The notes beneath the pieces are model-generated. The model was not told where the DNA came from, did not search any database, and saw only the letters and a list, made by a program, of their open reading frames with translations. A stretch of DNA of 64,000 bases from Phycisphaerales bacterium (GTDB lineage: Bacteria; Planctomycetota; Phycisphaerae; Phycisphaerales; SM1A02), in assembly GCA_029260575.1 (NCBI GenBank), contig JAJDDB010000027.1:684501-748500 (forward strand). The letters run 5' to 3'. Positions 1-64,000 of the stretch are shown piece by piece. The translations under genes and the position numbers were made by a program. How positions within the stretch are numbered: position 1 is the first letter of the stretch; each line of letters starts with the position of its first letter.

Positions 1-154
1 GCTGAGCTACGAGCGCTTGCACAACAGTTTAGCGGGCGTCGCCACCGATGCCCCATTCCCCGTAGCCGACCATCTCAGCATCTCCACGCACCCATCGCAT
101 CCCCTACCATACCGCTGCTCATACAACCCACATTCACACCGCGAGGCCGCTACC

Positions 155-1852
155 GTGACCACTACGCTGTTTGACTCCCACAAATCCACACTCGAAAACG
201 CGCTCAAAGCCATCCACGAACGCGCCTACTGGAGCGCATACCCAGAAATCCCCAGCGGCAAGATCTATGGCGAAACCGCGCGCGCTGATGGCGAAGCTGC
301 ATTCAAGAGCTACCTCAACAACACCTTCAAACTCGATCAACCCGCTGCCTCCGGAACAGTTGGCAGCGAAAAATCCCCCTTCGGCTTCGACCTCGGCATC
401 TCGTATCCGAAACCCGATATGAATGCGCTCATCAATGCAGCGAAGACCGCGCAGCAACAATGGAAAAAAGCGTCTATCGAAGACCGCACCGGAATCTGCC
501 TCGAGATTTTGCACCGGCTCAATCAGCGTAGTTTCGAGATGGCCTTTGCGATCATGCACACGACCGGCCAGGGATTCATGATGGCATTCCAAGCAGGCGG
601 GCCGCACGCACAGGATCGCGGGCTTGAAGCCGTTGCCTACAGCTATGCAGCAATGACGCAGGCACCGCATCAGACGACATGGACCAAGCGCGTCTCCAAA
701 GATGATTCGGTCACGCTCAACAAGACCTTCCACATCGTTCCCCGTGGGCTCGGCATCGTCATCGGTTGTTCAACGTTCCCCACGTGGAACAGCTACCCCG
801 GCCTCTTTGCATCGCTTGCCACTGGCAACGCAGTCATCGTGAAACCTCATCCCGGCGCAATCCTGCCGCTGGCCATCACCGTGCAGATCGCTCGTGATGT
901 ACTAAAGGAACAGGGCTTTGACTCCAACGTCATCACGCTTGCAGCAGATGCCGCCGACGCTCCGATTACCAAGAAACTCGTCACCAACCCAGCCGTCGGC
1001 ATCATCGATTACACAGGCGGCAACGCCTTCGGCAACTGGATCGAAGACAATGCCAGACACGCATCAGTCTTCACCGAAAAGGCCGGCGTCAATCCGGCGG
1101 TCATCCACTCAACCGACAACCTCCGCGCAATGACCGGCAACCTTGCGTTCAGTCTCTCGCTGTACTCCGGGCAGATGTGTACCACCACACAAAACATCTT
1201 CATCCCATCCGCCGGCATCGAAACCGACAAAGGGCACCTGAGCTTCGATGATGCAGCAGGTGCAATCGTCAAAGCCCTCGACTGGCTGCTCGGCGATCCC
1301 AAACGCGGCGCAGAAATTCTCGGCGCGATTCAAAACCAGAGCACAGCCGATCGTATTGATGCAGTAAAGAAAGACGGCGGCGATGTATTGCGCGAATCCA
1401 CGCCGGTCGAGAACGAATACTTCCCCGATGCACGAGTCTGTTCGCCGATGGTGCTCAGAGTCAAAGCAGGCGATGAGAAACTGTATATGCGCGAAACGTT
1501 CGGCCCGATCGTGTACATGATTGAAACCAAAGACACCAACGAAGCCATCGAACTTGCCGCCCGCTGCGCACGGGAACAAGGCGCGCTCACTGCAGCGGTA
1601 TATTCCACTGACAGCAATGTACTTGCCAAGGCTGAAGATGCGCTTATCGAAGCCGGCGTACCCGTCAGTTGTAATCTCACCGGGCAGATTTACGTGAACC
1701 AGTCCGCCGCCTTCAGCGACTACCACGTCAGCGGCGCAAACCCCGCAGGCAACGCAACACTCTGCGATCTGGCGTATGTCGTCCCGCGCTTCCGCTTCGT
1801 GCAAAGCCGAGTGCCCGTACCGGCCGCAACACCCGCAGCTGCAAACGCCTGA
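155..1852 (+). CDS. paaN: Phenylacetate-degradation aldehyde dehydrogenase PaaN
   Basis: This 565-residue protein belongs to the PaaN branch of the aldehyde dehydrogenase superfamily, which oxidises the semialdehyde formed after ring opening in the aerobic phenylacetyl-CoA pathway. The nucleophile motif YSGQMCTTTQN carries the expected cysteine, and FTEKAGVNPAV the upstream glutamate. No MaoC hydratase domain follows, so it is PaaN rather than bifunctional PaaZ. The frame is open to the window edge, but I place the start at GTG 155: a GAGG lies 8 bases upstream and the protein then begins like its family (LFDSHKSTLENAL). paaY follows 140 bases downstream on the same strand. Confidence 0.88.
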   Translation: MTTTLFDSHKSTLENALKAIHERAYWSAYPEIPSGKIYGETARADGEAAFKSYLNNTFKLDQPAASGTVGSEKSPFGFDLGISYPKPDMNALINAAKTAQQQWKKASIEDRTGICLEILHRLNQRSFEMAFAIMHTTGQGFMMAFQAGGPHAQDRGLEAVAYSYAAMTQAPHQTTWTKRVSKDDSVTLNKTFHIVPRGLGIVIGCSTFPTWNSYPGLFASLATGNAVIVKPHPGAILPLAITVQIARDVLKEQGFDSNVITLAADAADAPITKKLVTNPAVGIIDYTGGNAFGNWIEDNARHASVFTEKAGVNPAVIHSTDNLRAMTGNLAFSLSLYSGQMCTTTQNIFIPSAGIETDKGHLSFDDAAGAIVKALDWLLGDPKRGAEILGAIQNQSTADRIDAVKKDGGDVLRESTPVENEYFPDARVCSPMVLRVKAGDEKLYMRETFGPIVYMIETKDTNEAIELAARCAREQGALTAAVYSTDSNVLAKAEDALIEAGVPVSCNLTGQIYVNQSAAFSDYHVSGANPAGNATLCDLAYVVPRFRFVQSRVPVPAATPAAANA

Positions 1853-1905
1853 TTCCGTTCAATTGCGCACATGGCGACACGGTGGCTCGGCCGCTTCAGC
1901 GACCT

Positions 1906-1933
1906 GCGCGACCTCCGGTCGCGGCTTTCTGAC
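1906..1933 (-). repeat. Palindromic intergenic repeat, copy 1
   Basis: Read on the minus strand this 28-base stretch begins GTCAGAAAGCCGCGACCG and continues into GGTCGCGC, so its centre folds as GCGACC/GGTCGC. It matches 10989-11016 at 26 of 28 positions. It lies between paaN and paaY. Confidence 0.6.
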
Positions 1934-1992
1934 AACTCCAACCCCCTGAGTTCCCTCCGCGCTCACCGCGTCTCTGCGGTACATTCTCACTC

Positions 1993-2592
1993 ATGCCAAT
2001 TTACCAGTTCGAATCCATCACACCCGTCATCGATGAAACTGCGTGGATTCACCCCACCGCATCCATCATCGGCGATGTCGTCATCGGCCCCGGCTGCCTC
2101 GTCGGCCCCGGCGCTTCGCTGCGCGGTGACATCGGCCGTATCAATCTGCTCGCAGGCTGCAACGTGCAGGACAACTGCATCGTCCACTGCTTTCCGGGCA
2201 AAGATGTCACCATCGAAGAGGACGGCCACATCGGCCACGGCGCAGTCCTGCACGGCTGCACCATCAAGCGCAACGCTATGGTCGGCATGAACGCGGTCAT
2301 CATGGATGACTCAATCATCGGTGAAGACAGTTTCGTCGCAGCTATGGCATTCGTGAAAGCCAACACAATCGTGCAGCCGCGCACACTCGTCGCAGGTATC
2401 CCCGCAAAAGTCATGCGCGAACTGACCGATCAGGAAATCGCCTGGAAATCCGAAGGCACCGGCCACTACCAACACCTCGCCCGCAGATACTTGGCCACCG
2501 CAAAGCAAACCCAGCCGATGCGCGCGATGACCGACAAGCGCAGCGCCCAGCGCGTACCCGATCTGCTTTACAAACCCAAACACGAGAAATAG
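1993..2592 (+). CDS. paaY: PaaY-like hexapeptide-repeat protein (gamma carbonic anhydrase fold)
   Basis: The 199-residue protein has the left-handed beta-helix repeat pattern (IGDVVIGPGCLVGPGASLRGD) and the metal-binding histidines of gamma carbonic anhydrases (HCF... then GHIGHGAVLHGC). The C-terminal half, with AGIPAKVMRELTDQEI and an extended tail, fits PaaY, a thioesterase described in E. coli as removing dead-end CoA esters of phenylacetate breakdown. Its place directly after paaN supports that role over a generic carbonic anhydrase. No clear Shine-Dalgarno precedes the ATG. An intrinsic terminator follows 13 bases after the stop codon. Confidence 0.85.
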   Translation: MPIYQFESITPVIDETAWIHPTASIIGDVVIGPGCLVGPGASLRGDIGRINLLAGCNVQDNCIVHCFPGKDVTIEEDGHIGHGAVLHGCTIKRNAMVGMNAVIMDDSIIGEDSFVAAMAFVKANTIVQPRTLVAGIPAKVMRELTDQEIAWKSEGTGHYQHLARRYLATAKQTQPMRAMTDKRSAQRVPDLLYKPKHEK

Positions 2593-2605
2593 ACACAACA
2601 CATAG

Positions 2606-2630
2606 CCCCGGGATTGCCCGGGGTCTTATA
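2606..2630 (+). terminator. Intrinsic terminator after paaY
   Basis: CCCCGGG and CCCGGGG pair perfectly around an ATTG loop, followed by TCTTATATATT. It overlaps the end of the convergent lpdA gene by a few bases. The tail is U-rich only in the plus direction. Confidence 0.8.
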
Positions 2631-4011
2631 TATTCCGAGCGGTCTCACTCAGCAATTCACACGTCGTCGGATGCGGATGAATGGTCAGCGCCAGATCCGT
2701 CACTGTTGCGCCCATCTCGATCGCCAGCGCCGCTTCGCCGATCATCTCCGCAGCATTTGGGCCGACTATCCCCACGCCGATCACGAACTCTGACGCTTCA
2801 TCGCAGATGATTTTCGTCATACCCTCGGTGCGCTTCATACTGGCAGCCCGTCCTGAGGCGCCCCACGGCGTTTTCTTGACGGTGATCGCGCGCCCCGCCT
2901 GTTTCGCTGCCGCCTCCGTCACACCGCACCACGCAACATTCGGATCGGTAAACACAACCATCGGCACCGCCTGCGCATCAAAGCCGCTCTCCCAACCTGC
3001 TGCGACTTCCGCAGCAACGCGTCCCTGCGCGATCGCTTTATCCGCAAGAAAACCCGGCCCTGTCACATCACCAACCGCAAAAATGCGCGGGTCTGTCGTG
3101 CGCAGCTGTTCATCAATCTGAAGAAATCCATCATCGCCCCTGCGCACCGATGTTTTTTCCAAACCCAGTTTGTCGGTGCGCCCTGCTCGCCCGGTGACAT
3201 TCACAATCACATCAAACAACTCACGGCTCGGCGGCGTTGTTGCTTCATACCGAACGTGCATGCCTGCATCTGTTTCATCAACACCCGTAACCAAGCACCC
3301 GAAACACAATTCAGACAATTCGTTTTTCATTGTTCGCACAAGCGGCCTCACAAGATCTTCATCAGCATCCGGCAGCACGCGCTCGCACTCAGTCACCAGC
3401 GTGACCTGCGAACCCAACCCGGCATAGATCATTGCGATTTCCACTGCGGAATACTCATTGCCTATGACTAACATTCTCTCGGGAACTTCAGGCAGGTGCA
3501 TCGCATCGGACGGCCGCCACACGCACTGCATCGAAAACGGCAGCACTTCATGCTCGCGATCCAACGTTCCGGTCGCAATGATCGCCCGACGAAAATGTAA
3601 TCGTGTCGTGTTGCCGTTCGTCACCGTCACATTGCGCGAGTCATCGAACTTCGCAAGCCCCGAAACGGATTCAACTTTGAGCTTTGTCGCAAGCCCGCTA
3701 AGCCCCCTGGCAAGTTGCTTGACAGTTCCCGACAACGACTCGCGCAATGCATCTATGTCAATAGTCGGAGCCCCGAACGTAATGCCAAAATCTTTGGCGC
3801 GTTCCGCCTGGCGAATGCACTGCACCGCATGCAGCAGAGTTTTTGACGGAATGCAGCCATCATGCAGGCACGCACCGCCCAGCGCATCCCGATCGTCGAC
3901 AATCGTGACCCGCTGGCCGAGTTCAGCAGCGCGAAACGCAGCGGAATACCCGCCCGGCCCGCCGCCGATGACGACGACATCTGTTTCCTGACTGAATGAT
4001 CCGACAACCAT
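2626..4011 (-). CDS. lpdA: Dihydrolipoamide dehydrogenase (E3)
   Basis: This 461-residue flavoprotein reoxidises the dihydrolipoyl arm of the E2 subunit, using FAD and NAD. The FAD-binding VVVIGGGPGGYSAAFRAA, the redox disulfide GGACLHDGCIPSKTLL, the second nucleotide-binding region (MLVIGNEYSAVEIAMIY), the FAD contact IFAVGDVTGPG and the C-terminal active-site histidine segment LTIHPHPTTCELL are all visible. I use ATG 4011, because the frame upstream adds an odd 11-residue extension. It is the last gene of the minus-strand 2-oxoacid dehydrogenase cluster, after a small zinc-ribbon membrane protein. Confidence 0.93.
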   Translation of the reverse strand: MVVGSFSQETDVVVIGGGPGGYSAAFRAAELGQRVTIVDDRDALGGACLHDGCIPSKTLLHAVQCIRQAERAKDFGITFGAPTIDIDALRESLSGTVKQLARGLSGLATKLKVESVSGLAKFDDSRNVTVTNGNTTRLHFRRAIIATGTLDREHEVLPFSMQCVWRPSDAMHLPEVPERMLVIGNEYSAVEIAMIYAGLGSQVTLVTECERVLPDADEDLVRPLVRTMKNELSELCFGCLVTGVDETDAGMHVRYEATTPPSRELFDVIVNVTGRAGRTDKLGLEKTSVRRGDDGFLQIDEQLRTTDPRIFAVGDVTGPGFLADKAIAQGRVAAEVAAGWESGFDAQAVPMVVFTDPNVAWCGVTEAAAKQAGRAITVKKTPWGASGRAASMKRTEGMTKIICDEASEFVIGVGIVGPNAAEMIGEAALAIEMGATVTDLALTIHPHPTTCELLSETARNI

Positions 4012-4050
4012 GATGAATCCAGCATACCGGATCGCGAGCGTCAAGACAGA

Positions 4051-4626
4051 TCAGATCCACGTCTCCGTCGGCTCGGTCGGCGGCGCTGCCCCAACCGCAG
4101 GGCGCAACGCAAATCCACATTCCAAACACCGTCGGGCGTGTCTCGGTTGCGTGCGCAGATTGTTGCCGCATTCCGGACAGTGATTCCGTTTGATCAATCG
4201 TTGCCGCTGGGGTCGCCCCACGTTGTAGATCACGATGACGCCGGCAATGTTCATGACAAACGTCACGCCGGCAGCAATTATGACCAGGAACATAGTGCCT
4301 CCCTTGCCCGTCCAGATTGCAAGGAAGAGGAGACCTATCCCAAACGGCACGGTGATGGCTGAATACGCGAGAACTATTGGGCACAGTGCCAGGTACACAA
4401 AGCATCCGACCGGTTGTCCAATCGCAACGAGCACCGGCCCTATTGCAATCATCAGATAGAACAACACCTCGCAGACAGACTGCACATCAAATGCACTGTT
4501 TCGTATCGTGCCGAGTATCAGAAACCCGAGCACAGCCGCATTGCAGAACGCAAGTCCCCAGACAAACACTCGGCTCGCCCGAGACAAGTGCAGCTTCTGA
4601 TCAGAATTCACCCACGCCAGTTTCAC
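4051..4626 (-). CDS. Small zinc-ribbon membrane protein of unknown function
   Basis: I do not recognise a named family. The 191-residue protein has about four hydrophobic segments (VFVWGLAFCNAAVLGFLIL, VLFYLMIAIGPVLVAIG and two more up to about residue 130). A cytoplasmic zinc ribbon follows: CPECGNNLRTQPRHARRCLECG, where two CxxC pairs could hold one zinc. The layout is shared with proteins at 11041-11754 and 32664-33332 and, reversed, at 40373-41278. It lies between the E2 and E3 genes of the dehydrogenase operon, on the same strand with gaps under 80 bases, so it is probably co-transcribed. A link to that enzyme is not shown. Confidence 0.75.
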   Translation of the reverse strand: MKLAWVNSDQKLHLSRASRVFVWGLAFCNAAVLGFLILGTIRNSAFDVQSVCEVLFYLMIAIGPVLVAIGQPVGCFVYLALCPIVLAYSAITVPFGIGLLFLAIWTGKGGTMFLVIIAAGVTFVMNIAGVIVIYNVGRPQRQRLIKRNHCPECGNNLRTQPRHARRCLECGFALRPAVGAAPPTEPTETWI

Positions 4627-4700
4627 AACCCGTTCCGATCACCGAGGATGCTGAATACCTATCCACTCTTGCGCCTCTGTGTTCTCTGTGGTGAATTGCC

Positions 4701-6023
4701 TTACAACATCACCCGCGCTGGATTCTCCAGATCAGCAATGATGAACTGCATGAACGCGACCTCATCGGCGCCGTCAATAATGCGATGATCAAATGACAAG
4801 CTCAACGGCTGAATGAGGCGCGGCACGATCGAATCGCCGATCACCCACGGCTGTTTTCGTCCTCGCCCCAATGCCAGCACGGCAGACTGCCCCGGCGAAA
4901 CGATCGGCGTTGAATAGCGACTCCCGCCCATTGCCCCCGCATTGGAAATCGTAAACGTCCCGCCACGCGTATCGGCAACCGAGAATCCCGCACTGCGCGC
5001 CTGCTCAGCCATGCCATCGAGCGCTTCAGCAATATCCAGCACACCCAACTGATCGGAATTACGAATCACCGGAGCAACCAAACCCCGCTGCGTATGCACA
5101 CCGATCGCGATACTTACATAGCGTCGGTACACAATCTCGCCTGCGTCGGCATCAAATACCGCATTGAAAATCGGGAACCGCTGCAGCGCCCGCGCCACCG
5201 CACGAATCGCAAACGGCAAGACGCGCAATTTGCGGTTCGGATCATTTTCGTACACATACCCACGCCGGAGTGCATCCAACTCAGTGATATCCGCATCGTC
5301 GCTGTCGGTGACATGCGGCACTGTCGTAATCGACTGCACCATGTTTCGGCCGATTGTCCGCCTGGCCATACTGATCGGCACCCGCCGCGTCGCGCCATGT
5401 GCATCAGAATCATCCGTACCGCCCGAAAGCGCCGTCACCGCCATCGGCCGCACGACCGATTGCGATGGAAAATCCCCACGCGACGGTGCCACCAGCCGAT
5501 CCACCCCGGCATCACTCGCCGTGACAGCGCCTCCGACAGCGCCCCCGCCGCTTGCTGCATCCGTCACATCCCGCATGGTTACCCGCCCGCTCGGTCCACT
5601 GCCGATGACTGTATTGATATCAACAACAAGCTCGCGGGCCTTCTTCCGCACTGCGGGCGAAGCCGGTTTGATCCCGCCATTGCTCGGCATCGTCACGCTA
5701 GTCGTTGCACTGCGCGGCGCAGCTGCCCTCGCGCTTTCGCCGCGTGCCGTCTTCGCCTTCTCTCCTGAACCCGTCGCCCCTGTGGCACCACCATCAAACG
5801 TAAACATCACATCTCCGACGTTGACAATCTGCTGTTCCTTCACATGCACATTCAGCAGCGTCCCCGTATACGGTGAGGGAATTTCAACCGCAGCCTTATC
5901 TGTCTCCACTTCGATAAGCGGCTGATCTTCCAGCACCTGCTGCCCTTCAGACACCAGCACACGAATGATCTGCCCCTCGTGTACACCTTCGCCAAGATCA
6001 GGAAGTTTGAACTGTCGAGTCAT
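4701..6023 (-). CDS. pdhC: Dihydrolipoamide acyltransferase (E2)
   Basis: The 440-residue E2 core has one N-terminal lipoyl domain (KLPDLGEGVHEGQI, lysine in ETDKAAVE), an alanine/threonine-rich linker, a peripheral subunit-binding domain near residue 125 (PAVRKKARELVVDI, GPSGRVTMRDV) and a C-terminal catalytic domain ending SLSFDHRIIDGADEV, with the catalytic histidine and aspartate. ATG 6023 is chosen because the lipoyl domain starts directly after it; upstream codons look non-coding. The substrate (pyruvate or branched-chain 2-oxoacid) cannot be settled from sequence alone. It follows E1 beta in the operon. Confidence 0.92.
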   Translation of the reverse strand: MTRQFKLPDLGEGVHEGQIIRVLVSEGQQVLEDQPLIEVETDKAAVEIPSPYTGTLLNVHVKEQQIVNVGDVMFTFDGGATGATGSGEKAKTARGESARAAAPRSATTSVTMPSNGGIKPASPAVRKKARELVVDINTVIGSGPSGRVTMRDVTDAASGGGAVGGAVTASDAGVDRLVAPSRGDFPSQSVVRPMAVTALSGGTDDSDAHGATRRVPISMARRTIGRNMVQSITTVPHVTDSDDADITELDALRRGYVYENDPNRKLRVLPFAIRAVARALQRFPIFNAVFDADAGEIVYRRYVSIAIGVHTQRGLVAPVIRNSDQLGVLDIAEALDGMAEQARSAGFSVADTRGGTFTISNAGAMGGSRYSTPIVSPGQSAVLALGRGRKQPWVIGDSIVPRLIQPLSLSFDHRIIDGADEVAFMQFIIADLENPARVML

Positions 6024-6115
6024 GAGAATACACCACAAGATTTCATCGCAGAGAACACCGAAGAATTGCAAAGTCAGGGATATTTGGCTTTCACGTTATT
6101 GGCTTTCCTCAATGT

Positions 6116-7099
6116 TCACTCCCACGCCACCGTTTCCTGCACCGCCTCAATGATCGTGTCGGCATCCGGCAGGTAATGCTGCTCCACCTGAAAATACGGG
6201 AAGTGAATGTCATACCCCGTTACCCGGCGAATCGGCGCACACAGAAATTCAAACGCATGTTCATTCAATCGTGCAATGATTTCCGCTGCGATGCCGCACG
6301 TGCGCGGGCCTTCGTGTACCACTACGCACCGCCCTGTCTTGCGCACGGATTCCGCAAGTGTCTGCGTATCCATCGGCGAGATGCTCAGCAGATCAATCAA
6401 TTCAACATCAACGTTGTGCAGGTCAGCAAGATCGTCCACAGCCTCCCGAGCAGGCCGCATCATCGCGCCGTATGCGATCATTGTGACATCACTTCCTTCG
6501 CGCACGACCTCCGCCTTGCCGATTTCAATCGGCTCCGGCTCTTCAGGCACATCTTCACGAAACGCGCGGTACACCGCCTTGGGTTCGTAGAACACAACCG
6601 GGTCCGGATCGTTGATCGCAGCATGCAGCAGCGCCCGGGCATTGCGCGGGCCGCTCGGAATCACGCACTTCAATCCGGGCGTGTGTGCCCAATACGCCTC
6701 GCGTGATTCACTGTGATGTTCCACCGCCCGAATCCCGCCGCCATACGGCGCACGCAAGACCATGCCAACCGTATACCTGCCGCGCGAGCGATTGCGCAAT
6801 CGGGCCATGTTCTGTTCGATCTGATCAAACGCCTGCATCGTGAAGCCGGAAAACTGAATTTCCGCCACCGGCTTCAAGCCGTAGATCGCCATGCCGACCG
6901 CGGTTCCGATGATCGCGTTCTCCGCCAGCGGTGTATCAAGCACGCGCAATTCACCGTACTTGTCGCGCAGGCCCTTGGTGACACGAAACACACCGCCATT
7001 GACGCCGATGTCTTCGCCCATCACGACGACATCGTTATCTGCTGCCATGTTCTGATCGAGCGCGAGGTTCAGCGCTTCAACCATTGTGCATTGCGCCAT
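6116..7099 (-). CDS. pdhB: 2-oxoacid dehydrogenase E1 component, beta subunit
   Basis: The 327-residue protein is the beta chain of a heterotetrameric thiamine-diphosphate E1. The family marks VVVMGEDIGVNGGVFRVTKG, DTPLAENAIIGTAVGMA, QFSGFTMQAFDQIE and the C-terminal IRRVTGYD are present. Its ATG shares one base with the stop codon of the preceding hydrolase gene (TGATG), which suggests translational coupling. With E1 alpha, E2 and E3 encoded nearby, a complete complex can be assembled from this cluster. Confidence 0.92.
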   Translation of the reverse strand: MAQCTMVEALNLALDQNMAADNDVVVMGEDIGVNGGVFRVTKGLRDKYGELRVLDTPLAENAIIGTAVGMAIYGLKPVAEIQFSGFTMQAFDQIEQNMARLRNRSRGRYTVGMVLRAPYGGGIRAVEHHSESREAYWAHTPGLKCVIPSGPRNARALLHAAINDPDPVVFYEPKAVYRAFREDVPEEPEPIEIGKAEVVREGSDVTMIAYGAMMRPAREAVDDLADLHNVDVELIDLLSISPMDTQTLAESVRKTGRCVVVHEGPRTCGIAAEIIARLNEHAFEFLCAPIRRVTGYDIHFPYFQVEQHYLPDADTIIEAVQETVAWE

Positions 7100-7968
7100 C
7101 AGTCATCCTTCTCGTTGATTTTGACGTGCCCAATCATCGCGCCAGCCTGTTCGCTCATCGCACTACCCCACAGTGCCGGCTTGCGGTCAGGCAGGGTAAA
7201 AATCTCATCGAAGAATACCATCATGTGTTGCCACGCCCGCCGCGCTGCATCTGCGTTGTACGCAGCACCTTTGGATGGATCATCACCTGCACCGCGCTGC
7301 GTGAATCCATGCACCGCGCCGCCGTAGGCAATCATCTGCCAATCCACGCCGGCTGCCTTCATTTCACTCGTAAACGCCTGAATATCATCCGCAGGTACAT
7401 ACGGGTCGTCTGCGCCATGTAACACGAGCACCCGCGCTGAAATGTCGCCCGCTTCAGCCGGTTTCTTCGTACTCAAACCGCCATGCAGACTGACCACGCC
7501 GTTGATTTCAGCCCCACTGCGTGCCAGTTCCAGCACAGTCGTCCCGCCAAAACAAAATCCGATTGCTGCAATGCGATCGTCATCACTCCAACTGTGCTCG
7601 CGCAATTGCGTCAATCCGAGCTGCGCACGCCGGCGCAGCGCATCTGCATTGGCATAGAAAAACCCCGCAGCTGCACTCGCCTCACTGCGATTGGTCGGTC
7701 GATTCTTCACGCCGTACACATCCAGCGCGAATGCAACGAATCCGTCCGATGCCAACCGCCGTGCGGTGTTCTTTTCATGTTCGCCAAGACCCATCCATTG
7801 ATGGCAGATCAGTACCCCCGGCACTTCCTCGGTCAGCGCATCGTCATACGCAAGATATCCCTGCAGCACAGTCTCGCCGTCGTTGTACTCAATTTCCTGC
7901 GTCACCACATCAGCCGACGCGACAGTACCAGCCATGAATATTGAAAGAGCCGCAAATATCTTCTTCAT
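7099..7968 (-). CDS. Exported dienelactone-hydrolase-family protein
   Basis: The 289-residue protein starts with a signal peptide (MKKIFAALSIFMAGTVASA, cleavage expected after ASA) and then shows the dienelactone hydrolase fold: nucleophile GFCFGG, aspartate in VLHGADDPYVP and histidine in GGAVHGFTQ. It is therefore probably an exported serine/cysteine-type hydrolase of unknown substrate. ATG 7968 is preferred over one four codons earlier because it gives a normal signal peptide. Its place inside the dehydrogenase operon, between E1 alpha and E1 beta and coupled to the latter, is unusual for a secreted enzyme. Confidence 0.85.
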   Translation of the reverse strand: MKKIFAALSIFMAGTVASADVVTQEIEYNDGETVLQGYLAYDDALTEEVPGVLICHQWMGLGEHEKNTARRLASDGFVAFALDVYGVKNRPTNRSEASAAAGFFYANADALRRRAQLGLTQLREHSWSDDDRIAAIGFCFGGTTVLELARSGAEINGVVSLHGGLSTKKPAEAGDISARVLVLHGADDPYVPADDIQAFTSEMKAAGVDWQMIAYGGAVHGFTQRGAGDDPSKGAAYNADAARRAWQHMMVFFDEIFTLPDRKPALWGSAMSEQAGAMIGHVKINEKDD

Positions 7969-8029
7969 GTGTTGTTTCATAATCGACTGCCTCCAGAATT
8001 ACGCTGCGCCCTCTGCGTCTGGGCGGAAA

Positions 8030-9214
8030 TCATTCAAGACCCTTGCGTTCAAGCTTGCGCAAATATTCTTCCTTCTGCTCAAGAAGTTCCGCAGGCAGTT
8101 CATCAAACATGTAGTCAAACACCTCGCGCGGATTCGCTCTTGCCCGCTCACGAAACACTTCGCGCGATGCCAAGATTTCCTGCTCGCATTCCTGGCCGAT
8201 GCGCTCGCAGTCAGCTTCGCTTAAAACACCTTTGGTTGCGAGATATGTCTCGAATCTCGCTATCGGGCACTTTGCTTCCCATTGCTTGACCTGCGTTTCA
8301 TCGCGATACACCTTCGGGTCATCCGCAGTGGTGTGCAGACTCATGCGATACGTTTGCGCTTCGATATAGTACGGCCCCTTGCCTGCACGAGCGTGTTCCA
8401 CTGCGCGTTGCGTGGCAACAATCATTGCCAGAATGTCATTGCCATCAACGCGAATCGATTCGATGCCGTACGCCGGCCCGCGCCGGACAAGTTCACGCAC
8501 GCCTGCCTGATTTTCCGAAGGCACGGAAATCGCCCAGCCGTTGTTCTCGCAGACAAATACGCACGGCGCTTTATACACCGCTGCGAAGTTCATCGCCTCT
8601 GCAACGATACCCTGCGATGATGCGCCATCGCCATAGTTCACCAGCATGACATTGTTGTCGCCTCGGCTGCGCATCCCCATCGCCACGCCGACCGCCGGCC
8701 CGACGTGACTGCCGATCACGATCGAAAACGGCAGATCATTGATACCATCTGGAATGGTAAAACCTTCAAAATACCCATCCCACAACAGCATTAACCCATC
8801 GATCGTCCAGCCGCGCCACAGCTGCGCACCGAACGAGCGATACGAAGGCGAATACCAATCATCTTTCGTCAGCGGATACACCTGGCCGATCTGCGTCGCT
8901 TCCTGGCCAAGCCCGGGTGCGAACGTGCCCATCTCACCCTGCCGCTGCATGCGCAACATGCGCTCATCCAACTTGCGCGTCATCACCATAGCGCGATGAA
9001 TTCGCTTCAGCTCAGCTGCTGGCAATTTCGGATCGAGCGCATTATCAACAGTGCCGTTCGCATCAAGAATGCTCAGATCCGTCACGCTGCCAAGATCGAT
9101 TTTGTCCTGCCCCATTGTGCGTGCTGTGCTTCCTGCATCGCCATCCGAATCCAGCGGCGCTGTCATCTCGACCGGTCCCGGTTTTCGACTTCTCGACTTG
9201 CTCGTCGTCGTCAT
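8030..9214 (-). CDS. pdhA: 2-oxoacid dehydrogenase E1 component, alpha subunit
   Basis: This 394-residue thiamine-diphosphate enzyme subunit starts the operon. It has LDERMLRMQRQGEMGTFAPG, the ThDP-binding GDGASSQGIVAEAMNFAAVYK ending at the conserved asparagine motif CENNGWAIS, and the C-terminal YRMSLHTTADDPKVYRD region. The pattern is that of Gram-positive-type pyruvate and branched-chain 2-oxoacid dehydrogenases, not the homodimeric AceE type. An upstream TTG at 9226 is in frame, but ATG 9214 looks better. The first 40 residues are polar and low in complexity. Confidence 0.9.
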   Translation of the reverse strand: MTTTSKSRSRKPGPVEMTAPLDSDGDAGSTARTMGQDKIDLGSVTDLSILDANGTVDNALDPKLPAAELKRIHRAMVMTRKLDERMLRMQRQGEMGTFAPGLGQEATQIGQVYPLTKDDWYSPSYRSFGAQLWRGWTIDGLMLLWDGYFEGFTIPDGINDLPFSIVIGSHVGPAVGVAMGMRSRGDNNVMLVNYGDGASSQGIVAEAMNFAAVYKAPCVFVCENNGWAISVPSENQAGVRELVRRGPAYGIESIRVDGNDILAMIVATQRAVEHARAGKGPYYIEAQTYRMSLHTTADDPKVYRDETQVKQWEAKCPIARFETYLATKGVLSEADCERIGQECEQEILASREVFRERARANPREVFDYMFDELPAELLEQKEEYLRKLERKGLE

Positions 9215-9409
9215 GATTTCGCTCAATATTGAGTTCAGATACTCGTTGTCGATTGGCGTTTCAGAAAACGCTCCGAATCCACAACCATCGTATGAACGCA
9301 GACAGCTTCATGCCAGTTCGCAGCATGTTCGTGTCGCCCTGTTCACAAATATGAGTAACCGGCACAACCTCACGCATTCTGCGCCGCTTCTCCGCTTCAA
9401 CAATCCGGT

Positions 9410-10369
9410 TTACACATCGTACGGGTCGAACGGCGGCGGCACATCACCGGGCGCTGGATCGCTACTCCCGAAGATGCGCCATTGCGGGCCGAAGCTCTCA
9501 AGGAAATACAGACTGTACGATTGCTCGAACACATATATCGGCAGCAACAGCACCCGGCCGATGTACGGCAGGCCGGCGATACAGCATGTCAGACACGTTG
9601 CGATCGTGGTGATCAATGCAATTGCAATTCTGATGACAAGGCGCATGAGCGCAAACAGAATAACTGCTCCGACGTTTGGCTTCACCAGCTCATGCCAGGA
9701 AATGCGCCACGCTTCCATCGCGCGAATGCGGCGAACATACATCACTGGAACCATGAAGTTCCGAACCAGAAACATGAAGCCCGAAAGTATGAGAAAGACC
9801 GGCACTCCGACGCCAATAAAGACGAGCATTGATGTCCACGCATTACTGTCAAACTGCTGTTTCTGAATGCTCGGCCACGCAAACGCAATACATGCGGAAG
9901 TCAGCAACAACCAGAATGCTGTCTGCGCGATCATCACCGCAACCAGAAACAGAAAGTAGCTGTTGCCCTGTTCACGAAATTCCTGCCACGGCTCGACCAC
10001 CGCCGCGCGGTTGCGCACGATGCCATCTATGAACATGAATCGTCCGCGGCTTTTTATCCACGCAAACAACAACATCAACGCAAAGATCACGATGAAGCAG
10101 ACGATTACTAAGATGATAAACAGTGTGAAATTCGCACGTATCCAATCGAGCATCGGGTTCGTGCCCGGCTGCGTCGAAGGACCGGCAGGTCCACCACCGC
10201 CACCGAAATTGTTATATCCGCCTCCCCCGCCGCCACCCTCGCCGAGGTACGCCAGAAACGCGCAGAACCCCAGCACGAACCACTTGCTGATTGCAAACGG
10301 CCGGAACAACACGAGCCCGGTCCGCGACATCGCCTGTTCGAATGGAGCGGTGACGGATGGTTGTGACAC
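9410..10369 (-). CDS. Polytopic membrane protein with glycine-rich loop
   Basis: This 319-residue membrane protein has no function I can assign. After a first hydrophobic segment (FAISKWFVLGFCAFLAYLG) comes a loop with long glycine runs, then about five more membrane segments (LFIILVIVCFIVIFALMLLFAW, FLFLVAVMIAQTAFWLLL, LVFIGVGVPVFLILSGFMFL and others). Such glycine-rich-loop proteins seem common in planctomycetes (recollection, not checked). GTG 10369 is chosen because a strong GGGAGGT sits 6 bases upstream; an ATG at 10396 lacks this. It sits alone between pdhA and paaD on the same strand. Confidence 0.75.
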   Translation of the reverse strand: MSQPSVTAPFEQAMSRTGLVLFRPFAISKWFVLGFCAFLAYLGEGGGGGGGYNNFGGGGGPAGPSTQPGTNPMLDWIRANFTLFIILVIVCFIVIFALMLLFAWIKSRGRFMFIDGIVRNRAAVVEPWQEFREQGNSYFLFLVAVMIAQTAFWLLLTSACIAFAWPSIQKQQFDSNAWTSMLVFIGVGVPVFLILSGFMFLVRNFMVPVMYVRRIRAMEAWRISWHELVKPNVGAVILFALMRLVIRIAIALITTIATCLTCCIAGLPYIGRVLLLPIYVFEQSYSLYFLESFGPQWRIFGSSDPAPGDVPPPFDPYDV

Positions 10370-10461
10370 GGTGTTACCTCCCGCAAACGCAGGCATTGAA
10401 ACAGCCTTCTACGGCTCTGTCTACCATCTGTCACGAACTATGGCGAGGCGTTGCAGGCTGC

Positions 10462-10965
10462 TCACACGCGCTTCATATGCTCGAACGAGTTGCGGCAGGC
10501 TTCGCAGTAATAAATCATTCGGCACCGCGTCGGGCCGAACGCGCTGTCCAGGCGCGTTGATTTCGACTCGCAAAATGGACACGGAATCGCGCTGGTGCGC
10601 AGCGGAACCGTCGCAGTCTGTTTGATCATACTATGAATATCAGAACCGCCTTGCGGCACAGTCACACCATGTTCGCGCAGCGACTCCCGCCCGGCAGCGC
10701 TGATGCGATCCACAGACCACGCCGGTTCGTACATGAAGTTCACAATGATGTCATCCACATCATCCAGCGTACGCAATTTCTTGATGATGTCATCCTGAAT
10801 CATCGCCAGAGCTGGACAACCAACGAACGTCGGCAAGATGTCAACTGTGACATTTGTGTCGTCAATTTCCACACGCTCAACAATACCAAGATCAACAATG
10901 CTGATCGGCATCTCCGGATCAGGCACTTCCCGCAACAGTTCAATGACAGCATCACGCGTCGGCAT
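10462..10965 (-). CDS. paaD: Phenylacetyl-CoA epoxidase subunit PaaD
   Basis: The 167-residue protein has the MIP18/DUF59-type N-terminal domain (LLREVPDPEMPISIVDLGIV, then PTFVGCPALAMIQDDI) and a C-terminal zinc-binding region with two CxxC pairs (CPFCESKSTRL and YYCEACRNSFEHMKRV). This combination is specific to PaaD, thought to help maturation or Fe-S supply of the PaaABCE ring epoxidase. paaC lies 0.9 kb upstream, separated by an unrelated membrane protein. paaA, paaB and paaE are not in the window. Confidence 0.92.
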   Translation of the reverse strand: MPTRDAVIELLREVPDPEMPISIVDLGIVERVEIDDTNVTVDILPTFVGCPALAMIQDDIIKKLRTLDDVDDIIVNFMYEPAWSVDRISAAGRESLREHGVTVPQGGSDIHSMIKQTATVPLRTSAIPCPFCESKSTRLDSAFGPTRCRMIYYCEACRNSFEHMKRV

Positions 10966-10988
10966 GGGATCATCATACGCCCATCACC

Positions 10989-11016
10989 GTCAGAAAGCCG
11001 CGACCGCTGGTCGCGC
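10989..11016 (+). repeat. Palindromic intergenic repeat, copy 2
   Basis: This begins GTCAGAAAGCCGCGACCG and continues into GGTCGCGC, matching the minus strand of 1906-1933 at 26 of 28 positions. The centre can fold as GCGACC/GGTCGC. It lies just upstream of paaD. Confidence 0.6.
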
Positions 11017-11040
11017 TCTTCCGATCATCGCCAATTCGGT

Positions 11041-11754
11041 TTAGCCGCGCCCCGACCGAAGGGAAGAAAGCGCGCCCCCGCATTCACTACACAATTCAGA
11101 ATCTCCGCGCTGATAGCCGCACCTCTCACACAATCCTCGCCGCAGCCTTCTCCATCGGCGCATTCCTGCACAGCCAAAGAGCAACGCCCACAACGGAACT
11201 GCAAACACCAACGCGTTGACCGCGAATCCCGTCCAGATCGGCAGCAACGGAATGTATATGTCGTGCGTCAACGGTTGCCGGGTTCGATCTCCAAGCGGAT
11301 ACAGTTTCCACTGCCCGCACGGCCAACGGATACTCCATTGATTCTGTCTGTTTATCAATTCTCCGTCGGGCGATCTCAGAAAATCGCTGTAGTACCGCAG
11401 CGAAAGCATCGGCCAGCCGCGCGCTACCGTCGAGCGGGACTCGATCCAACCCTCTGCGGTACGATACTCATCCAATGGAATGTCGAATTCGCTCCAGGAG
11501 GGAATGCTGTCTTCCGGAATCGTATTCGTGACACCCGTTCGAGTGTCATGTCGGCGAGAATTGAGAAACAGCGTTCCGAAATTCGAGGTCGTGCTAACAT
11601 CCCACTGATACCCAGCAGTCGGCCGCAGCGCCCCGCCGTGTTCCCCATCCAGTGGATTCACCGCAAGCGCTATTCCCCACGCGACAAGTACGTTGATCAC
11701 CGCACCGATCAACAAACACACCGCAACTCGTAACAGGTGTTTCATTGCGGTCAT
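11041..11754 (-). CDS. Membrane protein with C-terminal zinc ribbon
   Basis: I do not recognise a named family. The 237-residue protein has an N-terminal membrane anchor (LLRVAVCLLIGAVINVLVAWGI), a polar stretch of about 130 residues probably outside the cytoplasm, and a second membrane span (AVNALVFAVPLWALLFGC). It ends with a cytoplasmic zinc ribbon, CERCGYQRGDSELCSECGG. The ribbon resembles those of other proteins in the window. Either ATG 11754 or ATG 11745 could be used. A 19-base motif shared with the DUF418 gene's upstream region lies at 11831-11849. Confidence 0.72.
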   Translation of the reverse strand: MTAMKHLLRVAVCLLIGAVINVLVAWGIALAVNPLDGEHGGALRPTAGYQWDVSTTSNFGTLFLNSRRHDTRTGVTNTIPEDSIPSWSEFDIPLDEYRTAEGWIESRSTVARGWPMLSLRYYSDFLRSPDGELINRQNQWSIRWPCGQWKLYPLGDRTRQPLTHDIYIPLLPIWTGFAVNALVFAVPLWALLFGCAGMRRWRRLRRGLCERCGYQRGDSELCSECGGALSSLRSGRG

Positions 11755-11830
11755 ATTGTATCGCGGCGCACAGCACGCTACACGTGTGACATTTCATAAT
11801 CGAGCGACGGTGTGTCAACGTCGCTCAACG

Positions 11831-11849
11831 ATCGACCTTCGGCCAATAA
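11831..11849 (-). repeat. 19-base shared upstream motif, copy 1
   Basis: The 19 bases ATCGACCTTCGGCCAATAA (plus strand) recur identically at 52186-52204. Here they lie 77-95 bases upstream of a minus-strand membrane-protein start. The role, operator or repeat relic, is unknown. Confidence 0.5.
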
Positions 11850-11899
11850 GCACGCTGAAGCATGCCCTGCCGCCATGATTCATTTCGACGTGTCGGCGT

Positions 11900-12682
11900 T
11901 TACCACTTCGCATCCGGTTCCAGTCGATACACCGCGCACATCTCATCGAGCAGTTCCGTCAGCTCCGACGTGTGCGCCCCCTGCCGACCGCCTAGCACTG
12001 TCGGATCCGGCGGCGCCAGCTCCACATGCAGCGTACCGGCTGTACACACACTTGTGATCTCCTGTTTCCATTGCTCGAACATGTCGCCCGCAACCGGATA
12101 CAACCCCTCGCGCACCAACGTGTCTATGTGCTGTACCGGCTCAAATAACATCACTGCCTGCGGCGCAAGCGCATCGAGTGCTGCCTGCATGCGCGCGTTG
12201 GATTCGGCATCGCCCCTGCCAAGGCGCATCACCCAGGCATCGGAGTGTTCGACATGCACCTGCTCTTCCGCGCCCAACCGTTTGGCAAGCTGGGCCAGCG
12301 GCGTAAAACTCGATTCACTCAAGCGACCCAGCCGCAAGTGATCAAAATGATCACAGAATAGTTGCCTGGCCAGCGCAGTCGCCCAATTGAATTCGTCCTG
12401 CAGTTCGACAATCTGCGCGCAGCGATATTCACCCGGCGACCGAGCAAACGCCAGTGCATCAGCACTGCGTTGGTGTTCATCAACTGTTGCTGCAAGTTCA
12501 TAGAGCGCCTGCGCGTGGGCGATTTCATCCTGCGCAAGTGAACTGAAAGCAATATCTTCTTCGAGAATCGGCCCGAGCCCGGTCCAATCGCTGTTGCGGT
12601 GGCCTAGCATCAGCTTGTCATCGGCCACCGAAAGCAAAAGCTCCAGCAGCGCGGTCTTCGTAACGGTCGCAAGGGCGGTCAT
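11900..12682 (-). CDS. paaC: Phenylacetyl-CoA epoxidase subunit PaaC
   Basis: This 260-residue ferritin-like protein is the structural partner of the catalytic PaaA subunit in the phenylacetyl-CoA 1,2-epoxidase. The N-terminal helix ADDKLMLGHRNSDWTGLGP followed by EEDIAFSSLAQDEIAHAQAL, the middle DEFNWATALARQLFCDHFDH, and the EEQVHVEHSDAW segment match PaaC. Earlier in-frame starts exist up to 12727; ATG 12682 fits the family's usual N-terminus, but no clear Shine-Dalgarno separates the choices. paaA and paaB are not adjacent: an aquaporin gene lies upstream and a membrane protein downstream. Confidence 0.9.
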   Translation of the reverse strand: MTALATVTKTALLELLLSVADDKLMLGHRNSDWTGLGPILEEDIAFSSLAQDEIAHAQALYELAATVDEHQRSADALAFARSPGEYRCAQIVELQDEFNWATALARQLFCDHFDHLRLGRLSESSFTPLAQLAKRLGAEEQVHVEHSDAWVMRLGRGDAESNARMQAALDALAPQAVMLFEPVQHIDTLVREGLYPVAGDMFEQWKQEITSVCTAGTLHVELAPPDPTVLGGRQGAHTSELTELLDEMCAVYRLEPDAKW

Positions 12683-12768
12683 GGACACAGCATCGCGGAA
12701 CATGGACATCGAGGCAAGAGGCCACACGCAGCCGTTTCATGTGATTGACTATCAGGCTTTCGGGGTTT

Positions 12769-13431
12769 TCAACGTTTGGGCGTTTGCACCGTCACCATCC
12801 ACACCGCTACCGCAATCGCTGCTCCAATCAATGGTGCCGTCAGGTAAATCCAGAGTTGGCTCATATCACCAGCGACAGCCGCCGGGCCAAATGATCGGGC
12901 CGGGTTCATTGACGCTCCACTGACCGGCCCGCCGAACAGCACATCCAGCGTGATCGTTCCCCCGATTGCAACGCCTGCCATCAATCCCTGCTCTTTCGAG
13001 CCGGTCGCAACGCACAAAATCACGAACATAAGGAAAAATGTCAGGATGATTTCGAGTACGAACGATTGCATTGCGCTGCCTGCTGGCGTCGTTTGACCAA
13101 GCGTTGCAGCATCGGGATAGATCGCATGCAGTGCAAACGCTGCCGCCAGTCCGCCGATGCTCTGGGCAATGATGTACCCGGCTGCGTCGAGCGCTTTCAT
13201 TCTGCCTGCAATCAGAAAACCAACCGTCACCGCCGGGTTGATATGCGCGCCGCTGGTTTCACCGATCGCAATGACCATTGCCATGATCGCCAGTCCGAAC
13301 GTCAGCGCGATGCCGACATGTGTAACCGCGCCGTCACTGAGGCCGTCAGCAATGATTGCCCCGCAGCCAGCAAAGGTCAGCGTGAATGTACCCACACCTT
13401 CTGCTGCGACACGTCGGGGTAATGCGATCAT
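12769..13431 (-). CDS. Aquaporin (MIP family), probably arsenite channel
   Basis: The 220-residue channel has six membrane helices and both half-helix signatures, GAHINPAVT and ASMNPARSFGP. Glycine- and alanine-rich helices such as FGLAIMAMVIAIG are typical. It starts 33 bases after the arsenate reductase gene on the same strand, with AGGAG 9 bases before ATG 13431. In rhizobial ars operons an aquaglyceroporin (AqpS) paired with ArsC lets arsenite leave the cell after reduction. That is the likeliest role here, by context only; water or glycerol transport is the alternative. Confidence 0.9.
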   Translation of the reverse strand: MIALPRRVAAEGVGTFTLTFAGCGAIIADGLSDGAVTHVGIALTFGLAIMAMVIAIGETSGAHINPAVTVGFLIAGRMKALDAAGYIIAQSIGGLAAAFALHAIYPDAATLGQTTPAGSAMQSFVLEIILTFFLMFVILCVATGSKEQGLMAGVAIGGTITLDVLFGGPVSGASMNPARSFGPAAVAGDMSQLWIYLTAPLIGAAIAVAVWMVTVQTPKR

Positions 13432-13464
13432 CGTCAACGACTCCTTACCTAGTGAGCCGGCCGA

Positions 13465-13923
13465 TCATACCTGAGCATTCTGTGACGACTCGCTGTCGTC
13501 AGGTTTCTCCAACCACGACTCGAGCCGCCTGCGAATTGCATCACGGACCTGCCGAAACACCGCAAGCTTTTCCGCATCACTGCCTGTTGCAGCGGATGGA
13601 TCTTCAAAGAACCAGTGGTGTGTCTGCCCGACGCCGGGCCAGTCCGTCGGACATTGTGCAGCCGCCTTGTCACACACGATGACCAGATGATCAACTTGCC
13701 ATGTGCCGCGATACGTATCAATCGATTCCGCAGTGTGCTGTGAGATGTCAATGCCGATTTCTTGCATCGCCTGCACCGCAAATGGGTTGAGCACACCAGG
13801 CTCTACGCCGGCGCTTGCAATACCAAAACGATCTCCCGCTGCATGCCGAAACAATCCCTCCGCCATCTGGCTACGCGCGGAATTGTGGCTGCACACAAAT
13901 AACACGCCCGACTTCACTGTCAC
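13465..13923 (-). CDS. arsC: Arsenate reductase, thioredoxin-coupled ArsC
   Basis: The 152-residue protein has the low-molecular-weight phosphatase loop FVCSHNSARSQMAEG near its N-terminus and the further cysteine pair of the thioredoxin-linked arsenate reductases (VIVCDKAAAQCPTDWPG). It should reduce arsenate to arsenite through a three-cysteine relay. GTG 13923 is clearly the start: CGGAGG lies 8 bases upstream, while the longer frame would run towards the tRNA gene. It is the first gene of a pair with the aquaporin. No arsR or efflux gene is seen next to it. Confidence 0.93.
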   Translation of the reverse strand: MTVKSGVLFVCSHNSARSQMAEGLFRHAAGDRFGIASAGVEPGVLNPFAVQAMQEIGIDISQHTAESIDTYRGTWQVDHLVIVCDKAAAQCPTDWPGVGQTHHWFFEDPSAATGSDAEKLAVFRQVRDAIRRRLESWLEKPDDSESSQNAQV

Positions 13924-13989
13924 ATTTCTACCTCCGAGGATTCGGCGATTCAAAGCGCCGATCCCAGTCAACCCCCGGGCATATAAAGC

Positions 13990-14062
13990 GCCCCGGCCAG
14001 GATTCGAACCTGGGACCTGCGGTTTAGAAGACCGCTGCTCTATCCAACTGAGCTACCGGGGC
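13990..14062 (-). tRNA. tRNA-Arg (anticodon TCT)
   Basis: On the minus strand the 73 bases fold as a standard cloverleaf. The acceptor stem is GCCCCGG/CCGGGGC, the D-stem GCTC/GAGC, the anticodon stem GCGGT/ACCGC with loop CTTCTAA, and the T-arm CCAGG TTCGAAT CCTGG. The anticodon TCT reads AGA/AGG arginine codons. CCA is not encoded. Confidence 0.97.
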
Positions 14063-14420
14063 AGAACTTCTGTCCTGCCGATATTAGGCAGATAATCGGT
14101 TGCTGTGGTTTAGGATCGATAGCCGCCCGAATCGTCGCTCAGCAGCGCACAACACGACTGTATGAGAATCGGCCCATCTCCAGAACACATACGTGTCTCG
14201 CCATTTCATTGCACAGATCAGCGATCGAATCTTCTAAGTATTCTTGAATCGCGGGGAGCCGATTGTCATACTGACCAGCAGTTCAAAGCAACTGATGTGC
14301 ATACACTTACGGGCAAACCGGACGCTTTGATCCGTAATAGCCATAGACTTAAGGCAGCTATCGAGCCTTTTATTCATCGTCCTGCATCATCGTGCTGGAC
14401 TCGAACATGCCCCCCCACAG
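14063..14420. other. Gene-free stretch between tRNA-Arg and response regulator
   Basis: No convincing coding frame is seen here. The plus-strand intrinsic terminator at 14421-14460 has no gene upstream of it, so a small plus-strand RNA may be transcribed from this stretch. I could not identify its promoter or class. Confidence 0.4.
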
Positions 14421-14460
14421 AGGTCTCCGTTTCCTGTGTATGGTGACGGGGACCTTTTTT
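14421..14460 (+). terminator. Orphan intrinsic terminator
   Basis: AGGTCTCCGT (14421-14430) pairs with ACGGGGACCT (14446-14455), ten pairs including one G-U, followed by a T run. It works only in the plus direction. The nearest coding genes on both sides are on the minus strand. Confidence 0.75.
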
Positions 14461-14519
14461 ATGTTCACTCTGAACCAGCACGCCTGGGCACGTTGATGCA
14501 TCGCCGTCCGGCTGCGTCT

Positions 14520-15170
14520 TCAGACTTCTACAAGTCCTTCTGCGATTGCGTATCGAACGAGTTCCGCGCGATCGTGCAGATCAAGCTTGCGCATAATTGC
14601 TTTGCGATGATTGTCGATCGTCATCGGGCTTCGGCACAATTCCTCAGCAATCGTCGTGCGCGACTTGCCCTTGGCAATCATTCGCAGAACCTGCATCTCC
14701 CTCGTGGTCAACCGGCTGAGCTTCGACCCCGCCAAAGCTGCAGTAGCTGCTTCCGCACCGCCTGTTTCCTGCACGGAACTGCTGAAACATTGCTCGCCGG
14801 CGGCAACACGGCGAATACAGTCAATAATCTCTTCCGGCGCATCTGCCTTGGAGAGGTAACCCCAAGCTCCGGCCTTATACGCACTATTGAGATACCGGTC
14901 GCGCACATGCGCGCTGAGCATGATCGGCCGAACGCCAGGCTCGACACGAAGCAGCTGCGCTATTGCATCAAACACGTCCGGGCCGGGCATGTCGACATCA
15001 AGCAGAACAACTGTTGCCCTTGCCTTCTGCACCTCTTCGACGAGATGTTCAGCGGTGCCGAGCCGACCGACATACTCCATGTCGGTTTCATGCTCAATTC
15101 TAGAGCGAAGGCCCTCGACGAGGAATTCGTGATCGTCAACACAGAGGATTCTGATCTGATCAGATTTCAT
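14520..15170 (-). CDS. NarL/FixJ-type response regulator
   Basis: The 216-residue regulator has an N-terminal receiver domain (acidic pocket CVDDHE, phospho-acceptor VVLLDVDMPG, conserved lysine region WGYLSKADAPEE) and a C-terminal LuxR-type helix-turn-helix (SRLTTREMQVLRMIAKGKS, then RSPMTIDNHRKAIMRKL). It starts at ATG 15170 inside the last codons of the histidine kinase gene (11-base overlap), with AGGAGG upstream. The two are thus translationally linked and form one two-component system. Targets are not evident. Confidence 0.92.
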   Translation of the reverse strand: MKSDQIRILCVDDHEFLVEGLRSRIEHETDMEYVGRLGTAEHLVEEVQKARATVVLLDVDMPGPDVFDAIAQLLRVEPGVRPIMLSAHVRDRYLNSAYKAGAWGYLSKADAPEEIIDCIRRVAAGEQCFSSSVQETGGAEAATAALAGSKLSRLTTREMQVLRMIAKGKSRTTIAEELCRSPMTIDNHRKAIMRKLDLHDRAELVRYAIAEGLVEV

Positions 15171-18135
15171 GATTCTGACCTCCTGTGCATGCCTGCGACT
15201 GTCTGACAACCTGCTGGATGTGACTCAGATCACTGTCAGCGCTGATGCTTGATACACCGAGCTCCATCCATTCGGCCGACGCGTCGCCAAATACGATAAT
15301 CGTTGCATCCGGGCTTCGCACGCGATGCAACCGGGCCAGTGCGAGATTCTCATCGTTCGGTTCCGTCACCCACAACGCACCGGCCGGCGGTTGCACGCCC
15401 AGCGCCTGGCGCACATTGTAGCCGGATGATTCCAGAAGGCTCTTTATCCAACCGGACGTTCGCGCATCGTGTAACGACACAACTGCTTCGCGTCTGGTTC
15501 CATCGCGTTGGGCTGCCTGTTGCCTGGCAGGAAGCGCCAGCGAAACTGTGGTGCCTCTTCCCGGCGCTGACTCGATATCAACATGCCCGCCGGCCGATTG
15601 GGCAACGCCATGCACGAGCGAAAGCCCCAGCCCGGTCGACAAGCCACGTTTCTTGGTCGTAAAAAACGGCTCCAGTACGTGCGACTTCACGTCTTCGGTC
15701 ATGCCGCAGCCACGATCTGAGACTTCAAGAATAACCATCTGTCCACCATCAGCGGCCCGCGCAGTCACCGTGACCGGCGAAGCATCGTCTGTCGCTTCCG
15801 CTGCGTTCACGACAAGGTTCAACACTGCCTGCGTCAACTGATGCGGCTGCGCACGAACAGTCGGCAGGCCGCGCGGAAAATTGTGTTCCAGTCGAATCCG
15901 CTCGGGCAGCGCCCCCTGAATGAGCGTTCGAACCTGCGGCCACCACTCGTCAATGTTCGTCGCTGCGGTCGATGACGCTTGCTGCGCAGGGTCAGTCGCC
16001 AGCAATCGCAGGCCATCGCTGAGTTGCTGAAGGTAATTCACAGTATCCCGCACAGACACCAGAAGACTGTTGTCATCTGCCGACTGTGTCGACCAGTCCA
16101 CCGCTTCCAGACGACAGCGCAGCGGAAACAGAACATTGTTCATGTCGTGACCCAGCCCTGCTGTCAACGTCCCGATTGATGCAAGTCGGTCTGCGGCGCG
16201 TAGACGCTCCTGGGATTTGCGCAGTTCCGCTTCTGCACGCGCTCGACGAGTAGCTATGCCCGCAATTTTCGCTGATGATTCCATCATTTCAACATGCGGC
16301 GGCCCAGGGAGGCGGGGAATCGTCCCGAACAGCGCAATCGTGCCAAGTATCTCGCCCGCTTCCGATTCAATTGGTTCTATCCAGCAGCAACGGAAGCCCG
16401 CAGCACGCAGACCAGCAACGCAATCCGGAGCAGGATCCACCTCGGTCAGATCTTCCATAGTGATGCGATGTCCGCTCTCCATCGCCTCTCGACACCCCTG
16501 CATCTGTGTGACCGCAAAAATCTCCTGCAATCGTCGCTGCTGCTGAATGTCAAAACCTGCTGATGCTGCGATCTCAAGTTCTCCGCTTGCAGGATCACTC
16601 AAGATGACTGCGCAGCACAGCGTCGGATCGAGAAACCGTACGCTTGCAGCGATCATCTCCAGAATTGATTCAAGGGATTTTCCCGTGGCAATGCGCTCCA
16701 GCACCTTGTTGCGGCCGGCCTTGATGATCTCTGCCTGCTTCATGTCCGTGATGTCAATCGCCACGCCAAGTACTTCATTGGCCTGATTGTGCTCGTCAAT
16801 GATCGCCTGCTTGTGCGTCTTGAACCACCGCCGATTGCCTTCCGTATCAGTGACAACCTCTTCAGGAATCGTCAACGGTTCACGCGTATTCAAAACGCGA
16901 AGATCATCTTCACGAAAGTGCTCTACCTCGTCGGTTTGTTCATTGAAATCCGCATCGGTCTTGCCAATCAACTCCTTGACCGTGGTCCCGTAGGCCGCTG
17001 CAAGCGCCAGATTGGCCAGCGTAAATCGTCCGCTGCGGTCCTTGGCAAATATGAAACTCGGATTCAGGTCCAGAACCTGCCGAAGGTACGAGCGTTGTTG
17101 GCGAAGCTCCTGCTCAGCCAGCGAACTCTCGGTAACGTCATTGATGAATCCCTCGAGATACTCCAGGTGATCACCGTCAAATACGCCGAGACCGCGCTCT
17201 TCCACCCACCGCCACTCGCCATCGCGCCGCTTGATTCGATACTTCAGTTCAAACGGAATGCGCTGTGATAGCGCCGCATCAACCGTGCGCGGTATCTCTG
17301 CTGCGTCATCGGGGTGAAAAAGTTCAACAAAGCTGATGCGATCTTCGAGAAAATCCTGCCGTGGATAACCGGTAAGTGTTTCCACTTCATCATTCAGGAC
17401 CAGCATCGTGTACCGCTCATCATTTCGGCACAGGTAAATCACGCCCGGAACATTCTCTGCCAGCAATCGAAACCGCCGTTCGGATTCCACGAGATGCGCC
17501 ACGTCCCTGCTGTGCCGCCGCTCAGCCGTTCGCATTCGAACGACAAGAACCGCAGCAAAGGCCATTGCCAACAAACCTGAAACAATCAGCGCCACATACA
17601 GCGACTCCCAATTCTGAGATAACTGCTCCGACAATTCTGCTTGGCGAGCACGAACCACACTGAGCACCTGATCAGCCTGCAGTTCCAACTGAGAGGCCGC
17701 GAGAGAGAATGCCTCAGCGTCTCGTTCATCCCGGGCGACCAGCATGTGAGCTGCCTCGTACACTTCCTGCAATTGCATTTCAAGATCGGACACTGCGTCG
17801 ATCACGGCTGCATCAGCAGATTCGACTTTCGCACGTCCCAGCACCTCGCGCTCATCACCAAGTCTCTGCAGTTCTTGCCCAGGTTCCGCGCCGCCATCTG
17901 CGCCGAGGATTTCAGCCGTAAGCCCGCTCACCGCAGATCGCGCGCTATCCACTGCCACGAGTATCGTTACATTCTGAATGACCTGGCCGCGCAAATCGTT
18001 ATACGACACCGCCAGATGGATGCACCACACCACAAGCATGATCGAAAGCAACAGACCGACCATGACCACCGGAGTCACCGGGCCAGCCTGCTGATCTGGC
18101 TGCTTGAGCACCGCAATATCCGATGCCGTTGCCAT
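15160..18135 (-). CDS. Large PAS/GAF sensor histidine kinase
   Basis: The 991-residue kinase has two membrane helices (roughly residues 20-45 and 180-205) around a periplasmic helical domain. Two PAS domains follow (FRLLAENVPGVIYLC and LRQVLDLNPSFIFAKDRSG), then a GAF-like domain. The dimerisation helix carries the histidine in TAGLGHDMNN; the ATPase domain shows NLVVNAAEATDD, DRGCGM and GLGLSLVHG. The last 100 residues resemble a receiver fold but lack a clear phospho-acceptor aspartate, so it looks like a degenerate receiver. ATG 18135 is chosen over upstream starts by domain fit. It overlaps its response regulator. Confidence 0.92.
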   Translation of the reverse strand: MATASDIAVLKQPDQQAGPVTPVVMVGLLLSIMLVVWCIHLAVSYNDLRGQVIQNVTILVAVDSARSAVSGLTAEILGADGGAEPGQELQRLGDEREVLGRAKVESADAAVIDAVSDLEMQLQEVYEAAHMLVARDERDAEAFSLAASQLELQADQVLSVVRARQAELSEQLSQNWESLYVALIVSGLLAMAFAAVLVVRMRTAERRHSRDVAHLVESERRFRLLAENVPGVIYLCRNDERYTMLVLNDEVETLTGYPRQDFLEDRISFVELFHPDDAAEIPRTVDAALSQRIPFELKYRIKRRDGEWRWVEERGLGVFDGDHLEYLEGFINDVTESSLAEQELRQQRSYLRQVLDLNPSFIFAKDRSGRFTLANLALAAAYGTTVKELIGKTDADFNEQTDEVEHFREDDLRVLNTREPLTIPEEVVTDTEGNRRWFKTHKQAIIDEHNQANEVLGVAIDITDMKQAEIIKAGRNKVLERIATGKSLESILEMIAASVRFLDPTLCCAVILSDPASGELEIAASAGFDIQQQRRLQEIFAVTQMQGCREAMESGHRITMEDLTEVDPAPDCVAGLRAAGFRCCWIEPIESEAGEILGTIALFGTIPRLPGPPHVEMMESSAKIAGIATRRARAEAELRKSQERLRAADRLASIGTLTAGLGHDMNNVLFPLRCRLEAVDWSTQSADDNSLLVSVRDTVNYLQQLSDGLRLLATDPAQQASSTAATNIDEWWPQVRTLIQGALPERIRLEHNFPRGLPTVRAQPHQLTQAVLNLVVNAAEATDDASPVTVTARAADGGQMVILEVSDRGCGMTEDVKSHVLEPFFTTKKRGLSTGLGLSLVHGVAQSAGGHVDIESAPGRGTTVSLALPARQQAAQRDGTRREAVVSLHDARTSGWIKSLLESSGYNVRQALGVQPPAGALWVTEPNDENLALARLHRVRSPDATIIVFGDASAEWMELGVSSISADSDLSHIQQVVRQSQACTGGQNHEI

Positions 18136-18364
18136 GCTGCATCTCACATCAAATAGTCCGAACGGTCTAGGCATTCTACCGCGCAGGCCATCACCGCGGC
18201 GATTCATCATTGCGATTCATCTAATGCCTCGAGAATGCAGATGCGCGCCGATAGGTCTCAATTGGCTATGGAACCGCTGCGGTTCTTGCACGAATATATC
18301 GATGGATCGCGAACACGCCGCGCGGGCAGAACGAATTTGGCTCCCCACGCCGCTTCGGCTCCTC
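18136..18364. other. Divergent region upstream of histidine kinase
   Basis: No gene is seen. It should hold the minus-strand promoter of the kinase operon. On the plus strand it contains short hairpins (GAACC/GGTTC near 18270, GCCG/CGGC near 18350) and leads into an intrinsic terminator, so a small plus-strand RNA is possible. Confidence 0.35.
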
Positions 18365-18395
18365 AGGCCGTTCCAGAAATGGAACGGCCTTCTTT
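18365..18395 (+). terminator. Orphan intrinsic terminator
   Basis: AGGCCGTTCC and GGAACGGCCT form a perfect ten-pair stem around AGAAAT, followed by TCTTT. It points in the plus direction, where no upstream gene is seen. In the minus direction the hairpin is followed by GAGGAGCC, not by T. Confidence 0.75.
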
Positions 18396-18445
18396 ATGAC
18401 TTCCGTCAAAATCTTGGCTCATACAAACACCTTGCCGGTGTCTAT

Positions 18446-18625
18446 TCACGATTCTTCATCGCTGTCCATCGAGCGGGCGAGCCAAGCCCAACCCAGCAAT
18501 ACAAGCCCAGCCAGAGCGATCGTTGTCCCGAGCCCTGTTCCTGTTGCACCAGCCATGACCGCCAGGATCACACCACCGCACACAACCAGTACGAACCCAA
18601 TGACACTCATGACCGATCGTGGCAT
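18446..18625 (-). CDS. Small two-helix membrane protein (59 aa)
   Basis: This 59-residue frame starts 3 bases after the stop codon of the DUF2304 gene. It encodes two hydrophobic helices, MSVIGFVLVVCGGVILAVM and TTIALAGLVLLGWAWLA, separated by a glycine/threonine turn, with an acidic end (DSDEES). The spacing and the membrane pattern suggest a real third gene of the glycosyltransferase/DUF2304 operon. GAAGGGAAG upstream can act as a weak Shine-Dalgarno. Function unknown. Confidence 0.65.
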   Translation of the reverse strand: MPRSVMSVIGFVLVVCGGVILAVMAGATGTGLGTTIALAGLVLLGWAWLARSMDSDEES

Positions 18626-18628
18626 GGT

Positions 18629-19009
18629 TCACTTCCCTTCAGGCCCCGATGCTTCGTGAGCCTGCGCGCTGCTACCAGGTGTCGGGCTTTCCACCGCCTG
18701 CATCAGCGCGACGTGCCGGACCATCAGCGTCAACTCCCTGCGGAGCTGCCGAAGTCGAATGTAGAAAAAGAAGAATCCTGCCATCATCACCAGCACCGTG
18801 CAATAGAGAATCAGGTGCGTTCCGGTGTCGATGCCCAGCTTGTTTGCGATGACTGTCGTGACATCCGGCCAGATTGCTGCTGCGCAAGCTGCCAACGAGA
18901 TGCCCAACACCACAAGACTCAACTTCGGCGCAATACCCCGCACAAGCGTGAGAATGCTCACAACACCTATCAACCCAAACACAACAATAAGGAATACCTG
19001 AAAACTCAT
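18629..19009 (-). CDS. DUF2304-type membrane protein
   Basis: The 126-residue protein has three membrane helices (VFLIVVFGLIGVVSILTLV, LSLVVLGISLAACAAAIW, LILYCTVLVMMAGFFFFYI) and a charged cytoplasmic tail starting RLRQLRRELT. This pattern and its partner fit the DUF2304 family, which commonly sits next to polyprenyl-phosphate glycosyltransferases and is thought to work with them. Its start overlaps the end of the glycosyltransferase gene by 4 bases (ATGA), so the two are co-translated. Confidence 0.82.
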   Translation of the reverse strand: MSFQVFLIVVFGLIGVVSILTLVRGIAPKLSLVVLGISLAACAAAIWPDVTTVIANKLGIDTGTHLILYCTVLVMMAGFFFFYIRLRQLRRELTLMVRHVALMQAVESPTPGSSAQAHEASGPEGK

Positions 19010-19743
19010 CGTACGATCCTCGACATGATGTAGTGAAAGACTATGCGAAGTGCAGCACCGGAGCTCTGTCCCTTTGCCAATGAATATTCGGTATATCGAA
19101 TCTCAACGGGGATTTCGCACCACGGCAGCTTTGCCTTGCGAATCAGGTCGATCAACTCACTTGCGTGTTCCATACGATCTGCAGTGATTGTAATCTGCTC
19201 CGCTGCTCGCCGACTGAAACACCGCAATCCGTTGTGGGCGTCCGTCAATGGCATCCGATTCACGATACGTGTAAACAGGACACCCAAGCCCAGCATCACC
19301 CGGCGCGTCCACGGCAGATTCACAGTCGCGCCCAGAAACCGGGACCCCAGAGTTATGTCGTACGAGCCCGATGCGACCGGTTCGAGTAAACGATCGACAT
19401 CCTCCAGGCGATGCTGGCCATCAGCATCAAATGTCACGATAAACGCAGCGCCTCTGAGCAGCGCAAACTCTATTCCTGTCTGCAGCGCCGCGCCTTGCCC
19501 GCGGTTGACTGCGTGCCGCAGTGCATAGCGTGCTGAATGCCTGGCCACATTGAATGTCTCGTCTGTGGATCCGTCATCCACGACAACTACATTTAGAAAC
19601 GACCGCTGGACTTCCCTCACAACCTCAGCCAGCACCGAACCTTCGTTGTACGCAGCTATGACGACAAAGGTCCGATCGCGAACCGCCTGCGCGACGACTG
19701 TCGCTGCCTGCGTCTTGGTTGGAGCCGTCTCATTGGGTGGCAC
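19006..19743 (-). CDS. Polyprenyl-phosphate sugar transferase (GT2, dolichol-P-mannose synthase-like)
   Basis: The 245-residue GT-A enzyme shows VIAAYNEGS, the nucleotide-sugar site VVVVDDGSTDET, the metal-binding TFDADGQHR and the family's GSRFLG and DAHNGLRCFSR segments. There is no C-terminal membrane domain, so it is a peripheral enzyme that probably loads a sugar onto a lipid phosphate carrier. The start is GTG 19743, with AAAGG about 9 bases upstream. It heads an operon with the DUF2304 protein and a 59-residue membrane protein. The GT-C-like genes starting at 19936 on the other strand could use its product. Confidence 0.9.
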   Translation of the reverse strand: MPPNETAPTKTQAATVVAQAVRDRTFVVIAAYNEGSVLAEVVREVQRSFLNVVVVDDGSTDETFNVARHSARYALRHAVNRGQGAALQTGIEFALLRGAAFIVTFDADGQHRLEDVDRLLEPVASGSYDITLGSRFLGATVNLPWTRRVMLGLGVLFTRIVNRMPLTDAHNGLRCFSRRAAEQITITADRMEHASELIDLIRKAKLPWCEIPVEIRYTEYSLAKGQSSGAALRIVFHYIMSRIVR

Positions 19744-19935
19744 GCCGCATACCTTTCACAATCAATCGCATCGGCTCAGTCTTTCGGTCGATTCAGCCGA
19801 TTCAGTGATTCTATCGGACCACATTGCTATCGCTGACACTCAACAATCCGCTACGCTGATCCAAGACTCGATACTCACGCACGCCGACGGCTATCATCCT
19901 GATTCCAAACCAACGCTGCACGCACCGAATTGACC

Positions 19936-22011
19936 ATGGCGCCCCAATCGAAATCAAAGAAAAAAGAGCTCCCCCGTTCGCAGCGACGCAGGAAACAGCG
20001 ACGAGAGCTTGCCGATGCTCCGCCCCCGAGTGCCGCCGGCGATCTGTCCACCAACCAACTCCTTCCGCATGTCATAGCTCCGTTGGTCATCATCCTGCTC
20101 GGGATCATTGCCTATGCCAACAGCTTTCAGGGCGCTTTTCTGTTTGATGATGTGCTGAACATCACGCAGCGGTCGTCGCTGTGGGGTGAAGATGCCGTAA
20201 ACGCAATACTGGCGAAGTCCGATCGCCCGCTCACCGACATTACCTTCGCACTGAACATTCGCAATCAGGGAGTGTTGCCCGGCGACGATTTGAATCCCAT
20301 CGGGTTTCACACCGTTAACCTGCTGATTCACCTCATCAGCGCACTTCTCCTGTTCGGAGTCGTGCGCAGAACGCTGCTGCTGCCGGTCTTTGCCGGTCGA
20401 TTCAATAGCGCCGCGGTCTGGATCGCGCTGGTGATTGCTGCAATCTGGACGGTTCACCCGCTGCAGACGCAGGCTATCACGTACATCGTGCAGCGAGCCG
20501 AATCACTAATGGCTCTGTTCTATTTGTTGACACTGTATTGCTATATCCGCGGTGTGACCGGAGCCATGCACAGTTGGATGTGGCTTGGAGGTTCAGTTCT
20601 TGCGTGCGCAGCCGGCATGGCAAGCAAGTCAGTTATGGGTTCAGCGCCGTTTCTCATCCTGCTCTATGACTATTGCTTCTTGTGGCGACATTTCAGGCAT
20701 CGATTCAAAGCCCGTATGCTCACAATACTCGGGCTTGCTGCAACCTGGATCGTGCTCTTTCGTGTTGGAATTGCCCAGGAAGTGCTTGATCCTACGCGCA
20801 AAAGGCCCGGCGTCGCCGGCCTGAGTTTCCAGACTGATCAAGCGGGTGAACTGACCTGGCTGTACTACTTCCTGACTCAGCCGGGCGTCCTGCTTCACTA
20901 TCTGCGCCTGTCGATCTGGCCCGCCCCGCTCGTTCTCGATTACAAGTGGCCGCTCGTGCAGTCATTCGCCGCTGCAATCATTCCGCTCAGCATTCTGTGT
21001 CTCGCTGGCGCTGCAACAGTCTGGGCCGTCATCAAACGCCTGGCTGTCGGCTTCATCCCAGCAGCATTCTTCATCGTGCTCGCACCTACATCAAGCTTCA
21101 TACCGATCAAGGACGTTGCGTTCGAACATCGCATGTACCTGCCGCTAGCAGCAGTGATCACGTTGATCGTCATAGGGTGCTCCCTGCTGCTGACACGCCT
21201 TTGGAATGCACGGAATCTGCCAATACAGATGCGCGTCCTCACAGCAGCCGTTCCTCTCGTCATCGTCGTCGCCGCTCTTACTGCTGCAACACATGCGCGC
21301 AATCGTGATTACCAGAATCCGGAGCGCATGTGGCGCGATGTCATTGCCAAGGCCCCGTTCGGCGCGCAGCCGCGCGCCCTCAATAACCTTGCGACCGTTC
21401 TAGTCGAGAACAGCAAGCTCCCCAAAAACGTGCAGCGAAAGGATGAGATTGACGACGAAGCGTGCAGCCTCTATCAACAGATTGTTGACCTGGAGCCACA
21501 AGCACATGAGCTGCCAATGGGCGTCGTTTATTACAATCTTGCCAATTGTTTTAAGCGCAATGGTGATCCTGACTCCGCAATAGAATTCTACGCGCGATCT
21601 GTAGAGATCGATCCCAGATATCTGCGATCGTACATCATGTGGGGCAATACACTCTCTGACCAGGGCGCTGTACGCAGCGCTGTAGAAAAGTACAACGCTG
21701 CAATAGAAATCGGCAGCAAGAGTAAGAAACCATTGGCTGCGTTGCTCGTTGCCCGGGCAAGTTTTAACCTCGGCAACCAGTACCAGCGACTCGGACTGTA
21801 TTACGAAGCGTTTGATGCGTTCATGACTTCCGGCAATAAATACCCAGCTGAGTACACCAAGGGTTTCCTGCACGCCGGACAACTGGCCGAGGCGAACAAA
21901 GACTCTGATCGCGCCATCCTCGCGTACAGAACATTGCTTCGGTTCGTGCCGAATCACCCTCGCGCTAACGCTGCTATGAAACGACTGCAACCACAAACAG
22001 AATCACCGTGA
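19936..22011 (+). CDS. TMTC-like membrane glycosyltransferase with TPR repeats
   Basis: The 691-residue protein has a lysine/arginine-rich N-terminus, about ten membrane helices, and three or more tetratricopeptide repeats from about residue 500 (HELPMGVVYYNLANCFKRNG, DSAIEFYARSVEIDPRYLRS and others). The first loop, FLFDDVLNI then DRPLTDITF and GFHTVNLLIHL, is the signature of the TMTC/GT-C family, O-mannosyltransferase-like enzymes that use lipid-linked sugars. ATG 19936 is used; a TTG lies two codons earlier. Its stop overlaps the start of the next glycosyltransferase gene, so the cluster is one operon. Confidence 0.85.
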   Translation: MAPQSKSKKKELPRSQRRRKQRRELADAPPPSAAGDLSTNQLLPHVIAPLVIILLGIIAYANSFQGAFLFDDVLNITQRSSLWGEDAVNAILAKSDRPLTDITFALNIRNQGVLPGDDLNPIGFHTVNLLIHLISALLLFGVVRRTLLLPVFAGRFNSAAVWIALVIAAIWTVHPLQTQAITYIVQRAESLMALFYLLTLYCYIRGVTGAMHSWMWLGGSVLACAAGMASKSVMGSAPFLILLYDYCFLWRHFRHRFKARMLTILGLAATWIVLFRVGIAQEVLDPTRKRPGVAGLSFQTDQAGELTWLYYFLTQPGVLLHYLRLSIWPAPLVLDYKWPLVQSFAAAIIPLSILCLAGAATVWAVIKRLAVGFIPAAFFIVLAPTSSFIPIKDVAFEHRMYLPLAAVITLIVIGCSLLLTRLWNARNLPIQMRVLTAAVPLVIVVAALTAATHARNRDYQNPERMWRDVIAKAPFGAQPRALNNLATVLVENSKLPKNVQRKDEIDDEACSLYQQIVDLEPQAHELPMGVVYYNLANCFKRNGDPDSAIEFYARSVEIDPRYLRSYIMWGNTLSDQGAVRSAVEKYNAAIEIGSKSKKPLAALLVARASFNLGNQYQRLGLYYEAFDAFMTSGNKYPAEYTKGFLHAGQLAEANKDSDRAILAYRTLLRFVPNHPRANAAMKRLQPQTESP

Positions 22012-23072
22012 TGGCTTGCACGAACCCGCATAACAAGACGCGCGTCTCACTTGTCATTCCCGGCCGTAACTGCGCCGCCACAATCCGCCAATGCCTTGAT
22101 GCTGTGTTCGTCATTGCCAGACAACCCGACTCTCCACTCTGCGAAATACTCTTTGTCAACGACAATTCTGATGACGACACGCCCGAAATCGTCGCATCGT
22201 ACGAATCGGTGCGCATGCTCAATGGACCCGGCCGCGGACCCGCAACTGCACGCAACATCGGCTGGCGCGCTGCGAAGCATCCGCTCATCTGGTTCATAGA
22301 TTCAGATTGTGTCGCCCACGCCGATGCGCTCGATCAACTCTTGTCACACCTTGCAGACAAAGACGTCGGTGGCGTCAGCGGAAGTTATGACATCGAAAAC
22401 GACCACTCGTTGCTCGCGCGGCTCATCCACGAAGAAATTCTCGAACGCCATCGCAACATGAATTCCGATGTAAACTTTGCGGCATCGTTCAACGTGCTCT
22501 ATCGCGCCGAAGCACTCCAAAGCGTCGGCGGATTTGATGAACGCTATACGCGCCCATCTGCTGAAGATGCGCATCTGTCCTTTGCTGTGCAGAGTGCCGG
22601 CTACCGGCTGCGCTTCGAATCTGCCAGCCGCGTAGGACACTACCACCCCCAGCATCTCGGGCGATACCTTCGAACTCAAGCACACCACGGATACTGGCGG
22701 GTGCTGCTGCACATGGAACATCGCGGACACTCTGCGGGTGATTCCTACAGCAGTTGGCTTGACCATATTCAACCCATGCTCGCAATGGCCACTCTTGCAG
22801 CGCTTGCGCTGCCAATTGCGTCAATCTTTTTTCCAGAAACATTCCCCGCATCGCTCGCTGCGGTTGGGCTGCTGTTATTACTAATTATTATTGCTGCAAC
22901 GCTTCCAATGACGTGTCGTCTTCTGTTGCGCACAGGCAGAGTTTCAATGCTGCTGTATACGCCGCTCAGCACGATTCGAGCGTTCTGGCGCGGCATCGGT
23001 CTGACATTCGGGGTTTTGCACTACGCTTTGCTTCGCAAGAACCGATCCGTTCAACCTTCAAACTCCGAATAA
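22011..23072 (+). CDS. Family 2 glycosyltransferase with C-terminal membrane helices
   Basis: The 353-residue enzyme has a GT-A domain with SLVIPGRNCAATI, LFVNDNSDDDT, the DxD-type FIDSDC and a late acidic motif RPSAEDAHLSF. Two C-terminal membrane helices (MATLAALALPIASIF, VGLLLLLIIIAATLPMTC) anchor it. It starts at ATG 22011, or at GTG 22008, overlapping the stop of the previous gene. It probably adds a sugar to a membrane-bound acceptor; donor and product cannot be told from sequence. Confidence 0.88.
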   Translation: MACTNPHNKTRVSLVIPGRNCAATIRQCLDAVFVIARQPDSPLCEILFVNDNSDDDTPEIVASYESVRMLNGPGRGPATARNIGWRAAKHPLIWFIDSDCVAHADALDQLLSHLADKDVGGVSGSYDIENDHSLLARLIHEEILERHRNMNSDVNFAASFNVLYRAEALQSVGGFDERYTRPSAEDAHLSFAVQSAGYRLRFESASRVGHYHPQHLGRYLRTQAHHGYWRVLLHMEHRGHSAGDSYSSWLDHIQPMLAMATLAALALPIASIFFPETFPASLAAVGLLLLLIIIAATLPMTCRLLLRTGRVSMLLYTPLSTIRAFWRGIGLTFGVLHYALLRKNRSVQPSNSE

Positions 23073-23087
23073 CACTGTCTACAACGC

Positions 23088-24995
23088 TTGCCCGGCATAC
23101 ATGTGATCTACCTCTCGCTCATCTTCTGGTTCGTACTTCTGCTCCCGGGTTACGCTGCGATGCGTTGGTTCGCGCCGCGCTATGTCGAAGGCGGCCTGCC
23201 CGGCGCGATCGCAGTCTCAATGTTCGCAACGTTCGCTCTGCTCAGCCCCATAAACATTCTCGGCCACGCGCTTCGCGTGCCGCTGTGGTTGTTCAGCGCA
23301 TCAATCATTGTATGTGTTCTCGCAGCTGCGGTCCTGATAACGAAGAAGAAATGGTGGCGAGATCTGCGCTCACTCCTGATCGCCGGCCTCTGTATTGAGC
23401 TGCTCATTGTCGCAGTTGACTTCGTGCTGGCTGCACGCGTTGGTTCCGTATTCGTCGGCGATGCGATCACCCACCTCAGCCGCATTCGATTGATCATGGA
23501 TGAAGGACTCAACAACGGCCACCCCTTCTACGGCGGGGCGTATTTCTTTCCCACATACCACACCAATATCTGGCATGCTTTGCTTGGCAGCGGAGCGCAA
23601 TTGTTCGGCATGCGCCATCACGACCTCTGGTTTATCGCATTACCTGTCGCCTCGTTGCTCATATTCGGCGGCGTCTGGGAACTTGCATGGACCGTCTTTC
23701 AACGGCAATGGCCCGCCTGGATTGCTGCGCTGTTCGCGCTCGGCGCATATGGATCACTTCCATTTCTGACATATCCCAACAAACTCGCGCCGTTGTGGAT
23801 CACGCCGCTACTGCTTGCATTCGTCATCGATGCAATACGCAACTCCAATGATTGGAAACCGATCCTGCTCATTGCCTGTGCATCGCTCGTGATCGCCCAG
23901 ATTCATGGGTTGTATACAGTCTTTGTCGTCCTGGTTGCCAGTCCGGTGCTGCTTGGCGCGATTGCATTCAGAGGCGTCAGGCGAGAATATCGCCCGGCCT
24001 TGTTTCACGCACTTGCCGGCTGTGCACTCACAATAGGAATTGCGTTTCCCGCCTATTCCGCGATGCGAACCGACACACTTGAACAACGCATCAGCGCCTT
24101 CGCCGAGCCCGAAGAAGGTGACAGTGTCAGCGCAGCCGAACTCGCCAACAATGGCGTTGTCACTCCGAAGCGCCCGACTCGTTTCGGAAGAGGTTTCACG
24201 GGTAAATGGTGGCGCATGCCGCTGGTGCTCTTTATCGGCGCGGTGCTGCTGCTGCGATTCAAACCGTGCCGCGCAACCACATCAATCATGCTCGGCTACT
24301 TCGTTGTATGCGGATTCTGGCTCTGGATCCCACAGGTGTATACCCCGCTCGTACAGGTGCTCGGTGGCGAATGGGTCGTCGCGCGCATGAGCTTTATTTT
24401 CAGACTGTCATTTTTTGTCATCGTTGCCGGCGGAATAACTGCAATCCTGGATCATCTTCTACGGCCGCAGGACTCAGATCGAATTCCATACGCACCCTGG
24501 CGTCTGGCCAGTCTTGCTGCGCTGCCCATTGCCATAGCACTCTTTGGGCCACGCAACGAAACGTTTGGATGGACAACTCTTCTCGCCAGTGCGCGTACTC
24601 CGTCTGATGAACGAATGTTTGAACTGAACAGTTTTCACGCGTTGCAGGATCTTGCACGCACTGAGATTCCTGCCGGTTCGATACTTCTCGCGCCACCAGC
24701 GCTCGGTGTGCTGATGACTACAGTCACTGACTGCGAAGTCGTATACGCATATACGAACAATCTCGGGGCAGGCAATCGTGCTCGGCGGGCATTGGATCTT
24801 CAGGTTCTGACAGCCGGCCTCACACGCCCCGATGAACGCCAATACCTGCTTCAGTCGTACGATATTACGTACGCAGCTTTTCTTGCACGGCCGCCTCGTT
24901 GGGCAACGCGCAACGCTGTACACACCGCGTCAGTTCACGTGCCGATGCTCGGCCACCCTGTAACTATCATTCAGTTTCCCGAACATGCCCAGTGA
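23088..24995 (+). CDS. Large polytopic membrane protein, possibly GT-C type
   Basis: The protein of about 635 residues has some twelve membrane helices, beginning IYLSLIFWFVLLLPGYAAM. A luminal-type loop lies early in the chain (GDAITHLSRIRLIMDEG) and a soluble C-terminal part follows residue 500. Acidic residues in the first loop and the operon context suggest a GT-C glycosyltransferase or a DUF6541-like protein, but I cannot confirm it. The start is uncertain: TTG 23088 or GTG 23103, neither with a good Shine-Dalgarno. Its end overlaps the next glycosyltransferase by 11 bases. Confidence 0.75.
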   Translation: MPGIHVIYLSLIFWFVLLLPGYAAMRWFAPRYVEGGLPGAIAVSMFATFALLSPINILGHALRVPLWLFSASIIVCVLAAAVLITKKKWWRDLRSLLIAGLCIELLIVAVDFVLAARVGSVFVGDAITHLSRIRLIMDEGLNNGHPFYGGAYFFPTYHTNIWHALLGSGAQLFGMRHHDLWFIALPVASLLIFGGVWELAWTVFQRQWPAWIAALFALGAYGSLPFLTYPNKLAPLWITPLLLAFVIDAIRNSNDWKPILLIACASLVIAQIHGLYTVFVVLVASPVLLGAIAFRGVRREYRPALFHALAGCALTIGIAFPAYSAMRTDTLEQRISAFAEPEEGDSVSAAELANNGVVTPKRPTRFGRGFTGKWWRMPLVLFIGAVLLLRFKPCRATTSIMLGYFVVCGFWLWIPQVYTPLVQVLGGEWVVARMSFIFRLSFFVIVAGGITAILDHLLRPQDSDRIPYAPWRLASLAALPIAIALFGPRNETFGWTTLLASARTPSDERMFELNSFHALQDLARTEIPAGSILLAPPALGVLMTTVTDCEVVYAYTNNLGAGNRARRALDLQVLTAGLTRPDERQYLLQSYDITYAAFLARPPRWATRNAVHTASVHVPMLGHPVTIIQFPEHAQ

Positions 24996-26043
24996 TCGAC
25001 TCCATCTCGCCACCGCATCCGTCGTCATTCCGACGTGCAATCGTCGTGCATTGCTGCAGCGCTGTCTGGAAGCGCTCACGGTGCAAACGATCAGGCCGCA
25101 TGAAGTGTTCGTTGTCAACGATTGCTCCACGGACAACACTGAAGCATTTCTGCAGAGCTTTGCACAAGATCGACCGAACTTTCCATTGCAGATCATGCAC
25201 AATGATGCGCCGCGCGGCGCAAATGCAAGCCGGAATAGCGCCATCGCCCGCGCCACCGGCGACATCATTGCGCTGCTGGACAATGACGCAATCGCAGAGC
25301 CGCAATGGCTTGAAGAACTGCTTGCTAGATTCACGGATGATGATATTGCAGCGGTCGTCGGCCGGGTCAACGATGAAAGACCTGAGAATCTTTTCGACCT
25401 TACATTGTTCGGCACCCATCTCGTACACGGCCCGGGCCCGGCTCGGCGTATTCTTGCAGGTAATATTGCAATTCGTCGCAATGTCGCAGCACGTTTTATG
25501 CTCGATGAAGACCGCGCGCCACCTACGCGCGATACTGCGGGCAACCCGGACACTACTGTTTCTGCGCGCGGTGATGAAGAAGGTCTGCACATTCTGATGA
25601 CTGCTGCAGGCCTGCGTGCTGTTGTTGCCCCCAAGGCTGCTGTGCTGCACGTACATCATCACACCGGCAGGTCGATGTTCCGTCAGGCATGGCGCGGCGG
25701 CCGATCTGCTGCCCGATTGGTATACAAATATCGGCTGTCGCCGCGCATCGACATGTTGCCGTTTCTGCTTGCCTATATCTCGCTTCCACTTGCGCTGCTG
25801 AACATCTGGTTGCTGACGATCCCTGCGCTGTTCATGCTGCTCGCAATTGCTGCAATCACGTACAACGATCTGTTCCTCAAACGCAAGACGATCGTGCAGA
25901 CAATCATCACATTCCCCCTGTTGCTGGCGTACTACCATGTTCGCCTAGTGGGTTACGTGCTCGAAACCTTGCGCCTGCGCCTCAGGAAACACAACATCGC
26001 ACGTGTCGATCTCGCATCTCTTCGGAGCGAAGGATCATGTTGA
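24985..26043 (+). CDS. Family 2 glycosyltransferase
   Basis: The 352-residue enzyme has the GT-A marks ASVVIPTCNRRALLQRCLEA, VVNDCSTDNTEAF and IIALLDNDAI, a later GDEEGLHILM acidic motif, and C-terminal hydrophobic helices (LPFLLAYISLPLALLNIWLL and TIPALFMLLAIAAITY). It is a membrane-attached transferase in the same operon as the preceding three genes, overlapping both its neighbours. The combination fits surface polysaccharide or glycolipid assembly; the sugar is unknown. Confidence 0.88.
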   Translation: MPSDRLHLATASVVIPTCNRRALLQRCLEALTVQTIRPHEVFVVNDCSTDNTEAFLQSFAQDRPNFPLQIMHNDAPRGANASRNSAIARATGDIIALLDNDAIAEPQWLEELLARFTDDDIAAVVGRVNDERPENLFDLTLFGTHLVHGPGPARRILAGNIAIRRNVAARFMLDEDRAPPTRDTAGNPDTTVSARGDEEGLHILMTAAGLRAVVAPKAAVLHVHHHTGRSMFRQAWRGGRSAARLVYKYRLSPRIDMLPFLLAYISLPLALLNIWLLTIPALFMLLAIAAITYNDLFLKRKTIVQTIITFPLLLAYYHVRLVGYVLETLRLRLRKHNIARVDLASLRSEGSC

Positions 26044-26153
26044 GCTGGATCATCGCTATCGGAGGCATGGCGGCTGTCGGCATAATCGTCTGGCGCCTGC
26101 TGCAAATACAGGAGCAGAAAAGCCCGCCGGACGATGACGACTCGCACACCTAG
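26037..26153 (+). CDS. Single-helix mini-protein (38 aa)
   Basis: This 38-residue frame overlaps the end of the glycosyltransferase gene by 7 bases. It encodes one membrane helix (MLSWIIAIGGMAAVGIIVW) and a polar, acidic tail (SPPDDDDSHT). CGGAGCGAAGGA upstream of the ATG is a plausible ribosome binding site. It is the counterpart of the 59-residue protein that ends the other glycosyltransferase operon. It may be real, but short length makes this tentative. Confidence 0.5.
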   Translation: MLSWIIAIGGMAAVGIIVWRLLQIQEQKSPPDDDDSHT

Positions 26154-26356
26154 CAGCCACACCGTGCCGCGCACGAACGCGACTCCGATATCGGCTGCAA
26201 TGCCGGAATCTTCAACGTTCTGTGGCGAACGACTGGGAGATTTGGACATCGCTCGTTCCTGCTGATTGCCGATACACGACGTTTGCGCGGCAGATCCCGG
26301 AATCGGAAGATGCCGGACATTGGGTGTGATGCGATACATCCGGTACAGTGCGTTGC

Positions 26357-27634
26357 ATGTTGGACGTAACGGCATTGATCGCCCAGACGGCGGCGGATGA
26401 CAACATTCGCGTGCCGCTGGTCACACATCCGGTTGGCATTCTTGCGCTACTGCTGGCGGTGCTGGCGGGCATCTTTTGGGTTGGCGAGCGAACGCTGGGC
26501 AAGGGACTTTTCAAGATCGTCCCCAAACTCGTGTTCTGCTATTTCGTGCCGACGCTGCTGACAACGCTCGGCGTGTTGCCTGCCGAATCGGAACTGTACG
26601 ACTGGATCAAGTCGTACCTCCTTCCTGCAAGTCTTGTGCTGCTGATTCTCTCTCTGGATCTGCCGGGGATTATTCGACTGGGGCCCAAAGCAGGCATCAT
26701 GCTGTTGGCGGGTACGGCCGGCGTGATGATCGGCGCGCCGGTGGCGCTGTTGGTGTGCGAACTCATTCTGCCGGAGAGCGCTTTGCCGGCGGATACGTGG
26801 CAAGGCATGGCAGCGCTGACCGGAAGCTGGATCGGCGGCGGCGCGAATATGGTTGCGCTCGCAGACATTGCGGGCACTTCCAGCGATATGTTCAGCAAGA
26901 TGATCATCGTTGATGTGTTCATCGCCAACATCTGGATGGGCGTGCTGCTGTACTCGGCAGGCGTGCAGGAAAAGATTGACAAGGCGACGGGTGCAAACAC
27001 GAAAGCGATTTATGAACTGCAGCGACGGATGGAGGATTTTCAGGCAAAGACCACGCGAGTTCCGACGCTGACGGACCTGATCATTATTACCGCGCTGGGG
27101 ATCGGCGGGGCGTACCTGGCGTACATCGGCGGCGACTGGCTGGCGTTTGTGATTGCGCGGACGAACGAAGCCGGCGAATCGCAACCGGTGCTCAGCGCGA
27201 CAACGTGGAAGTTCATTCTGGTCACAACAGGCGCGGTGCTGTTGTCAATGACGCCGGTGCGGAATCTGGAAGGTGCCGGCGCATCACGTATCGGATCGCT
27301 GTTTCTGTTTATTTTGGTGGCTTCGATCGGTGCGCACGCAAACTTCAACGTGATCAAGGATGCGCCGTATCTCGTCTTGCTGGGCGCGATCTGGATGGCG
27401 GTACACATCATCGTGCTGCTGACGGTTGCAAAGATCATTCGGGCGCCGATCTTCTTCGTGGCGGTGGGTTCGCAGGCGAACATCGGCGGCGCGGCCAGCG
27501 CACCTATCGTGGCCTCTGCATTTCACCCGACGCTGGCGCCGGTTGGTGTGCTGCTGGCAGTGGCGGGGTACGTGCTGGGGACGTACTGCGGAATCGTAGT
27601 GATCTGGATGCTCAAGGCAATGGCTGGGGCGTGA
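26357..27634 (+). CDS. DUF819-family membrane permease
   Basis: The 425-residue protein has about eleven membrane helices and the DUF819 (YjcL-like) signatures: PKLVFCYFVPTLLTTLG, GTAGVMIGAPVALLV, LTGSWIGGGANMVALA and, in the second half, VAVGSQANIGGAASAPIVA. The two glycine-rich GGGAN and NIGGAAS motifs look like inverted-repeat substrate sites as in other secondary transporters. The substrate is unknown. ATG 26357 is chosen over an ATG three codons earlier. It stands alone ahead of the topoisomerase VI region on the same strand. Confidence 0.88.
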   Translation: MLDVTALIAQTAADDNIRVPLVTHPVGILALLLAVLAGIFWVGERTLGKGLFKIVPKLVFCYFVPTLLTTLGVLPAESELYDWIKSYLLPASLVLLILSLDLPGIIRLGPKAGIMLLAGTAGVMIGAPVALLVCELILPESALPADTWQGMAALTGSWIGGGANMVALADIAGTSSDMFSKMIIVDVFIANIWMGVLLYSAGVQEKIDKATGANTKAIYELQRRMEDFQAKTTRVPTLTDLIIITALGIGGAYLAYIGGDWLAFVIARTNEAGESQPVLSATTWKFILVTTGAVLLSMTPVRNLEGAGASRIGSLFLFILVASIGAHANFNVIKDAPYLVLLGAIWMAVHIIVLLTVAKIIRAPIFFVAVGSQANIGGAASAPIVASAFHPTLAPVGVLLAVAGYVLGTYCGIVVIWMLKAMAGA

Positions 27635-27683
27635 GATCTGTGCGCGAGCAATGGGCGCATGGCGCGGCAGGAGTGTATGTGCG

Positions 27684-28517
27684 ATGAAGCTTTTCAGGCA
27701 CTGGGCACGCGCGACGGCGACGGTGGACGGCTTCGGCGATCTGAACCGCTGGGGTTGTTCGCAAGAGAGTCATGACGATGCGTTGCGACAGGCGAAGGTT
27801 TCGCTTTCCCGCGCGGTCGATGTGATTCACAGCGGCGGCAGACTTGAGCGGTATCCGTACGCAGACCGCTCGCTGCGCGAAGAGATCGTTGATACGGTGC
27901 AAGCCGACGATCGGATAACCGGGATGTTGTCGCGCAACGCGTACGGATCGCTCGTGCTGAATACGACGAACGTGTTCTTCGCTGACATTGATCTGGCTGA
28001 GACTGCGTTACAACCACGTGGACTGTTGCAAAGACTGTTCGGACAGCGCGTTCCTGTGCCTGCGGTCGACAACGTTGTCGAGACAGTTGACAGGGTCGTG
28101 CAGTCTCGATCCGGACTCGGGTTGCGTTTGTACAAGACAGCGGCGGGATACCGCGCGCTTGTGACGAGTCAGACGTATGAGCCGACATCCTCTGACGCGA
28201 TTCAATTGCTGCGTGATCTTGGCAGCGACCCGATGTATGTCAAGCTGTGTCAGGTGCAGGAATGCTTTCGCGCGCGTGTGTCGCCGAAGTACTGGCGGTG
28301 CGGCGCGCAGCAGCCGCCACATCGATTTCCCTGGCATGATGATGCGCAAGAACTTGCCATCCGCGAGTGGGAAGCCGCCTACCATGTCTGTGCCAATCGC
28401 TTTGCAACCTGCCGACTGGTGCAGACATTCGGCTCTGAATCCATTGCGTCCGGCGTGCAGCCAATTGTAAAGATGCACGATGAACTGGCGCTGATGGGCG
28501 AGGCGATGCTTGCCTGA
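27684..28517 (+). CDS. Conserved hypothetical protein upstream of topoisomerase VI
   Basis: I cannot assign a function. The 277-residue soluble protein resembles a bacterial family whose members share RNAYGSLVLNTTNVFFADID, a YRALVTS strand, LGSDPMYVKLCQVQECFRAR and a late PKYWRCG. The strand ending FFADIDL carries a D-x-D pair like the metal site of archaeo-eukaryotic primases, but the other primase motifs are not evident, so this is only a hint. AGGAG lies 11 bases before ATG 27684. It is followed 157 bases later by the topoisomerase VI B gene on the same strand. Confidence 0.7.
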   Translation: MKLFRHWARATATVDGFGDLNRWGCSQESHDDALRQAKVSLSRAVDVIHSGGRLERYPYADRSLREEIVDTVQADDRITGMLSRNAYGSLVLNTTNVFFADIDLAETALQPRGLLQRLFGQRVPVPAVDNVVETVDRVVQSRSGLGLRLYKTAAGYRALVTSQTYEPTSSDAIQLLRDLGSDPMYVKLCQVQECFRARVSPKYWRCGAQQPPHRFPWHDDAQELAIREWEAAYHVCANRFATCRLVQTFGSESIASGVQPIVKMHDELALMGEAMLA

Positions 28518-28674
28518 GTCGCACGGCGCTGGGGATTCAACTTCTCTCATATTCCCGGGCTTCTTGCCGATGTGACGGAGAGCGTCCAACTGCAGGCCGG
28601 CTGGACGTCCAATCGCTACTATCAGTTCGGGCGGCAGTTACAGCACTCCCTACCAGCCACGAAGGCGCAACTCG

Positions 28675-30546
28675 ATGACGACTCTCACTGCCCCGCCACC
28701 AGATATGGCCCGCAAACGAACCACCAAGACCCGCAGCCGAACCAATGCCACGGCTGAAACGATGGCCAAGCAGCAGCGCGAGATCTCCGTCAGTGAATTC
28801 TTTGCCAAGAACCGCCACCTGCTCGGCTTTGACAATCCTCGCAAGGCAATGCTCACTGCGATCAAGGAGGCAGTGGATAACGCTCTTGACGCGTGCGAGG
28901 AAGGCGGGATTCTTCCCGAAATATTCATACAGCTTTTTCAGATTTCCGAGACGCGCTTTCGTATCACCGTTCGTGACAACGGGCCGGGCATCGTCCGCAA
29001 ACAGATCGAGAATATTTTCGGCAAGTTGCTGTACGGTTCGAAGTTTCACCGCATGAAGATGTCGCGCGGCCAGCAGGGCATCGGCATTTCCGCAGCGGGA
29101 ATGTACGGCCTGATGACGACGGGCAAGCCGGTGTTGATTATTTCCAAGACAGGCAAGCGCAAGCCCGCTCATGAAGTGCTGCTGAAGATGGACACTTCCA
29201 AGAACAAGGCGGAGGTTGTCAAAGACGAGGAACATCCCGAAGACGACACGCTGTTTCCGCAGGGCCACGGCACGCAGGTCGAGATCGAGATGCAGGGTAA
29301 GTATCAGCGTGGCCGTGCATCGGTTGATGAATATCTGGAACAGACCGCCATCGCCAACCCGCACGCACAGATCACGTACATCACACCGACAAACGAACAG
29401 ATTGATTTCCCGCGGACGGTGAATGAACTTCCTGAGGAGCCGCGTGAAATCAAGCCGCATCCCAAGGGTATTGAACTGGGCACGCTGATTCAGATGCTGG
29501 AGCGCACGGATGAGAAACATCTGGGGATGTTTCTGCGCAATGATTTCTGCCGAGTCGGGCCGGGCAAGGCCACGCAGATTGCCGAGAAGGCCGGGTTGAC
29601 ATCGCGAACCTATACCAGCCGGGTCGGGCACGCTGATGCGGAGAAGCTCTACGAATCGATACAGGACATTTCGATTCTTGCGCCGCCGACGGATTGCCTT
29701 GCGCCGATCGGCGTGCGAGGATTACTTGCTGGTTTGTTGAAGGAAGTCAAGGGCGAGTTCTATACCGCAAGCACGAGGCCGCCTTCGGTATATCGCGGCA
29801 ATCCGTTTCAAATCGAAGTTGCCATTGCGTTCGGCGGCAAACTCGCAGCAGAAGAGAGCGCGCGCGTCATCCGTTTCGCCAACCGTGTGCCACTGCTATA
29901 TCAACAGTCATCGTGCATGAGTTTCAAAGCAGTGCTGGAAACGAAGTGGCGGAATTACGGTTTGCAGCAACCACGCGGAGCGCTGCCTGTGGGTCCGTTG
30001 GTGGTGATGATTCACATGGCCAGTGTGTGGGTGCCGTTCACGAGCGAATCGAAAGAAGCGATTGCGGATTACGATGAGATTCGCAAGGAAATGACGCTGG
30101 CACTGAAGGAATGCGGCAGAAAGCTGGGGACGTACCTGCGCAAACGCCAGCGAATGAAGCGCGAAGGTGAACGCAGAGGAATTTTCGCTCGCTATATGGG
30201 TGAAACGGTGCTGGCACTGGAGAAGATCGACCCGAGCCTTGACGCGACAGTGCTGCTTGAGCAATTCAAGGATGTTGCAAAAAAGCACACGAAGGATGCG
30301 GACCTGGAGCTTAATGAAGATGGCAAGCCGATTCACAAACCCATTGAAGATGACTTCGACGACACGGTAGTGATCGTGGAAGACGATGTCGCAGGATTGT
30401 CTGATGATGATGACGATGCGCCGCCGACGCCTCAGGTTCCTCGCCAGGCAAGCGGCAGGAAAAAGAAGAGGAAGAAGTCCAACCGCACCTCGACCGGGCA
30501 GAAGCCGGGTGGCAAGACAGGGCAGGCGAATCTGTTCGGCGGGTGA
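28675..30546 (+). CDS. top6B: DNA topoisomerase VI subunit B
   Basis: This 623-residue protein is the ATPase subunit of the type IIB topoisomerase. The GHKL (Bergerat) ATP site is complete: EAVDNALDAC, RDNGPGI and RGQQGIGISAAGMYG. The helix-two-turn-helix region (CRVGPGKATQIAEKAGL) and the transducer follow (NPFQIEVAIAFGG, FANRVPLLYQQSSC, VHMASVWVPF-like strand). Family length is about 530; the extra C-terminal tail of some 70 residues is acidic (SDDDDDAPP) and then lysine-rich (SGRKKKRKKSNR). Subunit A follows 92 bases downstream, so both halves of the enzyme are encoded. Rare in bacteria and probably acquired by transfer. Confidence 0.95.
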   Translation: MTTLTAPPPDMARKRTTKTRSRTNATAETMAKQQREISVSEFFAKNRHLLGFDNPRKAMLTAIKEAVDNALDACEEGGILPEIFIQLFQISETRFRITVRDNGPGIVRKQIENIFGKLLYGSKFHRMKMSRGQQGIGISAAGMYGLMTTGKPVLIISKTGKRKPAHEVLLKMDTSKNKAEVVKDEEHPEDDTLFPQGHGTQVEIEMQGKYQRGRASVDEYLEQTAIANPHAQITYITPTNEQIDFPRTVNELPEEPREIKPHPKGIELGTLIQMLERTDEKHLGMFLRNDFCRVGPGKATQIAEKAGLTSRTYTSRVGHADAEKLYESIQDISILAPPTDCLAPIGVRGLLAGLLKEVKGEFYTASTRPPSVYRGNPFQIEVAIAFGGKLAAEESARVIRFANRVPLLYQQSSCMSFKAVLETKWRNYGLQQPRGALPVGPLVVMIHMASVWVPFTSESKEAIADYDEIRKEMTLALKECGRKLGTYLRKRQRMKREGERRGIFARYMGETVLALEKIDPSLDATVLLEQFKDVAKKHTKDADLELNEDGKPIHKPIEDDFDDTVVIVEDDVAGLSDDDDDAPPTPQVPRQASGRKKKRKKSNRTSTGQKPGGKTGQANLFGG

Positions 30547-30638
30547 TGCAACGTACGTGGTGAATGCACCCGCGGCTGCGCCGGAGTTGAAAACGAAGTA
30601 GTTTGACAGCCGCCGATGGCGATCCGCGGGAGCACGAC

Positions 30639-31868
30639 ATGGCAAAGAAGAAAACAACCGGGAAGAAGAAAACGAGCGTGACGAAGAAGAAGACGCGCGG
30701 ACTGCGCAATTCGTCGGCAGCGAAATCACGTTCGAAAACCACAACAAAGAAGAAATCCACCCGCCGAAAGAAACGGGCCGTCACCAAAGGTGATACCGGC
30801 GAGCGCATCACTACGCTGGCCCAGTCCATCGCTGCGCAAGTCACCAAGGGGCGCGACCCGGGCATGGAAATTCCGGTTCGGGCGCTGTCCAACGTCGAGT
30901 TTGACGCTGCCCGCAAGCTCATTCTGATGGGTGACAACACACAGCGGCGCAGCTTCTTCAACGTCGGCATGGCAAAGAAGTTCATGCAGACAACGCTTGT
31001 CGCTTCCGGATGCAAGGAACTGATCGACCAGGCCAAGACGACCTCGATTCGTGATCTGTTTTACCACTGCAAGCACACGATTCCCGGCAGTAAAGAAAAC
31101 ACATTCGACGAGCAAAGCGAAAGCGATCCGGTCATTGAAGACCTTGAGGTCACGCTTGAATCGCTGCGCGAAGAGCTTGGACTTTTTGCTGAACCCAAGG
31201 GCGCGATGGTCGGGCCGATGACTGTCATCGACAATGGCGACACGATTGATTTGTCACGTATGGGCAGCGGCGGCTGGGCGGTGCCGAGCATTGTCGAGGC
31301 GGATGTGATTCAATTCGTGAAGAACAGCGCAAAGTTCATTCTGTTGATCGAAAAAGGCGCAGTCTGGCGGCGGTTCAGTGAAGACCGGTTCTGGGAGAAA
31401 CACAAATGCATGATCGTGCATGGCGGCGGGCAGCCACCACGCGGCATTCGCAGGCTGATGTGGCGCATGCATAACGAACTGAAGCTGCCGGTGTATGTGC
31501 TCGTCGATAACGATCCGTGGGGGTACTACATCTACTCCGTCGTCAAGCAGGGATCGATAAACCTTGCGTTTGAAAGTCAGCGCATGGCGATCCCGGCGGC
31601 GCGGTTCATCGGCATGAGCGCGTACGACGCGGAGCGCTTCGACATTCCTGCTGCGGTGACAATCCGGATGAACGACAAGGACGTCCGCAGGGCCAAGGAA
31701 ATTCTGAATTACTCGTGGTTCCACAAGCCGCAGTGGAAGAAGGAAATCAAGCATATGCTGTCGCTGGGCGTGAAACTCGAGCTCGAAGCGCTCAGCAACA
31801 AGGATTTCAGCTTCATTACCGAAACGTACTTGCCCAAGAAAATGAAGGACAAACAGTGGCTTGATTAG
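30639..31868 (+). CDS. top6A: DNA topoisomerase VI subunit A (Spo11-like)
   Basis: This 409-residue subunit cuts DNA. The catalytic tyrosine is in TSIRDLFYHCKH, and the toprim metal residues are in FILLIEKGAVWRRF and VYVLVDNDPWGYYIY. The first 50 residues are extremely lysine-rich (MAKKKTTGKKKTSVTKKKT, then TTKKKSTRRKKR), resembling a histone H1-type DNA-binding tail, which archaeal Top6A lacks. ATG 30639 with GGGAG upstream is the start; an earlier TTG at 30603 is less likely. Together with subunit B it should relax supercoils and decatenate DNA with ATP. Confidence 0.95.
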   Translation: MAKKKTTGKKKTSVTKKKTRGLRNSSAAKSRSKTTTKKKSTRRKKRAVTKGDTGERITTLAQSIAAQVTKGRDPGMEIPVRALSNVEFDAARKLILMGDNTQRRSFFNVGMAKKFMQTTLVASGCKELIDQAKTTSIRDLFYHCKHTIPGSKENTFDEQSESDPVIEDLEVTLESLREELGLFAEPKGAMVGPMTVIDNGDTIDLSRMGSGGWAVPSIVEADVIQFVKNSAKFILLIEKGAVWRRFSEDRFWEKHKCMIVHGGGQPPRGIRRLMWRMHNELKLPVYVLVDNDPWGYYIYSVVKQGSINLAFESQRMAIPAARFIGMSAYDAERFDIPAAVTIRMNDKDVRRAKEILNYSWFHKPQWKKEIKHMLSLGVKLELEALSNKDFSFITETYLPKKMKDKQWLD

Positions 31869-31894
31869 CACCGTACAGCATTTTTCTGGCCCGA

Positions 31895-31933
31895 ACAGAC
31901 TACGTACCATTTGAATGATCTGCGTCAGTCTGT
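31895..31933. promoter_or_regulatory. Inverted repeat upstream of ANTAR regulator
   Basis: ACAGACT (31895-31901) and AGTCTGT (31927-31933) are inverted repeats; the stem can be extended by ACG/CGT with one bulged base. It lies 80-115 bases before the ANTAR regulator start and after top6A. No T run follows, so it is not a terminator; an operator or leader hairpin is possible. Confidence 0.4.
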
Positions 31934-32011
31934 AAATTGTTAGGCAATGGAGTCGGGGATGGGCGCACTGCCCAAGTATGGGGATGGGGTTGATCGGGAG
32001 GGGCAACACAA

Positions 32012-32647
32012 ATGACAGCAACCACGCAGCAGGCACACCCGGCGCCGGGTACGCTTCCAGACAGTCCGCGGCGCATTCTCATTGCCGACGATGAACATCT
32101 TGTTGCGACCGGTTTGTCCGCGAATCTCCAGGAAATCGGCTACGAAGTTGTCGGCCTGGCATCGGATGGCGAAAGCGCGACAGCACTGTGCGAGCGCGAA
32201 AAGCCGGATATGGCTCTACTCGACATTCGAATGCCGGGCATGAACGGCATAGACGCAGCAAAGACCATTTACGAACGCAATAACATTCCCGTCATCATCG
32301 TCTCCGCGTATGCGGATGATGAATATGTCGAGCTCTGCCGCGATGCGGGCGTCTTCGGATATCTCCTGAAGCCGGTCACGAAAGACCAGATGCGCGTTGC
32401 CGTTCCGGTTGCGTGGGAGCGATACCGCAAGGCCAATGAATCGACGACGGAAATCGCACAGCTCAACCAGCGTCTTGAACAGCGCAAAACGATCGAGAAG
32501 GCCAAGTGGGCGCTGGTCAGTCAGGGCCGGATGTCAGAACCGGATGCCATGCGGTTGCTGCAGCGCGACGCCCGCAATAATCGGCGGCCGTTGGTCGACG
32601 TCGCCACGGATGTCATTGAGAACAAGTACCTGATCAGGGACAACTGA
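32012..32647 (+). CDS. Response regulator with ANTAR RNA-binding domain
   Basis: The 211-residue protein has a receiver domain (LIADDEHLVATGL, phospho-acceptor ALLDIRMPGMNG, lysine region GYLLKPVTKDQ). After a coiled coil (EIAQLNQRLEQRKTIEKAK) comes an ANTAR domain (KWALVSQGRMSEPDAMRLLQ...ARNNRRPLVDVATDVI). Proteins of this type (AmiR, NasT, EutV) bind two-hairpin leader RNAs and prevent transcription termination. GGGAGGGG lies 9-11 bases before the ATG. A histidine kinase without an adjacent regulator lies close by on the other strand (33418-34284) and could be its partner. Confidence 0.92.
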   Translation: MTATTQQAHPAPGTLPDSPRRILIADDEHLVATGLSANLQEIGYEVVGLASDGESATALCEREKPDMALLDIRMPGMNGIDAAKTIYERNNIPVIIVSAYADDEYVELCRDAGVFGYLLKPVTKDQMRVAVPVAWERYRKANESTTEIAQLNQRLEQRKTIEKAKWALVSQGRMSEPDAMRLLQRDARNNRRPLVDVATDVIENKYLIRDN

Positions 32648-32663
32648 ACGAGCCACAACGACG

Positions 32664-33332
32664 TCAGGCAACGCGTTTGGTGGATGGCGGCGGCACAAGT
32701 TTCGATCGGGGCGCGGTTAACTTCGTTTGCGATTCCTGCATACCAGCAGGCGGTTTCTTACGATCACCCGCAGTTGGCGTTTCGAGCCCGAGTTCGAATC
32801 GTGACCACCGCGCGCCGCATTCCGGGCATTGCACGCGCTGCTGCTTCTGCTGCTGTGCTTCATCGAGATGTGCGGACAACTGATAGAAACACCGCCTGCA
32901 CCGAGTTGTCGGATGCAAGAGCGTCAGGCCGTAGTTCAGGAAACTGCTGACAAAGCACCATCCGACGCCGATGCCTGCCAAAGCGATCGGGTTCTGCATA
33001 CCGACGTACCAAGCGCTGCCGGTGACTGTCGCGCAGCCGAACAGTGTGGACCACCAATACCCGACATCGCCGAACATGCGCCGCAGCCGGCGCCACGAGT
33101 TGTTAAACAACATCAAGCGCAGGTCTTCGCAGTGGTGCCGATAATCCGACACCGCTTCGAGCGTTGCCGCCCATAGCCAGGCTGTATAACTCACAACAAT
33201 CCAGCATGCGATGGCAACTGTGGTTTCACGCTGCCAGAGAAACAACGGCAGCGCAGCACTGCCGCCTATAATCGCGCCCAGCAGAAGGGTGCGAACGTTC
33301 AAACCGCGCCGAAGAAGTGAAGATCCATGCAT
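32664..33332 (-). CDS. Membrane protein with zinc ribbon
   Basis: I do not recognise a named family. The 222-residue protein has two membrane helices near the N-terminus (TLLLGAIIGGSAALPLFLW, TVAIACWIVVSYTAWLWAA) and two more in the middle, then a cytoplasmic zinc ribbon (CRRCFYQLSAH, and VQCPECGARWSRF after a glutamine-rich spacer) and a polar proline-rich tail. The ribbon-plus-helices layout repeats that of the proteins at 4051-4626 and 11041-11754. It lies between an ANTAR regulator (convergent) and a histidine kinase on the same strand. Confidence 0.72.
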   Translation of the reverse strand: MHGSSLLRRGLNVRTLLLGAIIGGSAALPLFLWQRETTVAIACWIVVSYTAWLWAATLEAVSDYRHHCEDLRLMLFNNSWRRLRRMFGDVGYWWSTLFGCATVTGSAWYVGMQNPIALAGIGVGWCFVSSFLNYGLTLLHPTTRCRRCFYQLSAHLDEAQQQKQQRVQCPECGARWSRFELGLETPTAGDRKKPPAGMQESQTKLTAPRSKLVPPPSTKRVA

Positions 33333-33417
33333 AGCATCGACATCGGCGACCGCCGCGTTCGGCGTAATCTGCGCTGCCTAATGAACAACAATCAACCATC
33401 TGATCGCAGCATCTGTA

Positions 33418-34284
33418 TCAAACAGCGTGAGTCTGCGCGTTTGTCCGTGGCAATTCAATCACGAAATCGCTGCCTCGGCCGGGCTCGGTATGTGCGCTCA
33501 GCCTGCCGTCATGCTCTTCGATAATTCGCCTGGCGGTCGGCAGCCCGAGGCCGGTCCCCCCTGCTTTGCCCGATACATACGGCCGGAATATCTGTTCCAA
33601 CTGCTCCGGCCCAATGCCCGGACCGGTGTCGATGACATGTATCCGTACCGCTTCGCTGCCGTCGTCTTCCAAGCGAATCATCAGTTCGCCTTGCGTTGTG
33701 TGCGATGAATGGCCATCACTTGATTTCGCCGGCGACATTGCATGCACCGCATTGATCATGAGATTGAGAAGCGCCTGCTTGAGCAAACCTTCATCAACAT
33801 GCAGATGCACGGGATGTTCGGGCAACTGCGTGCGCAACATGATGTTGGCCTGATCGCACTGGGGGTGAAAGAAGTCGCTGACCTCGTTGATGATTTCGCC
33901 AAGTTCGTGCGGATGTGGATCGATCTTCACTCGGCCTGCGAACTGGAGAAAGTCCGTCAGAATACCGCGCAATCGTTCGACTTCGCGCGACAGCGCGTTG
34001 AGACGACGCAACAACCGCTCACGCTCATCATCAGGCAGCGGGCTGTCGGTCAAACCCTCGGTCAGGAGCTGCGCATTCAGGCCGATTGTTGACAATGGAT
34101 TCTTGATTTCGTGCGCGAGGCCGCTGGTCATGGAGCCAAGCTCCGCCAGTCGCTCAGCACCGCGTGCGCGGCGCTCAGCCTGGCGTGCGCGAAGTTCGGC
34201 CCGGCGCAGCAGCATGCGAATCACCGGCAACATGCCGAGCAGGCCGATCACCAATCCCAGGATGAACCACGACAAGCTGCCCAT
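33418..34284 (-). CDS. NtrB-like sensor histidine kinase
   Basis: The 288-residue kinase has one N-terminal membrane helix (MGSLSWFILGLVIGLLGML), a short coiled coil, the dimerisation histidine in MTSGLAHEIKNPLSTIG, and a complete ATPase domain (NLMINAVHAM, DTGPGIG, GGTGLGLPTARRIIEEHDG). It has no PAS or other input domain, so sensing may happen through the membrane helix or a partner protein. No response regulator is adjacent on its strand; the ANTAR regulator at 32012-32647 is the nearest candidate. Confidence 0.88.
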   Translation of the reverse strand: MGSLSWFILGLVIGLLGMLPVIRMLLRRAELRARQAERRARGAERLAELGSMTSGLAHEIKNPLSTIGLNAQLLTEGLTDSPLPDDERERLLRRLNALSREVERLRGILTDFLQFAGRVKIDPHPHELGEIINEVSDFFHPQCDQANIMLRTQLPEHPVHLHVDEGLLKQALLNLMINAVHAMSPAKSSDGHSSHTTQGELMIRLEDDGSEAVRIHVIDTGPGIGPEQLEQIFRPYVSGKAGGTGLGLPTARRIIEEHDGRLSAHTEPGRGSDFVIELPRTNAQTHAV

Positions 34285-34408
34285 TGAACGACATCATGAT
34301 GCACGGGCACCGGTCCGTCCACCGGTGATTTTTCATTGCCGGCTGCGGCATACGAATTGTGGCGGAAGCCGGATATAGTGCTGTGACCGAATCATATTGG
34401 AGCAGAAC

Positions 34409-34618
34409 ATGTCCAACCACGTGTACAAGACCATCGAGTTGACCGGATCATCGACCAAGAGTATTGAACAGGCGATCACCAACGCCATTGAGCGGGCATC
34501 GAAAACCGTACACAACATGCGGTGGTTCGAAGTCACTGAAACGCGCGGGCACATCGAAAACAATTCGATCGCGCACTGGCAGGTGACGCTGAAGGTCGGA
34601 TTTACGCTTGATGATTGA
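34409..34618 (+). CDS. Dodecin (flavin-binding small protein)
   Basis: The 69-residue protein matches dodecins, twelve-subunit hollow spheres that store riboflavin or FMN and so limit photo-oxidative damage. It begins [20 protein letters not shown] and has the beta strands [11 protein letters not shown] and [13 protein letters not shown]. The tryptophan after NMR corresponds to the flavin-stacking residue of the family. ATG 34409 is set by GGAG 6 bases upstream. Confidence 0.9.
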
Positions 34619-34747
34619 GAGTTCTATATGTGTACGTCTGCATCGACTTTCGATCGCTTGATGTGCTGAAGCACATCAAGCTGCGTGGCGCGATGGGTGT
34701 GGCACCACAGTTCGTACCTTTCTCTTTGACGCTCCTACGATGAGTTG

Positions 34748-35188
34748 ATGCAGGTTGATACTGCCATTGTGCTGTTCGACGGAGTGTGCGTGCTGTGTAA
34801 CGGTGCCGCTCGCTTTGCGCATGCGCGCATGAAGTCCGGCAGGCTTGAGTTTCACCCGCTGCAATCAGAGCGCGGGCAGGCGCTGCTTCAGCAATTCGAA
34901 CTCGAAACCAACTCGCTCGACACGTTTGTGCTCGTGGATAGTGAACGTTGTTCGCTGCGCAGCACAGCGGCGCTGCGAATGCTGAAGTATCTGCGCCAAC
35001 CCTGGCCGATGCTTCAGGTGGCGCTGCTTGTGCCGCGGCCGATTCGTGATGTTGTGTATCGTTTCATCGCCAAACGCCGGTACAAATGGTTCGGCACATG
35101 TGAATTACCAGCGCAATCGAACATACCTCCTGATGAAAGGGAAAACGCCGGCACGTTTGAGCGTACCGGCGCTGAATCTCGATCTTGA
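34748..35188 (+). CDS. DCC-family thiol-disulfide oxidoreductase-like protein
   Basis: The 146-residue protein begins with the family signature VLFDGVCVLCNGAARF, whose DxxCxxC gives DUF393 its name DCC. It continues with FHPLQSERGQALL and ends near RYKWFGTCELP. The family is thought to have a thioredoxin-like fold, but substrates are unknown. The ATG at 34748 is preferred over a TTG one codon upstream. The last 15 codons contain the pnp terminator hairpin on the other strand, so the two genes converge. Confidence 0.85.
   Translation: MQVDTAIVLFDGVCVLCNGAARFAHARMKSGRLEFHPLQSERGQALLQQFELETNSLDTFVLVDSERCSLRSTAALRMLKYLRQPWPMLQVALLVPRPIRDVVYRFIAKRRYKWFGTCELPAQSNIPPDERENAGTFERTGAESRS
35142..35171 (-). 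terminator. Intrinsic terminator of rpsO-pnp
   Basis: On the minus strand CGCCGGTACG pairs with CGTGCCGGCG (ten pairs, one G-U) around a six-base loop, followed by TTTTCCC. It lies 30 bases after the pnp stop codon and inside the 3' end of the convergent DCC gene. Confidence 0.8.
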
Positions 35189-35200
35189 TGTAGCTGTTGA

Positions 35201-37444
35201 TCAGCCGGCGTTGACTTCTTCTTTGGGGCCGTGCCGCCGTCGACCACCTCCGCCGCCGCCCCCGCGATCCGAACGATTACCATCACCATCACCACCGCCA
35301 CCTTTATCATCGCCGCCTTCCAGTAGGGCCTTACGACTGAGCTTGATACGACCGCTGTCGTCGACGTTGATAACTTTGACTTTGACCATGTCGCCGAGGC
35401 TGACGACGTTCTCAACCTTTTCGACATAGCCGTTGTCGAGTTCGGAGATGTGGCACATGCCATCGGTACCCGGAGCCAGTTCGATAAACGCGCCGAAGTC
35501 TTTGATCGAGACGACCTTTCCTTCGTACACGGTACCGACCTTGATCTCTGCGGTGAGCGCTTCGATCTCGCCGCGGGCCTGCGCTGCTGCATCGCCATCG
35601 ACGGTGGAAATGTTCACTGTGCCATCGTTTTCGACTTCGATGGTTGCGCCGGTTCGCTCCTGAATGCCGCGGATGGTCTTGCCACCGGGGCCGATGAGCT
35701 TGCCGATCTTTTCCGGATCAATCATCAGAGTGATGATGCGCGGTGCATACTTGCTGATATCGGAGCGCGGCGCTGGAATTGATGCTTCCATTGCTTCGAT
35801 GATTTCGAGGCGCGTCTTCTTTGCCTCTTTGAAGGTGAGTGCAATCTCTTCGATGTCCAGCGACCGAGCTTTCAGATCAAGCTGAATCCCGGTGATGCCG
35901 TCGCGCGTTCCTGAGACTTTAAAGTCCATATCGCCGAAGAAATCTTCTTCGCCGATGATGTCGATTATGTGCACTACATTCCCGTTGTCATCGCTGATTC
36001 GGCCGACGGAGATGCCGGCACACGTACCGGAAATTGGCACGCCCGCATCCATCAATGCAAGACATCCGCCGCAAACGGACGCCATCGATGACGAACCATT
36101 GGATTCGGTGATGTCGCTGACGAGGCGAATGGTGTAGGGGAATTCTTCGACATCGGGAAGGATGCCGAGCAGTGAACGCTCAGCAAGTGCGCCGTGTCCG
36201 ATCTCGCGGCGGCCGGGGCCCATGATGCGGCCGGCTTCACCGACGCAGAACGGCGGGAAGTTGTAATGCAGATAGAATTTCTTGGCGTATTCGGGAAGCA
36301 GGCCGTCGACGATCTGTTCATCGCGACCTGTGCCCAGTGCGCACGTCACGATTGATTGTGTCTCGCCACGCTGGAACAGCGCTGAGCCGTGCGGCCGTTC
36401 GAAGATACCGACTTCCATATCGAGCGGACGAAGTTCATCGAGCTTACGGCCGTCAGCGCGAATGCCCTTCTCGAGAATGAGCTTGCGCGTGGTTTTCTTT
36501 TCGAGCGTTCGGAAGGCTTCCTTCGCATGCGAGCGCCGCTTCTCTGCTTTGACATGCTGTGAGTACGGCACATCTTCGGGGATCGCAAAATGCTCATCGA
36601 GCACGCGATCACGAAGAGCGCTGACTGCATCGCCGCGATCATGTTTGCCGGGAATCTGGCGTGCGGTCATCATCTCATCAGCGCAGGCGCTGTTCACGAT
36701 TTCGACGATATCAGCCGGCGGCAAAGCGCTTTCACCGGCCCGCTTTTCAGTGGCTCCGACTTTCTCAATCAGCTCGATCTGCATTTCCAGCAGCGGCTTG
36801 ACGCCTTCGTCATAACCGAACTTGATTGCAGCGAGCAGATCCTCTTCCGGGATTTCGGCTGCGCCAACTTCGATCATGTTCACGCCGTCTTTGTGGCCGG
36901 CCAGAACGAGATCAAGATCGGAAAACTCCATCTGCGCCTGCGTCGGGTTGATGACGAACTGTTCGCCGTCGTCGGTGATGACGCGTGCGACCCGAACCGT
37001 GGCGACAGGGCCTTCAAACGGAGCGTCGGTGATTGCGAGTGCAGCTGATGCACCGGTGCATGCAAGCACATCGGTGTCGTTCTGGCCGTCATGGCTCATG
37101 ACCCACGCCTGGATCTGCACTTCATCGATAAAGCCATCGGGGAACAACGGCCGGATCGGCCGGTCCATCAGGCGCATCGTGAGAATTTCTTTTTCGTTGG
37201 GAGCGCCTTCGCGTTTCCGGAACCCGCCTGGAAAGCGACCGGAAGCGTTAGTGCGTTCGCGGTAATCACATTGCAGCGGAAAGAAATCCAGACCCGGCCT
37301 GGGGTCTGCCCGCATCGCTGTCACCATGACTGTGCCCTGGTGATGGCTGACAAAGACGGCACCGGACGCCAGTTTGGCGACCTTGCCTGTTTCCATCCGA
37401 AATGTTCGTCCGCCGATTTCCCGTTCAACTACTACATGCGTCAT
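35201..37444 (-). CDS. pnp: Polyribonucleotide nucleotidyltransferase (PNPase)
   Basis: The 747-residue exoribonuclease has two RNase PH domains (DYRERTNASGRFPGGFRKRE in the first; ETQSIVTCALG and RREIGHGALAERSL in the second), then a KH domain (IGKLIGPGGKTIRGIQERTG) and an S1 domain (GTVYEGKVVSIKDFGAFIEL). It ends in a glycine/arginine-rich tail. It degrades and tails mRNA with phosphate. ATG 37444 is the start; the frame upstream is non-coding. It lies downstream of rpsO, the classical gene order, and its leader contains a long hairpin. Confidence 0.96.
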   Translation of the reverse strand: MTHVVVEREIGGRTFRMETGKVAKLASGAVFVSHHQGTVMVTAMRADPRPGLDFFPLQCDYRERTNASGRFPGGFRKREGAPNEKEILTMRLMDRPIRPLFPDGFIDEVQIQAWVMSHDGQNDTDVLACTGASAALAITDAPFEGPVATVRVARVITDDGEQFVINPTQAQMEFSDLDLVLAGHKDGVNMIEVGAAEIPEEDLLAAIKFGYDEGVKPLLEMQIELIEKVGATEKRAGESALPPADIVEIVNSACADEMMTARQIPGKHDRGDAVSALRDRVLDEHFAIPEDVPYSQHVKAEKRRSHAKEAFRTLEKKTTRKLILEKGIRADGRKLDELRPLDMEVGIFERPHGSALFQRGETQSIVTCALGTGRDEQIVDGLLPEYAKKFYLHYNFPPFCVGEAGRIMGPGRREIGHGALAERSLLGILPDVEEFPYTIRLVSDITESNGSSSMASVCGGCLALMDAGVPISGTCAGISVGRISDDNGNVVHIIDIIGEEDFFGDMDFKVSGTRDGITGIQLDLKARSLDIEEIALTFKEAKKTRLEIIEAMEASIPAPRSDISKYAPRIITLMIDPEKIGKLIGPGGKTIRGIQERTGATIEVENDGTVNISTVDGDAAAQARGEIEALTAEIKVGTVYEGKVVSIKDFGAFIELAPGTDGMCHISELDNGYVEKVENVVSLGDMVKVKVINVDDSGRIKLSRKALLEGGDDKGGGGDGDGNRSDRGGGGGGGRRRHGPKEEVNAG

Positions 37445-37555
37445 ATGTTCTGCCTCTGCTTTCGTCTTGGTGTATGAACAGGACCGACCGCGCTTCAGCA
37501 CATCGTCCTGCATACGTTGAACGGGGTTCGATCACCAAGAGGAAGGCAGATGCCA

Positions 37556-37609
37556 GGACACAGTGTCTGCGTACACATCAAGCACGGATGTGTCGTGACA
37601 CGACTGTCC
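37556..37609 (-). promoter_or_regulatory. Leader hairpin between rpsO and pnp
   Basis: This region folds into one long stem: GGACA/TGTCC (outer), GTGTC/GACAC, then ACACATC/GATGTGT around a seven-base loop. It sits about 110 bases upstream of the pnp start. In E. coli a stem-loop at the same place is cut by RNase III, and PNPase then represses its own mRNA; a similar role here is an inference. Confidence 0.6.
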
Positions 37610-37671
37610 CCTGCCTACTGCCGCCCCCCGTGTTACCGGATTCCCGTTCGTACTGTATTTCGATGCCGGGT

Positions 37672-37941
37672 TTACTTGCGCAGACCCAGCCGTTTGATCA
37701 ATTCGAGATACTGTTCGCGCTTGGTGCGCGCGAGGTATCGAAGCAAGCGATTGCGCTTGCCGACCATCATCAGGAGCCCGCGGCGGGACGCAAAGTCCTT
37801 GCGGTGCTCTTTGAGGTGTTCGGTCAATTCTGCAATTCTCGTGGTGAGAATGGCAATCTGGACCTCAGGTGAGCCGGCATCAGTATCATGACGCCGGTAG
37901 TCAGAAATAACGCTGGTTTTATGTTCCGCAGCGATGGACAT
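37672..37941 (-). CDS. rpsO: 30S ribosomal protein S15
   Basis: The 89-residue protein has the normal S15 length and motifs: [38 protein letters not shown] and [19 protein letters not shown]. It binds 16S rRNA early in assembly of the small subunit. ATG 37941 gives the standard N-terminus. It is divergent from serA, with 63 bases between the two start codons, and precedes pnp. Confidence 0.97.
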
Positions 37942-38004
37942 ATTTGTCGCTCGTCGTATCAACCCTAGTTAGTTGGCAATTCAATAGAACCGATCATAGT
38001 ACCT

Positions 38005-39705
38005 ATGTTGCAGCCACTCGTCCAAACTCGTTCTGAAACTGCCCCAACAGTCGGCGGCGGCGGGTCATCCGCTGCCTCAGCCACGACCGTCCGGGTTCTC
38101 ATCGCCGACAAACTTGCCCCGCAGGGCTGCGCCTGGCTGGAATCGCAGCCGGATGCGCAAGTTACTGTCCAAACAGGACTTGAAGACGCTGCACTGGTCG
38201 AGGCCCTGGCAGGGAATGATGGCGTTGTGGTTCGCTCGGCTGTCAAAATCACCGCTGACATCCTCGATCGAGCCGCTGCAATTGATGGCTGCCGACTCCG
38301 AGCGATTGCCCGGGCTGGGGTCGGCGTGGACAACATTGACCTGGAAGCAGCGACCCGCCACGGCATCGTCGTGATGAATTCCGCATCCGCAAGCACCATC
38401 ACCACCGCAGAACAGGCGTTCGCACTGATGATCGGCCTGGCGCGGAATATCGGACACGCCAGCCGCACCGTCGCAGCGGGCGGGTGGGATCGATCCAAGT
38501 ACGTCGGAACACAACTGCACGGCAAGACGCTCGGCGTCGTCGGCATGGGACGCATCGGGCAGACACTTGCCCAGCGTGCTTTGGCCTTCGGCATGAACGT
38601 CATTGGTTTCGATCCCTATATCAACGCAGATTCCATGCTCGATGGTCAGGTCAAACTGCGCCGCAGCTTTGATGAACTGATCACAGATGTCGACATTGTC
38701 AGCTTCCATGTCCCCAAGACCGACACCACCAAAGGCATGCTCAGCGCGAAACAGTTTGCTGGTGCCCGCAAGGGGTTGCTCGTCGTCAATGCAGCCCGTG
38801 GCGGAATTGTTGATGAACAGGCACTGCTTGATGCGTTGGAGTCCGGCCAATGTGGCGGCGCTGCTCTGGATGTGTATGAACAGGAGCCGCCGAGTGAAAA
38901 CTCACCGCTGCGTACGCATCCGAAGATTCTGTGTACGCCACATCTCGGGGCATCGACCGTTGAAGCGCAGGAAGCTGTAGCAGTTGATGCATGCAGCGCC
39001 CTGCTGAATTTCCTGCGTGGCCAGGGCGCGGTCGGCGCTGTAAACGTGCGCGGGCTGGAGTTGAACCTCAGCGATCGTCAACAAGGCATTGCGGATCTCG
39101 CCCAGCGGATGGTTGCTCTGCTGAGCGCAGCAAGCGAACCCAAACGCATCAGCAAGGTGACCTTCACCTGCCGGGGCGAAACGATTGCATCGCGGGCAGA
39201 CACGATTGCGCGGTTTGCCCTTGCGGAATTGCTGCGTCGGCATCTTGATGAACCAGTCAATGTCATCAATGCAGCTCTTGTTGCGGAACAGCGCAAGATT
39301 GAATTCAATACCGTCATCGCATCGGACGCCGATGAAGATCGCATCACGATCGAGCTGACCGATGGTGAAAACACATGGCGGGTCGAGGGTGCGATGTATG
39401 CCGACGGCCAGCCGCGCATCACCCGCATCAACGGGTACAGCATGGATATGGTGCCAGCCGGGCAGGTGATTCTGCTGACAAATAATGATGAACCGGGGCG
39501 CATCGGACTGGTCGGCCGCATCTTTGGCGAAGCGACTCTGAATATTGCGGAGATGGTCATAGGCCGCCAGCAGCGCGGCTCCGGCAACGTCGCAATGATG
39601 ATTCTGAAGATCGATCAGCCGCCGACGGATGCGGTGTTGAAACAATTGCGCGATGCGCCGGGGATTCTGAGCGTGTCGGCGATCGCACTGCCGGAACTTG
39701 GATGA
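38005..39705 (+). CDS. serA: D-3-phosphoglycerate dehydrogenase
   Basis: The 566-residue enzyme starts serine synthesis by oxidising 3-phosphoglycerate with NAD. It has RVLIADKLAPQG, the NAD-binding LGVVGMGRIGQTLAQRAL, the active-site VNAARGGIVDEQALLDAL and PHLGASTVEAQEAV. An allosteric-substrate-binding domain follows, then a C-terminal ACT domain (ILLTNNDEPGRIGLVGRIF). This is the long form of about 530 residues, with an additional N-terminal stretch of 30 residues rich in glycine and serine; no later start codon would remove it. Confidence 0.95.
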   Translation: MLQPLVQTRSETAPTVGGGGSSAASATTVRVLIADKLAPQGCAWLESQPDAQVTVQTGLEDAALVEALAGNDGVVVRSAVKITADILDRAAAIDGCRLRAIARAGVGVDNIDLEAATRHGIVVMNSASASTITTAEQAFALMIGLARNIGHASRTVAAGGWDRSKYVGTQLHGKTLGVVGMGRIGQTLAQRALAFGMNVIGFDPYINADSMLDGQVKLRRSFDELITDVDIVSFHVPKTDTTKGMLSAKQFAGARKGLLVVNAARGGIVDEQALLDALESGQCGGAALDVYEQEPPSENSPLRTHPKILCTPHLGASTVEAQEAVAVDACSALLNFLRGQGAVGAVNVRGLELNLSDRQQGIADLAQRMVALLSAASEPKRISKVTFTCRGETIASRADTIARFALAELLRRHLDEPVNVINAALVAEQRKIEFNTVIASDADEDRITIELTDGENTWRVEGAMYADGQPRITRINGYSMDMVPAGQVILLTNNDEPGRIGLVGRIFGEATLNIAEMVIGRQQRGSGNVAMMILKIDQPPTDAVLKQLRDAPGILSVSAIALPELG

Positions 39706-39764
39706 ATTCACCGCTGAGGCGCAGAGATCGCAGCGTGTTGTGGATTGCTGCGTTGGCGTACTCC

Positions 39765-39879
39765 TCGTCGTTCCTGCGCAGGCAGGAACCCAGTTCGGTG
39801 AGATTCGCGCGATTCGTGTTGTCTATTGTCTGAAGAACGTTTGCGCGACGCTGGATGCCTGACTTCGCAGGCATGACGA
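39765..39879. repeat. MITE-like palindromic element, full copy
   Basis: The left end (39765-39793) and right end (39851-39879) are inverted copies, matching at 22 of 28 positions. Each arm is itself a hairpin (TTCCTGC/GCAGGAA on the left, ATGCCTG/CAGGCAT on the right). No coding frame lies between them. A partial second copy is at 45736-45800. Confidence 0.6.
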
Positions 39880-39902
39880 ATGGCTCGTTGTACGATGTGC
39901 GC

Positions 39903-40376
39903 ATGTCAGTACACGACACGATTGAATCGCTGATCACACGCCTGCAACTGCAGCAGCATCCCGAAGGCGGGTGGTATCGCGAGACGTTTCGGTCGTCCGT
40001 TCAAATGAGCATTGATGCGCTTCCGAAGGGGTATGACCGATCGGCTGCCGATTCGCGCTGCGCTATGACAAGCATTATGTTTTTGTTGCCAAAGGGGATT
40101 CGTACGCGCTGGCATCGTGTGCGCTCTGAAGAATTGTTCGTGCATCACAGCGGCGATGATGTGCAGTTGCTGGTGCATGAACCGGCGGAGCGACCGGATG
40201 GTGATGCAGCTATCGAAATGCTCGGGCAAAGCGCCGAGGCGCAGTTTCAGGTCGTCGTACCTTCGATGTGGTGGCAGGCGGCGGAAACCGTGCAAGGACC
40301 ACATGGTTTTGCGCTGTTGGGTTGTGTCGTGTCGCCGGGATTTGAGTTCGCGGATTTCCAGTTGACCAAAGACTAG
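39903..40376 (+). CDS. DUF985-type cupin protein
   Basis: The 157-residue protein matches the DUF985 cupin family: LQQHPEGGWYRETFRS near the start, TSIMFLLPKGIRTRWHRVRS with the first cupin histidine, EELFVHHSGDDVQLLVHE, and VVVPSMWWQAAE then GCVVSPGFEFADFQL. Such proteins bind a metal or sugar in a small beta-barrel; no reaction is established. ATG 39903 lies just after the MITE-like repeat, and earlier codons of the frame belong to that repeat. Its end overlaps the convergent gene by 4 bases. Confidence 0.88.
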   Translation: MSVHDTIESLITRLQLQQHPEGGWYRETFRSSVQMSIDALPKGYDRSAADSRCAMTSIMFLLPKGIRTRWHRVRSEELFVHHSGDDVQLLVHEPAERPDGDAAIEMLGQSAEAQFQVVVPSMWWQAAETVQGPHGFALLGCVVSPGFEFADFQLTKD

Positions 40377-41278
40377 TCTGCAGACTTTGCTGCCATTTTC
40401 TTGCAGAACCGTAGAATCTGGCTGGTTTGTATCATGAGCGTGAACAGTGAAATCATGTGAACGAATATGAGCAGCACTGCAATGCTCATCACACAACTGA
40501 TCAAATTCACGATCGTGTCCACAGCGTTCGCGCCGCCGGATATGTAAACCTCGATCATCCTGTGAATGAGAATCAGTGGGAGCAGAATTCGAAAGGTCTT
40601 TCGAAAGAATTCGGCTTCGTTTGTGAGCCGTTTGGTGAGGTCGTAATCGGGTACTCGTCGGGTGAGTTGCGCCAGCCAGCGCAAAACTCCGACTAGTCCG
40701 ATTGCACAAGCGATGAGGCCGAGAAGACTCAGGCCACTAGAGAGCGCGACAAGCCATTTGACAGAAGTGCTCGTGTCAAGAATCTGCCCCGCGGTCATTA
40801 GCACTGCGGCAGTAATGAGGCCCCATCGACCGAGCCGTCGTGCAGAAAGCGCCATTTCATGGCTCGTAGTCTTCGGGTCCTGCGCTGAGACCATGTAACA
40901 TCCGACAGCGGCCAGTCCGAAACCGCCGAGCACAATAAACGCCGTCATGGCAAACCTGATTGCCTCGCCGATCGCCCCCTCCCAGTCCAGATGAATCTTC
41001 TCAGCCAGAATGCCGCCGGTCATCATAAGTATCAGCGCTGCAACAGTTCCGAGGAGCAGGATATTCAATCCGACTGCGAGAAGGAATTGACCACGAACAA
41101 TCCGCCGCAACCACTTCGGATCGGCGTAGCGCAGATCGTCGCCGCGCAGGGAACGCTGGACATCCGAGCCGCATTCCGGGCAGTTGGAATCACCGTCAAG
41201 ACCGCGCAGGTCGTAGCCGCAACTGACACAGTGCAGTTCGTGCGTTATGGATGTTGACGTGCCGGCGTTGGTGGACAT
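40373..41278 (-). CDS. Membrane protein with N-terminal zinc ribbon (CGYDLRG type)
   Basis: The 301-residue protein opens with a zinc ribbon, CVSCGYDLRGLDGDSNCPEC, of a sort seen before many planctomycete membrane proteins. Four or more helices follow (FLLAVGLNILLLGTVAALIL, MTAFIVLGGFGLAAVGCYMV, WLVALSSGLSLLGLIACAIG and a C-terminal one). No function can be given. The ribbon is at the N-terminus here, unlike in three other proteins of this window where it is at the C-terminus. Confidence 0.78.
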   Translation of the reverse strand: MSTNAGTSTSITHELHCVSCGYDLRGLDGDSNCPECGSDVQRSLRGDDLRYADPKWLRRIVRGQFLLAVGLNILLLGTVAALILMMTGGILAEKIHLDWEGAIGEAIRFAMTAFIVLGGFGLAAVGCYMVSAQDPKTTSHEMALSARRLGRWGLITAAVLMTAGQILDTSTSVKWLVALSSGLSLLGLIACAIGLVGVLRWLAQLTRRVPDYDLTKRLTNEAEFFRKTFRILLPLILIHRMIEVYISGGANAVDTIVNLISCVMSIAVLLIFVHMISLFTLMIQTSQILRFCKKMAAKSAD

Positions 41279-41333
41279 TGCGGAACTATGGTATCGCAGT
41301 TATTTCGCCGAAATTCATGCATGAATCCGTAAC

Positions 41334-41405
41334 GAGCCGCGCCCGTCAGGAAGCGGATTGCGTGAGTTGACGAGCACCATTCCCGCTCTTTCACGGTCGC
41401 AGCTC
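41334..41405. repeat. Imperfect inverted repeat element
   Basis: The arms 41334-41356 (beginning GAGCCGCGCCCGTCAGG) and 41383-41405 are imperfect inverted copies, with about 18 of 23 positions matching. The arm sequence resembles the repeats at 1906 and 10989 only distantly. The element lies between two minus-strand membrane-protein genes. Confidence 0.45.
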
Positions 41406-41431
41406 AATACCAGAGTGAATCCACTATGAAT

Positions 41432-41908
41432 TCACTCACCATCGCGCTGTTGTTCGTGATGCAGAGCAAGCAGTGACAACGCCACGGCCGCAATGGCCAG
41501 GCCGAAATCGCGCAGCGCCAGCGCGTAGAGTCCGCCGGGAAGCAGATTAAGAATGACGATGGCGATCAGCCACAGCGCGATGACGTAGCCGAAGATCTTC
41601 GGCTTCAGCGCGACGCCGATAGCAATGGCGATTTCGAGAATGCCGATGACGGACATCATCAGACCGGTGCTGCCGGCAAGAAATTCCTTTGCGGGTGCAG
41701 ATAGGTACGCCTGCCAGTCTGTGAGAATATTGAAGAACTTGTCGAGCCCGGCAATGAGCGGCGCGAGTACAAAGACTGCGCGCAACAACCAGAATGCTTC
41801 CCTGCTTGGATTGGCAAAGAGGCGGCGCTCGGTTCTTGTAAACTTCGCATCTTCCGGATGTGCCGGAATCGGCGTGTGCGGGGCATGCGTATGGGGAAGG
41901 TGTGACAT
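41432..41908 (-). CDS. DoxX-like membrane protein
   Basis: The 158-residue protein has four helices in the DoxX arrangement (LLRAVFVLAPLIAGLDKFF, MMSVIGILEIAIAIGVAL, FGYVIALWLIAIVILNLL, DFGLAIAAVALSLLAL). A histidine-rich start (MSHLPHTHAPHTPIPAH) precedes them. DoxX-type proteins are small quinone-linked or redox-associated membrane proteins; the exact role here is unknown. AAGGAGG lies 7 bases before the ATG, so the start is secure. Confidence 0.8.
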   Translation of the reverse strand: MSHLPHTHAPHTPIPAHPEDAKFTRTERRLFANPSREAFWLLRAVFVLAPLIAGLDKFFNILTDWQAYLSAPAKEFLAGSTGLMMSVIGILEIAIAIGVALKPKIFGYVIALWLIAIVILNLLPGGLYALALRDFGLAIAAVALSLLALHHEQQRDGE

Positions 41909-42101
41909 CGCGAACCTCCTTCTTGGTTCAGCAGATGCGAATGGTTGGTTGAAGGAGCAACCAACTGGTGGCGCGAATCATTCGCCTGTACTCGTATTAT
42001 CTTCGCGCGGAGTTGCAATAGCAATATTGAACCAGATTCGTGTGTGAATTCTGTCACGAAGTAATCCGGCGTCGTCGCTACAAAGTGTGTTTGCTGGGCC
42101 G

Positions 42102-43385
42102 CTATTGCAGCGATTCGAGCCAGCGGCGCAAGCGAGCGCAGCCTTCTATGATGCGCGCATCGCTCGTTGCGTAGCTAAGCCGCACATTGCCGTGGGCGCA
42201 TTCGCCGAAGTCGTCGCCGGGCACGACTGCGACGTGTGCTTCGTTGAGCAGCGCAGTGGCAAAGGACACGACGTTGTTGATTGCGATACCGTCAGGTGAC
42301 TTCTTGCCGAAGTGGGCGGAGACTTCGGGGAAGCAGTAGAAGGCGCCGGTGGGTTTGGGGCACTGAATGCCGGGCATTCCGGTGAGTTTGTCGTGCATCA
42401 GGACAGCGCGTCGCGCGAAACTCTGCCGCATGTCCTGTACAACTTTGGCGGATTCGGAGCCGACCAGTGCGGTCACGATCGCTGGATAAAGAAAGGATGT
42501 GATGTTGCTGGTCATCTGACCCTGCAGTCGGGTCATGGCCTTGATGAGTGAATCACCATCGCCGGTGCGCAAACCGGGGGCGCACGCATACCCCACGCGC
42601 CAGCCGGTCATTGCATACGCCTTGGACATGCCGTTGACCGTGACGACCTGCTGGGCGACGTTGTCAAGCGAACCGATGGACAGGTGTTCAGCATCGCCGT
42701 AGATCAGTTTCTCGTAAATCTCATCGCTGATGACGACGACGTGCGGGTGCTGTTGCAACACCTCAGCAAGGGCGCGGATTTCATCCGGCGAATACATCGT
42801 TCCGCACGGATTGCTCGGGCTGTTGAACACCATCGCGCGAGTGTTGTCCGTGAGAGCATCGCGCAACTGCCTGGGCGTGATCTTGAAATCGTTGTCAATC
42901 GAGCCGGCAATCTGCACCGCAGTGCCGCCGGCCAATTCGATTTGTGGTTCGTATGTCACCCACGCAGGCGTCGGCAGTACAACTTCGTGGCCGGCATTCT
43001 CATCGAGCAATGATTGCAGGATCAGGTAAAGTGAATGTTTGGCGCCGACGTTGATGATGATGTCATCGGACGTACATCGAATCTCGTTTTCTTCACGGAG
43101 TTTGTGGGCGATGGCTTCGCGAGCGGCAGGTTCGCCGGGCACAGGCGCGTAATGCGTCTGCCCCGCGAGCAGCGCATCTATGGCTGCCTGCTTGATATTG
43201 GCCGGCGTGTCGAAGTCCGGTTCGCCCACGCCGAAGGCGACAATGTCGACCCCGGCGGCGCGGAGCTTCTTGACCTGCGCGCTGACAGCGAGCGTAGCGG
43301 ACGGCTTGAGTTGCTGGGCGCGTCGGGAGAGGATGAACGCAGTTGCGGACTCGGTCGACGATGACGTTGCTTTCGTGGCGGGCAT
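42102..43385 (-). CDS. aspC: Class I aminotransferase (aspartate aminotransferase type)
   Basis: The 427-residue PLP enzyme has GVGEPDFDTPANIKQAAIDA, the substrate-loop THYAPVPGEPAAREAIA, NSPSNPCGTMYS, VVISDEIYEKLIYG and the PLP lysine in NGMSKAYAMTGWRVGY. These marks fit the aspartate/prephenate aminotransferases of bacterial subgroup I-beta. Aspartate transamination is the likeliest activity, though prephenate or broader use is possible. ATG 43385 is used; a GTG lies two codons upstream. Confidence 0.9.
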   Translation of the reverse strand: MPATKATSSSTESATAFILSRRAQQLKPSATLAVSAQVKKLRAAGVDIVAFGVGEPDFDTPANIKQAAIDALLAGQTHYAPVPGEPAAREAIAHKLREENEIRCTSDDIIINVGAKHSLYLILQSLLDENAGHEVVLPTPAWVTYEPQIELAGGTAVQIAGSIDNDFKITPRQLRDALTDNTRAMVFNSPSNPCGTMYSPDEIRALAEVLQQHPHVVVISDEIYEKLIYGDAEHLSIGSLDNVAQQVVTVNGMSKAYAMTGWRVGYACAPGLRTGDGDSLIKAMTRLQGQMTSNITSFLYPAIVTALVGSESAKVVQDMRQSFARRAVLMHDKLTGMPGIQCPKPTGAFYCFPEVSAHFGKKSPDGIAINNVVSFATALLNEAHVAVVPGDDFGECAHGNVRLSYATSDARIIEGCARLRRWLESLQ

Positions 43386-43530
43386 TGACACAGAATATCC
43401 TGTAAGTACGACTTGCGGCGAATAGAACCGCAGGCAGCGCCATTGTCTTCAGAATAGCCGCCCGGAGCTGCGAGATGTGCGGGCAGCGACGAGGCGGATA
43501 CCATCAGGCAACCACACACGGAGCTTCTTC

Positions 43531-44430
43531 ATGATTCTGAATCGTGCAAATCATTCTTCAGTCGCGGCAATCGCAGCCGCATTACTTGTTGTGACGGTGG
43601 GTACTGTCCACGGGCAGACGACTCAACCGGCATCACAGCCGTCTTCGCAGCCGGGCAGCCGGCCGGTGCCGGCAACCGCGCCGGATCTTGATGAACGCAA
43701 CCGCAAACCGACGCTTGTTGAGCAGATCGCGGCTGCCCACAACCAGAAGGCGTGGGGCGAGCATGAGGCTGTCAGCTTCCGTATGAATATGAAATTCGGT
43801 GAGAAACTGAAGATGGTGGCGGACATTACCTACGACTACCACGGCAACCGGGTGCGCATGGAGATTGCCGGCGGGCCGACGGTTGTGTTTGATGGTGAAA
43901 CGGCATGGTTGTCGCCGTCGGATGCAGAATTCCCGATGGCACGGTTTCATGTGCTGACCTGGCCGTACTTTTTCGCAGCGCCGTTCAAGCTGGACGATCC
44001 GGGGGCGCATGTTGTTGAATTGGGCGTCAGAACGCAACAGGGCAAACCACATTATGCAGCAAAGATGACATTCGGCGATGGCGTGGGCGATTCGCCGGAC
44101 GACTGGTACATCCTGTACGCCAATCCGGCTGGGCATCAACTGAGGGCGATGTCGTACATCGTGACCTACGGCGGAACGGATGTCGAAACCGCAGAAAAGG
44201 AATGCCACGCCATCACGTACGACAAGTTCGGCATCTTCAACGGCGTTGTGCTTGCGACGAAGTGGGAATTCTTCAACTGGAATGAAGAAGAAGGCATCCA
44301 CGGCGACCCGCTAGGCAACGCAACGCTGAGCAATGTTCGGTTTGTCGAACCGGCGGATGATTTGTTTGTCAAGCCGGCGGATGCGCGCGAGGATGCGATG
44401 CCGGGTGAGGACAGCAACAAAACGGAGTGA
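43531..44430 (+). CDS. Secreted protein of unknown function
   Basis: The 299-residue protein starts with a signal peptide (VAAIAAALLVVTVGTVHGQ), a linker rich in Ser, Gln and Pro (TTQPASQPSSQPGSRP) and a soluble domain of about 240 residues. The domain has aromatic strands such as WGEHEAVSFRMNMKFGEKLK, GGPTVVFDGETAWLSP and CHAITYDKFGIFNGVVLATK, recalling LolA-like or DUF6503 beta-sheet domains; I cannot confirm either. ATG 43531 follows GGAG by 7 bases. The SQP linker also occurs in the DUF3179 protein at 47506. Confidence 0.75.
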   Translation: MILNRANHSSVAAIAAALLVVTVGTVHGQTTQPASQPSSQPGSRPVPATAPDLDERNRKPTLVEQIAAAHNQKAWGEHEAVSFRMNMKFGEKLKMVADITYDYHGNRVRMEIAGGPTVVFDGETAWLSPSDAEFPMARFHVLTWPYFFAAPFKLDDPGAHVVELGVRTQQGKPHYAAKMTFGDGVGDSPDDWYILYANPAGHQLRAMSYIVTYGGTDVETAEKECHAITYDKFGIFNGVVLATKWEFFNWNEEEGIHGDPLGNATLSNVRFVEPADDLFVKPADAREDAMPGEDSNKTE

Positions 44431-44544
44431 CGTCAGCAGGTACGGATGAAGCCTGTTACGCCGTAAGCGGCATCGGGGCCGCGGCGGGTATTGAAGCCAT
44501 TTGACACGCGCACGACCGGATGCGTGAGGGACGCTATGATGCCC

Positions 44545-44563
44545 ACCCGCACAGGAGGCGGGT
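44545..44563 (+). promoter_or_regulatory. Hairpin presenting the prfB ribosome binding site
   Basis: ACCCGC (44545-44550) pairs with GCGGGT (44558-44563) and leaves ACAGGAG as the loop, so the Shine-Dalgarno AGGAGG of prfB lies in a hairpin loop and its last G in the stem. Whether it modulates translation is unknown. Confidence 0.5.
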
Positions 44564-44569
44564 ACTTTT

Positions 44570-45686
44570 ATGAGCACCACCCATCACGAAAACCTGCAGT
44601 CGGTCATTGACGATCTTGAGGCGCGGATCACAACCATCCGCGACTCTCTTTGACTACGACACCAAGCTCGAAAAGCGCAAGCAACTGCAGGAAAGCATGA
44701 ATGCAGCGGACTTCTGGAACAGCCAGGAATCCGCACAGAAGACCATCAGCCAGTACCAGGTCCTCAAAGCCCAGACAGAAGGGCTCGAAGACGTCATAGC
44801 CGGATTCGAAGACGCACAGGTCGGCTATGAACTGGCCCGCGAGGCGAATGACTCTGAACTACTTGCGGAAACTGAATCCGCACTGCGCGATCTTGCCAGG
44901 GCAATGGACAAGGTCGAACGGCAGTCGCTGCTCAGCAGCAAGAACGATCACCGCAACTGCTTCGTGGCGATCCAGTCCGGCGATGGCGGCACCGAAGCAG
45001 ACGACTGGGCATCCATGCTCGATCGCATGTACCTCTATTACTGGGAACAGAAAGGCTGGAAAGTCGAGGAAATCTCCAAGACACACGGCACAGAAGTCGG
45101 CGTCAGCGAAGTGACATATCTCATCAAAGGCGCATTTGCATACGGGTATATGTCGTGCGAGCGCGGCACGCATCGTCTGGCCCGCGTGAGCCCGTTCAAT
45201 GCACAGGGCAAACGCCAGACGAGCTTTGCGACCGTCGATGTCATTCCCGAGTTTGAAGAGAGCGCAGTCGAGATTGATGAAAACGAAATTGAATTGACGA
45301 CGTACGCGCGCAGCTCCGGCCCCGGCGGACAGAACGTCAACAAAGTCGCATCAGCGGTGCGCATCGTCCACAAACCAACGGGCATCATGGTCGTGTCATC
45401 GACGCACAAAGCGCAGCTGCAGAACCGCAAGCAGGCAATGGGCATCCTGCAGGCAAAGCTCGAACAGATCGAAGAGGAACGCAGGCAGGCGGAGCTCGAT
45501 CAGGCAACCGGCGGCAAGGTGGATCGCGGCTGGGGCACGCAAATCCGTAGTTATGTGATTTACGACAACCGGGTGAAGGACCACCGCACCGGCCATGAGG
45601 TCGGTAACCCGCAGACAGTGCTCGATGGCAACCTCGAGGGGTTCATTGATGCGGAACTGAAGCGCAGGCGGAGTGAACGGAACTGA
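44570..45686 (+). CDS. prfB: Peptide chain release factor 2 (programmed +1 frameshift)
   Basis: RF2 ends translation at UGA and UAA. The gene starts at ATG 44570 ([20 protein letters not shown]) and reaches an in-frame CTT TGA C at 44648-44654, the classical RF2 self-regulation site. Skipping T 44651 continues the protein as [20 protein letters not shown] to 45686, giving about 371 residues. The tripeptide SPF ([12 protein letters not shown]) and the catalytic GGQ ([14 protein letters not shown]) are both present. Unlike E. coli, no AGGGGG stimulator precedes the slip site; the bases there are CGCGACTCT. AGGAGG is the start-site RBS. Confidence 0.95.
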
Positions 45687-45735
45687 CCAGCCCAAAGCGC
45701 CAGCAAGGGCGCAGCCATTGTTGCACAGATGCACT

Positions 45736-45800
45736 TTCGTCGTTCCTGCGCAGGTAGGAACCCAGTTCGATGCGATGTGCCCGATTAGTGTTAGATGTTG
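45736..45800. repeat. MITE-like palindromic element, partial copy
   Basis: The stretch beginning TCGTCGTTCCTGCGCAGG is nearly identical to the left arm of the element at 39765 and stays similar for about 60 bases (both pass through CCCAGTTCG and GTGTT). The right arm is not found, so this copy appears truncated. Confidence 0.5.
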
Positions 45801-45881
45801 AATGCCGTCCGCACATTGTCTGGTTGCCGTCGGCGCGGTACTGTCAAACAACTCATACCACGCTGCCTACCATCTTCCGCC

Positions 45882-46478
45882 ATGAACTCGCCCGGCGAAC
45901 TGGACCATTTCACTGATGAACAACTCGTGTTCATCGATTGCGCGCAAGACATCCTTGCTGCAACACCCGGTGCCCGCTGGCATCTGATCACCGAACCGCA
46001 ACAGTTGCAGCATTGTCGCAGCGCTGCCTTTGCAGCATTGCTCATCGACACGCATCCCGAACTGGACCTGACCGTGTCGGTCGAGCTCGGCGAGCGAGCA
46101 TTTGCAATCATCATCAACGGCACTGCTCTGAAGCAGCGGCGCAAGGAAACCGTGTCATTCGATCGCTGGATTGATCGCTGCTGCCGGGTGCTGACGCGCA
46201 TGACTGCAAACGATCTGAAACTGACGATAAACCGAATAGCAGGTACCCCGCAGCGGGCAGTGCTCTCTGTGCGCCATGGCGAAAATTGGCACGAATTGCT
46301 CAAGAGTGAATCCCACGCAGCGTCACTTCTCAGTTGGGTGCTGCCGTTTGGTATCGGAATCGCATTGTCCGGAGAAGCTTCCACCGAGTTCCCGGACTGG
46401 GCCAACGCGGAAGGTCTAGCTGCTGAGCCTGACTCAGAAGAGCTGACGGATGACGACATGACCAGCGATGTGGCGTGA
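45882..46478 (+). CDS. Hypothetical soluble protein
   Basis: I do not recognise this 198-residue protein. It has no signal peptide or clear membrane helix; LLSWVLPFGIGIALSG is the most hydrophobic stretch, near residue 160. It ends in an acidic tail (EPDSEELTDDDMTSD). Beta-strand-rich segments (LDLTVSVELGERAFAIIING) suggest a compact fold. ATG 45882 is chosen because the upstream part of the frame is irregular and overlaps the intergenic repeat region. It lies between prfB and a membrane protein on the same strand. Confidence 0.6.
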   Translation: MNSPGELDHFTDEQLVFIDCAQDILAATPGARWHLITEPQQLQHCRSAAFAALLIDTHPELDLTVSVELGERAFAIIINGTALKQRRKETVSFDRWIDRCCRVLTRMTANDLKLTINRIAGTPQRAVLSVRHGENWHELLKSESHAASLLSWVLPFGIGIALSGEASTEFPDWANAEGLAAEPDSEELTDDDMTSDVA

Positions 46479-46578
46479 AACCACTGGCGGTGAATTCCCA
46501 AGCAGGTTCCAGAAGCGGCCCACCCAGATTTGCCCCACTTCTCTGGCAGGGCGGTTGCGGCCGTGAAGGAGCATTGTC

Positions 46579-47418
46579 ATGGCGCTGCGCGATTCGATCG
46601 ATCGAACTTCAATGCACAAGCTTGCCCTCGGCGGCGCATGGTTCTTTGTGGTTGTCAGTCAGTTGTATCTGGTGTGGGCAGGCGCAATGCTTCTGTCGGG
46701 CGCGACGGACTCTGCTTCGCTGTACACCGCGATGCACGGCGGCGAATCTGTGAGCGCCATTGGATTGTCCTATACAGGCGCACCCGGAATCGCGCTGATC
46801 CTGCTGGAAAGTGCGGTGCTACTCGCCGCGGTCATAGCGACAGTATTGCGCGTGCCCAGGTGGCGACGCTTCGGCCATATCGCGCTGGTGTCGTGGGCGG
46901 CGCTGTGGGCGCTGAACCTGACGTGGCTGGCCAGTCTCAATCTGGGTTTCATCAGCTACGGCCAATCGCTGACAATGACAATGCTGCTCGGGTTTACGGT
47001 GTACCGCTCGATGCGCGGCTGGAATGTGCCCGTTCGGGTGAAGCTGCGCGACAGCGAACCCTTTGATGAAGTTGATGAATCGGGTGCGATGCAGAAGCAC
47101 AACTCGGAAGCGAGTCCGCCGATGGATTTCGAATCGCTTTCGATCGATGACATCTCCCACAGTGATGCGGTGCGCGATCTTCAGCGCGAGCAGTTGATAC
47201 ATACATCAAAATGGCAGCGCATGCGGCAGACGACCGTGCAGCTTCTGTATCACTGGTGGACAGGTCTTGTTGCGTTGGTTATGCGCCTCTGGCCGTACAT
47301 TCGAACTGCGACAGTGAATTTCTGGAAGGTGCTCAAGACGCAGTGCGCAGCGCTTGCGAAATGGATGCGCGGCAGAAGTGTGCTGTCGCAGCAGCCAACG
47401 TCGACACGGTCTGCATGA
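46579..47418 (+). CDS. Membrane protein of unknown function
   Basis: The 279-residue protein has three or four N-terminal helices (LGGAWFFVVVSQLYLVWAG, GIALILLESAVLLAAVIATV, IALVSWAALWALNLTWLAS). A cytoplasmic region follows with an acidic patch (EPFDEVDESGAM), then an amphipathic, tryptophan-rich C-terminus (LLYHWWTGLVALVMRLWPYI). No family is recognised. AAGGAG about 10 bases before ATG 46579 fixes the start. It may form a unit with the preceding gene (100-base gap). Confidence 0.68.
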   Translation: MALRDSIDRTSMHKLALGGAWFFVVVSQLYLVWAGAMLLSGATDSASLYTAMHGGESVSAIGLSYTGAPGIALILLESAVLLAAVIATVLRVPRWRRFGHIALVSWAALWALNLTWLASLNLGFISYGQSLTMTMLLGFTVYRSMRGWNVPVRVKLRDSEPFDEVDESGAMQKHNSEASPPMDFESLSIDDISHSDAVRDLQREQLIHTSKWQRMRQTTVQLLYHWWTGLVALVMRLWPYIRTATVNFWKVLKTQCAALAKWMRGRSVLSQQPTSTRSA

Positions 47419-47505
47419 TGTTCGGACCGCACCTTTGACATCTGTCGGAATAGTCCCGCCCGGTCACCTATTCTGCATGGGTCGCCCCTTTGAGGAACGA
47501 AACCC

Positions 47506-48564
47506 ATGCAACGCACGTGTACCGCTGCGGCACGAGCCGCCTTCATCGTCGCTGTTTGTGTAACAGCTCTGCCGGCTGACGCACAAAGCAATCCCGCCAG
47601 CCAACCGGACCGCGAGCAGCAGACCGAAGATGCCCGAGAGAATCGCCGGGCAGCTCTGACCGAGCAACTTCTCAAGGAATACGATCTTTCAAACCCGCAG
47701 ATTCCCGTGGAATTGCTGCAGGCGGGTTGCCCGGAGAAGGACTGCATTCCCGCGCTGACTGATCCGGAGCGGTCTGCAGTTGCGGATGCAAAATACCCGG
47801 CTGGCGATTCGCGCATTGTTGCGGTTGAGATCAACGGCGAGGCAGTTGCATATCCACTCGGGATTTTGAACTGGCATGAGATTGCCAACGACACCGTCGG
47901 CGGCGTGCCGATCGCTGTTGTGTATTGCCCGTTGTGTGATTCGGTGACAGTCATGGAGCGAACGCTGCGTAGTGACAGTGTGAAAGACCGCGTCCTCGAG
48001 TTCGGTGTCAGCGGTTTGCTTGCCAACAGTAATGTCGTCATGTACGAACGCGCGACGGACGGCTTGTGGTCGCAGGTCCTGCTCAAAGCGATTACTGGTC
48101 CGGATGCGGGGCGATCACTGCGGCATCTTCCAGTGAAGTTGATGACATTTGCGGATTTCAAATCGAAGTATCCGAACGGCGAAGTGCTCACGACGGACAC
48201 CGGCCATGACCGGCCGTACGACCGTAATCCATACGCGCAGTACTTCAAGAGCGATCGCGTCTTCATGGAAATGCAGTACAGCGATGCACTGCCGGCCAAG
48301 ACACTGGGGCTGGGAATCAAGGCCGGCGACATGGTGACGTTCGTACCGGCAGATCTTGCTGCCAATCAACCAATGATCGTTTCAACACCAATGGGTGAAG
48401 TTGTTGTCGGCGCCGAGCCCGAGGTCGGCTTGATGGTTGAACGCGCGCCGAAAAATGCCATCGTCATTCAGACGTTCTGGCATTCGTGGAGCGCGTATTT
48501 TCCAGAAACGAAGATTGTAAAACAACCTGCGTCGACATCGCAGCCAACCACACAGTCAAAGTAA
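47506..48564 (+). CDS. Secreted DUF3179-family protein
   Basis: The 352-residue protein has a signal peptide (ARAAFIVAVCVTALPADA), a short linker and a DUF3179 domain. Its marks are PALTDPERSAVADAKY, VVAVEINGEAVAYPLGILNWHE, the cysteine motif VYCPLCDSVTV, FGVSGLLANSNVVMYERATD and LWSQ. Family members are exported and common in planctomycetes and marine bacteria; no activity is established. The cysteine pair in CPLC might bind metal. The C-terminus ends with a TSQPTTQ repeat-like tail. Confidence 0.88.
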   Translation: MQRTCTAAARAAFIVAVCVTALPADAQSNPASQPDREQQTEDARENRRAALTEQLLKEYDLSNPQIPVELLQAGCPEKDCIPALTDPERSAVADAKYPAGDSRIVAVEINGEAVAYPLGILNWHEIANDTVGGVPIAVVYCPLCDSVTVMERTLRSDSVKDRVLEFGVSGLLANSNVVMYERATDGLWSQVLLKAITGPDAGRSLRHLPVKLMTFADFKSKYPNGEVLTTDTGHDRPYDRNPYAQYFKSDRVFMEMQYSDALPAKTLGLGIKAGDMVTFVPADLAANQPMIVSTPMGEVVVGAEPEVGLMVERAPKNAIVIQTFWHSWSAYFPETKIVKQPASTSQPTTQSK

Positions 48565-48600
48565 GAACGGCGCAGGGTATTTCCGCACAAACAGCCGCTT

Positions 48601-49569
48601 TCACCACGGAAGGTTGTCGAGGTCGACGTTGCCGCCGGTGAGGATAACTCCGACGCGCTGTGCGTTTCGGTCAGCTCGCAGCTTTCGGAATTCGTCGGAC
48701 AGAATTATCGCAAGCGCGAGCGCGCTATTTGTTTCGACAATGATTTTCATGCGCGACCAGATCAGGCGCATTGCCTGGACAACTCTGTCATCGTCGGCTG
48801 TGAGAATTGCTGTGACATGATCGCGAATGATTGCCCATGTCATGTCACCGAGACTTGTAAGTAAGCCGTCGCAAATTGTGTCGGGCGTATCAATCGGAAT
48901 CAACTCGTCGGCTGCAAGTGATCGCGCTGCATCGTCAGCCCCGACTGGCTCTGCGCCGATGATGGTGATGTTCGGCCGCAGCGCTTTGGCGGTGATACAG
49001 GTGCCGCTCATCAATCCCCCGCCGCCGATGGGCGCGATGATGATGTCGAGATCCGACTCGGCATCGAGCAGTTCGAGTGCTGCGGTGCCCTGGCCGGCAA
49101 TGATGTGCGGGTGATCGTATGGTGGGATCAACACGCCACCGGTTTCTTCAACAACTGCATCTGCAGTAGTATGCCTGGCAGCAGTGTTTGGTTCGCATTC
49201 AATGATCCGCGCACCATAGCCGCGCACTGCTTCCTTTTTAATGCGCGAAGCATTGTTCGGCATAACGATGTGTGCATCCATGCCGCGTAGTTTCGCAGCC
49301 AGCGCAATTGCCTGGGCGTGGTTGCCGGAACTGTGCGTGACAACGCCTGTCGCTGCCTGCGCATCGGTCAACTGCATGATCGCGTTACATGCACCGCGGA
49401 ATTTGAATGCGCCGACCTTTTGAAAGTTCTCACATTTGAAGAACAGCTCGCAGCCGGAAAGTTTGTTCAGCGCGCTGCACGTCAACACCGGCGTGCAATG
49501 CGCATACGGCGCGATGCGCTTCGCAGCACCGCGGATGTCATCAATTGTGGCTGCGTACGTATCAAGCAT
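48601..49569 (-). CDS. Threonine/serine dehydratase (serine-racemase-like PLP enzyme)
   Basis: The 322-residue fold-type II PLP enzyme has the lysine in KVGAFKFRGACNAI, the phosphate-binding-type THSSGNHAQAIALAAK, and the PIGGGGLMSGTC glycine loop. At about 320 residues without a C-terminal regulatory ACT domain, it is the catabolic threonine dehydratase / serine racemase type, not IlvA. Substrate choice between threonine, serine and 3-hydroxyaspartate cannot be read from sequence. It follows dapL on the same strand with a 17-base gap, so they may be co-transcribed. Confidence 0.88.
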   Translation of the reverse strand: MLDTYAATIDDIRGAAKRIAPYAHCTPVLTCSALNKLSGCELFFKCENFQKVGAFKFRGACNAIMQLTDAQAATGVVTHSSGNHAQAIALAAKLRGMDAHIVMPNNASRIKKEAVRGYGARIIECEPNTAARHTTADAVVEETGGVLIPPYDHPHIIAGQGTAALELLDAESDLDIIIAPIGGGGLMSGTCITAKALRPNITIIGAEPVGADDAARSLAADELIPIDTPDTICDGLLTSLGDMTWAIIRDHVTAILTADDDRVVQAMRLIWSRMKIIVETNSALALAIILSDEFRKLRADRNAQRVGVILTGGNVDLDNLPW

Positions 49570-49586
49570 AACTCAGCAAACGTTTC

Positions 49587-50834
49587 TCACGCCGGTTGCC
49601 TGGACAATTGGCCCATCCGCCGCACGACTTCTTCGACGTTGGAGCGGGTGTTGAACGCGCTGATGCGAAAGTACCCTTCGCCGCAGGAGCCGAACCCGCT
49701 GCCGGGTGTGATCACAACGTTGGCTTGTTCGAGCATGACATCAAACCACTGCCAGCTCGTCATGCCTTCGGGCGTTTTCACCCAGACGTATGGCGCATGC
49801 TCGCCGCCGAAGACGCTGAGACCGAGCGCTTCGCAACCCTTGCGCAACAGTTTGGCGTTGCCCATGTAGTGATTGATCAACGCGCGGACCTGTTCTTGAC
49901 CTGTTTCGCTGTAGAGTGCTGCCGCTCCGCGCTGCACGGGCCAGCTCACACCGTTGCTCTTGGTGGCCCACCGCCGGGTCCAGAGTTTGTTGAGCGGCAC
50001 ACGTTCGCCGCTGCTGGTTGCCGCGGTCAGTGCATCAGGACAGACTGTGTAGCCGCAGCGCACGCCTGTGAATCCCCCGTTCTTGGAAAAAGAATGGAAT
50101 TCCATAGCGCAGGTTGTCGCGCCGTCAATCTCGTATATCGAACGCGGCAGTGACGAATCGCTGATGAATGCCTGGTAGGCAACGTCGTACAGAATGATCG
50201 CATCGTTGGCGTGTGCGTACTCCACCCACTGCTGCAACTGGTCGCGGGTGATCATTGATCCCGTCGGATTGTTGGGGAAGCACAGGTACACAACGTCCAG
50301 CGGGACATCGGGGACTTGCGCGACAAATCCGTGCTGCTCAGTGCAGGGCAGATATGTCAAGCCTGCGTATCGCCCGGCATCATCCGCTTCGCCGGTCCTG
50401 CCGATCATGACATTCGTGTCGACGTAGACGGGATAAACCGGATCGGTAATACCGATGCGATTGTTCGGGCCGAGTATGTCGAGCACTGCGCCGCAGTCGC
50501 CTTTGGAACCGTCGGAAAGAAACACTTCGCCTGCTGACATGTCGATGCCGTGGGCGTGGAAGTCGTGTTCGATGATTGCTTCACGCAGGAATTCATAACC
50601 CGTCGGCGGGCCGTAGCCGTGAAACGTTGCGCGCTTGCCGAGTTCATCAACAGCTTCGTGCATCGCCTGTTGCGCAGCTTCGGGAATCGGCTCGGTGACA
50701 TCGCCGATGCCGCAGGAAATGATGCGCGGCGCCTGTTCGGGATTGGCGGCTTTAAATTGTTCGACCCGCCGGGCAATTTCAGGAAACAGATAGCCAGCCT
50801 TCAACTTCAGATAGTGTTCGTTGATCGTTGCCAT
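49587..50834 (-). CDS. dapL: LL-diaminopimelate aminotransferase
   Basis: The 415-residue PLP enzyme converts tetrahydrodipicolinate directly to LL-diaminopimelate, a shortcut to lysine and peptidoglycan precursors found in plants, Chlamydia and planctomycetes. The N-terminus [20 protein letters not shown], the [10 protein letters not shown] segment, [14 protein letters not shown] and the PLP lysine in [17 protein letters not shown] are specific to DapL. ATG 50834 is the start; upstream codons of this frame look non-coding. The threonine dehydratase gene follows closely. Confidence 0.95.
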
Positions 50835-50860
50835 AAACCCATGATAGCGGTTGACCGCAG

Positions 50861-52132
50861 TCAATCCCGGCGCATGGCGGCTGGGTGCCGGTAGGTGAGT
50901 GTTCGCCACAGCCATTCGAGCGGGCCAAAGCGGAAACTCCGCAGCCACAGCGAACTGCCGACAAGCTGCACAACCCAGATTCCGGCAACAACGAACATTG
51001 TCTCGAAGCGGCTGACTCGGCCGACCAGCCCGAAACCGACGCCGTAGAACAGCAGCCCGCAGATGATCGATTGCATGATGTAGTTGGTCAGGGCCATGCG
51101 CCCGACTGCAGCAAGTGCGTGCTGCAGCACCTGCAAGGCGCCTGATTTGACGAAAAGGATGATCGCTGCCATGTGCCCGAACATCATAAAGATGCGCCCG
51201 ATGTCGTAGGTGAGCCAGTTGCCGCGATATTCCATGAACAGATATTCGCTTGCGATGCTGCGGCGCAGCTCGAGGAGATTCACAGTCAACCCGACGGCGT
51301 ACCCAATGATGAGTAGGCGCACATACCAATGGGTGGAGCGCGCACCGGTGAGCACGTTGGCTTTGTACAGGGCAGCTCCGAGCAGCATGAAGCTGATGGC
51401 ATCGAAGAAATCAAAAGTGACCAGACTCCAGGTCTGAATGAAGAAGGTCATCGGCACGAGTTCGCGAAAGATGGTTGCATACGAGTCGCGCCGCCAATCG
51501 AGTTCATCCTGCATGGCTGGTGCAAATTCGCGGTTGAGTTCGATAAGCGATGCCGGCGGCTGGCCGAATTCCAATGCGTCGTAGTGCGATTGCTGAAGCG
51601 CTGCGATTCCAGCCAGCCAGAACATACAGATGAGCGACAGAACGATAAGCGTGCGCGGGCACAGTCTGCGCAGCGGATACAGCGCCAGACCGGCAATGCC
51701 GTAGACATACAGAATATCGCCCGGCCACAGCAGCAGGTAGCCGTGGATGAGTCCGAAGACGATGAGCCAGAACATGCGCATCCCATGCAGCGTGCATGCA
51801 CGCCGGCCTGTGGCTTCGAGTCGCGTGATGAACAACATGAACCCCGCGCCGAACAGCAGCGAAAACAGACCTCGCATTGCACCTTCAAATACGACGCTTT
51901 CAAACATCCACGTCCACCGGTCGACAGGTGCATCGCAGCCAAAGCTGACGGGCGTGGGCATAGCAATCACGGGTAGAGCCCAGCCTTTAATGTTGACGAT
52001 CAGGATGCCGAGTACAGCAACGCCTCGGAGAATGTCGAGTGTGACGATGCGCCGGGCCGGGTCGGTGGGCAGCGCGGTGCGAATCGCTTCAGCATCGGCG
52101 GCTAAGCAATCTGTCGTGGACTGCGGGTCCAT
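50861..52132 (-). CDS. DUF418-family membrane protein
   Basis: The 423-residue protein begins with the family signature [20 protein letters not shown], then a periplasmic loop, and about ten membrane helices ([36 protein letters not shown] and others). It ends in the DUF418 domain, with [17 protein letters not shown] and [21 protein letters not shown]. Members may be transporters of unknown substrate or acyltransferase-like. A 19-base motif shared with 11831-11849 lies 54-72 bases upstream of its start. Confidence 0.88.
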
Positions 52133-52185
52133 ACGTGGAGCGTACCGGTGATTCGAAACGTCGTGGAGAATTTGCACACCGAGAC

Positions 52186-52204
52186 ATCGACCTTCGGCCA
52201 ATAA
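52186..52204 (-). repeat. 19-base shared upstream motif, copy 2
   Basis: Identical to 11831-11849 (ATCGACCTTCGGCCAATAA on the plus strand). It lies 54-72 bases upstream of the DUF418 start, in the same orientation relative to the gene as copy 1. Confidence 0.5.
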
Positions 52205-52235
52205 CCGCGATCAAGCGTGCATGCCTGCGCGCAAT

Positions 52236-52263
52236 GAAAAACCGGCACGCAGTGGTGCCGGTT
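52236..52263 (-). terminator. Intrinsic terminator after rplT
   Basis: On the minus strand AACCGGCAC pairs with GTGCCGGTT around a six-base loop, followed by TTTC. It lies 25 bases after the rplT stop codon. Confidence 0.82.
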
Positions 52264-52288
52264 TAGGTCGGTTGTGTTAGCCATTTGT

Positions 52289-52660
52289 TTACGCCGCAGC
52301 AGCAGCGTTGGTGTTCTTTTCGCTAAGTTCGACAAGTGAATCGAATGTCGCCGGATCTGCAATGGCGACTTCGCTGAGCATCTTGCGATTCAGCAACACG
52401 CCGGCTTGCTGCAGACCGTTCATGAATCGGCTGTAGCGCGTGCCGCGCATTCTGCAGGCAGCAGTGATGCGCGTGATCCACAGGCTACGAAAATTACGAC
52501 GACGTGCGCGGCGATCACGATAGGCAAACTGGCCAGCCCGCAGCAGCGCGACCTTGGCCTGTTGTTTGTGTCGACTTTTAGTTCCCCAGTATCCGCGGGC
52601 TTCGCGGAGCGTCTTTCGGCGGGCCTGGGTTCGGGCCGAACCTTTGCGTACACGAGGCAT
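52289..52660 (-). CDS. rplT: 50S ribosomal protein L20
   Basis: The 123-residue protein matches L20: MPRVRKGSARTQARRKTLRE, ARGYWGTKSRHKQQAKVALL, RRRNFRSLWITRITAACR and GLQQAGVLLNRKMLSEVA. It binds 23S rRNA early in large-subunit assembly and, in E. coli, represses its own operon. A short alanine-rich end (NTNAAAAA) is the only addition. It is the second gene of an rpmI-rplT pair and is followed by a terminator. Confidence 0.97.
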   Translation of the reverse strand: MPRVRKGSARTQARRKTLREARGYWGTKSRHKQQAKVALLRAGQFAYRDRRARRRNFRSLWITRITAACRMRGTRYSRFMNGLQQAGVLLNRKMLSEVAIADPATFDSLVELSEKNTNAAAAA

Positions 52661-52741
52661 GGCTGTTCATCCTCTACTCTGTGCCAAGTCGGGGGCCCGG
52701 CAACCTGCCGAACACTTGCGCCCGCTCAACGTCTTGTCTTC

Positions 52742-53005
52742 TTAGTCTTTAGTCTCGTTGTCCTTGGCACGCTGCTCGCGTTCAGCCTGGACGGCAGCGC
52801 TGGAGCGAACCCGCACAGACAACACCGGCTGCAGACGCCGAACTTCCGCTGCGTTCGCAAATATCGGCTGACGATAATCACGCAGCAGCTTGGAGCGCTT
52901 GTGGCTGCGAAGGTGTCGACCACATGCGCGACTCATTTTGATTCGGCCGCTGCCGGTAATCTTGATCCGCTTCATGAGTCCGCGATGAGTCTTCTGCTTG
53001 GGCAT
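52742..53005 (-). CDS. rpmI: 50S ribosomal protein L35 with long C-terminus
   Basis: The 87-residue protein starts as a normal L35 (MPKQKTHRGLMKRIKITGSG, then RHLRSHKRSKLLRDYR) but is about 20 residues longer than the usual 64-66. The extra part is charged and alanine-rich (AAVQAEREQRAKDNETKD). ATG 53005 is the family start. rplT follows 81 bases downstream. infC, often the first gene of this operon, is not upstream here. Confidence 0.94.
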   Translation of the reverse strand: MPKQKTHRGLMKRIKITGSGRIKMSRACGRHLRSHKRSKLLRDYRQPIFANAAEVRRLQPVLSVRVRSSAAVQAEREQRAKDNETKD

Positions 53006-53120
53006 AATGGCATTCCTGAGCTTTGCTGCCCGGTGAGGCAGCGAGCCACGTAGGGTAGCAGGCTCAGGAATAGTGTCAACGGTTGGAGGCGGTTGCAAAC
53101 GGCATTCGGCACGCCAAGTT

Positions 53121-54074
53121 CTAATGCGCCAGGAACGTATCTGCGGGATCGTCTGTGGAGACGCCATCATGCAGCGCTTCAACACCGCTGGGCAGCCAGA
53201 TGTTATCTGATCGGCGAACCACCGGATCCATCAGCCAGATCACTGCACCATCGGACCACAGCACATTCTGGCCGCGCCGGTTGTGGTTGAGCGAAATCGT
53301 CAACGGCGGCGCGATGTTGCCCTTGCGGGCAGCGTCCATGACCGGATTGCGATCACCCAGCAGAATGCTGATCCGCACTGCGGAATGTGCACTCGGCTGT
53401 TCTGCGACCTGCCATTGGTAGCTGTAACTTTCGCCGATTTCGCCTTCATGGCCGGGGCAATCAAGGTGGCCGAGATCGCAATATCCGCCATCAAGCATCG
53501 GGCGGAGGTTGATCACGTTGTGGGCCAGCGCACTCCAGGTGTTGTGCATTCCGGCTTCAGCCATGGGCAGCGCGTTGTTGTAGTCGGCGGCGTAATCAGC
53601 GAAGCCGATGCCCATCGTCCGCAAGTTGTTGGCACATTGTGCATCGATGGAATTCTGCCGAACGTTGTTCAGCATCGGCCAGCCGATGCCGGCCACGATC
53701 AACAACATCGCAGCGACAGTAATAAAGTCCGGCAGCGGCACGCGCAACAGACGTTTGCGGCCACGCTTCTCTTCCATCGCAAATTCAACGGTTTCCGGAT
53801 CAAGCGTCATACGATCGGAGCGAGCGCGCTCATGGCGGCTGATGCGGGCCAGCGTTGCATCAAGCAGCGCATCGTCTTCATCGGCATCATCAACCGGATA
53901 ATCGTGCAGCAACTGGAACATCGATACGAGCCGCTGGGCGCGTCTGCGGTCGACATCGCTCATGGGCTCCAGCGCTGATGCGTCAAAGTCGACATCAACC
54001 AGTGCATCCAGCAGTCTTCGGTCGTCACTGCTTAATTCAGCAAGCGGTTGGTTGTGATCGCGGGGTCCGTTCAT
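53121..54074 (-). CDS. Anti-sigma-like membrane protein with pseudopilin-type outer domain
   Basis: The 317-residue protein begins 9 bases after the sigma-factor gene. Its cytoplasmic half is acidic and helical (SSDDRRLLDALVDVDFDA, VDDADEDDALLDATLARI), and a single membrane helix (FITVAAMLLIVAGIGWPML) follows. The outer half resembles planctomycete DUF1559/pseudopilin proteins: NNLRTMGIGFADYAADYNNA after the helix, and near the end HNRRGQNVLWSDGAV, close to the H-X9-DG motif. A membrane anti-sigma factor for the adjacent ECF sigma is the likely role, by position and topology; no zinc ASD motif is seen. Confidence 0.72.
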   Translation of the reverse strand: MNGPRDHNQPLAELSSDDRRLLDALVDVDFDASALEPMSDVDRRRAQRLVSMFQLLHDYPVDDADEDDALLDATLARISRHERARSDRMTLDPETVEFAMEEKRGRKRLLRVPLPDFITVAAMLLIVAGIGWPMLNNVRQNSIDAQCANNLRTMGIGFADYAADYNNALPMAEAGMHNTWSALAHNVINLRPMLDGGYCDLGHLDCPGHEGEIGESYSYQWQVAEQPSAHSAVRISILLGDRNPVMDAARKGNIAPPLTISLNHNRRGQNVLWSDGAVIWLMDPVVRRSDNIWLPSGVEALHDGVSTDDPADTFLAH

Positions 54075-54083
54075 TGGTTCGTG

Positions 54084-54713
54084 TTACTCCTCACCCTCAC
54101 CGTGCTCCATGCCCTGCGGCGTTCGTGCCGCGCTCCACATACGCGCGAATGTCGCCACTGCTGTATGCAGCCGACTCTTCACCGTTCCCAGTGGGATCTC
54201 CAGCGAGTCGGCGATCTGGTTGTAGCTCATCTTCTGGAAATAACTCAGAAGCAGAATCTCCCGCAAATGCACCGGCATGTCATCGACCACCGTGCGAATC
54301 AGCCGGCTCCGCTCTGCATCGGCGAGCGGCTCTTCCGGACTGGGTAAATCCGCCTGCAGCAGGTCGACATACCGCTGCCCTTCCCCATCTTCACCGAGCG
54401 ACGCTGACAACGAGAGTGGCCGCCGCTTGGTGTTTCTACGGTGGTAGTCCCGTGCCTTGTTCGCAGCAATTGTGAAAAGCCAGGGACGTAATCTGCGGGA
54501 TGTGTCAAACGTCTCCCCGGACAGATGGACCTGCAGGAATGTCTCCTGAAAAACATCATCCGCAGCTGCCCGGGACCCTAGAAACCGCGTCAGGAAGTGA
54601 ATCAGCTCGTTTCGGTATCGCTCCATGAGCTCACGGAAGGAAGGCCGATCGCCTGCGAGGTAATCCTCGAGAAGCTGCTCATCACTGCGGTTTTCAGGTC
54701 TGTCAAATGCCAT
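54084..54713 (-). CDS. ECF-type RNA polymerase sigma factor
   Basis: The 209-residue protein has sigma region 2 (ELMERYRNELIHFLTRFLG, DVFQETFLQVHL, RPWLFTIAANKARDYHRR) and region 4 (DDMPVHLREILLLSYFQKMS and EIPLGTVKSRLHTAVATF, the -35-binding helix-turn-helix). ATG 54713 gives a normal ECF start, though the frame stays open to 54983. The downstream gene encodes its likely membrane anti-sigma factor. No target promoter can be named. Confidence 0.92.
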   Translation of the reverse strand: MAFDRPENRSDEQLLEDYLAGDRPSFRELMERYRNELIHFLTRFLGSRAAADDVFQETFLQVHLSGETFDTSRRLRPWLFTIAANKARDYHRRNTKRRPLSLSASLGEDGEGQRYVDLLQADLPSPEEPLADAERSRLIRTVVDDMPVHLREILLLSYFQKMSYNQIADSLEIPLGTVKSRLHTAVATFARMWSAARTPQGMEHGEGEE

Positions 54714-55100
54714 GGTCGTATCTGGAGTGGATTCCGAGCTGCCCGGCCGCTTGCGTAGTGACTGGCAGGCCCGATGTATGATATTCGCTGGCTGCGATGA
54801 CGCGCCAGAACGAGGATTTGCCGGGCCGCGATCCCGGTCATCATCGACCGGCCCCAGCATCGGCCCCAAACCCGCAATGGCAATTGGCAATACCGTCATG
54901 GCGGCATTGGTACGCCGAAACTTGCTTGTGGGATCGCGCGACTGGGCACATTCACTGCCTCGCAGGGACAATTCCCGGCTCAATAAACGCAGTTGGCCAG
55001 ATTATCGGATACTGCACTTCCACAGTTTTTCTGGAGATCGCCCCAATCCGCCGTTGGCTGGTGGTGCGAGAGAGATGCATTTCAGGGGTTTCCGGTGGAA
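54714..55100. other. Region between sigma factor and secreted-protein remnant
   Basis: About 390 bases divide the two divergent units. No convincing gene, repeat or RNA is seen. Promoters of both units must lie here, but I could not define them with confidence. Confidence 0.4.
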
Positions 55101-55780
55101 ATGAGAAAGAACCACATCATGCGAGAAGCGTTGAGAGATCGGCTGCACATTCACGCCCGGCCCATGCACTGCAATCTGGTTGTATTGGCAGCGCTGTGTG
55201 TGCTGAGTTGTGGCGCGCACGCAGATGTGGTGAACTTTACGGATGACGATCGGCAGTTGTGGTTCGATGCGGTCGAGCAGCTTGGGGACTATGACACGAT
55301 CACGTTCACCGAACTGCCGGCGGGCACAGTTGTCACGACACAGTATCAGCAGGAGTTCGGCGTGACGTATAGTGGCGGGATTACGGTTTTTGGCCCTTCC
55401 TCCACGACAACTGGAACACCTGCCCCGGACAGACCGGCCAGGTCACGTCGCTGGAAGATGAACTCGCCAATGTCGGCCTGGATATGAATGACTGGGACGA
55501 ATTTCAGGACAAGATGACCACCGGCACGACGGCGGAGAGAGACAACTACAACTGCTGGATGCGGCATTATCTGGATTGTCATTATTCAGGCGCAATCTGC
55601 GCGATTCCGTGCCCGATCTGCCCCGCAACGATCCGTTCGGCCCGACGTTCCATCAATGCACAGGACCGTAATCCACCAGCACTTTTCATTGCATTGGAAG
55701 TACGAACCCCCGCGTCGAATGCTCGGCGCAGAGGGTTCATTTTAGCCCACTCGTTCCTTTTTCTGTTGGCGGCTCATTAG
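55101..55780 (+). pseudogene. Frameshifted secreted protein
   Basis: The first part (about 100 codons from ATG 55101) has a signal peptide (LVVLAALCVLSCGAHADVV) and a beta-rich domain with FTELPAGTVVTTQYQQEFG, a pattern seen in planctomycete exported proteins. Near 55395 the sensible reading switches frame: FLHDNWNTCPGQTGQVTSL and DELANVGLDMNDWDEFQDK continue in another frame, while the original frame becomes low in sense and stops at 55487. The shifted frame runs to 55780 and overlaps gpsA by 39 bases on the other strand. A disrupted gene or a sequencing error would both explain it. Confidence 0.55.
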
Positions 55781-56770
55781 GACACTGATTGCGTCTGCTG
55801 GAACCATCCCTTCAAAGAGTATCCGCCGAACTGCTTCGCAGATCGGCAGTTCCACACCAAAGCGGTCGGCCAACTCGACAATAGCCCGCGTCGTCGGCAC
55901 GCCTTCGACGACATACACGCTTGATTGCAGAATCTCCTGCAACGATTCACCTTTGCCCAATCGTTCGCCACAGCTCCGGTTGCGTCCGCAGGGGCTGAAA
56001 CATGTCGTTGCAAGGTCACCAACTCCAGCAATGCCGAAGAAGGTTTCAGCTTTCGCGCCCATTGCCACGCCCAGCCGAGTAATTTCCGCCAATCCGCGGG
56101 CAAGCAGCGCACTCTTGGCGTTGTCGCCGATGCCCAGCCCGTCGATCATGCCCGCAGCAAGCGCGATGACATTCTTTGCTGCCCCAGCAATTTCCACGCC
56201 GAGAGGGTCATCATGGTGATAGACGCGCAGCCACGGCACCTTCACAAACAATTCCTGTACCTGCGTGGATAACGCTGCATCATCCGCTGATGCAACCATC
56301 GTGGCAGGTAAACGCTTCGCAAGTTCTGCTGCGATCGTTGGCCCGGACAGTACGCACATGTGGCTCTCGGTTTGCCCGAGGACATCGGCCATGACCTGCG
56401 TCGGCCGAAGCATCGTGTCCAGTTCGATTCCCTTGGAGACACATGCAATCGGCACATCCCCCGGCATATGATCCGCCAATCGCGACCACACGCTGCGGAT
56501 GTACTGCGTGGGAACAGCATTGATCAGGAGATCGACCGGCTCGCTCGCAATGGACTCGTCAGCAGCCGTTACCTCAACTGCATCATCAAGGATGAAACCG
56601 GGCAGACGATCTGGAGACTTTCGGGTTGCTGCCAGTTCTGAAACGTGCTCACCATGCGGCCCCCACAGCCGAACCGTCGCTCCGCCTGCCACGAGCGCAT
56701 CAGCTATGACCAGCCCCATCTGCCCCCCGCCTATGATCGACACGTTCGTCGCCAACCCACTCTCCTTCAT
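55742..56770 (-). CDS. gpsA: NAD(P)-dependent glycerol-3-phosphate dehydrogenase
   Basis: The 342-residue enzyme makes sn-glycerol 3-phosphate for membrane lipids from dihydroxyacetone phosphate. It shows the dinucleotide-binding VSIIGGGQMGLVIADALV, the NAVPTQYIRSVW segment, CVSKGIEL, LSGPTIAAELAKRLP, EIAGAAKNVIALAAGMIDG with the catalytic lysine, and GIAGVGDLATTCFSPCGRNR. ATG 56770 gives the normal N-terminus. Its end overlaps the shifted frame of the neighbouring remnant. Confidence 0.95.
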   Translation of the reverse strand: MKESGLATNVSIIGGGQMGLVIADALVAGGATVRLWGPHGEHVSELAATRKSPDRLPGFILDDAVEVTAADESIASEPVDLLINAVPTQYIRSVWSRLADHMPGDVPIACVSKGIELDTMLRPTQVMADVLGQTESHMCVLSGPTIAAELAKRLPATMVASADDAALSTQVQELFVKVPWLRVYHHDDPLGVEIAGAAKNVIALAAGMIDGLGIGDNAKSALLARGLAEITRLGVAMGAKAETFFGIAGVGDLATTCFSPCGRNRSCGERLGKGESLQEILQSSVYVVEGVPTTRAIVELADRFGVELPICEAVRRILFEGMVPADAISVLMSRQQKKERVG

Positions 56771-57007
56771 CGCAATTCGAGTCACTGTAATGGTCACTGT
56801 ACCCGGGCTATGCCCATCTGCGACCGGCATGACAGCGATTTTGAGCGCCAGCTGCGAACCGGACCGATCCTGCTGCCGTATCATGACAGGTCCGCCAATG
56901 GCGGACTACATGTCTTTGCGCCGGCAGGCAAGGAAAAACCGCCTTGATCGGCCACAATCGTCGCCTCTTGCAATACATGAGAGGCTGAACAACGGAGCTT
57001 CTCACTC

Positions 57008-59077
57008 ATGGCAACGGCTAATGTGACATCGTCTCCAATGGACACAACACCCACTCTTGTATCACCTGACATCGATCAGGGCGGAGCAGGCGGTGCTCGC
57101 AAACTCGAGCGCAAACTCTTCGTCGCACTTGTCGGCGGTGTGTTGCTGCTCACTTCGCTCATCGGTCAATGGTCCGGATTGCACCCCGATGTCTATCAGA
57201 TCCCCGCATCACTGGCAGCAGTGATTCTCGTGATCCCCCTGCTTACTGGTGCGTGGCGTGAATTGATCAAGGGACGCCCGTCCAGTGATGCGCTTGCGTC
57301 GCTGGCTGTGCTTGCTGCGCTTGTCACTGAAAACTACATCGCAGCCGGCTTTGTCGCGCTGTTTCTATGGATGGCCAACCTGATTCTCAGCCGAACAGCC
57401 TGGGGCGCGCAACGGGCCATTCGTGAACTCATCGGCTTGACGCCGAACATCGCGAGGCTCGTCACCGAAGAAGGCGATCGAGAAGTCAAACTCGCATCGG
57501 TCAAGATCGGCGACATTGTGCGAGTGCGCCCCGGCGAGAACCTGCCCGTCGACGGCACAGTCATCAGCGGCACGAGCAACATTAATCAGGCATCGCTGAC
57601 CGGTGAAGCGTTGCCGATCGAAGCTGAAAACGGCACAGCCGTGTACGCTGGCACAACGAACCTGACCGGGCAGATCGATATCCGCGTGACAGCTGTCGCT
57701 GGCGAGACAACGATCGGCAAAGTCGAACAGCTCATTCGTGAAGCTGAATCAGCCAAGACAGCCCGGCAGGAACTAATCGAACAACTTGCTTCGTATTACG
57801 TGCCGGTCGTGTTGATGGTGGCTGGGCTTGTCTGGTTCTTCAGCGCACGCAGCAGCGATGAAACCATTCAGGATGAAGCTGCCATTCGCGCGATTACTGT
57901 CCTTGTGGTGACCTGCCCCGGCGCGCTGCTGATTTCGCACCCCACCGCTATGGTTGCTGCCTTTGCTGCTGCTGCGCGGTTGGGCATCATGATCAAACAA
58001 ACGCGCACGCTAGAAGCTGCTGCGACTGTAGATACCGTTGTGCTGGACAAGACCGGCACGCTCACGACCGGCAAGTTTGCAGTCAGCAGATTGGTGCCCG
58101 CGCCCGATGCTGACGGCGCGACACTCTTGCAGGCAGCTGCAGATGCTGAGCAATCTTCAAACCACCCGCTTGCGCGATCCATCCTCGACACAGCCCAGCA
58201 GGCCCGCGTGAAACCAGCTGCGGTTGAGAAGTACGAAGAAGTCCATGGCAGAGGTGTGCGCGCAGTGCGCGACGGCGTGGAAATCTGCGTCGGTCGAAGC
58301 GATTGGCTTATTGAACTTAACCCCGCTGCACAAAGCGTGGTGCGTGAAGTCGAATCCAAGATCGAAGGCATGTCCGGTGTGCATGTCATGGCTGGCGGAA
58401 CATACCTCGGCGCTGTCGGACTTGAAGACAAACTGCGACGCTACGCGCCGGATGTTGTCGACCGCATGCGCAAGCTCGGCGTTCGCAGGGTCAGTATCTT
58501 CACCGGCGATCGACTGGCTGTGGCCAAACGCGTCGGCCAGGCGGTCGGTGTCGATCACATCGAAGCGGAATGTCTGCCCGAAGAAAAGCACGAGGAATTG
58601 AAGTACCTCATACAGAAAGGTCATCACACGCTGGTGGTCGGCGATGGCATCAATGACGGCCCGATTCTCGCAACGGCTGATGTCGGCGTGGCAATGGGCT
58701 TGTCGGGATCGGATATTGCGACTAACTCAGCCGGAGTGGCGCTCATGAACGATGACCTGCGGCATGTGCCGTTCCTGTTGGAACTGGCCCGTAAAACCCG
58801 AGCGATCGTCGGCCAGAATATTGCCGGCTCCATCGCTCTGGCGTTGGTCGGGCTGGCCCTTGCCGCAACGGGCAATATCAATCTCTGGGTGGCTCCGCTG
58901 CTGTACGCCTTCGGCTACGTGTTCGTCATAGCAAATAGTCTGAGACTGGTGCGATTTGGTGAAGGATTCACCGAACAAGTGGAAGCGATCCGGCGTAGAG
59001 AGGCTGAACGGCCAATGAAGCCGGTTCGGCAGTCCCGGCGGCACGCAGCCAACACCGCCCCGCAGCCGACCGGTTGA
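57008..59077 (+). CDS. P1B-type ATPase with altered CPx motif
   Basis: The 689-residue pump has eight predicted helices, the actuator loop (NINQASLTGEALPIE), the phosphorylation site DKTGTLTTG, the P1B-specific HP (SSNHPLARSI) and the hinge GDGINDGPILATADVG. The helix-6 metal motif reads TCPGALLISHP, so CPC is replaced by CPG, and the hinge has NDGP instead of NDAP. There is no N-terminal heavy-metal domain. The last helix region (LYAFGYVFVIANSLRL) keeps neither the Cu-type MxxSS nor an obvious Zn-type aspartate. Metal specificity is therefore open. No metal regulator is adjacent. Confidence 0.9.
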   Translation: MATANVTSSPMDTTPTLVSPDIDQGGAGGARKLERKLFVALVGGVLLLTSLIGQWSGLHPDVYQIPASLAAVILVIPLLTGAWRELIKGRPSSDALASLAVLAALVTENYIAAGFVALFLWMANLILSRTAWGAQRAIRELIGLTPNIARLVTEEGDREVKLASVKIGDIVRVRPGENLPVDGTVISGTSNINQASLTGEALPIEAENGTAVYAGTTNLTGQIDIRVTAVAGETTIGKVEQLIREAESAKTARQELIEQLASYYVPVVLMVAGLVWFFSARSSDETIQDEAAIRAITVLVVTCPGALLISHPTAMVAAFAAAARLGIMIKQTRTLEAAATVDTVVLDKTGTLTTGKFAVSRLVPAPDADGATLLQAAADAEQSSNHPLARSILDTAQQARVKPAAVEKYEEVHGRGVRAVRDGVEICVGRSDWLIELNPAAQSVVREVESKIEGMSGVHVMAGGTYLGAVGLEDKLRRYAPDVVDRMRKLGVRRVSIFTGDRLAVAKRVGQAVGVDHIEAECLPEEKHEELKYLIQKGHHTLVVGDGINDGPILATADVGVAMGLSGSDIATNSAGVALMNDDLRHVPFLLELARKTRAIVGQNIAGSIALALVGLALAATGNINLWVAPLLYAFGYVFVIANSLRLVRFGEGFTEQVEAIRRREAERPMKPVRQSRRHAANTAPQPTG

Positions 59078-59297
59078 GAGCACAAGAACGACCTTTCTCC
59101 TCCTAGTCTTCCTCTGTTTCTACTCCGTCCTCACGACCGCACCCCGCACAGCAGCGGGGTGCGGTCGATTTTGGCGCTCACAGATTCTGCAACCGCCCGC
59201 AAGAATGCCCGGACAATTCCCAAGAACTCGGTAGGCCTAGGATTCATCGGCATGTGGGGTGCTTCCGCCGCCGCAGCCGCCACAGGGAGGTACGGTC

Positions 59298-59579
59298 ATG
59301 ATGACCCTGGCATGTGAGAATTTCTTTCAGCAGGCCCTCGAACGAGGCGACTTCGAAATGATGGTCGTCTTCGGCGTCGGCGGAACGATCGCACTGGTCG
59401 CAATCCTCGCAGGAACAATCACCAGCGTGCTCAAGACGCGGGCCAAGGAAGCCACCAAACGCGAGATTGCTGCATACGTCGCAGAAGGCAGCATCAATCC
59501 GGAAGACGCAATTGCAATGCTGAACGCAGGTCAATCGCTGAGCGAACGCATCGCGCAGTCAAATGTGAATCGCACCTGA
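59298..59579 (+). CDS. Small single-helix membrane protein
   Basis: The 93-residue protein has one membrane helix (MMVVFGVGGTIALVAILAG) and a cytoplasmic tail (ATKREIAAYVAEGSINPEDA, IAMLNAGQSL) that looks like a short helical, SHOCT-like motif. AGGGAGG 8-10 bases before ATG 59298 makes it a convincing gene. I recall similar tails in planctomycete stress-type proteins, unchecked. It is between the P1B ATPase and the aldolase genes and probably transcribed on its own. Confidence 0.72.
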   Translation: MMTLACENFFQQALERGDFEMMVVFGVGGTIALVAILAGTITSVLKTRAKEATKREIAAYVAEGSINPEDAIAMLNAGQSLSERIAQSNVNRT

Positions 59580-59721
59580 CCTGACACCGATTCGAATCAA
59601 TGTGAATCCCCACGACGTAGGATATGGACGCTGGAGATGTGTCTATGTCCGACGAGTTGTATAACACATTCAGCATTCTCACAGGCTGGCTGGGCGAGGT
59701 CGTGCTCGTTGGTGCGCTGCA

Positions 59722-59925
59722 GTGAATGTGGGTACACCGCATTGTGCAATTTCACTCAAATGGAGTGATGCACCGCCGAGTTCACTGGACAACTCAGGCT
59801 GGACGATTGAATTTCAGAGTGATCCAAACGTCGTGCTGTACGACCTCGATCAAGACACCTACTGGAATGGGAAAGGCACAGCATTCATAGAGAGTTTGGA
59901 ATCTATGCCTCTCGATGTCTGGTGA
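59722..59925 (+). CDS. Doubtful small protein (67 aa)
   Basis: This frame starts at GTG 59722 and encodes 67 residues with a plausible composition (WTIEFQSDPNVVLYDLDQD, then TYWNGKGTAFIESLESM). There is no good ribosome binding site and no family match, so it may be a gene fragment. The stretch 59580-59721 before it holds nothing I can identify. Confidence 0.35.
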   Translation: MNVGTPHCAISLKWSDAPPSSLDNSGWTIEFQSDPNVVLYDLDQDTYWNGKGTAFIESLESMPLDVW

Positions 59926-59931
59926 AGTATC

Positions 59932-60966
59932 TTAACCAACCCCCACCAGTTCTCGCTCCATTGCGTCGCTGTATGAACCATCACGCGCAGCGCTATTGCA
60001 CTTGGCCCGGTGGTGGAACGCTTTTTGCGCTTTCTCGACATTGCCTGCCTGCCCCAGCCATGTCTTCAGCGGCGGATCCTGCAGCGCTCTGCCGTAGCTG
60101 AAACTGAGCTGCCACGGATGTTTCTCAGCCATTGCGTTCATAGCGTTGAGGTTTGCCGTTGCCTGTTCATTACTCTGCCCACCAGACAGGAACACAATCC
60201 CCGGCACTGCAGCAGGCACCGTCCGCATAAAGCACCGCACTGTCTGCTCAGCCACTTCTTCAGGAGCGGCCTGCGTGGAACACGCATTGCCCGAAATCAC
60301 CATGTTTGGCTTGAGCAACATGCCTTCAAGCGATACGTGATGATAATGCAGCGCATCAAACACGACATGCAACGTGCGTTCAGTCACGTCGTAACAGCGT
60401 TCGATCGTGTGGTTGCCATCCATCAGAACTTCCGGCTCAACAATCGGCACCAATCCCGCTTCCTGCGAAAGTGCTGCGTACCGCGCAAGCGCTTCCGCAT
60501 TGGCGCGAATGCAGTAGTCGCTCGGTATGCCGTCGCCGATCGTGATAACGGCGCGCCACTTCGTGAACTTTGCGCCGAGGCTGATGTATTCATTCAACCG
60601 ATCGCGCAGACCGTCAAGGCCTTCCGTGATTTTCTCATCCGGGGAATTCGCAAGCGGCTTCGCACCGGCATCGACCTTGATGCCCGAAATCGCGCCCTGG
60701 CTCTTGAGCACATCAACGAACGGCCTGCCATCGTCCGCCATCTGACGTATTGTCTCATCAAAGAGAATCACGCCGCTGACAAACTCACCGACGCCCTGCG
60801 TTGTGAAGAGCATCTGTCGATACGCCTGCCGATTAGCTTCTGTGGACTCGATATTGATGCTGTCAAAACGCTTCTTGATCGTTCCCGAGCTTTCATCAGC
60901 TGCGAGAATGCCTTTTCCGGGGGCGACAAGAGCAGAGGCGATTGCATTGAGTTGCTGCGTATTCAT
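59932..60966 (-). CDS. Fructose-bisphosphate aldolase, class I
   Basis: The 344-residue glycolytic enzyme is the eukaryote-like class I type that forms a Schiff base. It shows LVAPGKGILAADESSGTIKK, the conserved KFTKWRAVITIG lysine region, IVEPEVLMDGNH and the Schiff-base lysine in LLKPNMVISG, followed by GIVFLSGGQSNEQATANLNA. It needs no metal ion. No class II enzyme is in the window. It stands alone between a small membrane protein and the ggt gene. Confidence 0.96.
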   Translation of the reverse strand: MNTQQLNAIASALVAPGKGILAADESSGTIKKRFDSINIESTEANRQAYRQMLFTTQGVGEFVSGVILFDETIRQMADDGRPFVDVLKSQGAISGIKVDAGAKPLANSPDEKITEGLDGLRDRLNEYISLGAKFTKWRAVITIGDGIPSDYCIRANAEALARYAALSQEAGLVPIVEPEVLMDGNHTIERCYDVTERTLHVVFDALHYHHVSLEGMLLKPNMVISGNACSTQAAPEEVAEQTVRCFMRTVPAAVPGIVFLSGGQSNEQATANLNAMNAMAEKHPWQLSFSYGRALQDPPLKTWLGQAGNVEKAQKAFHHRAKCNSAARDGSYSDAMERELVGVG

Positions 60967-61094
60967 AAGTCAATCCTCGCTGAGCGCGATGGCTGTATTT
61001 GATTGGGGGAAACCATTATTTGTAGCACAAACCGTCGCGACATTGAAGCGTTGTCTGCGGCTGTCCGTCCCCAAACGCACGAACAAAGCGTGAT

Positions 61095-62684
61095 TCAGAA
61101 GCCGACCGCCTGACCGTCACGGCGCAGGTCACTTGCCCCGCAATACGTACCGTTCATTTTGTAAATCGCCTGCGCGCCGCCGTACTTCACCCACTGCTTA
61201 TCTTCGACGTGCAGATCGTGGCCGAGCCCGCGCAATTCGTCATAGACCTCTGATTTGAATCCCGGCTCGATCCCGACATTCATACCCTTGAACACCTGCC
61301 AGCGGGGTGCATCCAGTGCTGCTTGCGGGTTCTGGTTGTAATCGGTCATGCGAATAATGACCTGCGTGTGCCCTTGCGGTTGCATGTATCCGCCCATGAC
61401 GCCAAATGCCATCTGCGGCTCGCCGTCGTGCGTCACCATGCCCGGAATGATCGTGTGATACGGCAGTTTGCCGCCATCAACCTGATTGGGATGACCATCT
61501 TCAGTGACAAAGCACGCGCCGCGGCTTTGCAGCGCAATGCCGGTGTCCGGCACGACAATGCCGGACCCGAAGCCGGTGTAGTTGGATTGGATCATTGAGA
61601 TCATGTTGCCGGCTGCGTCGGCTGCGCACAGCAGCACTGTTCCGCCGGGCTTCGGCGCACCATGCTTGAAATCCTGCGCACGCGCGGGATCTATCAGCGC
61701 AGCACGATCCTTGAGATACGCATCATCGAGCAGATCCTGCACGCGGAGATCCATGTGCATCGGATCTGCGATATAGCGGTCCGCATCACGAAATGCGAGT
61801 TTCATCGCTTCAATCTGCAGGTGCAGACTCGCGGCGCTGTCCGCCGGGCGGCTTGCTATATCCAGATGCCGGGCGATACCAAGCGCGATGAGTGCTGTTA
61901 GTCCCTGACCATTGGGGGGAATCTCATGGAGCGTCGCGCCGTTGTAGGTCGTTTCAATCGGCCGCACCCACGCCGGGCGATGCGCTGCCAGATCGTCTTC
62001 CGTGAGATACCCGCCGGTGTTGTCTGAATGTGCAACGATTTTGCGCGCGAGTTCACCTTCATAAAACGCAGTGCCTTTCGTTGCTGCGATCAATTCAAGC
62101 GTGCGCGCATGCGCTTCACTCGTGAAGACTTCGCCGGTCCTGGGCCCTCTGCCGTTCGGACAGAACGTCTGCTGGAACGAATCAAGATCCTTGTACGCAC
62201 GACACCCACGATCCCAGTAGTACGCAGTCTGCGGCGCGACGCCAAATCCATTGCGGGCGTAGTGAATCGCTGGCTCGAAGAGTTTTTCGAACGGTAACGC
62301 CCCGAATTGCTCTGAAAGCGCAACCCAACCGGACACCGCGCCGGGAACAGTCACACTCTGCCAGCCTTGCGGCGAAATTGATTCCTGATCAGCAAACATT
62401 GACGGGCTGAGTTTCTTTGGCGACCTGCCAGAAGCGTTGAGGCCGTGCATTCCCCCGCCGGCCCAGATCAACGCAAATGCATCGGCCCCGATACCGTTGC
62501 TCGTCGGTTCGATGACCGTCAGCGTGATTGCGGTCGCAACAGCAGCGTCAATGGCGTTGCCGCCCGTCCGCAACATCAACAAGCCGGCCTGGGCGGCCAG
62601 TGGCTGGCTCGTGGCGACGACATTCGGCGCAAACACCGGCATGCGCTGCGACGAGTACGGGAACGACCAGTCGAATTCAGCCAT
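61095..62684 (-). CDS. Gamma-glutamyltransferase-family protein
   Basis: The 529-residue Ntn-hydrolase precursor should cut itself before the threonine in PKPGGTVLLCAADAAGNMIS to form two chains. Family marks are NAIDAAVATAITLTVIEPTS, GADAFALIWAGG, the SNYTGFGSGIVVPDTGI region and GVMGGYMQPQGHTQVI. No signal peptide is seen, so it is of the cytoplasmic YwrD-like kind, whose substrate may not be glutathione. ATG 62684 fits the family start. A strong terminator hairpin lies 57 bases upstream, so ggt either has its own promoter there or is attenuated. Confidence 0.9.
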   Translation of the reverse strand: MAEFDWSFPYSSQRMPVFAPNVVATSQPLAAQAGLLMLRTGGNAIDAAVATAITLTVIEPTSNGIGADAFALIWAGGGMHGLNASGRSPKKLSPSMFADQESISPQGWQSVTVPGAVSGWVALSEQFGALPFEKLFEPAIHYARNGFGVAPQTAYYWDRGCRAYKDLDSFQQTFCPNGRGPRTGEVFTSEAHARTLELIAATKGTAFYEGELARKIVAHSDNTGGYLTEDDLAAHRPAWVRPIETTYNGATLHEIPPNGQGLTALIALGIARHLDIASRPADSAASLHLQIEAMKLAFRDADRYIADPMHMDLRVQDLLDDAYLKDRAALIDPARAQDFKHGAPKPGGTVLLCAADAAGNMISMIQSNYTGFGSGIVVPDTGIALQSRGACFVTEDGHPNQVDGGKLPYHTIIPGMVTHDGEPQMAFGVMGGYMQPQGHTQVIIRMTDYNQNPQAALDAPRWQVFKGMNVGIEPGFKSEVYDELRGLGHDLHVEDKQWVKYGGAQAIYKMNGTYCGASDLRRDGQAVGF

Positions 62685-62740
62685 CTCTATAGTGTACCGG
62701 CCGGGAAGCGCATGGATGAAAACAGCCCGGCAGCTCACGC

Positions 62741-62780
62741 AAAAAAGACCAAGAGCCCTCGCTTTCACGAAGGCTCTTGG
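62741..62780 (-). terminator. Strong intrinsic terminator upstream of ggt
   Basis: On the minus strand CCAAGAGCC (62780-62772) pairs with GGCTCTTGG (62757-62749) around a 14-base loop, then TCTTTTTT. It ends the structured RNA region upstream of it on the minus strand, not a protein gene that I can support. Confidence 0.85.
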
Positions 62781-63220
62781 CTGTCAGCCCAAGATTCGGG
62801 TCATGCAACCCACAGCTCTGTCGAACGGTGAAGACGCATGACCTTCACCTTGGTTCTGACTGACAGCTTGAAGATGTCCGGCGCGCTCTTCAAACCGTCG
62901 CACGGGCTGAACACATGTTTCCACGTCCTCAGCCCGTTTTCGACATGGTGTTCCGCCAGGTGAATGACCTTCCCACCATGTCCTCCGTTGCTCGATATGG
63001 CTTTCGCCTGTTTCGAACATCGAAGTTGTGCTTCTGCGCCCCGGCACCTGCCTTCGTCCACCAAAGTTCGGCCGAAGCCTCCCGTTGGTTTCATCCTCCA
63101 GCACGTGTTATTCCGACACACTTCCGCACCGGGCCTTTTCCTTTCAGTCCGGCCCCCGAGCTTGCGCCCGGTGGTTGTCCAAGTCAGTGCCGCGATGCCT
63201 CCAGATTCCTGTTACCAGTT
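62741..63220 (-). ncRNA. Candidate large structured non-coding RNA
   Basis: On the minus strand this region folds into many helices. Perfect ones are 62942-62950/62974-62982 (GACATGGTG/CACCATGTC), 62902-62910/62929-62937 (ACGGGCTGA/TCAGCCCGT, with an inner ACGTG-GAAA-CATGT hairpin), 62827-62833/62843-62849, 62780-62787/62860-62867, and 63060-63064/63085-63089 around GGC-TTCG-GCC. Tetraloops include GCAA (63062-63065 region is not it; the GCAA loop is 63162-63165), GTAA (63212-63215) and GAAA (62918-62921). Two G-U pairs fit only the minus strand. An intrinsic terminator ends it. I see no RNase P, tmRNA, SRP or 6S signature. The 5' end is unsure; a weak 100-residue reading frame overlaps. Confidence 0.7.
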
Positions 63221-63479
63221 CACCTTCATTGACATAAACGAGGTTGACTTATCAACCGAGAGACACAATACGGCGCTGCGCGCACACAGCAAGAGTGCAC
63301 CTGAATTGTGGACAGTTGGTGAGAAAGCTGTAGTGCTCAGCAGGTTGCGCTGCGCGTAAATGCAGATCAATACAAAACAACCGTGCGCGCGATGCGCGTC
63401 ATCACGCTCGGTGGAAATCGCAACAGCATCGCAATTTTTTCAGAAAATTCTTGTTGAACGCACCCGAACAACGCGATGT
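63221..63479. other. Gene-free stretch between the structured RNA and mnmA
   Basis: No gene is supported. It contains a perfect inverted repeat GGTTGA-CTTA-TCAACC at 63243-63258, just upstream of the candidate RNA (on the minus strand), which could be part of its promoter or an operator. The rest, rich in GCGC, shows nothing I can name. Confidence 0.4.
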
Positions 63480-64000
63480 TCAAACGGCTGAATCAATCCA
63501 CCCGCCGACCATTACAGCATCACCCTGATAGCACACCACGGCCTGACCAGGCGCGACAGCGAATTGCGGTTCATCAAAGCGCACTTCTATCGCGTCAACA
63601 CCACTGCAGCGCACGCGCGCGGGAACAGGCTCCGCGTTGTATCGAATCTGCGCGGCGCACTGCATCCAGTCGTCTGAACAGCACTCGTGCATCAACCAGC
63701 GAACCTGCGATGCGGCGCAACCGTCTGCGTAGAGATCCCGTTTCGCGCCGACCGTGATTGTGTTCGTGTCGGAATTCTTGTTCAGCACATACAGCGGGTG
63801 ACTGCGTGCGATGCCGATCCCGCGGCGCTGTCCCACCGTGAAATGCTGATGCCCCTCATGTTCGCCAATGACGTCGCCGTGTGAATTCACAATCGCGCCG
63901 CGCGACACAACCTCCGGCGTTCGGCGTCGCACAACTCCGGCATAGTCATTGTCAGGAACAAAGCAGATTTCCTGCGAATCCGGCTTGTTGAATACGGGTA
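63480..64000 (-). CDS. mnmA: tRNA-specific 2-thiouridylase MnmA (C-terminal part)
   Basis: Only the last 173 residues are inside the window; the gene runs past its right edge. They include NKPDSQEICFVPDNDYAGVV with the second catalytic cysteine, GHQHFTVGQRRGIGIARSHP, PLYVLNKNSDTNTITVGAK and the end QFAVAPGQAVVCYQGDAVMV GGWI-type barrel. MnmA puts sulfur on the wobble uridine of tRNAs for Lys, Glu and Gln. Frame and motifs match over the whole visible part, with no break. Confidence 0.95.
   Translation of the reverse strand, partial: PVFNKPDSQEICFVPDNDYAGVVRRRTPEVVSRGAIVNSHGDVIGEHEGHQHFTVGQRRGIGIARSHPLYVLNKNSDTNTITVGAKRDLYADGCAASQVRWLMHECCSDDWMQCAAQIRYNAEPVPARVRCSGVDAIEVRFDEPQFAVAPGQAVVCYQGDAVMVGGWIDSAV

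Follow-up and report, generated by a model that had tools for sequence, protein, structure and literature searches.

What is encoded on the minus strand between mnmA and ggt in this Phycisphaerales genome? An initial annotation of the window (the whole stretch of 64,000 nucleotides that was analysed) had placed a large, undescribed structured RNA here. At the level of sequence, our analysis shows that the locus is non-coding and that its multi-domain fold covaries, with an upstream region of its own that is conserved and an intrinsic terminator at the 3' end. It is likely the gene of a new family of structured, trans-acting non-coding RNAs of about 0.5 kb, and at a best guess the core of a complex, a reading made without expression data. 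The inferred transcript comprises 518 nt of the minus strand, running from 63258, where it is inferred to start, to the last base of a T run at 62741. The features of the locus are, in the order of transcription:

63480 to 64000, minus strand: 3' end of mnmA, the upstream neighbour, which runs off the window (Pfam PF20258 and PF20259)
63306 to 63321, minus strand: conserved element CACC-N6-YCACAA (in the window CACCAACTGTCCACAA), 13 bases before the -35-like box, found by comparing homologues
63265 to 63292, minus strand: promoter-like boxes TTGCTG-16-TATTGT (63292-63287 and 63270-63265), picked by eye and supported by homologues, without transcript data
62741 to 63258, minus strand: large structured non-coding RNA, supported by its fold (z = -10.2 for the 518-nt form), ten copies, covariation and non-coding status; start inferred
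62741 to 62781, minus strand: intrinsic terminator H16, with 9 of 14 consensus pairs changed on both sides
61095 to 62684, minus strand: ggt, the downstream neighbour, 56 bases past the T run (Pfam PF01019, 505 bits)

The minus strand at 62738-63230 folds at -231.7 kcal/mol (z = -9.48), compared with z = -3.15 for the plus strand of the same segment. As none of 100 shuffles folded as well on either strand, chance can be excluded. The centroid and the minimum-energy fold lie only 3 kcal/mol apart, and the mean pair probability was 0.97 in the large 3' main domain and 0.86-1.00 in three 5' domains. The structural claims of the initial annotation largely held. The minus-strand helices are present, including the 9 bp described at 62942/62974 (62982-62974 with 62950-62942, 9 pairs) and those at 62902/62929, where the helix in fact has 10 pairs (62937-62928 with 62911-62902) plus an inner 5. 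The GNRA and C(UUCG)G loops can be read in the window, although by eye only some homologues retain them, and the strong terminator reported at 62741-62780 was confirmed as a stem of 15 pairs at 62781-62748, 8 of them G-C, followed by six T down to 62741. The proposed extent to 63220 held only in part: the RNA probably begins some 40 bases further upstream, and a start near 63258, behind the promoter-like boxes, lets the 5' domain close on itself. The first hairpin (63242-63257), followed by TCGTTTATGT, resembles a terminator, and early termination is possible; the T run is not kept in the homologues inspected.

Full-length copies of the RNA were identified in 10 of the 181 genomes of the family (the window's included) and in 7 of its 45 genera, spanning 493-567 nt between anchors chosen by eye at either end. 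Searching 151 genomes at the DNA level returned four real relatives besides the source genome; a fifth match (L007) was dismissed as chance, lying inside a long reading frame that by eye resembles a restriction enzyme subunit. Two covariance models were used, R1 for the 3' part of the RNA and R2 for the 3' module, the latter built from the ten copies. R1 gave E values of 3e-31 to 1e-29 in five genomes of genera g37 and g44 and of 5e-27 to 9e-9 in the remaining five copies. At E <= 0.1 it matched 39 of the 181 family genomes, and the 10 with E <= 9.1e-9 were kept; R2 matched 26 of 181 at E <= 0.05, with the same 10 at E <= 4.9e-13 and the next at 4.3e-4. Neither model found a clear copy in the other 171 family genomes, though many of these are incomplete.

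No further credible copy was found in samples of the class (397 genomes), order (400) or phylum (392). Matches were obtained in 6 genomes of the class sample at E <= 0.05 (two being known copies), in 18 of the order sample at E <= 0.01 (nine known) and in 14 of the phylum sample at E <= 0.02 (two known). All three samples share members with the family and were taken out of larger groups under stricter filters; most of their weak matches were not inspected singly. A scan of 84,980 species with an exact pattern yielded 13 stretches; R2 identified six as copies, all in Planctomycetota or Phycisphaerales metagenome-assembled genomes, and gave the other seven 24.6 bits at most or nothing. Of these seven non-copies, L083 falls within a frame of 922 codons and L084 looks coding by eye. 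In the samples searched, credible copies are confined to one GTDB family.

Several weak matches were discarded individually. By eye, L025-L028 (R1) look like terminators behind coding or tRNA genes and L054-L056, L170 and L171 look coding. L053 and L169 lie inside long frames; L024, another weak R1 match, is a shortened version of the locus. Among the weak loci checked, only L024 adjoins an mnmA fragment. Two species of one genus carry second weak R1 matches of equal length (G070:C81:122042-122185, 23.5 bits; G043:C9:5106-5249, 20.4 bits), which might represent a distant paralogue.

A consensus structure was derived from a MAFFT alignment of the ten full-length copies (A4), for which RNAalifold proposed 100 pairs; 99 were counted after one isolated pair had been dropped. 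Standard pairs filled 88.9% of the 973 cells, compared with 82.8% when the 3' letters were shuffled between sequences and 37-48% when the partners were slid by 1 to 3 columns. Both sides had changed in 47 pairs (23.4 +/- 3.4 in shuffles) and the covariation score was 0.378 (0.271 +/- 0.012 in shuffles); none of 500 shuffles reached the observed paired percentage, double-change count or covariation score. These controls have limits. Shuffling leaves relatedness in, so that related sequences may beat shuffles without any structure; the consensus came from the same alignment, and alignment-derived structures tend to beat slid versions; and only about seven sequences are independent at the genus level, five of the ten coming from two genera. 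Independently of the alignment, the sense strands of the ten copies folded with z values of -4.9 to -12.4 (40 shuffles each) and surpassed the antisense strand in every copy, narrowly in L023 (-7.83 vs -7.53). From 5' to 3' the RNA is built as follows:

63173 to 63257, minus strand: 5' domain, mean pair probability 0.91, closed by consensus helices H1 and H2
63256-63251 with 63178-63173 (H1, 85% of cells paired) and 63248-63246 with 63183-63181 (H2), minus strand: the two closing helices
63156 to 63171, minus strand: hairpin H3 with a GNRA loop (GCAA in the window), 95% of cells paired, pair probability 1.00
63131 to 63155, minus strand: hairpin H4, 89.4% of cells paired, 3 of 7 pairs double-changed, pair probability 0.86
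63028 to 63130, minus strand: central branched domain H5-H7, 80-90% of cells paired
62983 to 63025, minus strand: 12-pair stem-loop (5 plus 7) in the fold of the window's copy alone, outside the ten-sequence consensus
62942 to 62982, minus strand: helix H8/H9, 88.6% and 97.2% of cells paired
62902 to 62937, minus strand: helix H10/H11, 10 pairs plus an inner 5, with 4 of 7 consensus pairs double-changed
62862 to 62899, minus strand: helix H12, 13 pairs in the window, 6 of 8 consensus pairs double-changed, 80% of cells paired
62789 to 62853, minus strand: most conserved 3' module, with two overlapping pairings that each exceed slid controls

In H1, five of six pairs were changed on both sides; the consensus and the window-only fold use slightly different registers in the 5' domain. 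The consensus is least secure in the central domain, where the five-sequence and ten-sequence alignments propose different helices. In H8/H9 a purine-rich internal loop, GGGAA opposite GGCNGGA, is retained by eye in most copies. It is compatible with tandem G.A pairs and could conceivably be a site of protein or tertiary contact.

In the 3' module two pairings compete. State 1 consists of an outer helix (62853-62848 with 62794-62789; 96.7% of cells paired, 2 of 6 pairs double-changed), an inner helix (62843-62836 with 62806-62799; 91.3%, 3 of 8; both helices in alignment A3) and a small inner stem (76.9% of cells paired). For state 1 as a whole, 1 of 500 shuffles reached the paired percentage and 11 of 500 the double-change count. 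State 2 is a 9-pair hairpin, 62849-62841 with 62835-62827, in which 98.9% of cells are paired and 2 of 9 pairs double-changed (4 of 500 shuffles were as high); slid versions did not exceed 63.3%, and the count of pair types was no higher than in shuffles. The two states cannot fully coexist because both use 62849-62848 and 62843-62841, yet they could form a pseudoknot if the common pairs were given up. As both pairings are supported, either a pseudoknot or two alternating states seems likely. That the module is a pseudoknot or two-state switch is thus probable, but it is inferred from sequence alone and rests on small double-change counts.

The initial annotation had noted an overlapping reading frame of about 100 codons. 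Two minus-strand frames of 106 codons with GTG starts exist (62784-63104 and 62801-63121), and neither is conserved. When the window's minus-strand frames and two plus-strand frames were compared with 11 related RNAs by tblastn, the best match had an E value of 0.027 over 28 residues. In each homologue, 15-21 of the 16-24 gap runs relative to the window had lengths not divisible by three, and the copies differed in which open frame was longest. The reading frames are not conserved and the RNA is non-coding.

The conserved upstream element was present at the loci of all seven genera with spacing constant to within one base (one base more in L017, shifted by one base in L022). Downstream of it, boxes of the form TTGC or TTGG and TAnnnT, picked by eye and 16 bases apart, were recognised in all ten full-length loci. 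A generic sigma-70 promoter scan found nothing here, because the boxes are too far from the sigma-70 consensus. In eight of 12 genomes tested, the exact element combined with a TTG pattern gave a single match, at the RNA locus, and the reversed control of the element pattern matched once in the 12 genomes, in G087. The genomes without an exact match were G023 and G029, which are short-bodied, G178, with an extra spacer base, and G003, where the element is shifted by one base. A promoter shared with RNase P RNA, tmRNA or the window's tRNA-Arg was rejected, as the element is absent before those genes. The element contains (G)TCCACAA, similar to the 3' part of a DnaA box, whose consensus is TTATCCACA.

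In eight of the ten full-length copies mnmA lies upstream of the RNA. At one exception, L003, the contig ends, and the mnmA match of that genome is on another contig; at the other, L020, no mnmA fragment occurs within 1.5 kb. L020 belongs to G031 (CP070772.1, Phycisphaerales bin220), a single-contig genome with a completeness of 79 in which the RNA is present and no mnmA fragment was matched; the RNA is thus kept there in the absence of its usual neighbour. mnmA and the RNA are separated in G087 by about 900 bases and another frame. Within genus g37 (L108, L113 and L104) a frame that by eye encodes a prepilin-like or membrane protein follows mnmA, and in G087 it precedes the RNA.

Downstream, ggt follows the RNA in the window, L004 and L005 according to frames and Pfam, and in L017 on a weak basis (the ggt query was translated out of frame). 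In L022 a pyridine-nucleotide oxidoreductase precedes ggt. Elsewhere the neighbour is a convergent RecQ-type helicase (L021), a class II tRNA synthetase (L023), a frame without assigned identity (L006) or a convergent glycosyl transferase-like frame (L020). The RNA structure is retained while these genes change. Variable downstream genes, together with the RNA's own upstream region and terminator, make a cis-regulatory leader or UTR unlikely; the same features and the boxes point to an autonomous, trans-acting RNA.

Three genomes carry reduced versions of the locus. In G029 (L024, 1427-1586) and G023 (L095, 1147-1419, minus strand) the order mnmA, upstream element, terminator, ggt is retained, with only 160 and 273 nt, respectively, from the inferred start to the T run. 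The element is exact in L024, which lacks the TTG box, and relaxed in L095. Both short bodies fold better than shuffles (z = -6.1 for L024 and -5.5 for L095), and the 3' module was not found in either; they may be natural reduced versions or replaced bodies. A tree of MnmA groups the two short-bodied genera (82/92). G179 belongs to genus g44, which otherwise carries the RNA. It retains the element, the boxes and roughly the first 100 nt and lacks the remainder and the terminator, and the remnant (L147, about 290-475, minus strand, G179:C16) is joined directly to the last bases before ggt. GCAAGGG, seen by eye at both edges in relatives, suggests deletion at a short repeat; the junction could be a natural deletion or an assembly error. 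A relaxed pattern applied to two sets of 17 and 37 mnmA 3' flanks, 54 in all, without a clear adjacent model match recovered the element in G179 alone; duplicates had been dropped from this set, two flanks were shorter than 200 bases, and the pattern is incomplete, missing L024 as well. Short or deleted bodies in three genomes indicate that the RNA is dispensable in some lineages. The MnmA tree (28 rows) is weakly resolved: the RNA label needs three changes, and a single change in 6% of bootstrap trees, so a single origin of the RNA remains unproven. In this tree L104 (G065) was labelled RNA-bearing by presumption, as its contig ends before the RNA start; no RNA match was seen in genome G065.

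To place the RNA among known families, the whole window was searched with cmscan against Rfam 15 at gathering score; the only match was a tRNA at 13989-14062, with nothing at the RNA locus. No gathering-level match was found in nine homologous loci or in the shortened L024 either. Under permissive settings the best match at the locus was BjrC68 (18.2 bits, E 0.054), rejected as sub-threshold and mainly over the terminator hairpin, and no other match there had an E value under 0.9; a permissive Fungi_SRP match upstream of the RNA (E 0.97) was also rejected. The known large RNAs of the source genome were located elsewhere. RNase P RNA is the only RF00010 match (255.2 bits), tmRNA matches RF00023 with 144 bits (five weaker matches are also not at the locus), small SRP RNA matches RF00169 with 45 bits, each on another contig, and ARAGORN found no tmRNA in the window. 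The only match to RF00013 (6S), L160 (G000:C35:274334-274503, minus strand), is sub-threshold at 32.6 bits and might be the divergent 6S RNA of this lineage.

No description of the RNA was found in the literature searched, which left most subscription papers and bioRxiv outside its scope. Passages of PMC2864571 and PMC10632474 and the abstract and outline of PMC12286853 do not describe it, and the term ncRNA is absent from the main text of PMC10945688. PMC2864571 lists a Rhodopirellula-1 candidate from Proteobacteria and Planctomycetes without an Rfam number in its row; its sequence was not compared with the new RNA.

Taken against these results, the remaining claims of the initial annotation also fared well. 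A separate non-coding RNA gene is supported, since comparison of homologues gave the opposite of frame conservation, namely covarying helices. The statement that core sequences of RNase P, tmRNA, SRP and 6S RNA do not match here held, the covariance-model matches lying elsewhere in the genome. Its suggested novelty is supported by the lack of an Rfam 15 family match at the locus or its homologues, and the suggestion that it may be planctomycete-specific can be sharpened to one GTDB family, with copies in 7 of 45 genera plus three genomes with shortened or deleted versions.

It is an inference that the RNA has a transcript to itself and works in trans as a stable, structured molecule. It would be transcribed from about 63258 to the terminator at 62741, and our best guess is that it might form the core of a ribonucleoprotein or RNA-only complex, in the manner proposed for OLE RNA. 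The 3' module, which evolves slowly, would then be the likely functional centre, for partner binding or conformational change. No expression data are available, the copies come from metagenome-assembled genomes among others, and nothing indicates a partner protein or process. A bolder reading, no more than possible, sees an ornate RNA machine of one planctomycete family, working as an OLE-like ribonucleoprotein or an RNA-only complex, whose 3' module would toggle between the outer stem with inner helix and the 9-pair hairpin upon partner binding or assembly; related genera would have cut the RNA to half or a third, and one species would have deleted it.

The rival that survives best, although unlikely, is a trans-acting regulator that base-pairs with mRNAs, or a CsrB-type protein sponge, instead of a structural or catalytic RNA. 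Independent transcripts ending in a terminator are typical of base-pairing regulators and sponges, and sponges of the CsrB/CsrC type are autonomous, terminator-ended RNAs of a few hundred nt; the dispensability of the RNA would fit a regulator. The new RNA shares the terminator but lacks an array of GGA loops: GGA motifs showed no clear enrichment over dinucleotide shuffles, and no copy had more than one GGA hairpin loop, which argues against a CsrB-like array. Against a base-pairing regulator, what is conserved is paired structure along much of the RNA, not one single-stranded seed.

A cis element, that is a ggt leader or an mnmA 3' UTR, is very unlikely. In its favour, mnmA and ggt flank the RNA on its own strand in the window and in L004 and L005, and in G179 the upstream element was left directly ahead of ggt. 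Against it stand the strong 3' terminator, the conserved upstream region, the different downstream genes in L006, L020, L021, L022 and L023, and the distance from mnmA in G087 or its absence nearby in L020.

Less likely still is that the RNA is a very divergent version of RNase P, tmRNA, SRP or 6S RNA or of any other Rfam family. In size it comes close to RNase P RNA or tmRNA, and narrow lineages can hold divergent copies. However, RNase P RNA, tmRNA, SRP RNA and the sub-threshold 6S match all lie elsewhere in the genome, the best match at the locus is mostly terminator, and ten related loci gave nothing at gathering threshold. A small protein gene with incidental structure, suggested by the two GTG-start frames on the RNA strand, is all but excluded by the lack of a counterpart in tblastn, the frame-breaking gaps and the change of longest frame between copies.

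The preferred reading, a large structured RNA acting in trans, describes a new family by the standard of Rfam 15; as a general type, large ornate RNAs without a known function are not without precedent. RNase P RNA and tmRNA are likewise single-copy structured RNAs of similar size, both present elsewhere in the source genome. GOLLD and ROOL are large ornate bacterial RNAs that form RNA-only cages (PMC12286853). The new RNA is similarly large and ornate but has no Rfam match to either; the models of OLE, GOLLD and ROOL are, we take it, included in the Rfam copy used. GOLLD and ROOL occur on phages or other mobile elements. The new gene, in contrast, is chromosomal and mostly next to mnmA; no DNA match was found in 50,697 phage or 72,556 plasmid records, and one pattern match in viral_contigs scored 14.4 bits with R2. 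OLE RNA, a single large structured non-coding RNA of about 600 nt whose precise function is open (PMC9723947, PMC12286853), is comparable in length and complexity. It has been described mostly from Bacillota (PMC12054373), whereas the new RNA comes from Planctomycetota, has no covariance-model match to OLE and has no recognised partner-protein gene beside it. Bacterial RNAs of such size and complexity are few. Among them, those with an established role, namely rRNA, RNase P RNA and tmRNA, are central machines, and the roles of OLE, ROOL and GOLLD are open; an unrelated large RNA with a defined gene, an upstream element, a terminator, a fold backed by covariation and shortened or deleted natural variants provides an independent case for studying what large RNAs do.
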